The position numbers were made by a program, and so were the translations under genes. From the NCBI GenBank assembly GCA_946803715.1, contig CAMPET010000008.1, positions 1 through 64,000 on the forward strand: DNA of 64,000 bases, read 5' to 3'. Positions 1 to 64,000 of this stretch are shown here, one piece after another. Within the stretch, counting starts at the first letter, position 1. Each line of letters starts with the position of its first letter. The notes under the pieces were generated by a model. The model did not search any database. It was not told the origin of the DNA and saw only the letters and a program-made list of their open reading frames with translations. Source of the DNA: Beroe ovata. Lineage: Eukaryota > Ctenophora > Nuda > Beroida > Beroidae.

Positions 1-1205
1 ATTCACATGTCATCAGATTTGTTGAGCCCCATGCCATTCCAATTTGACATTTATCATGCTGCAATGGCCAATCATGAGGCCCATATCCTATTCCAGATCA
101 TACACATTTGAGATGTATTGTGTACAAACCACTGTACCTGTTAATGGGATATGCTTGAGACGTGTACCGTAATGCAATTAGGCTTATATCCTGATGCGTA
201 TATCACCAGTCACAGGTGTGGCCTGTATTGTGTCACTGTGGTGAAGTGGAAGCTGGCACATGAAACAGGTAGTGATGCTGGAAAGACTTGATTATGTCAC
301 GTGTTAATGAAGTAGTTCTCAGAAAGTCCACTTGTCATGTATCAGTTAGGAAACTCTCAATAGCGTCTGTATGTGATGTCTATGAGTCTGTCTATATGTC
401 TATTGTCTATATTAATGAATGATGCAACATATTGATTTTAGATTTATGATATTGATAGGTAATATATACAAGTTCAGAAGGAATCCAATTGCAAAAAGTG
501 CTCTACCAGATAAATCCGGGAGCAATCTAGAATGATAGGTAATATATACATATTTTGTAATATCATAAAATAGGTATGTGTTGTAAACGTATGTATTCAT
601 TAACATAGGTATTAAGATTTAGATACACTGGTGAGGTGTCTATATGTGGTTGATTTGCTCCCAATTGAAAATTGAGATTATATATTGTAACAGTTATCTA
701 TTGTGTAAAGGTTGACATATCTGAAATTAGATGTGGAAATTATATTGATGGACATCACATGACTGGTTTTGTGTCACTGCCGTGAGGTGGAACTGGAAGC
801 TTGCACAATACAAATGAGACACGTGGCGAAGCTGGAAAGCTGGAAAGGTTTGATTAAGTCATGTGGTAATAAAGGAGTGTTGAGAAATTGTAGTTGACGT
901 GCACAATTAGCATGGATCTAATTAGCTGACACCCGATGTGCATCATGATACAATTAATGAGATATCCTGAGGCAGACTGGTGTTTTGTGTCACTCTAGTG
1001 AGGTGGAAGCTTGCAGACGAAACACGGGGCGTTACCCCGTTACCCGCCACGCAATCAGAGGATATAAAAGGTAAGAAAAACATTTTGACAACCCTCTTTG
1101 AAATCACACAGTGTTTTCTGCCAACTCTATAACTCTTCGATTTCGTGCTTTTTAGCAAGAACTCCGTTTATTGTCAACTTATCAATTGATACGATCAATA
1201 CATCA
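1..1205. other. AT-rich flank with degenerate repeats, no gene
   Basis: No coding region is supported here. A loosely conserved unit built around gtgtcact, gaggtggaagctt and gaaagac/ttgatta-gtca occurs three times (about 220-317, 762-886, 981-1032). The string gataggtaatatataca occurs twice (454 and 532). The short open frames in this stretch have no recognisable domain and overlap the repeats. Confidence 0.6.
220..1032 (+). repeat. Three spaced copies of a ~100-bp repeat unit
   Basis: Units at about 220-317, 762-886 and 981-1032 share the order gtgtcact, gtgaggtggaagctt, then gctggaaag and ttgatta-gtcatgtg in the first two. The third is truncated. The spacing is irregular, so this is a dispersed element or remnant, not a simple tandem array. 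Confidence 0.55.
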
Positions 1206-3004
1206 ATGATGAGTTGTTCCGCTACTTCGTGTCCCAGAGTGCTGCTGATTGGTGACTCGATTACGGGTCCCATTCGGTTCCAATCTGGGGACACGTTTAC
1301 TTACCCGGGGATCACGTCTCACCGGCTCTTGCAGAAGGTATGTGTTGTACTGTTGCGATTTTTCATTTTCCGTTCAATGTCAGTTTGTAGTTATACGTCG
1401 TTCATATATATCACAACCACAACCACAAACATTTAGTGAGAGATTGTTTACATATTGAATCCCAGGTTCCGTTGTAAATATTCATATAACTAGCAGAAGA
1501 AACAGCCTCAGGCCTCATAGTTGTTCAATACTGACTTAGATATTCTTCCGGTGTTTATGAAAGACGGCATGCGTGTTGTTATGGTAATATGGTATCAAGT
1601 TTGGCATGTTAATTTCTCACTATGTTGCTTTGAGAACGCAGCAGCTGCAGTTTTTCCCGCGCGCAATTTTATAAATTCCGGTGCGAATTTTATATACAAA
1701 TATGTTGCTTGACCTTGTTATTTATACCTAAATCTATGGTCAGTGGGGTAATGCCATCAGAAATCTTACCAGATCAAGGAAGAAACTGCATCATGATTCC
1801 GGACAAAAAATCATTCTATATTGATTTTGAAAATTAGGGGGGTTTGGTAAAACTGAAAGATGGCGTCAGCATGGGGCAGGGTTTGCAAAATTTAAATGTG
1901 GCCAGTGATGACAAGAGAGGGAGAGAGGGTAAAAAATGGGCCAAAAAGTGGCGGCTCCCTTATGAATGTGTCGCAACATGATTCCACGGTTTATATGACT
2001 CGGTGTACGATTATGCTATTGCTACTAATTACTATTGCCTGCATTCGGTCACGCGATCAGAAATAACAGTACGTATATGAAGCTTCATACTTTTGATCTA
2101 AATTTGATCGCAGTGGAGTTTAAACATGTCTGGATACTGATAAATCCCTCAAAAACCTCTATAATAATAAAAGAGAGAATGCCAAATTATAATAGGGACT
2201 AGGAAGCCGTGCAAGAAGTAATATGATAAGCTTCAATCTATCAATGCATCAGATACGTAACTGACCAATCTATTGCAAAAATGTTGATTGCAGCTTAATA
2301 ATTCCAGATTCAAGATCAAGAGCGATCACAGCAACACGTCATCCAGTGTTTGCCATGATTCAGCGCTTAATAAAAACAATATTTGCGAGACCTGACTGTC
2401 ATTGCGCGCGATTAAATCTGCACGTGCAACTCTTGTCTTTCCTATCAACAGAGAGAGAGAGAGCAACGTAATCAAAACAGCATCACAAGAAATGAGCCTA
2501 CAGGCTAATAATTTTTGCGTGTGCAACTCAATCGCTACTATAGCAATTCGCAGTACGCACAAAAACCTCCATAAAAAGGGGAATGCCAAATTATAATAGA
2601 AGTTGAATTCCAAGTGTTTGTATGTGCGTGTGTGTGTGAGTGCTTGTGACTGTGTGTATGTATGTGCGTTTGTGCATGTGTGTGTAAGTGTGTGTAAGTG
2701 TTACGATATCAAATGATTCAGGTGAGGGGGAATCGTGACCAGTTCTGCGGGGATTGGGATCACGTCATCATCCTGGTGGGGGCAAACGACCTGGGATACA
2801 CCGACGAGGACGAGACCATCACGGATATCCATGGCATCATGGCTGAGCTCCAAGAGCTCAATCCTGATGCCACCGTGGATGTATGTGAGGTCTTACCTCG
2901 GAAGGCGTGGACCAGAGACAACGTGCCGTCAACCAGCCACCCCAACCATCATGCACAGAGGCTCAACAGATTCCTGCACAGGGAGTATCCGGGTCGGATC
3001 ATCA
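1206..3004 (+). CDS. SGNH/GDSL-hydrolase-like fragment, two exons, broken by a contig join
   Basis: Two exons join in phase: 1206-1337 (44 codons, starting at tandem ATGs) and 2722-3004. The first holds RVLLIGDSIT, the GDS nucleophile block of SGNH hydrolases. The second holds VILVGAND-like IILVGANDLG, the GxND oxyanion block, and near the end SHPNHHAQRLN, a plausible catalytic-His block though the usual DxxH aspartate is not seen. Donor aag|gtatgt and acceptor ttcag|gtgagg are good. The intron contains a copy of a repeat found inverted downstream. The open frame runs into the n at 3005, and the Helitron frame begins directly after it, so whether this esterase is a cargo or partner ORF of the element, or a separate gene next to it, is not decided by the sequence. 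Such SGNH domains are common in transposon-borne proteins. Confidence 0.55.
2195..2610 (+). repeat. Left arm of a ~400-bp inverted repeat flanking the Helitron
   Basis: The stretch from about 2195 to 2560 reappears in reverse orientation at about 8655-9050. Shared landmarks are gattgcagcttaat, caagagcgatcacagcaac, gcacgtgcaactcttgtct, gagcaacgtaatc and gagcctacaggct. Identity by eye is around 80 percent with indels. It includes a short GA run in this arm only. Confidence 0.65.
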
Positions 3005-3005
3005 N

Positions 3006-6000
3006 TACATCAGGCGTTACAACTCTGCATTTGCCTTTGCTTCTTTTGGTGCACAGGCCAGTCCACCACCCGGTCATGGTCCTTACTGTTTTCGTATTCA
3101 TGGCCAGACTTACCACCGGACCGGTATTTTACATCCAGAGCACGGAACTAATCCCAGTTTTGCTCAGATATATATTCTTGAGGGAACAGGTCAGTTACAA
3201 GCACGCCTCAATAACAACGCTGATTGTCTCCCCAATCTCATGTCTATCATACAGAACACACTGACTGGGATTCCAAACCCGTACATTCACTACTTCAAGA
3301 CAGTCAGTGATATAGAACGTAACGAACAACAGTTCTCCACACTAAACAACGAGCAACCTCAGTCTATCCGTATGATTTTCAAGGAAGGGCCTGACAGAAG
3401 GCGTTACAATGCACCCACATTTGAGGATGATGTTGCTGCTGTATTCGTGGGTGATTCTGACGGCATGCCTGGAACAAGGGATATTGTCATATACCCAACA
3501 TCAGACGATGCACTGAGTCGACTACCCGGTCCAATGCACACATTCACCAGTCAATGTATGTTTCTGTCAGACCATGCCAACTTTTCACAGGAATATCTCC
3601 ATAACATTAACTTACCAACACTGCCACCACACACACTGAATCTGAAGGTTGGGTGCGAGGTTCGTACGCTGAGATCTCTTCCTGACTCTCCTCAAGTTGC
3701 TATTGGATCACGTCTCAAAATCATATGTATCAATCCATTGAATAACGAAATTGTCGCGAAACACGGTAATAATGACATCACTATCCCTATGATTAACTTC
3801 ACAGCTTCACATAACGGTATCCATTTCTCACGTTTTCAATTCCCAATAAAATTGCAGCCTCTATTACAAGACATTTCTCCCATGAATTGCAATATCGATC
3901 CTATGGTTTACCCTCTTCTATTCCCCAGTGGAGAGAAGGGCTGGCACTCTAACATTCACAAGGCCAATAGTTCACGTAGGGTAACACGACTCAACTTCGC
4001 TCAGTATAGGATAGCTTTCCGAAAAACTCCACTCGCTGCTCTGCACTTCTCTAGAAAGCTATATCAGCAATATTTGGTTGATACCTGGGTAAGGATTGAG
4101 TCCGAACGTCTTCAGTTCATCCGTCACAATCAAGTCAAGTTGCGGGCTGAGCATTACTCTGGACTGATGGACTGGGTGGAGCGTGAAGCTCAGCAATTGG
4201 TGAATGAGTATCTCCCGGGGAAACCAGTCATTCTTCCATCGTCATTCACGGGGGGTAAACGGTTCATGCAGCAGAACTATCAGGACACCATGGCGATCAG
4301 TGGCAAATACCATACTCCACAAATATTCCTAACTGTCACATGCAATCCTAAGCACCCTGATATAGTGAATAATCTTGGCAACACCACACATAACGTAGCA
4401 CCAGGCCAAACATTCCAGCCTCATCCTAACTTGACAGCTTCAGATCGTCCAGATATAGTAGCCTCTGTCTTCAAGCTACACCTCATGTATCTCAAGGACG
4501 ATCTGAAGAAGGCCTTTGGTAACCAGGTTGCTCAAGTCCATTCTATAGAATTCCAGAAGCGCGGCCTCCCTCATGCCCATATTCTAATTTGGCTTGCACG
4601 TCCATATCATTTTCAAACAGGCCAAGATATTGATGACTTCATTTGTGCGGAAATACCCGATCCCATGGAAGATCCTGAGCTGCATAGACTGGTTACCAGT
4701 TCTATGATGCACGGCCCATGCGGTCCTGACAACCCGACTGCACCGTGTATGGTCGATGGAAAATGCTCCAAGGGGTTTCCTAAGGATTTCTCATCTCACA
4801 CAGTCCTAACAGAGAATGGATACCCGCTCTATAAACGCACTAATGATGGTAGAAGTTTCAATAAAAATGGTGTGTGTCTGGATAATCGATACGTCGTGCC
4901 GTACAATCCGTACTTCTTGAGGAAATATCAAGCACATATCAACGTTGAGGCCTGCACAAGTATCAACTCAATAAAGTATGTGTTTAAGTACATCTATAAA
5001 GGTCATGACTGTGCCAGTATAGAGAGGATTGAGGTAGATCCACTTACGTATGACGAGATCAAAACATACCTCGACACACGCTATCTGAGTGCACCTGAAG
5101 CATGCTGGAGAATCAGGGAGTTTCCATTGAGTGAGAAGAGTCATACTGTGTATAGGCTCGACGTACATCTTGAGAACGATCAAAACGTTGTATTCAATGA
5201 AAATGATAACATCGAAGAAGTGTTGGAAAGTTCGCGTAAAACGAAACTTACCGAATACTTCACATTGAATGCAAATGTACCAGCAGCACGGAACTTCCTA
5301 TACACTGAAATCCCTGTTCATTTCACCTGGAATGAATCCGGTAAATTCTGGAAGGAACGTCGTCCACCGATATCTACCAATCCTCAAATAGACACTGATA
5401 CACGTGCTGAACAGCTCAAGATCATCTCCAGAATGTACTATGTTTCTCCCCGTGATCGCGAGCGTTTTTACCTGAGACTGCTGCTACTGCATGTGAGGGG
5501 TGCAACTTCATTCCAACACCTGAAGTTCCATAATGTACAGCATTCCACATACCATGATGCATGCATGTCTAGAGGCCTGCTATCAAATGACGCTGAATGG
5601 AATGATGCTATGATTGAAGCATCACAGACTGCCATGCCAGCTCAATTGAGAGACATCTTTGTCACCATTTTGGGTAATTGCCAACCGTCTCAACCTACAC
5701 AATTATGGAATAACTTCAGGATACAGATGATGGAAGATTTCATGAATGTGCATGATCTGAGTGAAAGTGAATCCGAACAACGCGCACTGAATGAAATCAA
5801 TAATTCTCTCAGGCGTAACTATAATAAATCCATCACTGAATTTGGCATTGATTTTATATCTCCACATTTTTCCAATGATACTGACAGTAACATCAATGTT
5901 GAGACAGAGCTTGAACTCAGTCAGCGTCTATATCACTCACTCACTCCAGATCAGACGTTCATATTCGACAGTATCATGAACAGTGTACATCAGCACGGTC

Positions 6001-7346
6001 CCTTACCATCCCAGGATCGGCCCCGAATATACTACATTGATGCTGCTGGTGGGTGTGGCAAAACATACTTATTCAATTCTCTTATATCTGCATGTCTGGC
6101 TGAGGAGCGTGAAGTTGCGGCCTGTGCGTGGACAGGCATTGCCAGCACACTGCTTAAACGAGGACGAACTTGCCATTCTCTATTCAAACTTCCAGTACCT
6201 ATTCTGAACACATCAACTTGCAATGTATCTGCTAATTCACGCCATGCATCGTATCTGAGATCATTGAGCTTAATATTGATCGATGAATCCTCCATGATCC
6301 CACTGCACGCATTCTCTGCCATCGATATTCTATTCCGGGATCTGTGTAACAACCAAGTTCCCTTCGGTGGTAAACTTATTGTCTTAGCAGGGGATTTTCG
6401 TCAAACGTTGCCAGTAACACCACGTGCACATGCAGCTGAAATTCTGGAAAACTGCATCAATAGGTCACTGTTGTGGCAGTATGTACAACAATTTAGTTTG
6501 ACACATAACATAAGGGCGGATCCAAATGAACATGAATTTAAATCATGGCTATTGCAATTGGGTGATGGAGTATTGATAAACTCTGATGTGAATGCTGAGG
6601 ATAACCAAATTGACGTTCCCTGTCAATGTCACATTACGAATGACATTGTCAACGACATTTTCCCCAACTTCACATCCAGTAGATTGAATGATGTCATTGT
6701 AACCCCACTAAACGAGGATGCTGACAAACTAAACATCAAAATTATTGATAAATTCCAACCCCATATCCCAGGTAGGAGTTACTATAGTGTAGATACCCTA
6801 ATTGAGGATGAAGAGAGCGAGGTCAGAAACATAACCACAGAATTCCTAAATTCTATTGTACCGAGTGGATTCCCTCCACACGAGTTGAAACTAAAGGTGG
6901 GTTGTCCAATCATGCTCATCAGGAATTTGGACCAGAAACACGGTTTATGTAACGGTACACGATTAACTGTTACTTCATTGGGTGTGAGAACTATTGAGGC
7001 GGAGGTGATATCAGGGTCTCAAACATTCATTGGAACTAAAGTATTCATACCGAGGATAAAACTTATCCCTTCTGACTCCTCTTTACCATTCAAATTTTCA
7101 CGATTACAGTTCCCAATAAAATTAGCTTACTGTCTTACAATAAACAAAAGTCAAGGTCAAGAATTCAATACTGTGGGAATCTATCTCCCATCCCCTGTAT
7201 TTTCCCATGGACAATTGTATGTTGCGTTTTCTAGGGCTAAAAGGTTCAGTAGTATCTATGTTCAAATAGATAACACTCCCCGACAGTACTCCAATATTTC
7301 AATGAACCTGGGTCGTACAGTCAACATAGTTTATAACGTAAAATAA
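3006..7346 (+). CDS. Helitron Rep/helicase (rolling-circle transposase), 5' end lost at contig join
   Basis: About 1446 codons are open from the join to the stop. Order: Helitron N-terminal domain (around 3990-4200), HUH Rep centre with GLPHAHILIW near 4565-4594, the tyrosine helix with SIKYVFKYIYKG near 4966-5001, then a PIF1-type helicase with Walker A AAGGCGKT near 6043, Walker B LILIDESSM near 6271, GDFRQTLPV near 6391 and the C-terminal NKSQGQEF / LYVAFSRAKRF motifs near 7146 and 7216. These nick one strand and unwind DNA during rolling-circle transposition. No stop or frameshift interrupts the frame, so the copy looks young. The true start is not visible: the frame extends 5' of the n only through the antiphase of the SGNH exon, which is an artefact of the join. 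Helitron 5' TC and 3' hairpin-CTRR ends were not located. Confidence 0.9.
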   Translation, partial: YIRRYNSAFAFASFGAQASPPPGHGPYCFRIHGQTYHRTGILHPEHGTNPSFAQIYILEGTGQLQARLNNNADCLPNLMSIIQNTLTGIPNPYIHYFKTVSDIERNEQQFSTLNNEQPQSIRMIFKEGPDRRRYNAPTFEDDVAAVFVGDSDGMPGTRDIVIYPTSDDALSRLPGPMHTFTSQCMFLSDHANFSQEYLHNINLPTLPPHTLNLKVGCEVRTLRSLPDSPQVAIGSRLKIICINPLNNEIVAKHGNNDITIPMINFTASHNGIHFSRFQFPIKLQPLLQDISPMNCNIDPMVYPLLFPSGEKGWHSNIHKANSSRRVTRLNFAQYRIAFRKTPLAALHFSRKLYQQYLVDTWVRIESERLQFIRHNQVKLRAEHYSGLMDWVEREAQQLVNEYLPGKPVILPSSFTGGKRFMQQNYQDTMAISGKYHTPQIFLTVTCNPKHPDIVNNLGNTTHNVAPGQTFQPHPNLTASDRPDIVASVFKLHLMYLKDDLKKAFGNQVAQVHSIEFQKRGLPHAHILIWLARPYHFQTGQDIDDFICAEIPDPMEDPELHRLVTSSMMHGPCGPDNPTAPCMVDGKCSKGFPKDFSSHTVLTENGYPLYKRTNDGRSFNKNGVCLDNRYVVPYNPYFLRKYQAHINVEACTSINSIKYVFKYIYKGHDCASIERIEVDPLTYDEIKTYLDTRYLSAPEACWRIREFPLSEKSHTVYRLDVHLENDQNVVFNENDNIEEVLESSRKTKLTEYFTLNANVPAARNFLYTEIPVHFTWNESGKFWKERRPPISTNPQIDTDTRAEQLKIISRMYYVSPRDRERFYLRLLLLHVRGATSFQHLKFHNVQHSTYHDACMSRGLLSNDAEWNDAMIEASQTAMPAQLRDIFVTILGNCQPSQPTQLWNNFRIQMMEDFMNVHDLSESESEQRALNEINNSLRRNYNKSITEFGIDFISPHFSNDTDSNINVETELELSQRLYHSLTPDQTFIFDSIMNSVHQHGPLPSQDRPRIYYIDAAGGCGKTYLFNSLISACLAEEREVAACAWTGIASTLLKRGRTCHSLFKLPVPILNTSTCNVSANSRHASYLRSLSLILIDESSMIPLHAFSAIDILFRDLCNNQVPFGGKLIVLAGDFRQTLPVTPRAHAAEILENCINRSLLWQYVQQFSLTHNIRADPNEHEFKSWLLQLGDGVLINSDVNAEDNQIDVPCQCHITNDIVNDIFPNFTSSRLNDVIVTPLNEDADKLNIKIIDKFQPHIPGRSYYSVDTLIEDEESEVRNITTEFLNSIVPSGFPPHELKLKVGCPIMLIRNLDQKHGLCNGTRLTVTSLGVRTIEAEVISGSQTFIGTKVFIPRIKLIPSDSSLPFKFSRLQFPIKLAYCLTINKSQGQEFNTVGIYLPSPVFSHGQLYVAFSRAKRFSSIYVQIDNTPRQYSNISMNLGRTVNIVYNVK

Positions 7347-9196
7347 GTTCTATCAGTTACTCTGAACATAACCTAACGCACATGATATTACTCTGATAAC
7401 CATTGAACCTAGCGATAACCAATAATCATTTTCACTACCTTCTTTACTATATTGTAATTGTTCATCTTCAATGATTCCATTTAAATCCTAAATTGGGGCT
7501 ATAGATGCATGCAGCCGTAATGGTGTTTCGGTGCACTATGGCCAAGCTGATTATGGAAAATAGGCTTGCGATATTGACTGTAAATCAGCATCTACCAAAC
7601 ATCATAGAGGAGCATTCTCCTCACCAAACGGAATCATATCATGAGAAATTGTGATATAATATTGAGGTATGGTGAAAATGATACTTGATTAATGATTATC
7701 ACTATGTTCAATTCTTATCACAAGACGTAACAACGGTGAATTAATTATACATCTTTCCACTTACTACTATTTACAGTATTAAGAACGTATTGTATACGTT
7801 CGTTTTAATGTCATTATGTTAGCTAATCTTATCCCAATTTCATTAACTTATTTATTCTCACCTTAATAATTATTACAAAAACCCAAATAAAAAACTAAAA
7901 AAATTTAAAAGCAAAAAAAAAACAAAAATATGCCAACAAAACGAGGTACGTCCGAGTGTGCCACCAGTGGGTACATCACGTGATTGGCGGTAACTATAAT
8001 GGTCCACATATGTAGTGGCATGCATTCGAGAGGAAATATAATTCAGGATATATAAGTACGTGCGTGCGATTAATTATGGGAATTGATGTTGAAACTCACG
8101 CATTTTTGATCTGATGCATGGTCTTTATTGATAACAAAATCCGTTGCCGAACTATACGAAAGTTTTGATTTGTTTTGAACGAACATATCAACTATGATAT
8201 TTAGCGACATTCATGAGTATCAACATATCATAGGAATTGTACAACACTTTATTACCTACTTTTCTTCACACGTTCATTGATAAAATCATTCACAACGTCA
8301 TACACTTTTTTCAGCATGCCTTGCATATATGGATGTTTATAGGCTAAAACCTCCACATATATCAACATCTATCAGATCCATTTCGATGATCTTTCCAATG
8401 GCGCAGTCAATGGAGGATATCATACCCTTACCCCAACATTGTAGGGTAGGAGTTAACTTAGGATCTGATCAGACATTGTTATATGTGTTTATGAACTTTA
8501 CATGATATACTAATTCCACCTTCAACCCGGACATTCATATCATCATTGATTTATTTGTAAAATAGTCTTTATCTCATCTTTCCATGTTAGCAAAATGTCT
8601 ACAAAATCTGTTGTGATCAACATTGACGACAACGAGAAATATTATGTTTTTTCTGTGCGTTCACTGCGTACAGCGTGTTGCTATAGTAGCGTATGAGTTG
8701 CACGTGCAAAAAGTAGTAGCCTGTAGGCTCATTTCTTATGGCGCTGTTTCGATTACGTTGCTCTCGGCCTGTTGATAGGAGAGACAAGAGTTGCACGTGC
8801 AGTTTAATGCGCGCGCAATGACAGTCAGTCTCGGGATTATTGTTTTTGTTTTGTACTGAACCATCGACCGCGACCGCACACACTGAGTGACCTGTTGCTG
8901 TGATCGCTCTTGATCTGGAATCTTGAATTAAGCTACAATCGACATTTTTCACGATACGTTATTCCTTTCATTATCTGATGCGTTAATGTTTATCGTGACT
9001 ACTTGAGTACTCGACGGGCTCCCTAGTCTATATTATAATCGAGAGAGCATCTTAAAACGTAGATTACTAGCGGGGGCTACAAATGGAGTTGGAGAGCCGC
9101 GATTTTTTGCATGGTGGTACAAAAAGGTAAAATCTGGTTAAATGTCGAGCCAGAATTTTGATTTAGGTCTTAGATTTTCTGTAATAGGCGTCGAAA
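7347..9196. other. Helitron 3' flank, AT-rich, no gene
   Basis: No coding region. A strongly A-rich run lies near 7880-7930, followed by a sharp change to mixed composition at about 7930, which may be near the element's 3' end. The last part carries the right arm of the inverted repeat. The contig ends at the n at 9197. Confidence 0.55.
8655..9050 (-). repeat. Right arm of the inverted repeat flanking the Helitron
   Basis: Reverse-complement match to about 2195-2560, including gagttgcacgtgc, cctgtaggctcat, ttacgttgctctc, ttgctgtgatcgctcttg and ttaagctacaatc. The two arms lie on different contigs, so their relative orientation depends on the join at 3005. Confidence 0.65.
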
Positions 9197-9197
9197 N

Positions 9198-11227
9198 GGA
9201 GGCTTCCCTTTACTCGAAGGTGATGGCGTGCTCTTCCTTTGCGGCCACAGCCTCTCCTGAGCTCAGTCTGTCTGTTGTCCACAGACACAGCCGATCAACA
9301 TTGCCCTGAAGCTTCCAACAGACAGCAGGACAAGTGAATCTTGCCTGCCAATTGAGTCGGTGATCAGCCGAAGATGGCTATGAGTATGTACCATATACCT
9401 CCTTCTAACTTGAGCACAATTGATGTGCAGATCATCCTCAAGGAGGAGAAGCGTTACCAGACCGTTTTCCCATTGTTCTGTTTAATCAGCTTGGCAGATA
9501 GCTAGCTGAGTATTTTTCCTACGGTAACATTTTGCTATCCTGAGGTGAGGATTCGCACCTTACCTACTCCACCTTTGAATAAAAGGATATCGTGAGATTG
9601 TCATGACAGCATTCCATTACCTACTGTATGGAATTTCTATTCATACATTTTTTGTTTTCTCGGCAAGCTCAAGTAGCGTTAGCTGCATAAAAGTAATGAA
9701 GCTCAGCACTCAGTTCGAGAGCTGTGGCATACATTGGTACGGAAACATTGATAAAGGCTACCATGAGGGACGGGTTGCTTGTGACGCTCAAGTTTCTAAT
9801 CTCAAGGCATAATCCAGGGCTAGTTCTATAACTTGTTCTGCTACCACTGGTAGTTTGGTACCCTTGCCTCACAGACCATGTTTGGACTTTTGAACTCTGC
9901 TAGTAAGACCTTGGTCTATTTAGAGCATTGGAGTGAGGTTAAGTTAGTTGTATCCCAATTTACCTGCGGAACGTGTGCTGGGATAATCGTTTTCAAACAA
10001 ATAGCAGGATTATCCCTCCATCCCCCGGCTTCGAAAGTACCGTGTTATATTGAGAACGGAATCGGGGAACATGTTATGTTGATAAAAGAACAAAGAATGG
10101 TATGCTTTGGGATTCTCCGATACTGTGGCATTGGGCATCCAGCCTGTTGTGGTGCACATCTGATGATTGATGGTGCTCAAGTAGCGTATGAAGAAAATAT
10201 CGTATGAAGAGTATTTAATACCTATCCTGGGTTATTGCTCAGGTGCCTAGGTTGATTCCCCTTGATAATGATAAAATACCAAAACGTGCAAACGTAACTA
10301 TCTAAAAATGCCATATTTTCGGCTAATTTTGGTGATAATTTTGTGTAACGTATGTCATGGTTGTGCCCGTAACTCCTAAACCGATGGTCTTAGGCCTCCA
10401 AAACCTTGTTCAATCGATTCCTCGATTCGGAAAACATGGTCATAGACTATAAGGACATCATAATTATGACTTGATTTGAAATTCGAAATTTTGTGACACG
10501 TGTGGCATGGGCGTGGCCGTAACTCCTCAAGTGATGACTTAAGGCCTCCAAAACCTTGTGGAATCGATTCCCCGTGTCAAAAAACATGGTTGTAGAGTAT
10601 AATGACCCCATAGTAGTGAAATAACTTGGAAATGGAAATTTACTGATGAAATTCCCACGCTCAAAAAAGGGCGTGGCCACCCTGAGTTTTCCCCAAGGAA
10701 TTGAGTTTGAAAAAAAATTTTGGTGGTTCTAGATACTTAGTATAGTCGATTCATGCAAAAAAACTGCAGGTAGGAATTTTTTCCCAGATGTATTGGATAA
10801 CGCCCTTACTATAATATCTTGTGTATCTTTCATCCTCTTGAGCGTTATAACTGATTGAATATTGCTTGATTCCATTAGAATGACATTTCTAAATATATGC
10901 ATTTCTAAATATATGCAGAATTGATCATCCTGTGCCAGTGAAAAATCACGATCAATTTTTGACCTTTAGCCTTAACATCAACACGCAGTTTTAAAAACGG
11001 TACACACAGCTGAATGTGTGGATTCATTCCTGGCAGTTTCTAATGTCAGAAATGACAACTTGATAGAAAGCGACCGTGCAATGCTTTTCTATTCACACAC
11101 GAAGGCAGTGGATACCCAACGCTTTGATATGTTTGATTTGCCTTGTAATATAAATGGAGATAAAATAAACTATTGTTTTTCAAAAAAAAGTCTATGAATC
11201 AGTGTGAGAAGTTGGGCGTGTACTTAC
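9198..11227. other. Region 3' of hexokinase, no assigned gene
   Basis: No family is recognised. A minus-strand frame without an ATG stays open for about 75 codons at roughly 9237-9466 and could be an exon, but nothing in it is diagnostic. Plus-strand frames at 9603-9812 and 9878-10207 show no domain. This stretch should hold the missing hexokinase 3' exons if the gene is intact; I looked on the minus strand for the expected GMYLGE-like block and did not find it. Confidence 0.5.
10351..10660 (+). repeat. Two tandem copies of a ~150-bp unit
   Basis: Both copies carry gtaactcct, then aggcctccaaaaccttgt (at 10392 and 10542), aatcgattcc, aaaacatggt and ta-agagtataa/gac. The offset of the shared blocks is 150 bases. 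The copies differ at many positions, so the duplication is old. Confidence 0.75.
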
Positions 11228-14200
11228 AATCCCTTCCCTGGGTTACTGCTCATCTCATCCAGTTTGAGATCATATTTCGTCTGAATATCCTTCAAATGTC
11301 CAAACTCGCCAAAGTTTCCCCACTCTATGTTGATGACCAACTGAAATGATGCAATTTCTAATACAATGGGGCATGGAAGTTCCTGGACACTTAAATAAAT
11401 CTAGTAACTAGTAAGTGTCACGAGCACATCATATCAAATATAGGAATGAATAGTATAAATCAGTCTTAATCATGTGACTTTGTACGGTGAACGTGTGCCC
11501 ACCTTTTCCTCCTGACAGGAATCCCTCAGAGATGGGATATTGGCAACCTCCTCCACATATGCAGCATTACTCCCAGTACCCAGAATCACGCCACACTCAC
11601 AACCCTCATACTGGATACACCCTGCAACCAGCGTCCCAGCTGTGTCGTTTGCAAGTGCTGCCACTCGTACATTCCTCGTCACCTAATGGCGGAATTATAG
11701 AATAGGTATGATGTGACTCATTAATCACAGATTTCAGTGAAGTACCTATCCACTGATGTTACCTCATTTCTCGCCAATGAGTCTTGGAGCAGCCTAGCCA
11801 CATCATTACCAACAACCCCGGCGTTATCGAAACCTTTGGTCCATCGTATCAGTGATCCGCTGGCCAGAGAACTTTGCTCCATTGGAAACGAGAATGTAAA
11901 CCCAAGAGGGATTTCTTCCTGTGGGAAAGCATTTGCATCCCTTGAATATCAAAGAAGATTCATATTCACAGAATGACAAAAATCATACGAGTATCATTGA
12001 AACCTACATCGCTAAATTGGTTTGATTCTTCTCCGATGAATGTCGCCACACACAGCGCCAAATGATCAAAAAGCTCTTTGCCAGATACCAATTTCATGCC
12101 ACCGTCCATTTCAAATGTCTTTGAATGAATTATTGGCTTTTCACCTGAGCTCAGTTTGACCAGAATAACCCTAAAAGTAGAGCCACCGAAATCTGAAACG
12201 TTCAGTTACAAACCTCTTGGTGAATTACGCTATGATTGAGTTTGAGTTATGTGGTGTTTTGATAATAAGCTATATTCTTATATCATACTGTTATAGTAAG
12301 ATGTTGGTGCAAATAATACATGACAAATTCAAGAAACAGCTAAGCTCTATTCGGACGAGTGTAGCTCTGCATACTGACTGATATCTCACCACTTCCATGT
12401 GATGTATATTGTAATTGTTCTCATCTTGGTTCATAGTTTTCTCTGGTAGTGGTAGGTACTATTATTTCAACTCGGGCTTGTATTATAGTTTATACTTTAT
12501 AGTTGCTGGTCTTCAACTATATTTGGTAGCTTCTTTCCATTAACACGATTTGTCCAATTTTAGAAGACCTGGATGCTGGAGCCGTTGAATTCATTGTACA
12601 TTGTACATTGAGCAGTGGTGTAAGTTTCTTTCTTCCACTCTAGCTAGTGAGCTAACTAATTGTTCGCTTTGCACACTCTACTTATTGATTGCCTTGAAGC
12701 TTTGTGACTTCGAATCATGCAGATGTCCCGACAATTGCATAGGAGTCATAGAATGATCCATTGTTAATGGAGCGTTCAATGATTGCTCTACAGCTCCACT
12801 ATAAAATAATTCAGATTTATTACAATGCCTCGCTCTTTTCGTTCATTCTAAATGTGCCACATGTTAAACCTAACAATGTGTCCTGAGATCGCAAAGTTTC
12901 ATAATTTCTTTACCTCAACTTTGCATTTTGTATGTATAATAATCGTGAGGTATTATCTACAACAGAGCTATTTCAATTTGCTGCTTTCAAACTTTTAGAA
13001 ATATTCTACCTATAATTTCTGCTTTTTACCTATTAAATGTTAACATATTACTATCATCATCTAGACTTGATGCGGCCAGACGAAACAACCCTCTTAAGAG
13101 ACAGTTGTGTGAATGAAACAGGAAAATCAGATAATGCTATTACAGCGGATGAGAACACACACGAATTGGATATTTCTGATGCAATAGAAGGGGCAGGCTA
13201 TGGCTTTGGAACGCTTCTTTATCAGCTTGGAACTGTTCTTTTCTGTTGCATGGATGGTGCGGAAATATTTATCATGTCTGTTGTGGGCCCTATACTCAAA
13301 TGTGAATGGAATCTGTCATCATTTCAGCTCTCGATGTTGCAAAGTTCAAGCATGCTTGCAATGACGGTAGGTGGTTTAATATCGGCACCTCTTGGGGATA
13401 CCATTGGACGAAAACCTCTGGCACTTACCGGGGCCCTTATGAGTACAATTACGGGTACCTTGAGTGTCTTCTCACAGAACTACTTCCAATTCCTCATTTC
13501 AAGGACAATCCTTGGAGTGTTTATAGGTGTTGGGATAATTCCATCCCTTGTATGGTGTGCTGAAACAATGCCCAGGAAGCTCAGGGCTTTAGGATTTGCA
13601 CAGAATTCTCTCGCATGGGGCACTGGATCTTTCATAGCAGCGGCAATAGCATACTTTGTGCTTGAACCCTTTGGTTGGAGAGGTCTGGTACTTTCTATTC
13701 CAGTTGTGTTCTTTCCATCTTCCATCATAATGGGCTTCATGAAGGATTCTCCTAGGTATGATTACTATCGGGGGAATCACGACAAGGCATTGTCAACTAT
13801 AAAATCAATATACAGGCTAAACTGTAAAAGTGAAGTAAGGTTTAAACTCAAACCCCATTCATCATCAATAGATCATACTGCCTCATCTCGACTTACTTTT
13901 CGAAGTGTAAAAATGGAGTTGAAATCCAGTGGCACCATTTTCAGCATAATCTTTATCTTCATAGTTGCTATAACTAGCTACTTTGCATACTATGTCACAT
14001 CTTATGCAATTCCTCAAATATTGAATGAAGGATACTGCAGGAATCTAGTGGTGCACCATAACCAATCCTGCTCCTTCAATAAGGATGCACTTTTCAAGAT
14101 TGGTCTTGTGAATCTTTCAGAGCCTCTCGGACTTATCATAACACTGATCGTTATTGAAACATCATGCGGCCGAAGAATAACTTCCCTTGGAACGACAGCA

Positions 14201-14934
14201 CTATCATTTCTTTCAGCAATTCCGCTCTACTTTTGCATGCCAGCTCCTTTGATGATGTGTTTCTTCATAATATTCCGTATGATGACAGCCTCTTCGTGTT
14301 TCTTCCCAATTATCCTTGTCAATGAGTACATGCCAACCCTTATCCGGAACTTCATGGCATCAGTTGTAATTTTTCTTGCTAGAAGCAGCAGTTCTTTAGC
14401 AATTTTCGTTACTGAATGCCTAGTTAATGCTGGACCAAGAGCAGTGTTTGGGATCATTCAATTTGTCACAATATGCAGTTTTTGCTCATTAATATTTCTG
14501 AAAAGAGAGACAAGGGACGTGGATCTTCTTTGAATACATCGTGTCTTATTGGAATTAACTATTCTAATTCTGTTCTAGTAATTGGGATTTTAAGATATGC
14601 TGTTCCTCTAAATGCCAAAAAACAGACATTTGTAGAATCAACACTATTGGTACTGAAAGCTCAAACTCAAATGGTAATATTTAATATGTATTCAAATGGT
14701 AATATATGTATTCAAATGGTAATATCTAATATATATTTAAGATAGATTTCTTCTTTTAAATACTTTACCAAGGGCTAGGTATGTTCCAGATTTATCCTGC
14801 TTTGGAAGTTTGTGTATAAAAGTTGAAAGCATTAATAAGCTAGATAGGCCTTTATTCAGTCCCATGTTCATTTCATTGACCATACTTTCTGCCATTTTTG
14901 ACAATCTTTCTGGTGCAACCTCAAATTCAATCAT
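11228..14934 (-). CDS. Hexokinase/glucokinase, five exons seen, C-terminus missing
   Basis: Five minus-strand exons join in phase: 14769-14934, 12008-12192, 11763-11918, 11503-11682, 11228-11340 (266 codons). They give the family order: EMN-GLN...MLSTFIHKLP and GTYLALD|FGGSTFRVILVKL (phosphate-1 loop), PLGFTFSFP and LIRWTKGF (sugar binding), ALANDTAGT with the catalytic Asp, VILGTGSNAAYVEE, then NIEWGNFGEFG and NPGKG. The enzyme phosphorylates glucose with ATP in the cytosol. The last exon ends at a good gtaagt donor, but no following exon (expected EKM-SGMYLGE and the whole C-terminal lobe, about 180 residues) is seen before the contig end at 9197. Intron 1 (2.6 kb) contains an intronless MFS gene on the opposite strand. 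A second copy of exon 1 lies at 19072-19237. The ATG at 14934 follows a possible acceptor, so a short upstream exon is possible. Confidence 0.85.
13037..14533 (+). CDS. MFS transporter, SVOP/SV2-like, intronless and nested in the hexokinase intron
   Basis: A single open frame of 498 codons. After about 55 polar residues come 12 predicted membrane helices in two bundles, with a long cytoplasmic loop between helices 6 and 7 and an extracellular loop with paired Cys between helices 7 and 8. The MFS signature GDTIGRKP follows helix 2, and ISRTILG-like RTILGVFIGVGI and AETMPRKLRALG match the organic-ion/SV2 branch. The substrate cannot be read from sequence. A start at Met12 (13070) is as likely as 13037, since ctag|acttgATG could be an acceptor. 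It lies entirely inside hexokinase intron 1 on the other strand. Lack of introns among intron-rich neighbours suggests a retrocopy origin, though no poly-A tail or target duplication is evident. Confidence 0.85.
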   Translation: MLTYYYHHLDLMRPDETTLLRDSCVNETGKSDNAITADENTHELDISDAIEGAGYGFGTLLYQLGTVLFCCMDGAEIFIMSVVGPILKCEWNLSSFQLSMLQSSSMLAMTVGGLISAPLGDTIGRKPLALTGALMSTITGTLSVFSQNYFQFLISRTILGVFIGVGIIPSLVWCAETMPRKLRALGFAQNSLAWGTGSFIAAAIAYFVLEPFGWRGLVLSIPVVFFPSSIIMGFMKDSPRYDYYRGNHDKALSTIKSIYRLNCKSEVRFKLKPHSSSIDHTASSRLTFRSVKMELKSSGTIFSIIFIFIVAITSYFAYYVTSYAIPQILNEGYCRNLVVHHNQSCSFNKDALFKIGLVNLSEPLGLIITLIVIETSCGRRITSLGTTALSFLSAIPLYFCMPAPLMMCFFIIFRMMTASSCFFPIILVNEYMPTLIRNFMASVVIFLARSSSSLAIFVTECLVNAGPRAVFGIIQFVTICSFCSLIFLKRETRDVDLL

Positions 14935-15078
14935 TGTCCTGTTTGAATAATTCTCATTCAGTATGGTTTACACAATGCAGATTGCAGAAAATATAACTAT
15001 AAGTGCAATGATTCTAGTTCTAAGAGCTATAAATTTTAGAATAAGTAACCACAACATGTTAGTTGCAGCGAATTTTAA

Positions 15079-15141
15079 TCATAGCATATGACATCATCAG
15101 GCTAGAATTGTATTTCTGCCTGATGATAACATATGCTATGA
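15079..15141. repeat. Imperfect hairpin upstream of hexokinase exon 1
   Basis: Arms tcatagcatatgacatcatc-aggc and gcctgatgataacatatgctatga pair over 24 bases with two mismatches around a 15-base spacer. It is MITE-like in size and lies about 150 bases 5' of the hexokinase start. The second allele copy is at 19378-19446. Confidence 0.75.
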
Positions 15142-15840
15142 TGACACCATCTTGACACCATTTCTCTTGACCCCAATTCCGCTTCACAACATTCTCTCTC
15201 TTAACACAAATCCATTGATACACTATTACACCAATTCTCTTGACAATACTACTCTTGACACTATCCTCTGTAGATACTGCTCCCTCTTGATATTGTACCT
15301 TTTCTCAACAGTACTTCACGTGACAACCCTCCCTCTTGACAAGAGAACTTAGTGTCAAGGGCGTGTGGTGCCCTTGACACTAATTTCTCTTGACACTACT
15401 CCACTTGAAACAACTTCCACTCAAAACTTCAATCTTTTGACACTTATTTTCTTGACAACATTTTTTCTAGAAAACTATTTTCTCCTGACACCACTCCCTC
15501 TTGACACCATTTTCTCTTGACGTCTCTTTTGCGACAAAAGTCCATTTGACACCACTCCATTGACTAACCAATTATTTTGATAAGTCTATCTCATGACAAT
15601 ATTCTCTTTTGACACCATTCCCTGTTGACACTTCTTCTCTGGACAGCACTTTTCCTAAAAACTATTCTCTCTTGACACCACTCCCAGTTGGCACTATTCT
15701 CTCTTGACACCACTCCCTCTAGACATCACTTCTCTTGACACCATCCTCTCTTGATGCCTCTCTCCCCACACCAGTCCATTCGACACCATTCTCTAGATAC
15801 ACCGATTTTTCTTGATAGGTCTATCTCTTGACACTATTCT
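15142..15840 (+). repeat. Degenerate TTGACA-type minisatellite
   Basis: Irregular 15-22 base units of the form ctcttgacaccactc fill this stretch. The unit spacing drifts and many units are substituted. An internal hairpin at 15349-15383 has arms ttagtgtcaagggc with a 7-base loop. The array is cut by the n at 15841; the allele copy runs on to about 20345. Confidence 0.85.
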
Positions 15841-15841
15841 N

Positions 15842-16122
15842 GGCGCCACTATGGCGCCACTATGGCGCCACTAGAGCGCCACTAAAGCGCCATGATGACG
15901 CTACGATAGCGCCACTATGGCGCCACCGCGGCGCCACTATGGCGCCACTGAGACGCCACTATGGCGCCACTGAGACGCCATGAAAGTGCCACTAGAACGC
16001 TACTGGAGCGCCATGACAACGCCATGACACAGCCATGTTAGCGCCACGAGAACGCCATGACGGCGCCATGGCAGAGCCACGATAGAGCCACGAGAACGCC
16101 ATTTAAGTGCCATTTCATAAAT
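15842..16122 (+). repeat. Terminal inverted repeat with internal ggcgccact array
   Basis: About 20 units of ggcgccact-at/ga form, 10-13 bases each, decaying toward the interior. Many units contain the palindrome ggcgcc, so the terminus can fold on itself as well as with its partner. The innermost 61 bases match 17394-17454 exactly in reverse complement. Confidence 0.85.
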
Positions 16123-16272
16123 TCTGCTTCAATATGATTTGTTGTTCATAAATTTTGGTTATTCATGAATTTTGGTTATACTGAAGGATCAGAAAGGAAT
16201 ATAGATAAACATGATAGATATGGATAAAAAACAATGAATTCTAATAGTCAAAAACAATGTATAAAAGTTAAT

Positions 16273-16870
16273 TCAAAAATCGAGCAAATACTGATGGTAA
16301 TCATCCTCGGAAATGTTCAGCCACTCCAATGCGTCCTTAAGGGGGGTGCCGATGTCAAGAAGGGCACGGACTTTAGAAGCCAGGTTCGGTATGAGGGACG
16401 TGGACTTGTCTACAATCTGCCTCTTGTGTGCAGAACAGAGACGGATCTCAGCAACAAGTATCTCCGATCCAGTGTCGCATGTCTTGTAGGAGTAGGCGTG
16501 TCGACACTGTGTGCAGTGTGACTGCACGGGGGCGGGAGCTGGGGGCCTCAGAGTCGCACAAGGAGTCGACATGACCCAGCTCCCCACAGGAGGAGCAGTT
16601 GATCAGCTGCACTCCCACACTGGATTTGGTGGGCTCCACGGTTGTTGAAACGGTTCGGACACCGAGGTCGTCAGATTCTGTCTCGCAGGTGAGGCTGAGA
16701 CGACTGGAAGCTGAAGAGGCTGCCCGGCACTTCCTCTTCCGCTTCGATCCGCTGGCAACCTCTGAAGTAATGCTGCCAGAGGTCTCTTGGAGAAGGTCGG
16801 GCTCGGCCTGGAATCTGACCCTTTGTCGTACAGTTCTTGTGGTAGAGATAGAAGAGGTAGACTTAGGCAT
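16273..16870 (-). CDS. Merlin accessory ORF, CCHC knuckle plus C2CH motif, frameshifted or spliced
   Basis: One frame starts with ATG at 16870 and encodes a basic, Ser-rich stretch (SGSKRKRKC) and then CSSCGELGHVDSLC, an exact CX2CX4HX4C zinc knuckle, before running out at 16448. A second frame (down to 16273) continues with CTQCRHAYSYKTC and LCSAHKRQ, a CX2C...CX2H arrangement. The move between frames lies near 16530-16590, where a cag acceptor with a C-rich tract exists, so a short intron or a frameshift is possible. The second motif resembles CEDC...HCSIHKQ in the ORF at 18296-18894. I know no function for it. Confidence 0.5.
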
Positions 16871-17170
16871 TGTGAAAATGAATTGAGACTGAAAGACGAA
16901 AGTGGATATAATTTCTTGTGATGGGAGGACGACTTATATCTAGGCACCGGATGTCTCAAATTGCATCACGTGACCCAACACCAGCACGCGACCTCATGAT
17001 TGTGATAGGGCAGGTCACGTGATGCAATGATTAGGGTGGGTCATGAAACAGGAGGTGTGGTAGCACGTGATCTAATGATTTGGGATGGGTCTGAACTCTG
17101 ATTGCACGGAAGGAACTTAATGATATACTAATATATAACACTCATGCCATATCGAGCAATATAGCAAATC

Positions 17171-17401
17171 ATGAACACAGCAAGCTACAAAGATTTGAAG
17201 AATGCTGGACTATTCCAGGGGGAGGACAACTGTCTCCAGTATCTCCTCGACGTCGGTATCCTTCCTCAGCACAAGAAATGCCCCGAATGCTCGCAGTTCA
17301 TGACATCCCAGCAGTGCTCCACTAAGAAGTACAGAGATGGTTACTGCTGGTCTTGTTGCGGGCAGTACATTTCCTTTCGGGTTGGGAGTGTCCATTTATG
17401 A
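17171..17401 (+). pseudogene. Merlin transposase N-terminus (zinc ribbon), truncated by the inverted repeat
   Basis: 76 codons. CPECSQFMTS...YWSCCGQ-like CWSCCGQYISFRVGS forms the CX2C...CX2C zinc ribbon typical of the start of IS1595/ISXO2-like and Merlin transposases, which binds the element ends. After RVGS the frame enters the right inverted repeat and stops within a few codons. The linker and DDE domain that should follow are missing here; a DDE domain is found on the next contig. Confidence 0.75.
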
Positions 17402-17521
17402 AATGGCACTTAAATGGCGTTCTCGTGGCTCTATCGTGGCTCTGCCATGGCGCCNGAAAGGAATATAGATAAACATGATAGATATGGATAAAAAACAATG
17501 AATTCTAATAGTCAAAAACAG

Positions 17522-18085
17522 GGGGAAATCAGGGAGAAGATGGCATTAGATGTGCGAACCTCACCGCAAATTGGGGGACCGGGAGAGACTGTTGAAATCG
17601 ATGAGGCTAAGTTCGGAAAGCGAAAGTTCAACGTTGGGAGACTGGTGAATGGCAGCTGGGTTCTAGGCGGAGTTCAGCGGAGATCTGACAACTGTTTTCT
17701 AGAGCTCTGCCCGAACAACTGCAGATCCGAGGCAGCACTTCTTCCCATTATACAAAAGTTCGTCCTCCCTGGGACAACCATCATCACGGACATGTGGAAG
17801 GGGTATGTCAACCTCTCCAAGTTCGGCTATGTCCACAAAGTGGTCAACCATTCTCGCTCCTTCGTCAACCCCGCAACAGGAGCGCACACAAATCAGATAG
17901 AGGGTACCTGGAGTCACGTCAAGTGGAGGGTCCTCAAGCGTGGTGGACGTAGAACAGAGAACAGCTTGACTATGGATTTGAACCAGTTTGTGTGGCTCAA
18001 GCAGAAAGGACTTCTTACTACACCCCACAGAGCCCAGCTTCTCTTCAGCAGAGATCTGCCCAAACTTCTGAACCCGCTCGTTTAA
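17522..18085 (+). CDS. Merlin/ISXO2-like transposase, DDE domain, N-terminus missing
   Basis: The open frame encodes the whole catalytic core: PGETVEIDEAKFGKRKFN (first Asp), WVLGGVQRRSDNCFLE, GTTIITDMWKGY (second Asp), HSRSFVNPATGAHTNQIE (catalytic Glu in QIEGTW), then HVKWRVLKRGG. This is the Merlin family signature. The enzyme cuts and joins transposon ends. The ATG at 17498 belongs to the fused subterminal sequence, so I start at the junction; the family's zinc ribbon and HTH-like linker are absent. The frame is intact to its stop, so it decayed little since the rearrangement. 3' to it lies a 200-base AT-rich spacer and then the convergent accessory ORF. Confidence 0.85.
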   Translation, partial: GEIREKMALDVRTSPQIGGPGETVEIDEAKFGKRKFNVGRLVNGSWVLGGVQRRSDNCFLELCPNNCRSEAALLPIIQKFVLPGTTIITDMWKGYVNLSKFGYVHKVVNHSRSFVNPATGAHTNQIEGTWSHVKWRVLKRGGRRTENSLTMDLNQFVWLKQKGLLTTPHRAQLLFSRDLPKLLNPLV

Positions 18086-18295
18086 TTTTCATTCTAACTG
18101 AGTTTTAAATTTATGTTACTGTACAGTAATGCAGCATATTACGTATTGCTTTATTTGAGAATTGAGAGTCTTAAATTGTCAAACAAAATCACAGATTCAT
18201 AATTACGGAACAGAATGAATAAAAAATTACAGATTAAAATAAAACAAAGTATAATTGCAGATTCGAAACAATTAATTGCGAATTTATATTTAGTT

Positions 18296-18894
18296 CTACA
18301 GCAGAACTCCTCGACTAATGAGGATTCTCTTCTTTGCTAGCAGTGTCTGATCAGTTGCTAGTGCCGCTTTGCACTTGATAGACAACTCCTCTTGGTTGAT
18401 CTTACTTTTCGAAGAAGAACGAGCAATTCTGTCGAGAACTTTGTTGAAAGTACCCTCGTCAACAAGGAATAGCTCAGCTACCTGCCGTTTTCTCTCAAAA
18501 GTCCTCCTCGAGAGGCCAACCTCTTTGATCGCTGCATCCTGCGATCTGGGATGTTGAGGGTCCTGGGTTAGCCTGACAACTTCCACGTAAACCTGTACAG
18601 AAGCATTCGAGGAGGTGGGCCTGTGGCTCCTTGTCTGTAAGACAAGCGGAGTTGCAGCAGAAACTGCTGCCTGAGATGTTGGCAGGCGACTAGGGTGGAT
18701 GCGCGTATTGGACGTATTAAGAGTAGGTGTAGGTGGTGGAGCTACTGCGGCGTGCCTCACTGGGGGAGCACGGAAATTCTGCTTGTGGATAGAACAGTGT
18801 TTGAAGTCCACTCGTGTGTCAACAGAACCGTCGGTATGTTTGACAAATGTGAAGTCTCTCACCAAACAGTCCTCGCAGGAGATAACTGAGGGTC
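18296..18894 (-). CDS. Merlin accessory ORF with C2CH motif and helical C-terminus, 5' end at contig join
   Basis: About 199 codons open from the n to the stop. Near the N-terminus CEDCLVRDFTFVK...HCSIHKQ gives CX2C...CX2H, alike in spacing and flanks to the motif in the piece 1 accessory ORF. A Pro/Ser/Thr-rich linker follows. The last 100 residues are predicted helical, with AAIKEVGLSRRTFERKRQ resembling a helix-turn-helix and then a basic helix. It reads convergent with the transposase. No family is recognised; a DNA-binding cofactor of the transposon is inference from position and motif sharing. Confidence 0.55.
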
Positions 18895-19071
18895 NTGTTC
18901 CTCTAAATGCCAAAAAACAGACATTTGTAGAATCAACACTATTGGTACTGAAAGCTCAAACTCAAATGGTACCTAATATTTAATATGTATTCAAATGGTA
19001 CCTAATATATCTATTCAAATGGTAATATCTAATATATATTTAAAATAGATTTCTTCTTTTAAATACTTTAC

Positions 19072-19237
19072 CAAGGGCTAGGTATGTTCCAGAGTTATCC
19101 TTCTTTGGAAGTTTGTGTATAAAAGTTGAAAGCATTAATAAGCTAGATAGGCCTTTATTCAGTCCCTTGTTCATTTCATTGACCATACTTTCTGCCATTT
19201 TTGACAATCTTTCTGGTGCAACCTCAAATTCAATCAT
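19072..19237 (-). pseudogene. Second copy of hexokinase exon 1 (likely the other allele)
   Basis: Encodes the same exon as 14769-14934 with three residue changes, including Lys instead of Met in EMNKGLN, which is the usual residue in hexokinases. It has the same donor. No downstream hexokinase exons exist on its minus-strand side, as expected if this is a misplaced allele rather than a gene. Confidence 0.75.
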
Positions 19238-19377
19238 TGTCCTGTTTGAATAATTCTCATTCAGTATGGTTACACAATGCAGATTGCAGAAAATATAACT
19301 ATAAGTGCAATGATTCTAGTTCTAAGAGCTATAAATTTTAGAATAAGTAACCGCAACATGTTAGTTGCAGCGAATTT

Positions 19378-19446
19378 TCATCATAGCATATGACATCATC
19401 AGGCTAGAATTGTATTTCTGCCTGATGATAACATATGCTATGATGA
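19378..19446. repeat. Hairpin, second allele copy
   Basis: Same hairpin as 15079-15141, with arms extended to 27 bases because tcatcatagc here pairs with gctatgatga. Confidence 0.75.
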
Positions 19447-20345
19447 CACCATATTGACACCATTTCTCTCGACCGCAATTCTGCTTCACAACATTCTCTC
19501 TCTTAACACCAATCCATCGATACACCATTACACCAATTCTCTTGACAATACTACCATTTGACAGTATCCTCTGTAGATACTGCTCCCTCTTGATATTGTA
19601 CCTTTTCTCAACAGTACTTCACGTGACAACCCTCCCTCTTGACAAGAGAAATTAGTGTCAAGGGCGTGTGGTGCCCTTGACACTAATTTCTCTTGACACT
19701 ACTCCACTTGAAACAACTTCCACTCAAAACTTTCATCTTTTGACACTTATTTTCTTGACAACATTTTTTCTAGAAAACTATTTTCTCCTGACACCACTCC
19801 CTCTTGACACCATTTTCTCTTGACGTCTCTTTCCTGACAAAAGTCCATTTGACACCACTCCATTGACTAACCAATTATTTTGATAAGTCTATCTCATGAC
19901 AATATTCTCTTTTGACACCATTCCCTGTTGACACTTCTTCTCTGGACAGCACTTTTCCTAAAAACTATTCTCTCTTGACACCACTCCCAGTTGGCACTAT
20001 TCTCTCTTGACACCACTCCCTCTAGACATCACTTCTCTTGACACCATCCTCTCTTGATGCCTCTCTCCCCACACCAGTCCATTCGACACCATTCTCTAGA
20101 TACACCGATTTTTCTTGATAGGTCTATCTCTTGACACTATTCTCTTTTGACACCACTCTCTGTTGACAGTTTTTCTCTGGACTGAACTTCCTTTCACAAT
20201 TTCCTCTTGGCACCACTCCCTCTTGACATCACTTTCGTGTAACACTTTTTCTCTTCGCAGCACTTGCACTTGACTCTTTTCTCTCTTGACACCACTCTCT
20301 CCTAACAGTTTTCTCTCTGAACGCTTCTCTCTACATCACATCTGC
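19447..20345 (+). repeat. TTGACA-type minisatellite, longer allele copy
   Basis: Continuation of the same degenerate ctcttgacaccactc array for about 900 bases. At 19643-19695 it contains a perfect 23-base-arm palindrome with a 7-base loop; the other allele has one mismatch in it. Confidence 0.85.
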
Positions 20346-20622
20346 GATTTGCTGACACAAACTTCTGTTGACTACGATTTGTGGCGACTCTGTCTGTGTA
20401 GTGTGTATTAAGGAGAGAGATGAATACACTTCTGTCCCCTGGTATTTGGAAAGGGTAAACCTCTAGCTCTAACTTAGGTAATCGTGTGTGCTTCACAGAA
20501 TAATAGTCCATTCATTTTTTCACAGAATAATAGTCCATTCATTTTTTTATTAACATAAATAAAAATGGTGTTGGGAAAAATGATGAAATTGAAAGTGCAT
20601 TGTGTAGGTGCGCATTCATATC
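20346..20622. other. Spacer with one 28-bp direct repeat
   Basis: tcacagaataatagtccatt followed by cattttt occurs twice head to tail at about 20492-20548. No gene is seen. Confidence 0.6.
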
Positions 20623-21355
20623 AATTTTAACTTCAGACTTCACATCCCATTCTTAGCATCGCATCCAACCGACGAGTTTTTTAGTATAGTATAATAAAAC
20701 CTCCACCTTAAACCAGGAATTAAGTTGCGGCGCGCGCGTCAGCTGCAGCAGTGTACCATTTAATCGCGTCGGCGCGCCGCGCCGCAGACAAAATGAATCG
20801 AATCAAACTTTGTAAGATTTTATTTGATTCAAACCCGACTCTAACTGATTAAGATTGACTCATCAATCAGTATCAGTTACGCGACTCATAAACACTATTT
20901 ATTAAACAGTGTTTATTGAACAGTGTTCCAATAATTCAGTTGATAAACATTCAGTTGACTCATCATGATACATGGTATCATGATACAAGATTGATGTCTC
21001 AAAAGAATCGTTCTTTTCTACAATATATAGCTTTTCATGAAGTTCATGATATAAGGTAATATATGAATTGTTCAATTGGACCAAAAAATTGAAAGGGGTT
21101 ATCACCTTTTGAACAAGAACAGATTTAATGAATATCTGAGGGCTCATCCTAAAGTAGTTAGGAGGAAAGATATTAACTGATAAGCTTTGTCTAGATGGAG
21201 ACTTTGTCACAAGGAAGACTAGTCTGGCTAGACTGTAATAACTATATTCTCAATGATAGGGTTTTAACCGGGCTCACTATTTTCAGTGTCACTTTGAATT
21301 GCTGACTGCTGTGCAAGATGAGGTGTGTAATATAGAATGGTGGTTTAAGTTTGAT
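20623..21355. repeat. Duplicated segment B, copy 1 (copy 2 at 21407-22315)
   Basis: Begins aattttaacttcagac and ends at the n at 21356. The copy after the n is nearly identical but about 176 bases longer. The minus-strand frames at 20902-21210 and 21847-22170 are allelic versions of one another; almost all their differences change the residue, so I do not call them genes. Confidence 0.8.
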
Positions 21356-21535
21356 NAATGACGAGTGATTTGTACATGCTTTCTTTATATTACCATTATG
21401 TTACTTAATTTTAACTTCAGACTTCACATCTCATTCTTAGCATCGCATCCAACCGACGGGTTTTTTTAGTATAGTATAATAAAACCTCCACCCTAAATCG
21501 GAAATTAAGTTGCGGCGCGCGCGTCAGCTGCAGCA

Positions 21536-21680
21536 TTGTCGATCGATGATAGCCCCTGTCGAGAATTTCGTTTTGCGCGCGCGCGGCTCAAACTTAAATT
21601 CTCAGACAAACTTATTGATCTCAGACGCAAGCCGCTTCGCGGCTTGCATCAGCGGTCTAGCATTGCATCGCCAGACAACT
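21536..21680 (+). repeat. Dispersed repeat R1 copy
   Basis: Runs gtcgatcgatgatag, cctgtcgagaatttcg, ttttgcgcgcgcgcgg, ctcagacaa, the small palindrome aagccgcttcgcggctt, and gcatcagcggtctagcat. The same ordered blocks occur at 51752-51880, 52133-52240, and in reverse at about 50540-50612 and 35813-35870. Confidence 0.8.
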
Positions 21681-21686
21681 GCACAA

Positions 21687-21751
21687 GCAGTGTACCATTT
21701 AATGATTAAATGGTACACTGCCGACGCGATTAAATGATTTAATCGCGTCGG
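21687..21751. repeat. Two abutting perfect palindromes
   Basis: 21687-21721 has 17-base arms around a single central g (gcagtgtaccatttaat and its reverse complement). 21721-21751 has 15-base arms around a central g (ccgacgcgattaaat and its reverse complement). The allele copy at about 20748 has only the joined outer halves. Confidence 0.9.
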
Positions 21752-22315
21752 CGCGCCGCAGACAAAATGAATCGAATCAAACATTGTGAGATTTTATTTA
21801 ATTCAAACCCGGCTTTAACTGATTAAGATTGACTCAACAATCAGTATCAGTTTCGCGACTCATAAACACTGTTTATTAAGCAGTGTTCCAATAATTCAGT
21901 TGATAAACATTCAGTTGACTCATCATGATACATGGTATCATGATACAAGATTGATGTCTCAAAAGAATCTTTCTTTTCTACAATATATAGCTTTTCATGA
22001 AGTACATGATATAAGGTAATATATGAATTGTTCAATTGGACCAAAAAATTGAAGGGGGTTATCACCTTTTGAACAAGAATTGATTTAATGAATATCTGAG
22101 GGCTCATCCTAAAGTAGTTAGGAGGAAAGATATTAACTGATAAGCTTTGTCTAGATGGAGACTTTGTCACAAGGAAGACTAGTCTGGCTAGACTGTAATA
22201 ACTATATTCTCAATGATAGGGTTTTAACCGGGCTCACTATTTTCAGTGTCACTTTGAATTGCTGACTGCTGTGCAAGATGAGGTGTGTAATATAGAATGG
22301 TGGTTTAAGTTTGAT

Positions 22316-23988
22316 AGTGAGTTTGATAGGGGTGTCTGAGGTTCGATTTATGATCAATGTGTCATACCTCTTATACTTCATAAGATCACCGATACTTCAT
22401 AACATCACCGATTCATCTCAAAGAAAGTTTGATAGCAGTTGTTTTTTAGGTTGAGACTTGAGCAGGTAACGATGAGATGTCAAGTTTTGTTATCTATTGA
22501 CCAGTGATTTGTACTGCAATTTTTGGAAGCTGTACATGTATGTAGCTATGTTATTTGAGTACCTAAGACAATTTTGGTCAATTATTGGTAGGTTAATAAG
22601 CATGGAGTGATAATAATTGAAGGTATGTTTTCAATTTTCATGGGCTTTTTTAGTTGACACTGGTGGCTCGTGGGTCATGACATTTGGGCTCCATGGGTCC
22701 TCTGCTANCACACTCACACACACACGCTCATGGGGCATGAGGTAACACACGTCACACAGAGCAACACACACCACAATCTGGGTTTTGGCATTCAGAACCC
22801 CATTGTTTCTACGAAATAGTACTGTGTGTCCTTTAACAGTGCATGTCGTATGACAAGGATTTCCACAGTGTAAACGGGTACCAACACATAAGTACATTAC
22901 TTAATGAGAATGGATAAGCAATAAATAAGCACAATAATGAATAAGGGAATATGGGAGATTAAGCATCATAAGTTACAGTCACTGGTATAGACGCATGCAA
23001 CTGAAAGTTTGCCGCTAACGCCATGGGTGTTTCTCACACCCATGATCAATCGAATTGCACTATGCACCCGGATTTCACGAGCCGCAAGGTTTATCGTAAA
23101 TTTAAGGCAAAATGAAGGGATCTGGATGTGCCTGCCCCCACAAGCCTCCACTGGTTGTTGTTATGAGTGATAAGGCGGGATAGAAAGGAAATCTGACAGG
23201 CTTCAAGCAGCAGAAGGATAGGGTGAGTAAGGAGGGGAAGGCTAGAACAGGATAGAGAGGGCTGAGTGCAATGGGTAACAGATATGAGAGGAAATCTGGC
23301 AGGCTGCAAGCAGCGGAAGATAGGACAAAATTTAGAGAAATGAGTTATATGTTGAATAATCCAATTGAATTTCTTTGAACGCTTCTTGGATTGAATTAAA
23401 CGAATATTTCATTCTTCCAGAGTAATGTTTCTGTTATCATTTCCATGATGGCCGTTTTACTGATCAATATATTCTTGTTATAGTTTGCTCACGATGAAAA
23501 TCGTACAAACTTAAAAATCTCATTACTGTCCAGAATATCGCCAGAAACCCTTGGGAACGTTATCACTTCCGGAATGGCGTGGCTCTTCACCACCTATAGA
23601 AGTATAGAGGACTTAGTCTATGAGAGGTTGTGTGAATCACGTGAATAGATTCACGTCTATCCTCCTTAATAACACCAATGGGTTGGGCAGTGTATCACAT
23701 CCACTGGACGGTTTTTCTATTTGATCATGAATTCATAAATTGATCCTTACACACTTCAATAATCAACTGACAACGGCAGGAGTGAATCTTATAAAGGTTT
23801 ATCTCCATCTTCAGGACCTCTGTGAGGATGGACAATGGACATCACCCTCAAATTTGATTGTAATAAGATATTTTATGGATGAGTTTGGAAAATATTAACA
23901 TTGCACGGGCAAATACAACTAGTCCTGAAGCATAAATAAAAATAATTATCCAATAAATACACTTTCTTCTAAAGACAGAAAATTCAAA
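22316..23988. other. No gene; simple and tandem repeats
   Basis: Contains the n at 22708 followed by a short CA-rich run, and a ~105-base tandem duplication at about 23185-23330 whose units share ggaaatctg-caggct-caagcagc-gaa. No coding exon is supported. Confidence 0.55.
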
Positions 23989-24621
23989 TCAGGGGTTACA
24001 CATGTGTTTAACCCATGCAAATAAACAAAATACAGTTGAACCTGCTGTTCTGACTTCCATTTCAGTCAAGCAATTAACTATACCCCTGACTTCATTTAAT
24101 AGTTGAAGATTGTTGGTTTTCTTGTAATTCTCAATTCTGGATGATAGAGAGTTTTTTCCATTGTTGCTAAGCAATGAAATGATGTTGTTCCATTGTTGTA
24201 GCTTCTCGTGATTTTCACCCAAAAGCATGTAGACTGAAATCATTGTTTTATGGACGGCAATGGGAGGTGAGATATAGCTGCGAAGTTCAGCGATGATTGG
24301 TCTGGTCAGTGATTTGATTTCTGTCTCTATATCCTGCAATGTTCGGGGAGCATAACTGATGTCAGCTGGAGTAACTGATGTTTCTATGCTTGGTGGAGTC
24401 TCTATATCAGGAAGATTTTCAGGGTAATCAGATACTGACTGAAGCTTTGTTGTTACAAGAGTTGTGTTTGACATGAGGTCTGGGGACACTGATGAAGACC
24501 GGACACTTCTTTTTCTCATTTTGTAGCAGGTAAGCAAGATTATTATAAGCAGGCCCCCTAAGATCACACTAGCGACAACAGCCATAAAAACTGATCCTGC
24601 ATTCACTCCTTGATCTGCCAT
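23989..24621 (-). CDS. Small single-pass membrane protein with dynein-stalk-like segment
   Basis: 210 codons, one exon. Residues 12-34 form one membrane helix (VVASVILGGLLIIILLTC) followed by a basic stop-transfer KMRKRS, so the bulk is predicted cytoplasmic. Residues 35-95 are Ser/Pro/Thr-rich. Residues 100-185 look like the base of the dynein heavy-chain stalk and following helices: IIAELRSYISPPIAVHKTM, VYMLLGENHEKLQQWN, LSSRIENYKK, compare the family pattern EIRS-PP-V-VM-AV-LLG---W followed by F--RL--YDK. The AAA ring and microtubule-binding tip are absent. This is a pattern match by eye, not a search result. No function is assigned; a membrane-anchored relative of the stalk helices is inference. 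Confidence 0.6.
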   Translation of the reverse strand: MADQGVNAGSVFMAVVASVILGGLLIIILLTCYKMRKRSVRSSSVSPDLMSNTTLVTTKLQSVSDYPENLPDIETPPSIETSVTPADISYAPRTLQDIETEIKSLTRPIIAELRSYISPPIAVHKTMISVYMLLGENHEKLQQWNNIISLLSNNGKNSLSSRIENYKKTNNLQLLNEVRGIVNCLTEMEVRTAGSTVFCLFAWVKHMCNP

Positions 24622-26048
24622 GACTATTGCACCTAAGAAGCTGGATTTTGTTAGTTATCAATTTGACCCATGACTAATTAATGCTATTGTCGTTGAAGGA
24701 TTAAAGAAACTAAATTTGCCTAAATTTCGAACTCTATCAGGAGTTATCATATAAGAAAAGTCAAATCAAAATGTTACTACTCACTCAGACAAGAAAAGAG
24801 CCCTAAAACGTTAGAACAACATATTGTGTACCCATGAGATGAAGACAATGCCACAACAAACAACAAAGTTGCCAAGCAACCACAAAATAGTGAAAGATTG
24901 TGTCTTGTGACATTGTGCTAGCAGTGTATGTGTTTGAAGCTACATGTTAATTGTAGAAACATTACATGTGAAGCAATAAATAGTAAATAAAAATGAAGAA
25001 GAAGCTTCAAATACAATGCTGGAACACAAGCATCATTCAGTTTCATCATTCATGTATCATGGGGAAATTGGAGATTCGTATCGGTGTCGGCAATGATAAC
25101 AGAAGTGGAGTTCATTGATTGATTACATCTAATGTAAAGAGGTCCCTATCCAATTTCTAAAAGAAAATTCTGTTTAAATAATGTGGATGTGTTGATCGAA
25201 CTGTCAAGCTTAATCAGAAGTAGCCCATAGGAATAAGAACTTAGGGTAGAACGATTAGATAGGTACCTAGGCATGAACAAATCGACGGTATACATCAACT
25301 ACATTCAATAAATAATCAATAATCATGCAACTTAATGAAATATGTCGCCAATGTAAAGAATACAGCCACGAATACTGAGAGAGTAGCAGATCATAACTAT
25401 GCTTGAGAAATGATTAACTGCATTTCTTTCGTTCCTGACAAAGCATAAAGATTTATGCTTGATTAATGATTGCATATATACACGTTGTTTGCATCATGTG
25501 AAACTCTGAAGATATCATTATCCTGTACATATTATTTAACACTTTGTCTTGTAGGAAAATACCTGTACCTTGTGTTACCGTGAGGCATATTACAAACGTT
25601 TTATGTCCATCCAGGAAGGTATGCAGCCGATAAAACCTACCTTTTCTATACAACAGGAATGCTCAGGGCTCTCCTGAGCTGACATTATTTTCCTTATCGG
25701 CTGTAAACACATAATATGACATTTGAACCTGCAATTGCATTGGGTATCACATTTCCAAAAACGGAAGGCAGCTGACCCTTTTCGTACTGTATTACATGGG
25801 GGTGTTGTGATATCGGTAGATATTTTCTTCAACCTACTCAAACTTAAGTTCTAAGCTGGCTGACGAGTGACGAACGATGTGTTTTTCAGTCATTTGTATG
25901 AATTCTTGCGTTTCCCACCACTGCGGATTTGGATCAATGCATAATATGATCGACAATTAATGTTTTCTAATTTCATATAATATTTGCATTCCCCTCTGCA
26001 ATTTCACACCGATCCTCTTCAACCACTACACCATGTTATAGTAGGGCG
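24622..26048. other. Intergenic, nothing assigned
   Basis: AT-rich spacer between the divergent small membrane protein and the cysteine peptidase, so it must hold both promoters. A Cys-rich minus-strand frame at 25590-25841 has no recognisable domain and lacks supporting splice context. Confidence 0.5.
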
Positions 26049-29000
26049 ATGTCTCTGCTACTATTATATTTCTCTGCTGTTTTATCGGCGGTTAAAGTGG
26101 ACAGCATTACGATCCAAAGAGAACGTGTAGGACTCAGGAGTGATAGCAGTCTGTCGTTCTACAAGAACTACCACGCTACGGGCTTTGTCAGTCTTCCCTA
26201 TGCTGAGATAAAGGAACCATTCACTGCTTGGTACTCTTCTACACTCAACATGAGTAGAATAGGTGAGTGCAAAGCATAAACTCCCACTCTCGTGATAGTC
26301 CTCTATTGATGAGTGCTGTAAGGTTCCATTAACAACGATTAATAGCGAACGATTAATAGCGAACATCGCTCCCTATAATTGAGGAAAGATTTTCTAACTT
26401 CGTGCCCTGACAACGAGTATCTCCTTATTGTATAGCATCTCCAGTGCTTTAAATATAGGTTCTTAAAACTGCTCTTATTACGTAGAAAAATTTGGACCCC
26501 CTTCTATTCTACCGTCCAGCGTCCTCTAGGGATATCTAATCTTGCTTTCAGATTTCTATGATGGGACTGTTAAGAACGTTATTGATGTCAGTGGAGCAGC
26601 CTCTTACAAAGTAGCACCCATGACAAATGAAGAAGTGACAAACTCCGTCACTTGCTTCAAATCCAGCTTTGACGAGGGCGACTCTCTAGAACCCCAGGTA
26701 CGTTGTACAAAGTATTGGTTCTATCAATTGCCTATTAGACATAAGTTGCCCAATATTAATGGAAAATGAAAATATAACGATCACTCTTAGTGTTTGGCGT
26801 TGTTTAAATCGATACTTTTCAGTCTATTGTCCCTGACACAACGCTCTTCTCATATTCGGGAAGCGATGAGTCAGTGGCTGGAGTGGAGTGTGAGAAATGG
26901 CTGTATATCGATACACCCCCTAATACACATCTCACACAAACATACACGTGAGTGAGACCACTGGAAATGTGTAGTTTCGTCTTCCTTTGAATACTTGACT
27001 GGGTCAAAGTTTCCGTAGGGAAGAGCTTTTGTGAACCGAGAGTAGTAGAGTCATAGGCTGCGGCTCACTGATTGCTTTGACAAAATCACTTGCAGATTGT
27101 ACGTGAAAAAAGGAGGGAAGATCCCGATTCAATTCGTAATGGAAGGCTTCAACATAATCAGCGGATCTCACGTTGACAAATACGTCATTTCTTACACCAC
27201 CTTCACAAATGTAAGTGATGCATTGATAAATTAAGGGAGTTGTAAGATATGTTCACTCTTCAAACTTGAGAGTAAACTTTGTCCAATGAAGTTGATTGTG
27301 ATGCTATGGTTACTCCACCACTCTATGATCTCGATTAGGGAGATGACATAACTGCTGACAATGTGACAGCAGCGATTGATGGATTGGAATGTGGAGGCTA
27401 TCCAGGGCCAGGACACGCCGGTAATTACAGTAATTGACCCCCATTCTGTATCCATTTACTGATACATAACAATGAATAGCGGCACGCACAATGAATACCC
27501 ACACACACAGGATCCGAAGAAGATCTGTTTGCTGACATTATCAGCAGTCGACACGATCATGCGTCCAATTTCGATGCATTTAGACACAAGTTTGGTAAGA
27601 GATACAACTCCAAGGAGGAACATGGGTACCGATACGCAACCTATTTGAACAATGTGAGGTATGTGCAGATACCGGTCATCGCGTTCCGTCATACGATTTC
27701 ATTGAGTGGACCATGCCTTTCCCGCCAAAACTTTATATCTCGGAACGCGCGATGACAAAAACCTTCAAACAATATATATACACGCTGTTTTCGTGCGCGC
27801 GTGCGCGTCGCATATGTTTGCATTGAAAAATTAAATTGCGCTTCGGGATCGAATTATAGTACGGGATCGAATTATAGTACGTTTTGGTTGTGTCTGGTTT
27901 ATTGACTCCTTATTTCATGATCGCAGGTACATCAACTCCAAAAACCGACAAAGGCTTTCTTACACTCTAGCTGTGAATCACATGACTGATTGGCTACCTC
28001 ATGAGCATAGCCGGTTTGTTGAAATAGCTATTGATTGACATTGTGTTGAAATGGCGAATAAATTTCCAAGTTTAAAAGGCGACAGCATGGCAAGCGATGT
28101 CAAAATGTGAATCCAGACTTTAAGACAGGTCTTCTCAATTCCGCTCTTTCCGACTCAATTCTCACTCTCAAATGCTCCCACGCAGATTGCGAGGAAAGCT
28201 GTACTCTGGAGAACCTAACAATGGAAGACCGTTCCCCAATGAAGACAATAACCTCACCGAAATGCCGGATCATTTTGATCTCAGAGTGGAAGGTATGACA
28301 CTTCATCTGACAACGATAACAAAATCATCCCCCTTACAACATGATAATGCAGCACATAGTAAAACATGTGCTTTATCATTTTTTTTTGTTTATGAACTGG
28401 TATTTTGAGATTTGGTCCCCTTTATAGGAGCTGTAGGACCTGTGAAAGATCAAGCGATCTGTGGTTCCTGTTGGTCATTTGCTACAACTGGTTCGATCGA
28501 GGGAGCATTTTACAACAAATACCAATACCGCATCTCCCTTTCCGAGCAGAAGTGAGACAATGTTTTGCAAATAGAGTGCAATATGCATTCCAACACAAAC
28601 TGAAAGTTGTAACAGTCATTGTTATTCATCACAACTTGCAACAGCTCTTCAATCTGGCTAAATAATTCTCGTCACGCGCAGCATCATGGACTGCTCGTGG
28701 GGATTCGGTAATAACGGCTGCGATGGAGGGGAGGAGTGGCGCGCGTACGAGTGGATAATGAAACACGGTGGAATCGCTTACGAGGAAGAATACGGTCCCT
28801 ACCTGATGGCGGTATTCCTTTATTTACATTACACAAACACGAAATCACGTGTCTGTCACATGCTATCCTCTCTGAGTTACTGTTACCATGTGTGGGAGGA
28901 GGGAAAGTGTGTGGATAATCATCAATCGTGAGGTACTCTATATTCTCAGGACGGTTACTGTCATTACAATGACACGAAAAACCGAGTCCAAATCCAGCAC

Positions 29001-29446
29001 TATTACAACGTGACGAACGAGGAGTCACTCAAGCTAGCCCTTTTCAACAAGGGTGCAGTTGCTGTCAACATTGATGCGAGTCACCGATCGCTCAGTTTTT
29101 ACCAGAGCGGAGTTTATTATGAGCCTGACTGCAGTGAGTTCCCATTCCTAGCTATACACCGTGTAGCATTACCTACATGAGGATTGAGAATAAATGGTTT
29201 AGTTTAACTGTTCCCACTGAACATCAACTTTAAGATTTTCATGAATTTTTCTCCGCAGAAAATGGTCCCATGGATCTCGATCACGCGGTGCTAGCTGTGG
29301 GCTGGGGCACACTGGGTAGACAGCCCTATTGGATCGTTAAGAATAGCTGGTCTACCCACTGGGGGAATGTTGGGTATGTTTTGATGAGTAGGAGGGATAA
29401 CAACTGTGGCGTTACAACTGATGCAACTTTTGTCGAAGTGCAGTAG
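26049..29446 (+). CDS. CfaD-like papain-family (C1A) cysteine peptidase, 12 exons
   Basis: Exons 26049-26262, 26552-26697, 26823-26947, 27096-27210, 27339-27420, 27511-27658, 27927-28013, 28186-28292, 28428-28551, 28682-28811, 28950-29133, 29259-29446 join in phase to 549 codons. A signal peptide ([14 protein letters not shown]) starts an N-terminal lumenal domain of about 220 residues with [17 protein letters not shown], as in counting-factor-associated protein D. Then an I29 propeptide ([27 protein letters not shown]) and the mature enzyme: oxyanion Gln and catalytic Cys in [17 protein letters not shown]...[14 protein letters not shown], catalytic His in [10 protein letters not shown] and Asn in [10 protein letters not shown]. 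All catalytic residues are present, so it should be an active secreted or lysosomal protease. A polyadenylation signal aataaa lies at 29598. Length matches the CfaD family. Confidence 0.92.
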
Positions 29447-29742
29447 CATACTCGCGGCATGAATTGAGAATTCTGTAACTAATGCATTATGACATTGACC
29501 ATCATATATGATTATGAATATCTTTGATTCAGCTCCTCTCAGGACCTCAGGTTCGATGATATCATATTGTTCGACTGCTGATCTTGTTTTCATTTTCAAT
29601 AAACTTGTTTTATATTACTTTTTATAACTGATCAAGTTAATAAAGATTTTTCAACTTTTTTTGATGTTGTGCATTTTTATCAATTTATCTTAATATCTGT
29701 ATTTATTGCATCTGCATCAATCATGTTTCGTTATCTCAATTG

Positions 29743-29980
29743 TTTTAGGATTTCACCATACCCGACCCTTTGCTTGTAGGATTTCACCCTACCCTTGCTG
29801 GCGGGATTTTATCTATATCCCTGGCAAGGCGGATTGAAAATCGCGCGCACCGACGGTAGGGTAAAATCGAAATCCTACAAACCCTTTGCAGGCCCGGCCC
29901 TTGTTGGCGGTATTTTATCGGCCCTGGCCCTGGCGGAATGAAAATTGCGCGCACCGACGGTAGGGTAAAATGATCCAACA
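29743..29980 (+). mobile_element. Older MITE copy, split by a younger copy of itself
   Basis: The outer parts (about 29743-29773 and 29881-29980) read taggatttcaccatacc ... gcgcaccgacggtagggtaaa, the same consensus as the inserted copy, but with more substitutions and degraded ends. Confidence 0.8.
29774..29880 (+). mobile_element. MITE, 107 bp, 9-bp target duplication
   Basis: Ends ttgtaggatttcaccctacc and ggtagggtaaaat...aaatcctacaa form terminal inverted repeats. It is bounded by the direct repeat accctttgc at 29765-29773 and 29881-29889. It has no coding capacity. A 9-bp duplication fits MULE or Merlin (8-9 bp) elements. Confidence 0.9.
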
Positions 29981-31005
29981 ATCTTAATTGTTCATGTTCC
30001 CCTACGAAAACTACGCACTCAGATTCGCGCGAGTTCGAATACAGCTGTGGACGTCGCGCCGTACGTACATGTGACGCGCGCTAAATTACAATATTGTTTA
30101 CTGCATGAGCCGCGCCGCAGTAATGCGCGCATGTGCGCGTTAGTCAAAGACATAAAGCAATATCCAAACTCGGTGAAATAAAAGTCTAGTGTTAACACTG
30201 CACTGGACATGGTGTCATTGTGCTGTGTCCGCCCCCAAAACTCTTTGACTTGACTAAATATATAATCAAAGCGGTAAGACCTGATTTGATTTTGATAAGA
30301 TGATGAGTTTTGATACGAGTTTGAGTTTGACAATGCGACAATATGAATACGGCATGGACAGTCAGACTGAGGCTTTTAGTCACCATGCCATATCGCCATG
30401 AATTTGAATACATCGATTTTGATGCCTGCAAAAAGTTAGTTATAGCGCCTCACCTAGCGTTAGAACTCATAGCTCCTTTATTATAAAAGACAAAGGAGCA
30501 GTCATGAGCGAAAAACCGATCATTCATANTAACAAACTTTGCTGGCATACCTAACATTCCTGTACCAGCTTTTGATATAGACAGCAAACTCCGTAATGTC
30601 TGTGTTACATATCCATATCACGAGTAAATTCATGCTGATTGCTTCCTTTCTTACTATTCCTAATACCAAAATGCAGAGCATGAAAGATACCAATATCACA
30701 GCAGCAACAGTTCTACAAATGCATCAGGGCTCAGGCATTTAAGGTGCCTTCATAGTTACTTTGCTTTTGTGGACTGAGCTTCACAGGCTTTTAAGCTTAA
30801 GAGCGGTGTCTAAATTGCACTTATTATTTGTGCAAGGCCTGATGTTTAGATATTTGAGTCAGCTTAATATTTATTGTGAATACTGTGTATCAATTGCGTA
30901 TCAACTATACGAATTTTTAAAATACCTCAAGTGTGTGATTTTATCTGAATAATCTTGTTCAGCCAAGTACAATTATATGAGAAAAGTTAGTGGGGAGAAA
31001 TCATT

Positions 31006-34000
31006 ATGAGTGAACACTCTACAGTGGTGAGTTATGATCATTATTATACCACTGTCAAATATATAACAATGCAAGATGACTCATTAATAGGATCAAATTC
31101 AGGGACAGCAGAAGCCTGCAGATAAACCAGCCATTGAAGAAAATGCATTTGATGCACTTGAGCGTGACTTTCAAGAGGTTTGAACATTGCGTACTTTAAT
31201 TCCGCATGGGGGATAGGTATTGAAAGTTTGATGTAGGAAGTCTGCTGATATAATAATAATAATTTGTAATGCATCAATTCTCCCATTTCAGGTTTTGACT
31301 GAGTTGATGGGAGATAAGTCCTTAGAAAGGTTTCGAGTAGAATATGAAAAACTGCACAAGGCTTTAAAGAAAAGTTATGAGGGTGAAAAGAGACTCACAC
31401 AGAAATGCAGAGAACTCAATGCAGAGATTGTAGCGAACGCTGCCAAAGTTTCTACTGCTCTAAAGCTTTCTCAAGAAGACCAGGGAACTATTGCTTCACT
31501 CAAGAAGGTTTGTGCCATAAGTATTCAGAATGAATTGATGAATTTCAGAAGTACAGTTCGAGTTTATGATAATGATTTCTTACTGTTCAACAGGAAATAG
31601 AGAAAGCATGGAAGATGGTGGATGCTGCTGCAGAAAAAGAGGCTAGGGCAAGGGAAACAATACAGTCATTGAAATTAGAGATTGCCAACCTTAGTAAACT
31701 AGTTGAACAAGGTGCTGGACTCACAATGGGACAAGAGCACAGGTAGTATACCATTTTAACTCTATACATCTCACACTCCTCAAATCGGTGGCATACATTT
31801 TACTCCTAGTATAGCGTATTAAATTAACGTAATTAATTTAACGTATTTCCATCAGTGTGAATGAACTACTCAAGATTAAGGAAGAGCTCACTAAAGATAG
31901 AGATGAAAAGCTTTCCGAGATCGTAGAACTGCGACAAAGTTTAGTGGAAGCCGCAACCAAGCAAGCAAAAGCTGAATCTGAAAAACGAGAGGCCGATGTG
32001 AAGATCCAAGAGCTCAAAGAGGACATCAACGTGAGAACTCATGAGGCTCAAAGAGAAGGACGAAAACGCGACAAGCTGGACAGAGAACTGAAAACAGCAC
32101 GCCTTGATCTGGACAGTAAGAATGTTGAAATCAAGAACAAGCAAGCTACTCTCCAGAAACTGCAAGAGGAGTGCTCTAGACTTGAAGCAAGTCTCAAGGA
32201 ACAAAAGGTTGGTACCGGTTTAAGTTTTAACCTGGAATGTCTGAACAACCTATTGCTAGAACTCCTTCTGTATGAAAGTATTTCAATATTGTACTTACTC
32301 AACCGTCCAATTGCAGCTGACGAACGAGCGAGCTGTAAAGGACAACGACCTATTGAACGGTCGAATCCTCAAAACGCAGCAAGAGAACGAGCAGCAGATG
32401 ATCCAAGTGAACATCTTGACAAATGAGAACCACGAGAAGAACTCAGAGCTCAAGCTGAAGGAGGAAGAGATCAATGCTCTGCGACAGGAGAACATGAAGT
32501 TGGCCAAGTTGAGGGAGACAATTCAGAGGAAATTGAGAGCGGTGGAAGACCACAAGTCTGAGGTGGAACAGGACAAGGAAACTCTCAAATCAAACATCAT
32601 CGGGCTTGAGAGAGGTTAGGAGTTGTCGATTCCTAGTATAATACTTGTCGACAAATATATCCCACTGTCAGTGGTCACTATTATAAACTGCTGCTAATGA
32701 TACAATATTTCATTGATAGTCGATTGTTCCATATCACTTACCCATTTCCTCAGAACTCGAAGCTATGAAGAAGAACGCCGAACTTGACCGCAAGAAGATA
32801 GACGAGTTGACAAGGGAGAAGGAGCTGTTGAACAAGAAGATGCTGAAGACGGCAGCTGACACGACCAAGCAACAGGATATTGTGAAACTCCACGAACAGA
32901 GCAAGAAAAATCTAGAACACGAGATCCAGAACTACAAGGAGGAAGCTCAGAAACAGAGGAAACTTATCTACCAACTGGAGAAGGAGAGAGATAGATACAT
33001 CAATGAAGCATCTGAGATGACTCAGAAATGTCTTGGTAAGATCCAAATTCGCGTATACACGATGCGATGCTTTTATTATGTGATTTGGGTATTGCTATAT
33101 CCTAACTTGTTACCTTCGTCAGGTGCTATGGAGGAAGTGAAGATTCGTGAGATGCAGATATTTGACTACAAGAAGAAGATTGCCGAAGCGGAGACCAAGT
33201 TAAAACAGCAACAAAATCTGTACGAGGCAGTGAGGAGTGATAGGAATCTGTACAGCAAGAACCTCATCGAATCCCAGGATGAGATCCAGGAAATGAAGAG
33301 GAAGCTGAAGATAATGAACCACCAAATTGATCAGCTGAAAGAGGAGATATCGGCGAAGGATGCAGCTTTGCTCAAGGAGAGATTGGACCATCAAGATGTT
33401 GAGAAGCATAAGGAACAGCTGAAGGTAGGTCTACTCTTGTGTTCACATGATTGTTTATGAATGATCGTGAACTTCATCAGATGTTCAGTTATTATCTGAT
33501 ATTGGTATTACCAATCGTCCAATCATATCTACTTCCTAACCAGGCTGAACTAGCTCGTATGAGACAAGAAGTTGAGCACATGAGGCAGAGGTGTGGAGAG
33601 TTGGAGGCTGAGAATGGCAAACAACACAAGATTATCATGTCAGCAGATGCAGAGCGTCTCAGGCAGAAGAAAGAGTTGGATCAAGTGATCAACGAGAGGG
33701 ACATCCTGGGGACACAGCTCATCAGACGTAATGACGAGCTGGCTCTACTCTACGAGAAGATCAAGATTCAGCAGAGCACATTGAACAAGGGTGAGATACA
33801 GTACAGGCAGAGATTGGAGGACATCCGATTATTGAAACTGGAGGTGAAGAAGCTGAGACGAGAGAAGAATATTCTGCTGAAGAGTGTCGCAAATGTGGAT
33901 GAACTGAGGTGAGTGCAGGGAGGGTGCTTGTAATTTGACAAAATATTAGTTTCGCAACCTTTCACACGACGTGTTCATCAGGAATCGCTGCTCTTGAATG

Positions 34001-35074
34001 TATAACTGTGTAGTTGTCAAATCTGCTCTGCCTGAACTATGGTGCACTCAATATCTCCTCCATTTCAGGCGCGAGCTGTTCCACGTGCAGAGAGAACTGC
34101 TCCGAGAGAGAACTCGATGCAAGGCCCTGGAAGAGGAACTGGAGAACCCCATGAACATTCACAGATGGAGAAAACTAGAGGGTAGCGACCCGTCAACCTA
34201 CGAGATGATACAGAAAATACAGACGCTTCAGAGACGACTCATCAGCAAGACTGAAGAGGTGAAAATTATTATAGTTTCATCCAATTAGTTTCATCCAATT
34301 TCATCCAATTAATTTCATCCAATTTCATCCAATTGACTTGGCATAGTATCGCTCTTCATGTTGCCACAACTGTGTATTCTGCTACCAAAACATCTACACT
34401 CACGAAACATAGCCATGCATCATACAATCATGCAATGAATGTTTAACACATATGAACGCAGGTTGTATCCAAAGAAATGTCTATCCAAGAGAAGGAAAAG
34501 CTGTACATCGATTTGAAGCAGATTCTCGCTCGACAGCCAGGTCCTGAAGTTGCGGAGCAACTCCAGATCTACCAGCAGAGTCTCAAGGAGAAGACAAAAC
34601 AGATGAAGGTTGGTGGCTAGTTGTTTCCTGCATTTTTATCGCGAATTATATCCGAATCTAAAGTTTCCATACGCGATATTTACGGCATCATAATAACCAA
34701 GAAACTGCCGTATTCAGGCTATGAGTTCTGAGTTGAACATGTGCGAAGCTCAAAATGCTGAATACAGATACGAGATTGAAACTTTGGTCCGGGAACTACA
34801 TGATGTGAAGAACAAGTATTACATGCAGAAACGAAAAGAAAGGAACATCAAGTAAGACACGATTCAGCCTAACTTACATCCCTATCTTGGTCTCTTTTCA
34901 ATCAAATAATTGTCTGTCGTTTTATGATCGTAAATGACCCATGGCCGTTTCAGAGAACGTGAACGTCACATGACTGGAGGAATGATACCTCCCCTCATTT
35001 CCTCTCAAAGGCAGGACAGTGTCAACAGATTCACTGGAGGTGGTTTCAACCTCAAACAGCCCCAAAAAGCGTAG
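31006..35074 (+). CDS. CFAP58: CFAP58 (CCDC147), flagellar coiled-coil protein, 13 exons
   Basis: Exons 31006-31026, 31103-31177, 31292-31507, 31594-31742, 31856-32207, 32317-32614, 32754-33035, 33123-33424, 33544-33908, 34069-34258, 34462-34608, 34718-34851, 34954-35074 join in phase to 883 codons, close to the vertebrate length. Almost the whole protein is coiled coil. Family blocks are strongly kept: GDKSLERFRVEYEKLH, KCRELNAEIVANAAKV, LKKEIEKAWKMVD, KLKQQQNLYEAVRSDRNLYS, RLRQKKELDQVINERDILG, RRNDELALLYEKIKIQQS, KALEEELENPMNIHRWRKLE, LARQPGPEVAEQL and C-terminal FTGGGFNL. The protein acts in axonemal assembly of motile cilia and sperm flagella. Introns are about 90-200 bases. The first coding exon has only seven codons; its start was chosen as the only ATG with a phase-0 donor before the conserved EENAFDALERDFQE. 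Confidence 0.96.
34264..34336 (+). repeat. Tandem repeat inside a CFAP58 intron
   Basis: Five or so copies of tttcatccaatt with small variation directly after the donor of exon 10. Confidence 0.85.
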
Positions 35075-36089
35075 ACTATCAAATCTTCACTTAATTTTGA
35101 TGTCATGATAATATACCAGTGTGAAGCGCGAAATCAAGGAAGAAGAACCATTTCTTTAGATGACTTTTGTAGAGTTATTCTCAATCATAATCCGTGATTT
35201 CGAGTCAGACCGGGGCCTCGGTCATAATAAGATTTTATCTCTACTGTGTTTTGTAAATATTGTGTAAAGAAAAAAGGTTGTGATATGAAATTTGAAAATT
35301 TCACTGTTTTAATCCCCTGTTTCAATTGGCAACCGCCTACACTATTACAATTGGTATACCAAAAGATTTTTGGTTGAGGTGCTTGAGATATCGATTCACC
35401 GATTTGATATGGAATCCTAGACAGCATCCACGAATATCCATAGCAGTATCTGATGTATTGGTACGGTTGTCATGGTAACATGCGCTGGATGAAATAAAAA
35501 GTACGATTTTTCAGCTGAAAAGTCAGCCGCGCGCAGAGCATTGATTCTGGTCGTTTGTTGACGGAAATATCTTTTCAATAAATAATTTTCTAAGTTAATT
35601 CTGCGACAGATTCGAACAACGTGTTTGTTTTTCCAAAAGTTAAGTTGGGTCTAGTAACAATAGAACTGGCAAACTGCAGCAGTAAAATCCATCTGTTCAA
35701 TCAAAGTCGTGATATCAAAGTAGTAATTTGTTTATTGTTTTCTGTGTTTGTCTCATAGACGATGACAATTTCCTTTGAAAGGACATAGCAAAACCTGACT
35801 ATTGTCTGGCAATACCCGACCGCTGATGCAAACCCAGCGAAAATTTCGACAGAAGCCGTCATCGATAGACAAAACAAGCAATGGTTGTCTTCGGGACAAA
35901 AGCAAGGCAGTGATCTCAAAAGATCAACAAAGCTTAGGTTAAGCAAAAAATTGTTGTTACTAAAAACCTCAAGGGCCCCTTTAGTGATGACGATAGCGGG
36001 AAACTAAGATAAGTTAAAATAGCGGTCACGCATGTCAATATCCAATTAGCAATGAGAGTGATGTCATAGGCCAATGGATGCTGTCATGA
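35075..36089. other. Convergent intergenic region, no gene
   Basis: Between the 3' ends of CFAP58 and the receptor. A diverged reverse copy of dispersed repeat R1 lies at about 35813-35870 (gtctggcaatacccgaccgc ... ccgtcatcgatag). No exon is seen. Confidence 0.6.
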
Positions 36090-38757
36090 TCAGGTATCTG
36101 AGCTAGATAAACAATATCTGAACAGTCGCACAACATCCTTCCTTACGTACGAGTTAAAAACTCCCACGATCACGAAATCCATGAAACCTATCGCACTAAA
36201 GCATAGAGAAAGCGGAAAGTGTCGTTTCTCGTTGACTCCCGTTGATTTTCGCATAGCAATATCCGCCACGAAGAAGACGGTCTGAGCTATGAATGTGGCT
36301 ATGGTGGTGATCATGAGGCATCGGGTGGTGGCAAGCTGGTGTCGGGTTATGTTGTTCCTGAACACGGGTTTACGGACCGGCGCTTCGTCCTCTTGATCGT
36401 CTTCCGGCTTGTCCAGGATTTGGAAGGAGAGACGACCTAGATCTGGACTGTGATCCACCAGCAGATCAGCCTGAAAGGTAGGTGGTGGGGTCAGGATACG
36501 GATGCATTTCACCATTTTCCACTCCATTTTCAAGTAGGAGTGATAAAGTTTTGTGAGGTGACCTACAGGCACTGACGGTCCTTCCTGGAAGAGGATCACA
36601 GGAGCCCTTGGTGAGAGTTTGGAATCATTTTCATCCCTGACGGCATCTTGAATTGTTGCATTGTTGTCCTGTAGTGGGTTTTCCGGTTTTCTGAGCACTT
36701 CTCGTGTGTTGATAGTTACTCTGTTAGATTTGGGTCTGTAATCTTTCAGTTCAATCTCATCTACAGAGATTCTCCTCCCCTCACTCACTTCACTTGTTTC
36801 ACCACCTAGCCTGATAAGAGATGTTGCTAGCTAACAATCGCAACTCTCTTGAAGTTGAAATTACTTGCTGGAAATTGTATGCAGAATGCCCCCAGAGAAC
36901 ACAGCCATCTTAAGATAGTGCACTTTCTAGCCATTATGTACCTGACGGATCGATTGTTGAATATAATCGACTCTTTTACTGTCTGACGTCCCATCATTGT
37001 TGATCGTCTCGTGTTGACTGAAGCTGCGCACCGCTGAAACGATGGGGGATCCATTAAACATTTGAATGTACTGAAACAGTTCCAAATAAATCTGGCACTC
37101 GACGAGGCATGTATGCATTGAGCAGTCAAGTCGAATCGAAAACGCTCTCATACAGTTTGATGCTGAAAAATAAAATTTTGCAACAGCACGGAGAATTGCA
37201 GCAGCACGGAGAATTCTAGCAGTGGTACCATCACACTTTACCTTGACGAAGAGTCTGTAAGAAATGCCGAAGACCACTATAGTCGCAATTAGAGGGAGGT
37301 AAGATCCCAGGACAAAACAGATATCAGTGAGGTCCGAGTAACTGATGGAGTGAATACATCGCTTCTCCTCCTCAGATAGGATACTCCTGCAGCAGGGAAA
37401 GTGTATCGAGTCACGCAGTTCCACTCTTATACCCGAACCCCCTTTCCCCCTATATTCCCCCTCTGCTATTCGCCTGATCATCGCAATGATAACCAGAAAC
37501 CATATCCCCCTCTGCACTATTATTATTACACTGGTTGAGGGAGTGATCATAAATCATGGTTAATTCGACACCTGTTCGTTGCCCCAGTGTTCACGAGGAC
37601 TCGCTCAGTACTGGAGTGATTGGCATGTGTCACCATCACACTCTCAGTCCCTCCCTCCTGATCAATGTCTTGGTAACACGGTTCCAAGTCCACATGACAC
37701 ATGCCCAGGTATGACACGTATTGGAGAGTGATGTTGAACTTCCTCTGTGTGGCGAGTCTCCAGGACCATGCGAGGAGAGATGCAAAACCAGCCACCAGGG
37801 CCCCTGGTATTATTACCTGAGTGACGAGATCATGTGATTTGACATGCTCATGTGATCTGATATGAGTCCACAGTCGAACTGCGTTATATATGAGTTGGAC
37901 AATGAACTTTGAATTTTTAAATTGTCATCATTAAAGCATTCCTGCACTCCCATACCACATACACGGACACCGCATACACGCTGACAGTATATGTATCTAG
38001 ATAGAGGGATATCTAACCTGTTTCCTGGTGAGTTCATTGTACTTGAGTGGTCTGCATATGAGGAACAGTCTGTCGACTGCTGCCAAGACCAGTGTGAAGG
38101 AATGAGCAGTGAGGCCGATAGTGATCAGCGCATCATTCAGCATACATACTTGCTGGTGTAGCTGAAGAGTGGGTGACATACAGTGGCCGTTGGGATTTTG
38201 ATTTGTGAAGTACATCTATGGACAAAGATATGCATAAAAACATTTCTTCAGATGTGTTTTGAGGATATACGAAGAAAATCGAATAATACTAATAATAATA
38301 CGAATAATACTAATAGGATTGGGTTCAAAGCTATCCACATCAAGGAGCATCAACGACTCACGATAAGCTGATTTTCATCAATAAGAGCTGGTATGAGGAA
38401 TGACCCTTGAATAACTATCAGCTCTGCAGCCACGAACAGCTGTATTATGATGGGATTGACCTGGGGGGACAAGTATCAGCACACTTGTAACTTGCTGATA
38501 CTCGACACTCTAGTCAGGAAAAGATAGGTGTGATTCCCGCCATTCAGTTCCCCACAATCAGTTGGTAATTAGTTGGTAATACGTTGGTAATCAGTTGGTT
38601 ATCATGGTTGGTGTAGCTAGCTCTAATTCTATCGCACCTTGGAAGAGGGAATGTAAGGTTTCTTGATCTGTGTTACTATCACGAAACTTCCCCCAATGAT
38701 CGTAAAGAACAGGAATGCTGATACAATCGCTAGTTCCACAGCATAGTACCACTTCAT
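36090..38757 (-). CDS. Seven-helix receptor, rhodopsin-like orphan GPCR
   Basis: Minus-strand exons 38638-38757 (helix 1), 38362-38460 (helix 2), 38018-38215 (helix 3), 37572-37816 (helix 4 and extracellular loop 2), 37242-37386 (helix 5) and a last exon ending 36090 (helices 6 and 7). Junctions through helix 5 are in phase. The helix 3 end AAVDRLFLICRPLKY is a DRY-box variant (DRL) typical of class A, with a Cys (QVCMLND) before helix 3 and Cys in the long second loop for the usual disulphide. Helix 7 ends GVFNSYVRKDVVRLF, a relaxed NPxxY. The third intracellular loop is long, Pro/Asp-rich. The boundary of the last exon is unsettled: the open frame after helix 5 can be read on to 36927, and no acceptor near 36790 fits its phase cleanly. 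Ligand unknown. Confidence 0.75.
38270..38318 (+). repeat. aat/act microsatellite in receptor intron
   Basis: Run of aataatactaataataatacg units between helix 2 and helix 3 exons. Confidence 0.8.
38560..38601 (+). repeat. agttggtaat tandem repeat in receptor intron
   Basis: Four imperfect copies of cagttggtaat between exons 1 and 2 of the receptor. Confidence 0.8.
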
Positions 38758-41700
38758 GATAGAACCTCCCACAAAACCTCTGTACCCAATTCTTACTATT
38801 ACTCTGCTTGAAGCTAAGTTTTGAAACGAGGAGAATAACGTAAACGCGAATGGAGTTATGACACAAAATCAAGGGAGTATAGACAAATAAAGGACTGTTA
38901 CTCTGAAAGTTACACTCAAATAAACGTGAGAAATAGAAACTGAGGAATAAGTTAGAAAGTTATGCCGTGTGTTCAAATAAGGGATTATGGTAAAGAGGCT
39001 AACACTCTAACAGCCTAACTACAGTTGTAAGAACTGGTACTCAAGGGGGGCATGTATATGTATTATGTACTCTGTTTAAGATATGTTAAGAAGTCAGGGT
39101 TACAACTTTGGTGGAAGGTCAAGATTTAAGTTGTTAAGCTGAATCTGCTGTGAGTGTGAGAGATCATATTTTGTAAGTACATACATTTACAATAAAGTGC
39201 AAGTCAGTGTCACAACTAAAGCACAATCTATATACTTATAGCACAGCATTTGGGGGTGTCAGCAGAGGGAAAAAGCAAAGTTGGTATAAATTTGTTGACG
39301 AGCAAGGAAATAAGTAGCCATATCAAATTAAATGTCAGGCTAAAACAACTATGCTCATTGCTCAAGGAAAGCGATCGACACTCCCAGACACAAACACAGA
39401 CACACCCAGACAGCGACACATACAAACAGACTCACACATACACATACACACACATACAGCGCAACACAAGACACAGACACGCGACACATACAAACAAACA
39501 CATACACACAGACAGTGACACATACAAACAGACACACACAGACACNACACACACACACACACACACACACATACACATACACACACACACACACATACAC
39601 ATATACACACACACACGCGCGCGTATCTCACTCACACGAACACATCTCAAAGTCAAAAGGTGCAGCGAGTGTTGGCGCAATGGCGCACGATCATGCTGGT
39701 TCTCTTTCTAAATGTAGCTTCAGTTCTGAGCTATTGCACGTTTTCCTTCTTTGGTATTATTAAAAATGAGAAAAGCAAACGAAGAAAAGGTGGTGATCAC
39801 ATGATTGTCCCATGACTAATCTCTATAAAAGTATTCAATCTTTTGTATACAATGGAGAGTGAGACGTAACTTTCAGCCGACCATTGTTCCATTTTTATAT
39901 TAGCCGGGCGACATCCGATTCCAATACGCGTGTCTACTGTCAGCTGGTCCTGCTCCGAATACGGAAATGAATTCGTGTCAATTCTCGGTAATCATCAATT
40001 TCCGGTATTTTGTTTGTTGGTGGGGGGCAATGGCCCGTCACTGGTAATTGGGTTCCAGTTCAGAGCAGTGACCCTGAACGCAACTGAACCACTATGAACC
40101 ACAACTCCAAGTATATTGTCATTTGGAACATTAACAAATGGTCAAAAAATAACAGTTTGCAGATTACTCGACTATTCGACCCCACAACCCTACAGTTACA
40201 CTATCCTATCTAAATCAATATCCAGTTTAATTTAAAATCATTATCCTATTTAATTTCAAATCATTATCTGAAGATAGATCATCCATGTCCATCATAATGT
40301 GACCCCGTTATAAGAGTAAGACCCCATTAACTCGAGTACGACCTTTAATATCCGATAGCTATAATATCCGATATAATGGTAAAAGCGGTATTACGGTCAA
40401 GGTGTAATGTAAGAACTGCAACTTAAATTAATTCGAAAGTTCGAATGAAAGTGAAATTGAAACACACACCATTCTGTATGATTGTATGGGCTATGCATGG
40501 GTACTGGTAGCTGATGGAGTATGGTTATGCAGAGCTATTATATTATAGGGTAAAGTCATTGTGCGGGACGTGTTACATTTCACAGAGCAACAAGTTGAGC
40601 AACTGGGAGAGTGGTTCGCAGTTTGTAGGTCTTATCTAGTGGTTCACAACGTCAAACATAGCTCATTGTTCCTGGTGGAATATGATGGACAGGGTGGGGG
40701 ATATTCATTATGCTTTTTGCAGCCGTCAAGTCGAATCCCTACTGCAGTACACAGCTAATCGATGCATTAGATGGAGTTTGTAACTTCCTTATGATTTCCA
40801 AGAAAAATAAAACAAGTTGGATAATTTATGTAACGTTAAATACAAGGGCGCTTAAGAAAAGCACCTTCGTTATGACAAATACAAGGGACACTTGTACAAA
40901 TCGAGTATCCATCAACTGCGTAACATTTGCTCAATCGGCTCAATAGTAAAAGCAGTTATTCCACGTTAAAATGATTATGACATGAGCACTCATCGCTGAA
41001 CACAAGCAGGGATATACTTGGAGGGGTACATGTTATTGTAAAATAGCTCGAAAATGTAACAGAAACACAGCTTTCCCTAAAATCACCAATCTGCATCGCA
41101 CGTGGTATACTGATCTTGCTCATTGAAATATCCTGCATCAGATATAGATTAAAACTTTCTCCCCTCGAAAACATGAATGAAGTGATCTAGATGGTAAAAA
41201 TTTAGGTTATTTTCATCATATTTTCTTAAAGAAATAAGGCTAAAAACTTAAATAATATTCCGGGTGTACGGAAGTATAAAAGTGCGACTTATAAAACTCA
41301 AATACAAGCAGATAAGTACAAATATTTGAATAATTCTCTTCATCACGATGGTATGTCAGCCAATAGTCATTCTCCCATCTGACTTAAATGTAGAACACGC
41401 ATTGCGAATGAGTCTCACACATCCAAAGGCAGATATAATCCGATAGATTGTCGATGTGATGGTTGAATTTAGAGTGCAATAACTGATCGACATTCATTAG
41501 ATTTCCTGCCTTTGGCAGCATGATCACATGTTAAAATATATGTTAAATATTACCACAAGATTAACTTCATATTTGTTTACTACGTTTCATGGTAAAAGCA
41601 ACACTAAAATTTAATATCTACCAAAAATCAGGAATTTTGACCAAAATCAACTATCACAACGTGCGCAAAAGAGCAACTTGCAAGACCACTAGATCAAGGA

Positions 41701-41857
41701 ATTGCAGGTTTCTAAACACAGGATAAGCAGCTACAGACTACTACTACTACTATTATATAGAGCAATATATAGAGCAATATATAATAGATAGAACGGCGTC
41801 CGAGTGCTATTCATGTTTATATCAATAGATATATCGGTGTTAGATCTCGAAATATGT
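38758..41857. other. 3-kb intergenic region with CA microsatellite, no gene
   Basis: Upstream of the receptor and downstream of CNOT6. A CA/CAGA-rich microsatellite fills about 39375-39640 and contains the n at 39546; open frames there are translations of the repeat. Elsewhere I see AT-rich sequence without exons or recognisable elements. Confidence 0.6.
39375..39640 (+). repeat. Compound CA / CAGACA microsatellite across a contig join
   Basis: cacagacacacc, gacacatacaaacag and pure acac runs, about 265 bases. The true length is unknown because of the n at 39546. Confidence 0.9.
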
Positions 41858-44800
41858 TCATCTGCTGTTAATGAGTTCCAACTCTGCAACGAGTGAGAAG
41901 TGGTCTGATGGGTAATGCACGTTGGGGCACCCAATCACCTTATTCTGTACCATCCAATCCACATCAATACCTCCCAGTACGCCCACCGTACGGAGGTTAT
42001 CCTTACTGTGGAGCACGTGATCGAGAATACCCTTGAAATCGTACGTGTAGTTGGTGTAGCGTAACTTGTCCTGTAGGTCGTCGGCGTAGCAGGTCTTCAG
42101 TTTAAACCCGTGTTTGAAGTACTTGGAACCGTTCTTGTTGCCGATACACTCGCCGTTTGCTTTCTTTAGGAAACCGTGGTACTTGAGACCGTGAAACTCT
42201 GTGTGCTCCGTTGAGATTTGTCCCTTGAGAAGGAACTCTATGACAGCGGAATCGGGTGTAGAATTGAAATCTCCCGCTACGATCATCGGGATGTTGTACC
42301 CGCCTTTTATTTCCTTCACAAACGATTCAACCTGTGGGACATAGTGGGGTAGCATGCGTGATTCACAGCTCACACGTCTATAATAATTAGGTTGATCAAA
42401 TTATAGAACAGCTTCATCGTATTAGGTCACTGTTTACCCTATTAGGTCACTATTCACCCTACTTCAACAACTCACTTCATTCATGAACATGATGTTCTGT
42501 ATAAGTTTCACATCGGAGTATTCAGGGTCCCAGTTAATGTGAGTATTCAGAATCAGAAGCTTGTTGTGTCTCGTTCCTGCGTGAGATTGCTCAGCTAATG
42601 AAAATAAACAAGATAAACACGTCACGCAAATGACCGATACATTTCAAACTCAGGGCACAGTGCCGCAGACACCTCAGGGCACAGTGTCACTGATACCTCA
42701 GGGGACAGTGCCGCAGACACCATAAACCTAGAAGTAAATCAGCCACAACTCCTGCTTACCATGTGTTGGCTCCTTGATGTCTAGACAACAAGCAATGCCA
42801 ATGTTGTCTTTAGTCTGAACTCTGTTGATCATGTCATCTGCACCCTCTGCGTTAGCTATTGCCAGCTGTGAGTAGTCGATGTACCGTACTTTGTGCATCC
42901 CAAATCTGGCAAGGGGCGAGGGTGTTACATTTCTATCGGTAATTATCGCCTCTTTGTCAATTAATATGCCAGGTATGTATGACCAACATGAAGATTACGT
43001 TGATGAAAGTACGCATTATTTTTCATTACAGCCCGCCCCATCCCACACCATATTAAAATTTCCATCCTATTCATTCACTGCGATATCATGACCTAACTCC
43101 GATCAAGTAATGCCTATAAATAGCCCAAGTCGTGCTGGCTTTAGTAACAGGGAGTGTGGGGTCTGCATACCAATCCACATGTATAATTAGATTTAATTTT
43201 CAACTGGAGGAAGTAGGGTGAACGATGACATAATTTCATCATCATGGCCAGGATACAATGGCATTTCACAACATGGACAATAATAACTTACAGGACGTGC
43301 GCGCGCGTACACGCGCACAAATTACGCGCAAACTAGTCTGCTATTCTCGAGTCAAAATAAGAAGACCCTTTCGGGATTTGTGCCACTTTGTGTCACAGAT
43401 GTATATATGGAATAAACGAATTGAAACAAATTTCAATGGAGCCTGGTGTGCGTTTGTCCGTGTCACACGCTTTGAACCAAAAATAGGGGTTTGATACCAT
43501 TCATAGTTATCATGATTTATTCAACAGTTTTGGCCGTTATGTTCATGACCAAAAACAGGATTTTTTCAGGATTTGTTCTCGAATAGTTGAAGATTGTTAT
43601 GTTGAAGTCCGCATTGATTTTAGATGCTCAGATCGTGCGTTGTCGAGGAGTGAAGTTGCTTTTTGCCAATTTTTCCGTCATTTTCTGAGGTAGAAACTTC
43701 AAAATTTTTGAGCAAGTAGAACTCTCGGAATGTAAAAAAACTGAAGAGTGAGTTTTTTGCTGATAACTCAGGCATTTTTCGAACTGAGGGCTTGGAAATT
43801 TTGTGGGAAAAACTTATTGCGATAGCTACCACACCTCCAAATTTCATTCATAAACTCCGAACTGAAGCTGAGATATAGACGTTAACTTTTGTCTAGTGTC
43901 CACTTTTTGGACACACTGTATTGATCTAAACAATTTTGGTCCATAGAATGGGTTTAAATGGGACATATATGGTTGAAAAGGTCCTCTTCGGCCGGTCTAT
44001 GTTTGAATCAGTCCCAGTGGGAAATTTGATGTTTCACAAAGAAATTCCGCATTATTAGTGTATGATCTATTTAACACCACGATCTGAATGAACACTGTAA
44101 TTGTGAACAATGAACACAATGACTCGTGTTACTGCACAGTGATTATGACCTGGCCTACAGCCAAACACACATAATTGTCTCACATATTCCGTACAATATT
44201 ACTTCATTATAACAATAGTTAACCATAGCTAACACAACTATAATAGTTAACACAATGAAACGGTGTTGGGGTGTTGTCATCAAGATGACTATCAAAAGCG
44301 GAGAAAAGTTCATTCCACGAACTACTTCTATAGAGCCTCATTTTTTACATGACTCAGTATGTGTACCAGCCAGTACAGATTCTGGCATTTCTCAAGAGAG
44401 ACACTTACCATGTGTTCATGTAGAGAAGTAAGAAGAAGAGGGGTTTACTATATCAGATATAGTTCAACATGAACTGTCAATATGATAGAGTGCTTGTGAC
44501 ATGTCATGTGGCAATATTCAAGTAGAACTATAACTGTCGATCACATCTAAAGGTGCAATGTCTTTCATATGGTGAAATGGCAGTGAAAACTGTAATTACT
44601 AATGTTGTTATATTCATGTACAAGCGTGATAAGCCAATAATAACGACTTCACATGAAACTTTAAACACTAGCATTTCGATTGTTTTTGTATATTGTGTGT
44701 TTGTTCCTAGCGTGTATAACTGTCTAGTAATGTGATGATATACTGTGACGATCACTACATAACGTTGACTCAATTATCAAATCAGTATTCCTGACATCTG

Positions 44801-47800
44801 TTGACTAAAAGTAGAGTATCTGCTATACATCATCACGTAGGAAATGTCACGTTCGATACTTGAAATGGACACGTGACTTGAATTGAAATATACGTGACTA
44901 GTACATAACACTAGTACATAACACTAGTACATAACACGTAGTGGCGCATAACACGTTGCATGTATAGATGTATTATACATGGACATGTGATACACATGGC
45001 ACACATATACTGATTGAATACATACAACTATCATATACTGCACTGCATCATCGTGATACACGGTACATGCAGCTGTTGACAAATGCACGAGAGTACATGA
45101 CAAAAAAGAGAGTGATGCAATTTTGATTTTGTGTGTTCGTTTGTTTGTGTGTATCTGTGTCTGTGAGGACAAACACAGTCTACAAACAAAAACAAGGATA
45201 CGCATCACACACACACACACATACACACACATACACACACATACACACACATACACAGCCACAGACACAGACACAGACAGCCACAGACACAGACACACAC
45301 AGACATGTTCGTGTGTGGTGTCAATCGTCTCTGTCTCTATATTAATTGTATGTACAGTAGTTTCTACTACATACTAGTTGTCTGTGGAGTGTATGCGTGT
45401 GTCTGTGTGTATTGTGGGTATCTGTGATGTGCAAATGAGTTTACATTGTTGTATTATCTGTAGTGTATCTTGGTATTTCCATACCCCGCACCGTGACATG
45501 AATTATACATGGTGATGATACCGTGCCTGAACCCGGAACCCGGGTATTATGAATCGTGAATGATAATGGGGAATCAAAATAGAATTTGACTGATTCGCAA
45601 GTTCTTTGTCATGACCCAAGATAGAAACACACACAGACGCACACAAACACACACAAACACACACAAACACACACNGAATACATACAACTATCATATACTG
45701 CACTGCATCATCGTGCTACACGGTGCATGCAGCTGTTGACAAATGCACGAGAGTACATGACAAAAAAGAGGGTGATGTAATTTTGATTTTGTGTGTTCGT
45801 TTGTTTGTGTGTGTCCGTGTCTGTGAGGACAAACACAGTCCACAAACAAAAACAAGGATACACATCACACACACACACGTACACACATACACACACAGAC
45901 ACGGACAGACAGAGACACACACACAGACACACACACACAAACACGTTCGTGTGTGGTGTCAATCGTCTCTGTCTCTATATTAATTGTATGTACAGTAGTT
46001 TGTACTACATACTAGTTGTCTGTGGAGTGCATGCGTGTGCCTGTGTGTATTGTGGGCATCTGTGATGTGCAAAGAAGTTTACACTGTTGTACTATCTGTA
46101 GTGTATTTGCGTACCCCGCACCGTCACATGAATTATACATAGCCGGTGATGATACCCTGAACCCGGGTATTATGAATCGTGAATGATATAGGGAATCAGA
46201 ATAGAATTTGACTGATTCGCAAGTTCTTTGTCATGACCCAAGACAGAAACACACACAGACGCACACACACGAACACACACACACATGCCTAATACATACA
46301 CAGATTGGCAGACTATGTGGCTGAATTTGAGTGTAACGAAGCATCGTGTACGGTGTTTATTTCCTGTACACATACACTGGACACTAATTCAAATACTATT
46401 AATTAGTATCTATCATTGAATTCGAGGCGGTATTCTGAACTAAAAACCGGTGTTCACTGTTCAATCTCTTTGCCCGATGACCGATCTTATTATTAACATC
46501 TATGATTTGCCAGCTAATGACGTACGCACTGTACACTGTACACAATACACACGCTATTGATCTCATTGTGTGTATAAACTGTGTAAGTATCTGTCTATCA
46601 CAAAAATCGAGCGTGCCAGTGATCAAGTGCTGATCAAGTGAGGTTTACAAAGAACTACAACTTTGACTCTCGGAAGCCTCTCACACTCTTAGAATATTCT
46701 AAACAAATATTCCCGAATATATACTAGGGTTACAGCTCAGGCTACTATACTACCAGTGAAGTAGATATGCTTCGATATGAGACTGGCACTTTGCCAGCAC
46801 TATCACTTCTGTGAGGATATTCTCATGTTAATATGATGAGAATTACAGCAGATGATATACGGGCCCCATCAGGCCAGGAACACTGATAATAGTAGACAGG
46901 AATAATATTCCTGTCTACACTGATAATATCAGTTTTCCTGGGCTCATGGGGCCGTTACGTGTCAATATATTCCTGGAATATATTGTACTCTTTAAAGATG
47001 ACACGTTAACTGATCTATGTTTATTGTTCAGTGATGATATTGAGTGCTAGGATAACAGGCACATAAATATGCTCGCAGAAAAGCTACTAATATTCCAGAT
47101 CGGTCCTTTCCGAAACTGACTTAAGTCTAAGCATTTTCTTATGTCGAAAATGTAGTGGAAAATTACAATCGAATTTTGACTTAATATCAGTTTTGTGACT
47201 TATGCCAGTTTTGGTTTAAATCATGAATGTGAGCAAAAATTCGTCGGGTATACCTGTCAGAAGATCTAGAGATCTGTAACTTACTTGGTTTTGTTGTAGA
47301 ATATAGCACACCCATCTACATATTTCCTATCTTCTTCTGGGAGTGTTTTCGATCTGGACTTTGCACAAAAAGATCCGGCGTAGCCTAGATTATCGAGTGC
47401 AGGCAGGAAGAAGTTATAATACTTGTCTGTTTCCACCTGAACATGAGAGCATAGAGTGTAGACACTAGACAGACGGCGATAGAAATTATGAAGCGTGGGA
47501 AGGATTACATTACTCTTGACTTTGTAAGTGAAGTTGTGTTGATGCTTACCTCCTGTAAGTTGATAATATCTGCCTGAGATTTGGTAATCTGTTCCATGAT
47601 CAGCTGTTTCCGGTGGTCCCAAGCCAGAGCCGAACTTGGACAGTACCCATATTTGTTTCCTCTGGCAAGGGTCTCAGACAGGATGTTGTAACACATGACC
47701 CGGACAGTCACTGCGGAAGCAGGAGTCATGGAATTCTAGGCGATATCTTTGTACCGCACAATGATCCATATATAGGACGTTATGAATAATTGAAAGTGCC

Positions 47801-49369
47801 TTACTGTGCTTTCCTGTCTTTTCTCTTGCAGTGATCCATGGCCTATCAGGTGGTGTTTCAGGAGCTGGGATGATAGTAATGTTTGATGTAAATCATTTTT
47901 TATTTTGCAAGAAAAGAGCAAGGCTAGTAATCAGATTGTCTCTCGAAAGAGTGATACTTATGGCGAGAATTCGCTGTGTCATACAGATTCGAATTAGCAA
48001 TTTGACCATTTAAGACCAATACCAAATTGAAATACAAACTATTTTCATTACCTAGAAACATAACAGAGTACATTACATGGTGATCCCTCTGACGTACCTT
48101 CGAGATTGTCAAGTAGGAATTGCAGGAGCTTTTGAGTTCCGTTGACTTCTCTAGACTAAAATATTTGGATATATGTACTCAAGTATAAATAAATTGATAC
48201 ATGCAGAAGTGAGTGAACTTGGTATGCTCAGTGTAAAACCTTTTGAAGGAGTTCTGGTGTCAGGGGATTCCCATCAAGTTCCAGTTTGGTAAGCTGGAAA
48301 AGTCTTCCAAGCTCATAGGGGAGAAGTCTAATAGCGTTGTTGGTCAATATCAGATCATGAAGTTGGAGCATGTCACCAAGTTCCACTGGCAAACTGGAAT
48401 CATGAGTCAGTAGCCAGTAATAAGAATCTTGACACACATCCTGCATTTGACAAAGCTGCTGTCAAATCGACTTTCCAATGACCAGATAGATGAACTCAAT
48501 CAATCAAACCTACCTTCTTAGCTTATTGTTAGAGATGTCAAGATGAACAAGATTTTGTAAATGAGCAACTTCTGGAGGGAGTCGAGTGATGTTATTGTTA
48601 TTGAGGTACAGTGCTGTCAAGTGTCGTAGCTTCCAGAAACTGGGGCTAAAGTTCTTTATCCCCCTTCCTTGGATGGTCATTTCAGTCCAGTATGTAGTCT
48701 TGCCTGCAGCAACCTGAATAGAAAGACATAGCAGACCAAAAATAGCGTCCCATGTTAAATCATTTATATATATATATCTCTCATATTTAATATTACATTC
48801 ATTTTCCCCTATTTTATAATTTGGTTGTTTGTTTGTCCCGTTGTCCGTCACTAAAAGCACGTGCTGATTTTGAGGTTAAAGTGCGCATTACCATGGACAC
48901 CTGCTACTATTGTAATAGTGAACTGGGAGCTTACTTCTGCTGATGGTGTTTTGATGACGTTTTAGTTTTCTTTGATGGGATGAATGCAAGTAGGTTCTGA
49001 TTCGAGCAAAAGTCAAATTTATTTTCAGTTGACAGTTGTTGCTTTTGCCCTGCAGTTATTCTTCTCGATTCATGTGAACTACAATGTTATCTTCAATAAC
49101 AATACACTACGCAAATTGACCCAATTGAAACGATTTACGAAAGTCAGACAACCGGGCGAGCACCATTTTCTGTGCTTATTTGAAGATACGGCCGGATTGT
49201 GTATCACGTCCACTTGGCGCGTTTTCTAGTCCCTTATAAATCAGGAATATATAGTTTGAAAGTATACCTCTTCTGGGGAAAGAATGACATGCATCCTCCT
49301 TTTACCATTCTCAAACTTTTCGCAGACACCATTATAGGGGTCTAAACTTGTGATGATATCTTGAGACAT
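41858..49369 (-). CDS. CNOT6: CNOT6/CCR4 deadenylase (LRR plus EEP nuclease), 10 exons
   Basis: Exons 49268-49369, 48514-48713, 48240-48393, 48098-48155, 47805-47864, 47550-47710, 47285-47436, 42760-42905, 42476-42594, 41858-42331 join in phase to 541 codons, near the vertebrate length. The N-terminal leucine-rich repeats (LTALYLNNNNITRLPPEV, LVHLDISNNKLRSLPVEL) bind the CAF1 nuclease in the CCR4-NOT complex. The EEP domain follows: VRVMCYNILSE, QADIINLQEVETD (metal-binding Glu), RKYVDGCAIFY, LLILNTHINWDPEYSDVK, VAGDFNSTPDSAVIEFL (catalytic Asp), YTNYTYDFKGILDHVL and PSDHFSLVAELE (catalytic His). All key residues are present. It removes mRNA poly(A) tails in the cytoplasm. The intron between exons 7 and 8 is 4.4 kb against 100-500 bases elsewhere, and holds microsatellites, a hairpin and a contig join. 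Confidence 0.95.
42653..42722 (+). repeat. Three ~25-bp tandem units in a CNOT6 intron
   Basis: Three copies of ctcagggcacagtg-cgcagacac with small changes. Confidence 0.85.
45013..45674. repeat. Duplicated segment C, copy 1
   Basis: gaatacatacaactatcata through the CA microsatellites and cgtgaatgata block, ending at the n at 45675. Copy 2 follows directly. Confidence 0.8.
45676..46280. repeat. Duplicated segment C, copy 2
   Basis: Restarts with gaatacatacaactatcata after the n and follows copy 1 with changes in CA-run lengths and scattered substitutions. Likely the other allele, split by the microsatellite. Confidence 0.8.
46862..46953. repeat. Nested hairpin
   Basis: Outer arms ggccccat and atggggcc, then imperfect aggaa/ttcct pairing, enclose a perfect inner hairpin at 46892-46918 with arms gtagacaggaat and attcctgtctac around aat. 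A small palindrome, caatatatt-cctgg-aatatattg, follows at about 46963-46985. Confidence 0.85.
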
Positions 49370-50374
49370 GATCTATCCTTACATTTTCCTATATCAGAAC
49401 ATATAAGTTGGTATAGAAGAATGTCAGACAACTTCATCAATTTGACCAACATTATGTTTCCTGTTGTTAAAACAGTGAATATTGGCTTATCACCATGACA
49501 CATGATGTTTGGCCAATCAAATAACGTGGTTTGACTTTCATCCTAACTAAGGGTATTGCATTTTAAAATGCCAGCACCATCAGAAAATATCTGACATCTC
49601 CAAATCTGAAAGATTGATACCCTTTGTCGAGGACAAAAAATTATGGTGCAAAATTTAAGCTTTGATATCAAACACACAGATATCACATCACAGAGGTAAT
49701 CCTTGTAGGAGTTCCTTCTCCTATTGTATTGTGTTATATTTGATTGTGGCAATACTGACTGACACAAACTGCAAAGACTGTACTACCATTGATAGGGATT
49801 AGGGAGACACAACATCTGTTGACAAAATAAAGTAAGATAAGATAAGATCAGATAAATAGACACTTCTTATTACGATCAAATTTGAGAAGTGATGGCCACA
49901 CTTTGTGTAGATCGTGAAAAAGAGATTATAATGTCTTGAAATTGTCAGTAGATTTGTGGTGAAAAAGTGTTTGTATTTACTTTGTATCACTGTCTACAAT
50001 GTTCATTCATTTGAAGCATAAGATAAATATTATGGTAAATAACCATCATACTGATAATACTTCATGAATATTTCAAAAAAGAAGGAGACATCTATCTGCT
50101 AGACTTTTCTGCAAATCCATACTTGAACGCCAACAAGACCCGCTTAGGTAGACATTGTGGTAAGCAGCAAGATCCAAATATGAAATAGTTACATCAATAT
50201 GAATTGTGTGCTGGCATCATCAGTCCAATACTTACCTCAGCTTTCAGTGCTTAAATTGGGACCATCCACATCACTATTATCAACTAGGTAAATAGAGTAG
50301 AATAGATATCAGTATAGGAAACCATACAACTAGACTCAGATGCCCACTTTAATTCAAATCAATACTCTTCTTTC

Positions 50375-50474
50375 AGCAGTCTCCAAAAAGCCTGACATGG
50401 TCTATAGACCACTTGTATAATTGGTCTATAGACAGGGTGGTCAATCGACCATGTTGGGCTTCTTGGAGACTGCC
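50375..50474. mobile_element. 100-bp MITE with 8-bp target duplication
   Basis: Terminal arms gcagtctccaaaaagcc and gggcttcttggagactgc, with the palindrome tggtctatagacca inside. It is bounded by the direct repeat cttctttc at 50367-50374 and 50475-50482. An 8-bp duplication suits a hAT or Merlin relative. Confidence 0.75.
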
Positions 50475-50539
50475 CTTCTTTCTTGCTACATAGGCATGGC
50501 TCTTCCATCTTGTAGTAAGCATTGAACGTATTTGTCTGG

Positions 50540-50612
50540 CGATGCTAGACTGCTGATGCAAGCCACAAAAAACGAAATTCTCAACAGGGTCTATCATCAG
50601 TCGACAATAAAC
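50540..50612 (-). repeat. Dispersed repeat R1, reverse copy
   Basis: gtctggcgatgctagac, tgatgcaagcc, cgaaattctcaacagggtct, atcatcagtcgac: the R1 blocks in reverse order and strand. Confidence 0.8.
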
Positions 50613-51388
50613 ATATTCAAGCCAGTGGTGCAAATCCAGGGGGGATGGGGGGGATATATCCCCCCAATAATTTGGTGCCATCCCCTCCAATACTTGCAAA
50701 TATCTTCCCCTCTGAAATGTATGGACTCTGGGCAATGTATACAGGGATGAACAAGCAAACTGGTGCAGTGCATAACATCTTTAATCTTTTCCAAAGCTAA
50801 CGCTACAGGCTAATCACGTTTTCACCTTTAAACCTACTGTAGATTATGGACCTGCGGTGTTGCTACTATAGTTGGTACTAGTATTTTCTAGTTTTTGATC
50901 GTTCCCTAACATTTTTGAACGTTGGAATTGTGATCACACGGTAGAAATTTTACCCATTTCGCGACACTATGGTCAATGCCATTTTCCCCAGTCTTTGTAT
51001 TACTCTTATGATGTGTCCCATGAGTTCGACTTCATGTGAATGGTCAATTACCGTCGATCATTTTCAATCATAACTCAATTATCTAATTAACACTTTTTAC
51101 TACCATCCCCCTCAATTCGAGAAAAAGTCAAAAATATGCCCCTAAGAACGGATTATACCCCCAATGAAAAACACGGATTTGCACCACTGATTCAAGCCAA
51201 TCACCAATCACCTTGCACCTTTTCTCAACATATTTTTGTAAATTTTTATTTTCGTAAAATGACTTGTCAGATGTTGTCAGATGCAATGTTACTTGACAGC
51301 TGTTTCTCGCGCGCCGCGCGCGAGAATTAACATGAGAGGTCAGATGAGAGAAATAGGTCAGGTAACACATGTCAGATATAATATCTGT

Positions 51389-51482
51389 TATAGGATTTCA
51401 CCCTACCCTTGCTGGCGGGATTTTATCCCTGGCAAGGCGGATTGAAAATCGCGCGCACCGACGGTAGGGTAAAATCCTACAA
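51389..51482 (+). mobile_element. MITE of the ttgtaggattt family, absent from the sister copy
   Basis: taggatttcaccctaccctt ... gtagggtaaaatcctacaa, same family and orientation as 29774-29880. Flanking atatctg/agatatctg suggests an imperfect 9-bp duplication. Confidence 0.85.
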
Positions 51483-51635
51483 AGATATCTGCCAAAAAAT
51501 ACCATGATATGCAATAGAAGCTCAATTGCCTATCGATGATATGATACGATCACGATAGTTATTGTCCCGTCTTCAGCTTCGCTTCGCGCGTTTTGAATTG
51601 CAAACGCTAATTGTCGATCGACGCGATGATAGACC

Positions 51636-51751
51636 TTGTAGGATTTTACCCTACCGTCGGTGCGCGCAATTTAATTCAATCCGAGGCCGCCGACAATCCG
51701 CCCCGACCAGGGATAAAATCCCGCCAGCAAGGGTAGGGTGAAATCCTACAA
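51636..51751 (-). mobile_element. MITE of the ttgtaggattt family, reverse orientation, 9-bp target duplication
   Basis: 116 bp, opposite orientation to the other copies. It is bounded by tgatagacc at 51627-51635 and 51752-51760. The sister copy at 52146-52157 has a single tgatagacc and no insert, which is the empty site. The insertion lies inside an R1 repeat. Confidence 0.92.
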
Positions 51752-51880
51752 TGATAGACCCTGTCGAGACCGAGAATTTCGTTTTGCGCGCGCGCGGCGC
51801 AAACTTATTCTCAGACAGAATATTAAGCAAGCCGCTTCGCGGCTTGCATCAGCGGTCTAGCATCGCCAGACAAATGAGCC
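51752..51880 (+). repeat. Dispersed repeat R1 copy, right part
   Basis: tgatagaccctgtcgaga, ttcgttttgcgcgcgcgcgg, ctcagacag, aagccgcttcgcggctt, gcatcagcggtctagcatcg. The left part of the same repeat lies before the MITE. Confidence 0.8.
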
Positions 51881-51948
51881 ATGAACTGATCAGCAAGTGC
51901 AGTCCGATACAACCAAAGAAGGGGTACACAAATTGTTTCCTATTCTGN

Positions 51949-52314
51949 CTGTTTCTCGCGCGCCGCGCGCGAGAATTAACAGAGGTCAGATGAGAAAAAT
52001 AGGTCAGGTAACATATGTTAGATATCTGCCAAAAAATACCAATATGCAATAGCTCTCAATTGCCTATCGATGATATGATACGATCGCGATAGTTATTGTC
52101 CCGTCTTAGCGATCGCGCGTTTTGAATTGCAAACGCTTGTCGATCGATGATAGACCCTGTCGAGACCGAAAATTTCGTTTTGCGCGCGCGCGGCGCAAAC
52201 TTATTCTCAGACAGCGGTCTAGCATCGCCAGACTAGACAAATGAGCCATGAACTGATCAGCAAGTGCAGTCCGATACTACCAAAGAAGGGGTACACAAAT
52301 TGTTTCCTATTCTG
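51949..52314. repeat. Duplicated segment D, copy 2 (empty sites for both MITEs)
   Basis: Begins ctgtttctcgcgcgccgcgc after the n and collinear with copy 1, but without the two MITEs. It includes an R1 copy at about 52133-52240 lacking the aagccgcttcgcggctt palindrome. Confidence 0.85.
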
Positions 52315-52971
52315 TTCATGTGAATGTGATATCTATATACAATTTGAATTAAAAAAATACGATGCAATCGTCACACGTCATGGGTGGAAGTTGTCAATAT
52401 TATTGCGAATATAAACGTAGTTTAAGAACTCAGTTGTATGCAATTGTAATGTTAAATTTGTAAAACACTGAAGAAAAATTAAGCGTGATTGGGTTCCGGT
52501 TAGCAAAAAACGGTCAACTGTCAAGGCGAATAGAATAAGTTTAAGTAGCGCCTATTAATGACAAGTACAAAGTATATGTTGCGCCTATACACTATAAACT
52601 AAAACAGTTAACTACCGAATGTCATATTATCTGTGACGTTCACAGGAGAGATCAGTGGAGTAAATAACTTTTACCATGACATAAACATTTTTCAAGCATG
52701 CTTAACAAATACACATGTTTTAAGGAGTATAATTCACGTTGAGAATAGTTCTCAAAAAGCATTTTTATCTAGACAATATGTCAGAACATTTACAGCATTT
52801 TAACAGATTTAGAATTTATGTTCAGTTCAATTTGATGATAACTTTGAATCGTGAACTCAGCAGTCACTGAGTCCAATATCCATTAATACACAGTACACAC
52901 TAACCCCAGAGTCCACTGTGAGTTCACCATAATAATGGTAGTCCACTATTGTAGTCCACTATTGTAGTCCA

Positions 52972-55900
52972 CTATTGTAGGAGTTGTCTAAGAGCTAATG
53001 TTCTCCCCCTATCCACTGCACTCTGATAGAGGTCATCCCGTACCGCTAAACCCGGGTCATATCTGATACAATGTGAAAGAAGGAAGGGGGAGATCTCGGG
53101 CAGGTCGAGCTCATCATAACTCTCCTCATCGTCCAGCCATTGTACTGTGTACCTGAGAATATTATACAAATATCATATATTACTTAACTCATGAGGATGT
53201 CTCTAAAGATGAAATGCTGAAATGCAGCGGTAACAGTAGCTTGCTTTCCAATCGTCACAAAATACTGTTACATCACACCTATTCGGTGCGTATTCGGTGC
53301 GTATTGCCTAAATTTCACTCGGCTTCGCCTCGTCATGCGTATGTAGGTACATGAATCAATCGGGGACCGTCATCCCAGAAATATCGCTTACTCCGAATAC
53401 TCACTCATTCCCAAGGATTTGCGTAACGCGTGCTGGCCACCATTCTGATTGATATTGCGCCCACACAATACTCTCCTCTCCAATGCAGGACTTGACGTCC
53501 TTTTCAGCTTTCTCTATGGCTTCTTTCCACTCCTTTTGAAATGGGAATTTCAAATAGCAATATGAAATGATACGAACATAGTTGTCTTGTATAACTCCAT
53601 TGTGTAACTGTAGCGGTAGTTTGATTTCAAATTCACATTTTCTCATTCTTACCAAGCTGTCCTTGGCGGAATCATAACTGATCCGGCGATATGAGCAGGC
53701 CTCATAGTACCACTCTACATTACACTTTGATATCTGCATCACTTCGCTTGTGTTGTAGAATTGTGCACACACCGTCAACCCTATGGCATTGATTCAGTAC
53801 TTTATTCCCCATGGAACATGAGAAAATACCAAATTATAGAATCGATGAATTCATTCAATCCGCGATGATCGCTCCTCGACTTACCCGTTACTGATAGGAT
53901 TCTAGCTGGCCAGTGAGGTCTTCCCGGACTAAACACTCGCTTTGCTACAACCACATCTCCTATCCCAAATGGATTATTGTGCTCCTGCAATGAAAGTGTG
54001 TATAGTTCTGATAACAATAAACAACACAGTCGACATTGCGATTTGCTATACAAATAATCTAGGACCAAAATTCTTAAAATAGCCTGGACTCACCGTGAAT
54101 CTATCCTCCTTTAACTCTTCAAGTTCAAGTTCACTGGACTCTGTCCTCTTACGTTTTGATCCACACGTTTGTAGCTTGAACCGAGCTGGTCTGCCCATCT
54201 TCATGGGTTTGATTGCCAACTCTAACTGCCTAGGACACCATACCGGCCACTCTAAGTCTACGAATCTCAAACGTGAGGAGTTTGCCCGTAAAGAATCAGA
54301 CATTGATCCTCGCTCTGAAGTTGAAATGGATCTAGAACGCATCTTATACTCCCTCCCAAAGTCATCGTAACTGAATCCTTTTTCTGTGGAGTCTTTCTTG
54401 ATTCTCTTGGAGGGTCTGTGTGTCTTACTCTTAGGCATCGATGTTCTCATCGATTTCCCTGGGGCAATCGACTGAATAGGGGTCATTTCGATAACTTCAT
54501 CGTTGTTGCATTCCTCAACAACTTTTGATACTCCTTCTTTTTCCTCATTAGAAACTTGGCTTGGAATCACACTTTTCTCGATATTTCCGATTGAATCTGC
54601 AGTCTTTGCTATTAATTTCTTGTCAGACTTTGGATTTTCAACTGAAATTTTTTCCCGTTGGCCCAATCCTTTTACTAAAAATTCATTCTGTAACTTCTTG
54701 TATGGCATCTGTTTCTTGGGACTCGATGATTTTTTCTCTGGACCTTTGATGATATCATTGTTTTTGCACTCTTCAACAACATCTGAACCTTCTGTTAATT
54801 GCTCATCACTCTTTACTGAATATTTTGCCTCTGCTACTAATTGGTTTTCAACCAAAAATATTTCTTCTGGACTGAGCGCTTTCTCTGAAGAGCTTTTCGG
54901 TACTTTTCTGTCTGGCACTTCAATAATATGATTGTTTTTGTTCTCGACGTTTTTTGAGCCTTCTGGCTTTTCCTCAAAAACAACTTGGCTAAGAATCGCA
55001 CTATTCTCGATATTTCTGACTGAACTTGTAGCCTTTTGTATTAATTTTTCTTCGACCTCTTGTGTGTCAATCGGAATCTTTCCATCCTTGCTGGATTCTG
55101 TTTGTGAAGATTCTCTCTGTAGCTGTAGAGGGTCGCCGTTTCTTGAAGTTGAAGCTGTTGAGGGTTTCTGTTTCTTGGGACTGGATTTCTTCTCTACTTC
55201 TTCGATTTTTCTATCCTTTTCGCACTTCTTAGCAATTTTCCCACCTTCTGTTGCTTTCTCACTTGAAACTTGACTTTTGACTGCACTTTTCTCAACAATT
55301 CGGGCAGAATTTTTGGGAATTGGCAAGAATTTTTCGCCAAATTTTAAGTTTTTCACCACAATCTTTTCCCCCGAGCTTTTCGATGTTGATTGAGTCGAAT
55401 GTTTACGCGAAACAATATCGATTGGATTCTTCAGCGGCGCTTTCTGCTTTGAATTATTATCGTTCTTCGATTTACTTGGTGACTTCAGTTTTTTGGTTTT
55501 ATCATTGTCACTCTTCGTTTTTTGAAGCACTTCTCTCTGTTTCGAAGATGCATCTGAACAAGGTGGGGTAATTGTGGTTGAGTTTGGCGAAGTTGTATTT
55601 GTCGACTTGGCCGCTTCGACCAGAAAATCTGCAATTCCATTGATTGTATGTTTATTGTGATTACTAGGGTTAGAGACGGGTATATTCTGACGCAGAGTGG
55701 GAATAATGGTCACTGGAAGTTGCTTCTCGGGGGATATCAGTGAGCTGCTCTTTGCAATAGAGTCTCTCATGGCTTTGTAGTCCGAATACTTGAGTTTCTT
55801 CGGGTGTGGTTTTGTTACCTCACTATCGGAGTTCTCAGAGTCACATGACCCTGCCAAAGATAAACCTGCAAAATACATGATGATTCAATAGGGACAGCTA

Positions 55901-56894
55901 CTGTTCGTATCAAGGACATCCACAGTGAAGGGTACGGGGTGGGGATTGCCCAATGGAGGAGGTCTAAGGACGAAGAACAAGCTGAGGAGGATAAACTGAT
56001 CGGAGGGGGGATTAAGAGGATTCTACGGACGTCATTTTTAAGCTTAAAGACGTCTTTGTTATAGAATTAGATAGTAGAATGTCAAATATCTTAAAATAAA
56101 CAATAAGAATGAAGGAGTAACCTAATTGAGATTTTAATTTCTTGTGGAACTGCGAGGGGAGTTGCTCAGCTACGTAGCTCCCATCTGTAGACTTATTCGA
56201 CCTGAAATAAAACAATGTTAGATCCCAATGAAAAAAGATAAACTGAGGTGTAAGGCGTTATCAAAAAATAATTTCGGAGGGAACTCAACATTTACCTGTT
56301 TATAGATTCCGACACCAAAAGACCTCTGTATACCTTGCCGTTTACTGAGTGAGAAACAAAGAGATAATCCTCGCTTCTCACTTGAACATCACACAGAACT
56401 TGTTCAGACGGGGAGGAATTGGGGACAGATTCCTTATCTTGGTCCTCCATCAAAGTGCAAGAGGCAACGGGGCTAGAACACAAAATCTCGGTCGGTGATG
56501 TCATAATATCATCTTCTATTGTTTCAGTTTTCACTGTGGTATCATTCACTAGTCTAGAACGTTGAGCAGAGTTTTTCAAACGAGGTGAATACAACACAGG
56601 CGAGAGGTTAACTGATTTGTGTTTCTTTGCCAGTGAACTAAACCCTTTAACAGGTGTTTTCCTGGAGTTTTTAGGCAGGCTAGGTGCTCTGTGTTTTGGC
56701 GGAGACAATGCTCGAATAAGAGGCACTCTGGTCTGTGAAGGGGAGGAATTGCTAGGTTGATCTTTCCCCGCGGCCACTGATCTCTGTTGGCCCGGAGAAA
56801 GAGCTGTTGTTGTCTTTCCTACATGGGGAGAATCGTTGCTGGGGTAGATCTGTTTCACTATCAGAAGTCTGGGGCTAGCAGTTCCACAACTCAT
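52972..56894 (-). CDS. PWWP2-like chromatin protein with two PWWP domains, six exons
   Basis: Exons 56296-56894, 56122-56201, 54094-55865, 53885-53984, 53405-53780, 52972-53152 join in phase to 1035 codons. An N-terminal segment VSHSVNGKVYRGLLVSES resembles the conserved block near the start of PWWP2A/B. A long Lys/Ser/Glu-rich disordered middle with several nuclear-localisation-like KRKR and PKKLK runs follows. Then RFT|EHNNPFGIGDVVVAKRVF...HWPARILS, the first PWWP domain, with the same lead-in as PWWP2 (FTV-EF-GD-VWAK). A second module, ESIVWAQYQSEWWPARVTQ then VQWLDDEESYDELDLPEISPF, completes the protein. PWWP domains bind DNA and methylated H3K36 nucleosomes. The tandem arrangement is unlike vertebrate PWWP2 with its single domain, so MUM1/PWWP3-type or a lineage-specific family remain alternatives. 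Confidence 0.8.
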
Positions 56895-57359
56895 TTACAT
56901 AACGTTGTCACATTCCATGCCACATCCTGGGTGATAGATTATTTTAGAAGTAAAATTAAAAAATTCAATGCAACCGAATACAGACATGATCACAGACCAG
57001 TATCATTTACTTTTGAATCCCTGTCAAAAGTCTATTAATTATTCAATTAAATTTCAGTCGCGCGGCGCGGCGCGCACCCAATTAAATGGGTTCTTTCCAC
57101 AATTACGAAACGAATGTCAACTAGTACGTGTAGTTATTTATTGTTGAAAGTAATGGAGATCGAAAATGACAGCATAGAAACTGTCAGCATCAAATCATTC
57201 ATTCATTCATGCAACATGCTATGGCTTGGAAATCAACTGAAAATATATTGAGAAAATTTATCGAGAAAGTTGGCTTATAAAACTCAAATAATAGATATTG
57301 TAAACTCAAGTAATCTGAAACACAGGGTATGGGAATATAAAAATATGGGAAGATCCAAT
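56895..57359. other. Short spacer between PLD6 3' end and the PWWP gene start
   Basis: Holds the promoter of the PWWP gene and the 3' UTR of PLD6. A CpG-rich palindromic bit, gcgcggcgcggcgcgc, lies at about 57059-57075. No exon is seen. Confidence 0.6.
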
Positions 57360-58019
57360 TCAACCAGTTCCTTCATATACGACTTCTTTCCTAAAGTTAT
57401 AAGAGAATTTCTCCGATCCATACAATCGCCACATCTCCTCAAACTCATCAGAATAACTGTCCACAATATGCGGATAATGAACAATGACCACATTCTCCCT
57501 GTTCCTACCCATGCCACTACTACTGAAATTGTACGACCCTGTCACCACGAACTTGCCGTCCACAACGACAAACTTGTGGTGCATCAGGTAGTCGGAATTA
57601 TCGAAACGTATCATGATACCGTTTGATCGTAGTTTCTTCAGAACACCGTCCATATCTTGGTTATCAGTGACACACCGTACCCTGACCCCTCGTCTGTGAG
57701 CTTCTACCATGAGGTCCATAAGTTGGTGTGACCCCATCACAAACATACACACATCCAAACTGACACGAGCCGAGCTGATCACTTCCTCCAAACGGGCCAG
57801 GGATTGGGGCGTGTGTTTGAACCGACATATGGGATCGAGACAGCCCCTAATTGTGTTAAGTCGTGGACATTGAATACCTTCGTCAGGGAAAAACAGCACT
57901 TCTGTGGGTTCAACCTCAATAAGGGGCGAGGTGGGGCGTTGGGAGAGTTTGTAGGCAACGTATAGGAGGAGAGGGTTAGCAAGGAGTGAAATTGCGATGT
58001 GCCATGGGAACTGCTTCAT
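57360..58019 (-). CDS. PLD6: PLD6/Zucchini, mitochondrial piRNA-biogenesis nuclease
   Basis: 219 residues in one exon, the family's usual size. The N-terminal helix (WHIAISLLANPLLLYVAYKL) anchors it in the outer mitochondrial membrane. A Cys/His cluster (CPRLNTIRGCLDPICRFKH) is the family's zinc site. One phospholipase D motif, HHKFVVVDGKFVVTGSYNFS, supplies the catalytic HKD; two chains pair to complete the active site. RGVRVRCVTDNQ and NRENVVIV are family blocks. In animals it cuts piRNA precursors to define 5' ends, silencing transposons, and has also been reported as a cardiolipin hydrolase. All catalytic residues are present. Confidence 0.95.
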   Translation of the reverse strand: MKQFPWHIAISLLANPLLLYVAYKLSQRPTSPLIEVEPTEVLFFPDEGIQCPRLNTIRGCLDPICRFKHTPQSLARLEEVISSARVSLDVCMFVMGSHQLMDLMVEAHRRGVRVRCVTDNQDMDGVLKKLRSNGIMIRFDNSDYLMHHKFVVVDGKFVVTGSYNFSSSGMGRNRENVVIVHYPHIVDSYSDEFEEMWRLYGSEKFSYNFRKEVVYEGTG

Positions 58020-59075
58020 GATGCATAATGATGCTGTTCGATATTCATTCTTTACTGCATTCCTTGGAGTGATGCGTATGCCGTATGGCTAAAGCTGGTA
58101 CCTAAGGTTGAAGCTGTAATTGATAAGGGGGAAAAGAAAATGAAATTCATTAAAATTTGTCAATTGGAATGCCGACTTGGATTTTTTGACATTTTAATCG
58201 AATTGTCAACATTGATACTTCTATAAATATGACATGTGAACTATCAAAAGATGAGGCACAATTTCTACGAAAAAAACTTCTCATGTCATCAAACATTAAC
58301 AACTATCAATTACATCACAATATCGATGGCGTTATTCTATTTGAACCCCCTTTCTCTGAAACACAATCATTCGACGATGACACTATTCAATGAGAAACAG
58401 TTTTCAGCAAAGGAACTCAGCTGATCACTGATGTGTCAGCGTGGTTACTGATAAAACTTTGTAGTAGATAAAAATACGTCCCATTGATATTTAAAGAAGT
58501 GCAGAAATAGTGTCTTAATCGAAAATTTTACTCCTTACCCAATCATATTACAAGATCTGGAAACCGGCCTAATTATTCCTTATTTGCGCAATGAAGATGA
58601 AAACAATAACAATTAACAACATGCTTGTAATTCAAAACATTCACAAAGTACAAAAAAGATTATTTTAATACAAAAACCAAACAATTGTATAATTTAACAT
58701 AAGGCTTCAATCATCGTAATATCATAGAATATAAGGGCGGTGATAGATATAGAAATTGATGATTAAATTATCTTAGTACCTACCTCTGTTTTTATCAATA
58801 AAAATTACGTTGAATCAACGTTGTTCTGATATTATCAACTATTGGTCAATTTTTGCCTAACATTAACTATCAAGGTCATTGTGTATCTTCAAGGGCCCTC
58901 CAAAATTTCTATCAGAAGCACCAGACTGAATCTTGATCAGGAGTATGAGAGTGAATGTCAAACATACTACAATTTATAAATTTCATCTATTAAACCAGAA
59001 GAACAATTATTGACAAGTCCGGCTGCGACAGAAAGAGAACTCCAGTTAAAATAACCTCAGTACCAACACCGGGTA
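58020..59075. other. Intergenic, AT-rich, no gene
   Basis: Between the PLD6 start and the RhoGAP 3' end. AT-rich with no recognised exon or repeat; it should hold the PLD6 promoter. Confidence 0.6.
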
Positions 59076-61384
59076 CTACAGCTCTAAGCTAGGTCGGGGT
59101 GGCGGAGCGGGCTTTCCGTCTGACTTGTTGCGAGTATGTTTCGTCGGGTTACCCTCTATCGAACTGCTTGAGGCATTCCTCGAGTGAGACGGCGTACTGA
59201 GCGCTGATCTCACGAATTTCGGTGAGTCAGCGTTGTCGAAATACACAGCGTCCCTTTTCCGACCCCCCTCCGATATCTGCTTCGTGAGAGGGAAGGGCTG
59301 AGCAGCTCGGGGGGAGTCGGGGGAACCAAGTGACGGAGAAGGGGGAGTTGGGGATGGAGTAGAGGGAGAATGAGGGACAGGGGACGTGGCTTCTGAGTCT
59401 GTGTCACCGAATGGGTTCCCAGATTTCTCTTCCCTCATACTAACTGTCAAAGGGTAAGCCTCACTATCGGGAGTCGGGGAGTTGAACGGGTTGCTTTCAT
59501 CGGCCTCTGGGATTGGAACTGCAGCTGCGTTCCTCTTTGGCGGATCTGGTGTTGGGAGGGTGTCTTCGTCACCAGAGTCATCGAATGGGTTGGCCGGAAC
59601 ATCAGACAAGGATGGTTTAGGAGGCGGTATTGGTGGGTGGTCGGACAGAGCTGGTGAAGTTACGCCCTCCTGATTGGATGAAACGCTACCGGTACTCTTG
59701 TTCAGATCAACCCTCGGGGGAGGGGCCGGGGCAGCATGTGCTTTCTTCGGAGTCGGGGCTTTCCCTTTCTTGTGAGTCTTCAGCGAAGGTCGGTTAGTGT
59801 TGATTTGTCCACTAACTGTTGCTGTACGTGGCAGTGAGAGAGTAGTGAGGTCGCTGGGTAGAGGGTCGGGGAAGATGGTGGAGTAGTTCTTGATCATAAG
59901 CTCCACGATTCCAGATGATGCATTGAGGGCCGTTATGCTGTCACTATCATCTTCATTGTTAGTTCGGAGGACATTCGGCCCGAGAACTAGACCCAAGTTA
60001 CAGGGACTCATCTTGTTCTCCCCTTCTCTGGCTGCCACCTGGCTGAGGAACCAGATGAGATATTGGAGATTAATCTGGAAAGAATTTGGCAGTTTTGCGA
60101 CAAGTTCCTTACACCTCGGTACACGTTCAGCAGGCCGGGGATTGCCAATGCAGGATACCCAGTCTTCAAACATATCAAATGTCAGGAGAGGTTCAGGCAA
60201 CTCCCTCAAATACAGCTTAATTGCTTGCGCAAGAGTGAATACATCCTGTTCCCATTCCTCCTCCTCCATTCTATTGGAATCGAACATGGCCTTCAACTTC
60301 CTCAGCTGAGGTAGTCCACCAGCTAATCTGAATATACCAGGTTGTTCTAAGCCAGATTTGAGTAAAGATGAACAACACCTATGCAGCACAGATGCTATTG
60401 GCTTTCCGGTTGTTTCAAGGTGCTTGTCTAAATCTGTTCCAAATACTGGGGTATTGGCAGTCTTCTCAATGTTGTCTTGGAGGCCTGGTAGTTTGGATTT
60501 GAGAATCTCACTCACATCATTATAAAGTTTCTGTTGGCAGGTCAGCAGACATTGTAGTGGCTTGATATGATCGATCTCCTTTGATGAGAAACTAAGAAGA
60601 GCCGTGATATAAGTGTCTTGAGCCATGTGAAACTGGTTGGATGCATTCTCTGCGGTCGCTAGTAACTGAGTATCCTCCACACCGGGCTTGTGTGACTTCC
60701 TCTTAGCTAATGTATTGTTTGCAGAGTCCATGTCAAGCCTAGCATTGCTCAGTTTTTTCTTGAGCAGCTCAATCTCCTTTATCTCAGCGAGGATTGCTTG
60801 CATCCGAGATATGACCTGCTCCCTGAGATCCATTTCGAATCTGACTGACTGTTTCGCTATCAAAACCTGCAAAAGGGAATCAATGTTAGAGCAGCAACTA
60901 AAACAAACGTGAGAACTATAGTGCTTACAAGATTGGAGGCACGTACCAAGGTATCACCACACGACTGGAGGATATCGTAAAGGAAGTGGTTCTCCTCAAC
61001 CACCTTGCTTCCTTCAACTAGAGTGTTCCCCAAAGCCCATGTCACCTGTTTTCTGAGCCTCTTTTCTGCATCCACATTACCACCGACACCGAGGTTCTTG
61101 AAGTGCTGATACGACGGCTGCGGACAAAGTGGGTTGCAGGAATATTTACAGTTGTGAACAGACCAAGCGAACACACGTCATTTTGCAAGCACACAAATTA
61201 CCATAATTACCAGTGACTCCTGGGCCCTCTTCAGTGCATCTGTGTACACAATCTTGAGTTTCCTAACATTTTCTTCCACTTCAACAAGCTCGGCAGAGAG
61301 AGCAGCTGTCTTGTTTGTAGTCTTGTCCACTGTTTCTGTGACCTGTTGCCTCAGCCGGTTGAACCCCTTCTGCAGAGCACTCAT
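59076..61384 (-). CDS. ARHGAP17: ARHGAP17/RICH-type BAR-RhoGAP, three exons
   Basis: Exons 61211-61384, 60947-61117, 59076-60866 join in phase to 711 codons. The N-terminal 240 residues are a BAR domain: FNRLRQQVTETV, then LGNTLVEGSKVVEENHFLYDILQSCGDTL and LIAKQSVRFEMDLREQV, which bends membranes. A RhoGAP domain follows with the arginine finger in PGIFRLAGG, then LYLRELPEPLLTFDMFEDW and MSPCNLGLVLGPNVL; it stimulates GTP hydrolysis by Cdc42 or Rac. The C-terminal 280 residues are Pro/Ser-rich with several PPPRP-like SH3 ligands and three NPFxD-like repeats (NPFDDS, NPFNSP, NPFGDT), which suit binding to endocytic EH or SH3 partners. SH3BP1 and ARHGAP44 are equally close relatives. The last exon of 1.8 kb is unusually long for this region. 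Confidence 0.9.
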
Positions 61385-62597
61385 ACTAGGCTAGATGTGC
61401 TGCATTAAGCAAAATCATTGTCGCACTAACTTTGAACTATATTGAATAAATTGATACCAACTATACTAATCAGTAATCATCAAAAGATATGAGAAAAAGA
61501 GAGAAAGAAAATGAGCTCACGGAGCATTTTTTCGTAAAAAGTAAAATGAGTAGATAAAACCACATGAAATTGTGGACAAGTAGATGCATCATAATATGTT
61601 TATTATGTGATCGCCGAAAAGATGGATGTTCAACAGAAAATCGAGTCGAAACATTTTGTACATGAAATGAAATGTTGTATCATAGATATATACGAAATTT
61701 GGAGGAATAGCAATATACATATTCCATGGAAAATATTATTCAAAGAAGGAAACATTTCGAAAATTTCTCCAAGAAAACATTCAGTCAACACACAGTAGAT
61801 TCATTCAGGTCCCATGAGTGATAGGTCTTAACCATAAGCAGTTTATAATCTATCATATCAATGTAGAATCCAACTCAATTGGCTCTGGTATAACAGTTTA
61901 ACATTATTAAGTTAATTAATTATGATGTATTAAAACTTAATATTTCGCAACATACGTTTCTAACGCAGTTTAAATAGTTTGAACTATAATATCTAATGGC
62001 ATCCATTGAAAGACACACACACAGTACACACTGAGCTAAATGACGGAGAAATGGTGACCGAAGGTTGAATTTTAATAAAAGTTCTCATTCACAGCAATGA
62101 CCCTTACTTTATTGGATTCTGTCAGTCAACGGTGGTTATACCAATCTGAGGCAGTGATTTCGCATGTACAGCATAGAGTGCATGAATGTCCAGATGCTAA
62201 GATGAGGAATTTCTGATTTATATAAACCATTCGATATTCATGATCAACAACCGCGTTTAGGAAGATCAGCAACTAGAACAATGCGACGTGGTTTGACATG
62301 AGGCATCACAAAGAAGACCTGTGCCTTTGAAAGAGACAAAAGGCTAATAAATACATTGAACAAAATAGCTATCACGGCAAGATTCGTCATGTATTGCCGG
62401 GCATGAACCTCCTTATGATATATCGGTCATGTAAAGATGTTACCTATACATCAGGTACGACAAGCACTGCCGGCTGCATTTTGTTCATTTTGAATATATC
62501 GTTGTCATGAGACAAGGAGGTGTAGGTACGATATGGGATGAAGATATCCATGTCGTCACAATGACGTCATCGCAATGGAAGCACGTGTAACACACAC
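61385..62597. other. Intergenic, AT-rich, no gene
   Basis: Between the RhoGAP start and the SMARCD 3' end. A short acacac run lies near 62013. No exon is recognised. Confidence 0.6.
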
Positions 62598-62866
62598 TCA
62601 GGTTGAGGTGGCAGGGGTGTTGTTTCGTGCGGGTGTATTGAGTTGCCTCACGCCAAGGTCTCGCTCTAACTCAGCCCTCCTTTGTTGGACCTTCGCGTAG
62701 AAATACCTACAAACGCCCTCCTTCAACCAGTCCTTTTGGTAGAAGTCAGCTTTCCGTTCTTCCTCGGGGTCTCCCTCAATATTCAACATCACCTGGAAAC
62801 GGACAGTATAAGAAGGTTGTGTAAACACAAGTTATTTCTCGACAAAACTTAGTGCTATCATCACAG

Positions 62867-62934
<68 letters not shown>

Positions 62935-63490
62935 NTACCTTAAGATCCCTGCTCTGTGAAATGAGCCACTTGTTGATGAAGCCATAAGGATCTGACGCAA
63001 AGGACAACATGAACTCTCTCTTAGTCTTGAGAGCCTTGATACTGTCCACAGTTTCATAGATTTTCTGATCAAGACTCATTATCTCCTGCTGAGTGACTGT
63101 TGAGAGTAAGAAGTTGTTCATTTGCTGCTTCAGGGTGTCATCTACTTCCACACTGCAAATAAGCTTGAGGTGAATGAATCGATCATGTTCTAAAGTTTTT
63201 CTTGTACCTAGTTCAGTTTCAACGAAACAGTTTTTCCAAGTTACTTTTTGTTATAGTGTAATGATCGTAGAGTTCAACACTAACTTGATATCCCAGTGAG
63301 TGACACTCTTAGTCTCTCCTGGCTCCACTGCAACCACGTGCTCAATGACTATCGGATCAGGTTGCTGGAACAGATGATTCAGCTTGAAGGGAATGTCACT
63401 GAACTTGAGAGTTGGTGTTTCAAATATACTCTGCAGATACTCGTCACACTTGATTGTGTCTCGGTGGATGGGATCTTGCAGCTTGTTGCT
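62598..63490 (-). CDS. SMARCD: SMARCD/BAF60 SWI/SNF subunit, last three exons seen
   Basis: Exons 63285-63490, 62939-63152, 62598-62792 join in phase to 204 codons and a stop. They match the C-terminal half of BAF60: [11 protein letters not shown] and [20 protein letters not shown] (end of the SWIB domain), [45 protein letters not shown] and [20 protein letters not shown]. The protein links transcription factors to the SWI/SNF remodelling complex in the nucleus. The N-terminal half and start of SWIB should lie beyond 63490 on the minus strand, mostly outside the window. The intron after the middle exon begins gta, then the n, then a 66-base C run (G on the plus strand). Confidence 0.93.
62869..62934 (+). 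repeat. 66-base poly-G tract at a contig join
   Basis: Uninterrupted G from 62869 to 62934, then the n. It lies in a SMARCD intron three bases from the splice donor. The length is probably unreliable. Confidence 0.9.
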
Positions 63491-64000
63491 CTGAATCGGG
63501 AATTGAACAGATTTCATAGAGTTGGTAGAAAAAACTATCGGATTGAAGGACAATTTGTCTGAAAATGTCAGGGTGCCTAAACAGTATCTATCTTTTACTG
63601 GGACGAAAGCACGACAATAAATCGACGTGGAAAATGCAACAACATATACAATAAGTATCAGGGAGATGATATTAAGCTGTTAGAGTAGGAAAATTAGCGT
63701 GAAGTGTTCGATGAGTGTATCCCAGTGTATACAGTAGGTAATAGTAATTTGTGTGTAAACACGATAACATGATGATATCAACAAGAGAGTAGTTGGTATC
63801 GCAGGGTATCAGGGTACTGGTGAAGCTATATGGGTTGTAACTTGATAGGGGTTTCCGAAGTACATCATATAACAGCTGCTGTACTAGTACAGATTCTGTT
63901 CATGTTCAGCGTGCATACTTTGTGTACACCCTACCTACTCATTGAACAATGAACATACCACACTGTACTGAAGAATAAACATACAAAGCTACGTTTTATG
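63491..64000. other. SMARCD intron or upstream sequence, no further exon seen
   Basis: AT-rich. The upstream SWIB exon expected on the minus strand is not visible before the window ends, so the intron is longer than 510 bases. Confidence 0.55.

Follow-up and report, generated by a model that had tools for sequence, protein, structure and literature searches.

Merlin pieces of the window

The segment between positions 15842 and 18894 of the window (the whole 64-kb stretch of DNA analysed, C8:1-64000) consists of two contigs, bounded by single Ns at 15841, 17455 and 18895. As the first-pass annotation had reported, each of them carries part of a Merlin transposase on the plus strand and a long open reading frame (ORF) on the minus strand (16273-16870 in piece 1, 18296-18894 in piece 2), which we call companion 1 and companion 2 (Table 1). 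Both contigs are internally gap-free, and the sequence inside piece 1 and inside piece 2 is contiguous. The flanks at 14601-15840 and 18896-20143 share 97% identity, suggestive of two haplotypes of one place or of a misjoin; because the contigs lie separately between such flanks, their placing and order are a matter of assembly inference. Other genes in the window encode a RhoGAP/BAR protein and a PLD-like protein, and a helitron is also present, a content that points to an animal source.

Table 1. Coordinates of the features in the two Merlin pieces, as positions in the window.
Feature	Position	Strand	Evidence or content
Piece 1
Long terminal inverted repeat on the left, without its outer end (N at 15841)	15842..16122		TRF, lag-11 identity
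Left inverted repeat, inner 61 nt	16062..16122	+	exact reverse complement (100%) of 17394-17454
Left subterminal tail, 134 bp	16123..16256		final 65 nt an exact copy of 17456-17520
Companion ORF 1, C-terminal frame, 104 aa	16273..16587	-	CX2C-X22-CX2H block, predicted helical end
Companion ORF 1, N-terminal frame, 140 aa	16448..16870	-	ATG at 16870, basic stretch, CCHC knuckle
Intergenic region between the divergent companion 1 and transposase	16871..17170		16960-17219 with 75-76% identity at C3 and C25
Merlin transposase, N-terminal part, zinc ribbon	17171..17393	+	45% identity to C306 transposase over 67 aa, E 1e-20
Right inverted repeat, inner end, lost beyond N 17455	17394..17454	-	reverse complement of 16062-16122
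Piece 2
Left subterminal tail, 65 nt, start of piece 2	17456..17520	+	identical to 16192-16256
Merlin transposase DDE domain, abuts tail	17521..18085	+	PF12762; all three catalytic acids present
Transposase 3' region, 210 bp	18086..18295		between DDE and companion 2
Companion ORF 2, 198 aa up to N 18895	18296..18894	-	CX2C-X23-CX2H block, linker, predicted helix-turn-helix

The left inverted repeat of piece 1 consists of 11-bp iterons arranged head to tail, about 25 in number (consensus by TRF GGCGCCACTAT and AGCGCCATGAC), with a lag-11 identity of 0.70 over 25 units in the array. The N-terminal part of the transposase joins the right arm directly and the DDE part is absent; judged from its sequence, piece 1 is an internally deleted Merlin. 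Companion 1 sits between the inverted arms, divergent from the transposase. The copy is frameshifted, with the two frames overlapping at 16448-16587, and inspection by eye for a spliced reading that would avoid the frameshift gave nothing convincing. The CCHC knuckle that the annotation had described in one of the two ORFs is present in companion 1, but it lies in the 140-aa frame and the CX2C...CX2H (C2CH) block in the 104-aa frame.

In piece 2, the DDE domain matches PF12762 (DDE_Tnp_IS1595) with 58.6 bits, against a cut-off of 27. This piece carries neither companion 1 nor the transposase N-terminus, and it reaches no right inverted repeat before its contig stops; in 18086-18894, the 14-nt motif that marks the inner end of the inverted repeat has no good match (at best 5 mismatches on the plus and 4 on the minus strand). 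The N-terminus of companion 2 is cut by the N at 18895, and the TTG listed as its start is on the other side of the join. From the tail sequence common to both pieces, we infer that they are deletion derivatives of one subfamily; companion 2 would lie inside the element.

Iteron-built ends in two Merlin families

Merlin elements are usually described as single-gene transposons with short ends. The firmest new feature here is that the ends of two Merlin families are built of iterons. Inner arms and a transposase start similar to those of the window recur at C3, C25 and C66, and for C3 and C25, though not for C66, the outer terminus was read as well. This terminus, GGCATTCTTCAGAACAGCGACGCC, begins with GGGCATTC, its first six bases being GGGCAT. 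With up to 3 mismatches allowed, the 77.8-Mb, 534-contig genome searched contains it at 57 places (30 forward, 27 reverse), against 0 for its reversed control. The outer ends of the window copies are unassembled, and their best match to the terminus has mismatches at 7 of 20 positions. Scanning 37 loci (two partly overlapping sets of 30 and 7), we found both ends in six distinct elements; three of these (L046, which is the same as L047, L048 and L055) have a perfect 8-bp target duplication and termini reading GGG, and the duplications of the others are imperfect, with mismatches at 1 of 8 positions in L043 (at unequal offsets), 2 of 9 in L054 and 4 of 9 in L071. Lag-11 identity is at least 0.5 in 18 of 34 unique arms, and the end repeats are inverted, not direct, with 61-nt identical arms in piece 1.

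The DDE remnants at C153 and C209 belong to a second family. They lie in elements of 880 and 1024 bp, each flanked by a perfect 8-bp duplication; the left terminus is GGGCAT, and the 11-bp repeats of the arms differ from those of the first family. Among lags of 5-24, lag 11 or 22 scores highest in all five arm stretches analysed. A terminus derived from these ends occurs 114 times (70 and 44) at up to 3 mismatches, and the control 0 times. In the four loci retrieved among the matches listed, the duplications stand at 7/8 in L075 and, at the nominal offset, at 4/8 in L073/L074 (one element), and L072 has one end only. The right arms of the C153 and C209 elements start about 154 and 86 bp, respectively, past the DDE homology (starts placed by eye), which leaves no room for companion 2; since this family combines iterons with a DDE domain next to the right end, iterons do not require companion 2. 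Neither companion ORFs nor iteron arrays were seen at C306 and C522, a weak observation at loci that are both cut near the transposase by contig ends or Ns.

The C306 transposase scores 69.8 bits against the NCBIfam IS1595 model, below its cut-off of 75. Residues D135, D198 and E235 are invariant in an alignment of 18 sequences (C306 and 17 database relatives), and the window DDE domain, aligned to C306, has the same D, D and E residues. For a 3' motif, comparison of the window DDE with other Merlins gave p-values of 0.012 (C209), 0.29 (C153) and 0.41 (C306), on which we do not rely. No relatives of the window DDE were found on viral contigs.

Long inverted repeats with internal repeats are a property of foldback elements, which the copies described here resemble in this respect. 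Tm1, by the title of its report, is a Mutator/Foldback element (PMC3169594), whereas the transposase fragments here are Merlin. Among the hallmarks of Merlin named in the part of the literature at hand are GG termini and 8- or 9-bp target duplications (PMC8101967), and the elements of the window family, which have GG-initial termini, agree with Merlin (the IS1016 group of IS1595) in the DDE_Tnp_IS1595 domain, the D-D-E residues, the termini and the 8-bp duplications (PMC8101967, PMC10045372). They differ in their long inverted repeats of 11-bp iterons, the Merlin repeats with a stated length in the available text being of 23-51 bp; some Symbiodinium Merlins are described there with tandem repeats of 52-bp units, one set of which is duplicated in opposite orientation, and with a C-terminal ZZ zinc finger (PMC8101967).

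Opposite-strand companion ORFs

The C2CH block by which the first-pass annotation had connected the two companions is present in both as a motif, but their sequence likeness is not significant: Smith-Waterman comparison with companion 2 gives p 0.48 for the C-terminal and p 0.17 for the N-terminal frame of companion 1, and comparison of the blocks with the four ligands held fixed gives p 0.03. The motifs were picked after inspection of the sequence. Among 20,000 shuffles that preserve composition, 0.2% contain a C2CH pattern (spacing 15-30) for the C-terminal frame of companion 1 and 0.03% for companion 2, and 0.01% contain a CCHC knuckle for the N-terminal frame of companion 1. The stop-free length of companion 2 is reached by 1 of 2000 order-1 Markov samples (p 0.0005), and the open length of the longer frame of companion 1 by 3.2% of them (p 0.032). 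By codon score, the own frame is the best of six for companion 2 (z 4.3 vs 3.5) and the highest for the C-terminal frame of companion 1 (3.6 vs 2.3), and it is tied for the N-terminal frame (3.8 and 3.8; outside the overlap, 3.3 vs 3.4 antisense); the test is a feeble one, as the own frame is best in 9 of 14 long reference frames, whose domains were only partly checked, and is not best for the window DDE. The companion ORFs have a GC content of 0.50-0.57, whereas 2-kb bins across the window range from 0.37 to 0.48.

The last 12 codons of companion 1 recur next to the transposase start at C3 and C25, where they read SEEDYHQYLLDF-stop and, aligned, EELDYHQYFLDI-stop, with SEDDYHQYLLDF-stop in the window. 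This 3' end therefore predates the split of the window copy from those at C3 and C25, which have 75-76% identity to it over 16960-17219; C3 and C25 have a common deletion junction between the companion 1 end and the upstream region and therefore count as one lineage, in which the rest of companion 1 is deleted. The frameshift aside, companion 1 runs from a start to a stop codon, and both loci retain this stop. A shared position between copies is seen for the 3' end of companion 1, in one lineage, and not for companion 2, which is single-copy. By tblastn, no companion adjoins the DDE domain at C306, C522, C153 or C209; a Merlin-wide conserved companion is not supported, and a pair of DNA-binding companions specific to the subfamily is plausible.

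Protein and DNA searches of the 77.8-Mb genome returned no full second copy of either companion, so that none was seen away from Merlin, and no intact one, companion 1 being frameshifted and companion 2 truncated. A low-threshold search with companion 2 produced two weak matches, at C472 (E 0.07) and C17 (E 0.3). With companion 1, tblastn gave three weak hits in L013, which contains C209 (E 0.005, 0.10 and 0.64), and we regard them as chance matches. Each is more than 1 kb away from the C209 element, and the one at E 0.005 has 28% identity and an internal stop.

In single-sequence AlphaFold models of both companions, the ligand pairs flank a predicted two-strand hairpin, and helices come next; the mean pLDDT is 52.8 for companion 1 and 48.0 for companion 2, and the hairpins are of low confidence; the zinc ribbon is our reading of the ligand spacing together with the predicted hairpin. 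Companion 2 is predicted to carry the helix-turn-helix at its C-terminus that the annotation had suggested, with block pLDDT values of 84, 89, 91 and 78 across residues 101-140; no other part of the two models reaches such confidence. A Foldseek search with this model returned nothing at E ≤ 0.001; the best entry is a phage protein (E 0.14), and lower entries include sigma region 4 chains and Brinker, a list that is compatible with a helix-turn-helix and carries no sign of kinship.

No homologues of companion 2 were found in 5.8 billion proteins, prokaryote genomes, viral contigs and PDB sequences, none of the C-terminal frame of companion 1 in the same 5.8 billion proteins and viral contigs, and none of its N-terminal frame in the genome, Pfam and NCBIfam. 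No Pfam or NCBIfam model matches either companion above its cut-off, and two zinc-knuckle models match the N-terminal frame of companion 1 below it (E 0.05 and 0.17). As a control, the same protein database yielded, at E ≤ 1e-5, 377 sequences related to the C306 transposase (among the 120 listed, one has a named coral source), so that Merlin-type transposases are well represented in it. The companions may evolve too fast for such searches, be confined to the subfamily, or not be genes. We also considered them as duplicates of the DNA-binding half of the transposase and rejected this, as the profile comparison is not significant (companion 2 residues 102-133 against transposase columns 90-121, p 0.04, probability 1.3%; companion 1, a 12-column match, p 0.10).

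Possible role of the companions

The reading that we prefer, tentatively and as somewhat short of probable, is that the two Merlin copies of the window belong to one subfamily and both carry internal deletions, and that their companions are iteron-binding accessory or regulatory proteins, similar in function to TnpA of En/Spm. The parent element would have had the order left repeat, companion 1 (minus strand), transposase (plus strand), companion 2 (minus strand) and right repeat. The companions would be small DNA-binding proteins, composed of a zinc-ribbon-like hairpin and an end that is helical or a helix-turn-helix. Their sites would be the 11-bp iterons, spaced by about one helical turn, and, in function like TnpA, they would either support the transposase in assembling the ends or regulate its activity; under this reading, short foldback members of the family would be mobilised in trans. 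For the binding of GC-rich ends, which the first-pass annotation had proposed, the support is circumstantial and lies in the ends being arrays of 11-bp iterons.

CACTA elements make 3-bp target duplications. The elements described here make 8-bp ones, and they differ further from En/Spm, a CACTA element, in their GGGCAT termini, with no CACTA ends, and in their unrelated PF12762 transposase. What they have in common with it are short terminal repeat arrays, here of 11-bp iterons, and two properties that are known for En/Spm and proposed here, namely a second DNA-binding protein on the terminal repeats and deletion derivatives that are moved in trans (PMC2613891). In the portion of that report available, TnpA recognises subterminal repeats, is needed for transposition and arises by alternative splicing, whereas the companions are encoded on the opposite strand (PMC2613891). 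In layout, KolobokP comes nearest, as its second protein is encoded downstream and on the complementary strand; as far as its description extends, that protein is a His-Me finger nuclease, and the element has a Kolobok transposase and long terminal direct repeats, in contrast to PF12762 and inverted repeats here (PMC9587614). For Merlin itself, the opposite-strand ORFs mentioned in the accessible text overlap the transposase (PMC8101967), and the candidate second and third ORFs here lie clear of it. Companion genes for Merlin are not described in the literature searched, which covered titles and abstract starts, with subscription papers mostly outside it.

Companion 2 could be foreign to the element, with a truncated piece 2 lying beside unrelated sequence or an assembly chimera, an alternative that we find doubtful but serious. 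Piece 2 reaches its contig end without a right inverted repeat, companion 2 is single-copy, the right repeat follows about 86-154 bp past the DDE domain in two elements of the second family, and near-duplicate flanks are joined by Ns around both pieces; on the other side, the DDE domain and companion 2 lie within one gap-free contig, the right-end motif is absent between them, and the predicted order of C2CH hairpin and helices is that of companion 1, which lies inside an element. Pack-type elements carry captured host gene fragments, and by analogy the long inverted repeats might have captured both ORFs from the host. The elevated GC content of the ORFs would fit such a capture, as would a companion layout known from one subfamily only, but a parent gene would then be expected in the genome, where the searches found no second companion copy; this disfavours capture, as does the start-to-stop layout of companion 1 (frameshift aside) with its stop kept at C3 and C25, and we regard it as quite improbable.

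Companions that are no more than non-functional open frames, whether decayed filler or chance ORFs in the GC-richer DNA of a transposon, seem unlikely to us. Companion 1 is frameshifted and its length reaches a p of only 0.03, the searches found no homologue of either companion, and the similarity between them is not significant; a precedent is the Symbiodinium Merlin ORF that overlaps the transposase on the opposite strand, which its authors, in the available part of the report, judge probably due to chance (PMC8101967). The companions, in contrast, do not overlap the transposase, the length of companion 2 (p 0.0005) speaks against a chance ORF, the two zinc-ligand patterns and the knuckle are each rare in shuffles, and the helix-turn-helix is predicted with confidence from the single companion 2 sequence. 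Improbable, finally, is a role as repressors, in which the companions, as DNA-binding proteins with no catalytic domain, would compete with the transposase for the ends. Their architecture resembles the DNA-binding half of the Merlin transposase, and the helix-turn-helix of companion 2 is placed on columns 90-121 of the latter, if only at p 0.04 and a probability of 1.3%; however, this profile match is not significant, and companion 1 contributes just the 12-column match at p 0.10.

Under the reading of the companions as iteron-binding proteins, this Merlin lineage might have evolved a two-component system, made of the transposase and one or two opposite-strand zinc-ribbon/helix-turn-helix iteron proteins, in parallel to TnpA/TnpD, a proposition that is rather doubtful. 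Many-iteron ends in two Merlin families raise the question of the factor that recognises them. Should the companions be real, they would be obvious candidates for this recognition and a further, independent example of a transposase paired with an end-binding protein. The iteron ends are a solid finding on their own, and simple binding assays could address how they are recognised.

Contig flanks and joins within the window

The two contigs carrying the Merlin pieces are flanked, one on each side, by stretches that are 97% identical to each other (window 14601-15840 and 18896-20143) and in which a TGACACCACTCTCTGTTGAC-like minisatellite is abundant; possibly, these are two haplotypes that were scaffolded in series. 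An additional contig join is found at 62935, where 20 or more consecutive G residues adjoin a single N. The Helitron-type open frame of the window (see table) begins directly after the N at 3005.

Open frame and second-family Merlin elements
Feature	Location	Attributes
Helitron-type open frame	window 3009-7343	PIF1 and Helitron_like_N domains
Second-family Merlin element, contig C153	L012 4051-4930	perfect 8-bp target duplication
Second-family Merlin element, contig C209	L013 4030-5053	perfect 8-bp target duplication

Merlin sequences on other contigs

An uninterrupted, 300-residue Merlin transposase of a related family is located at a contig end on C306 (L010 5129-6028), and at this locus neither a companion, such as the minus-strand candidate ORF beside each of the two transposase pieces of the window, nor iterons are visible. 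On C3, the right arm of a Merlin derivative is abutted by a roughly 95-nt imperfect palindrome (L036 2969-3063), perhaps another hairpin element, and on C522 a long open frame, which by eye looks like a reverse transcriptase, continues from the end of a Merlin remnant (L011 4305-6194).

A second Merlin family

The inverted repeats of the second family, represented on C153 and C209, are likewise made of 11-bp iterons, albeit different ones, and its termini number 114 genome-wide.
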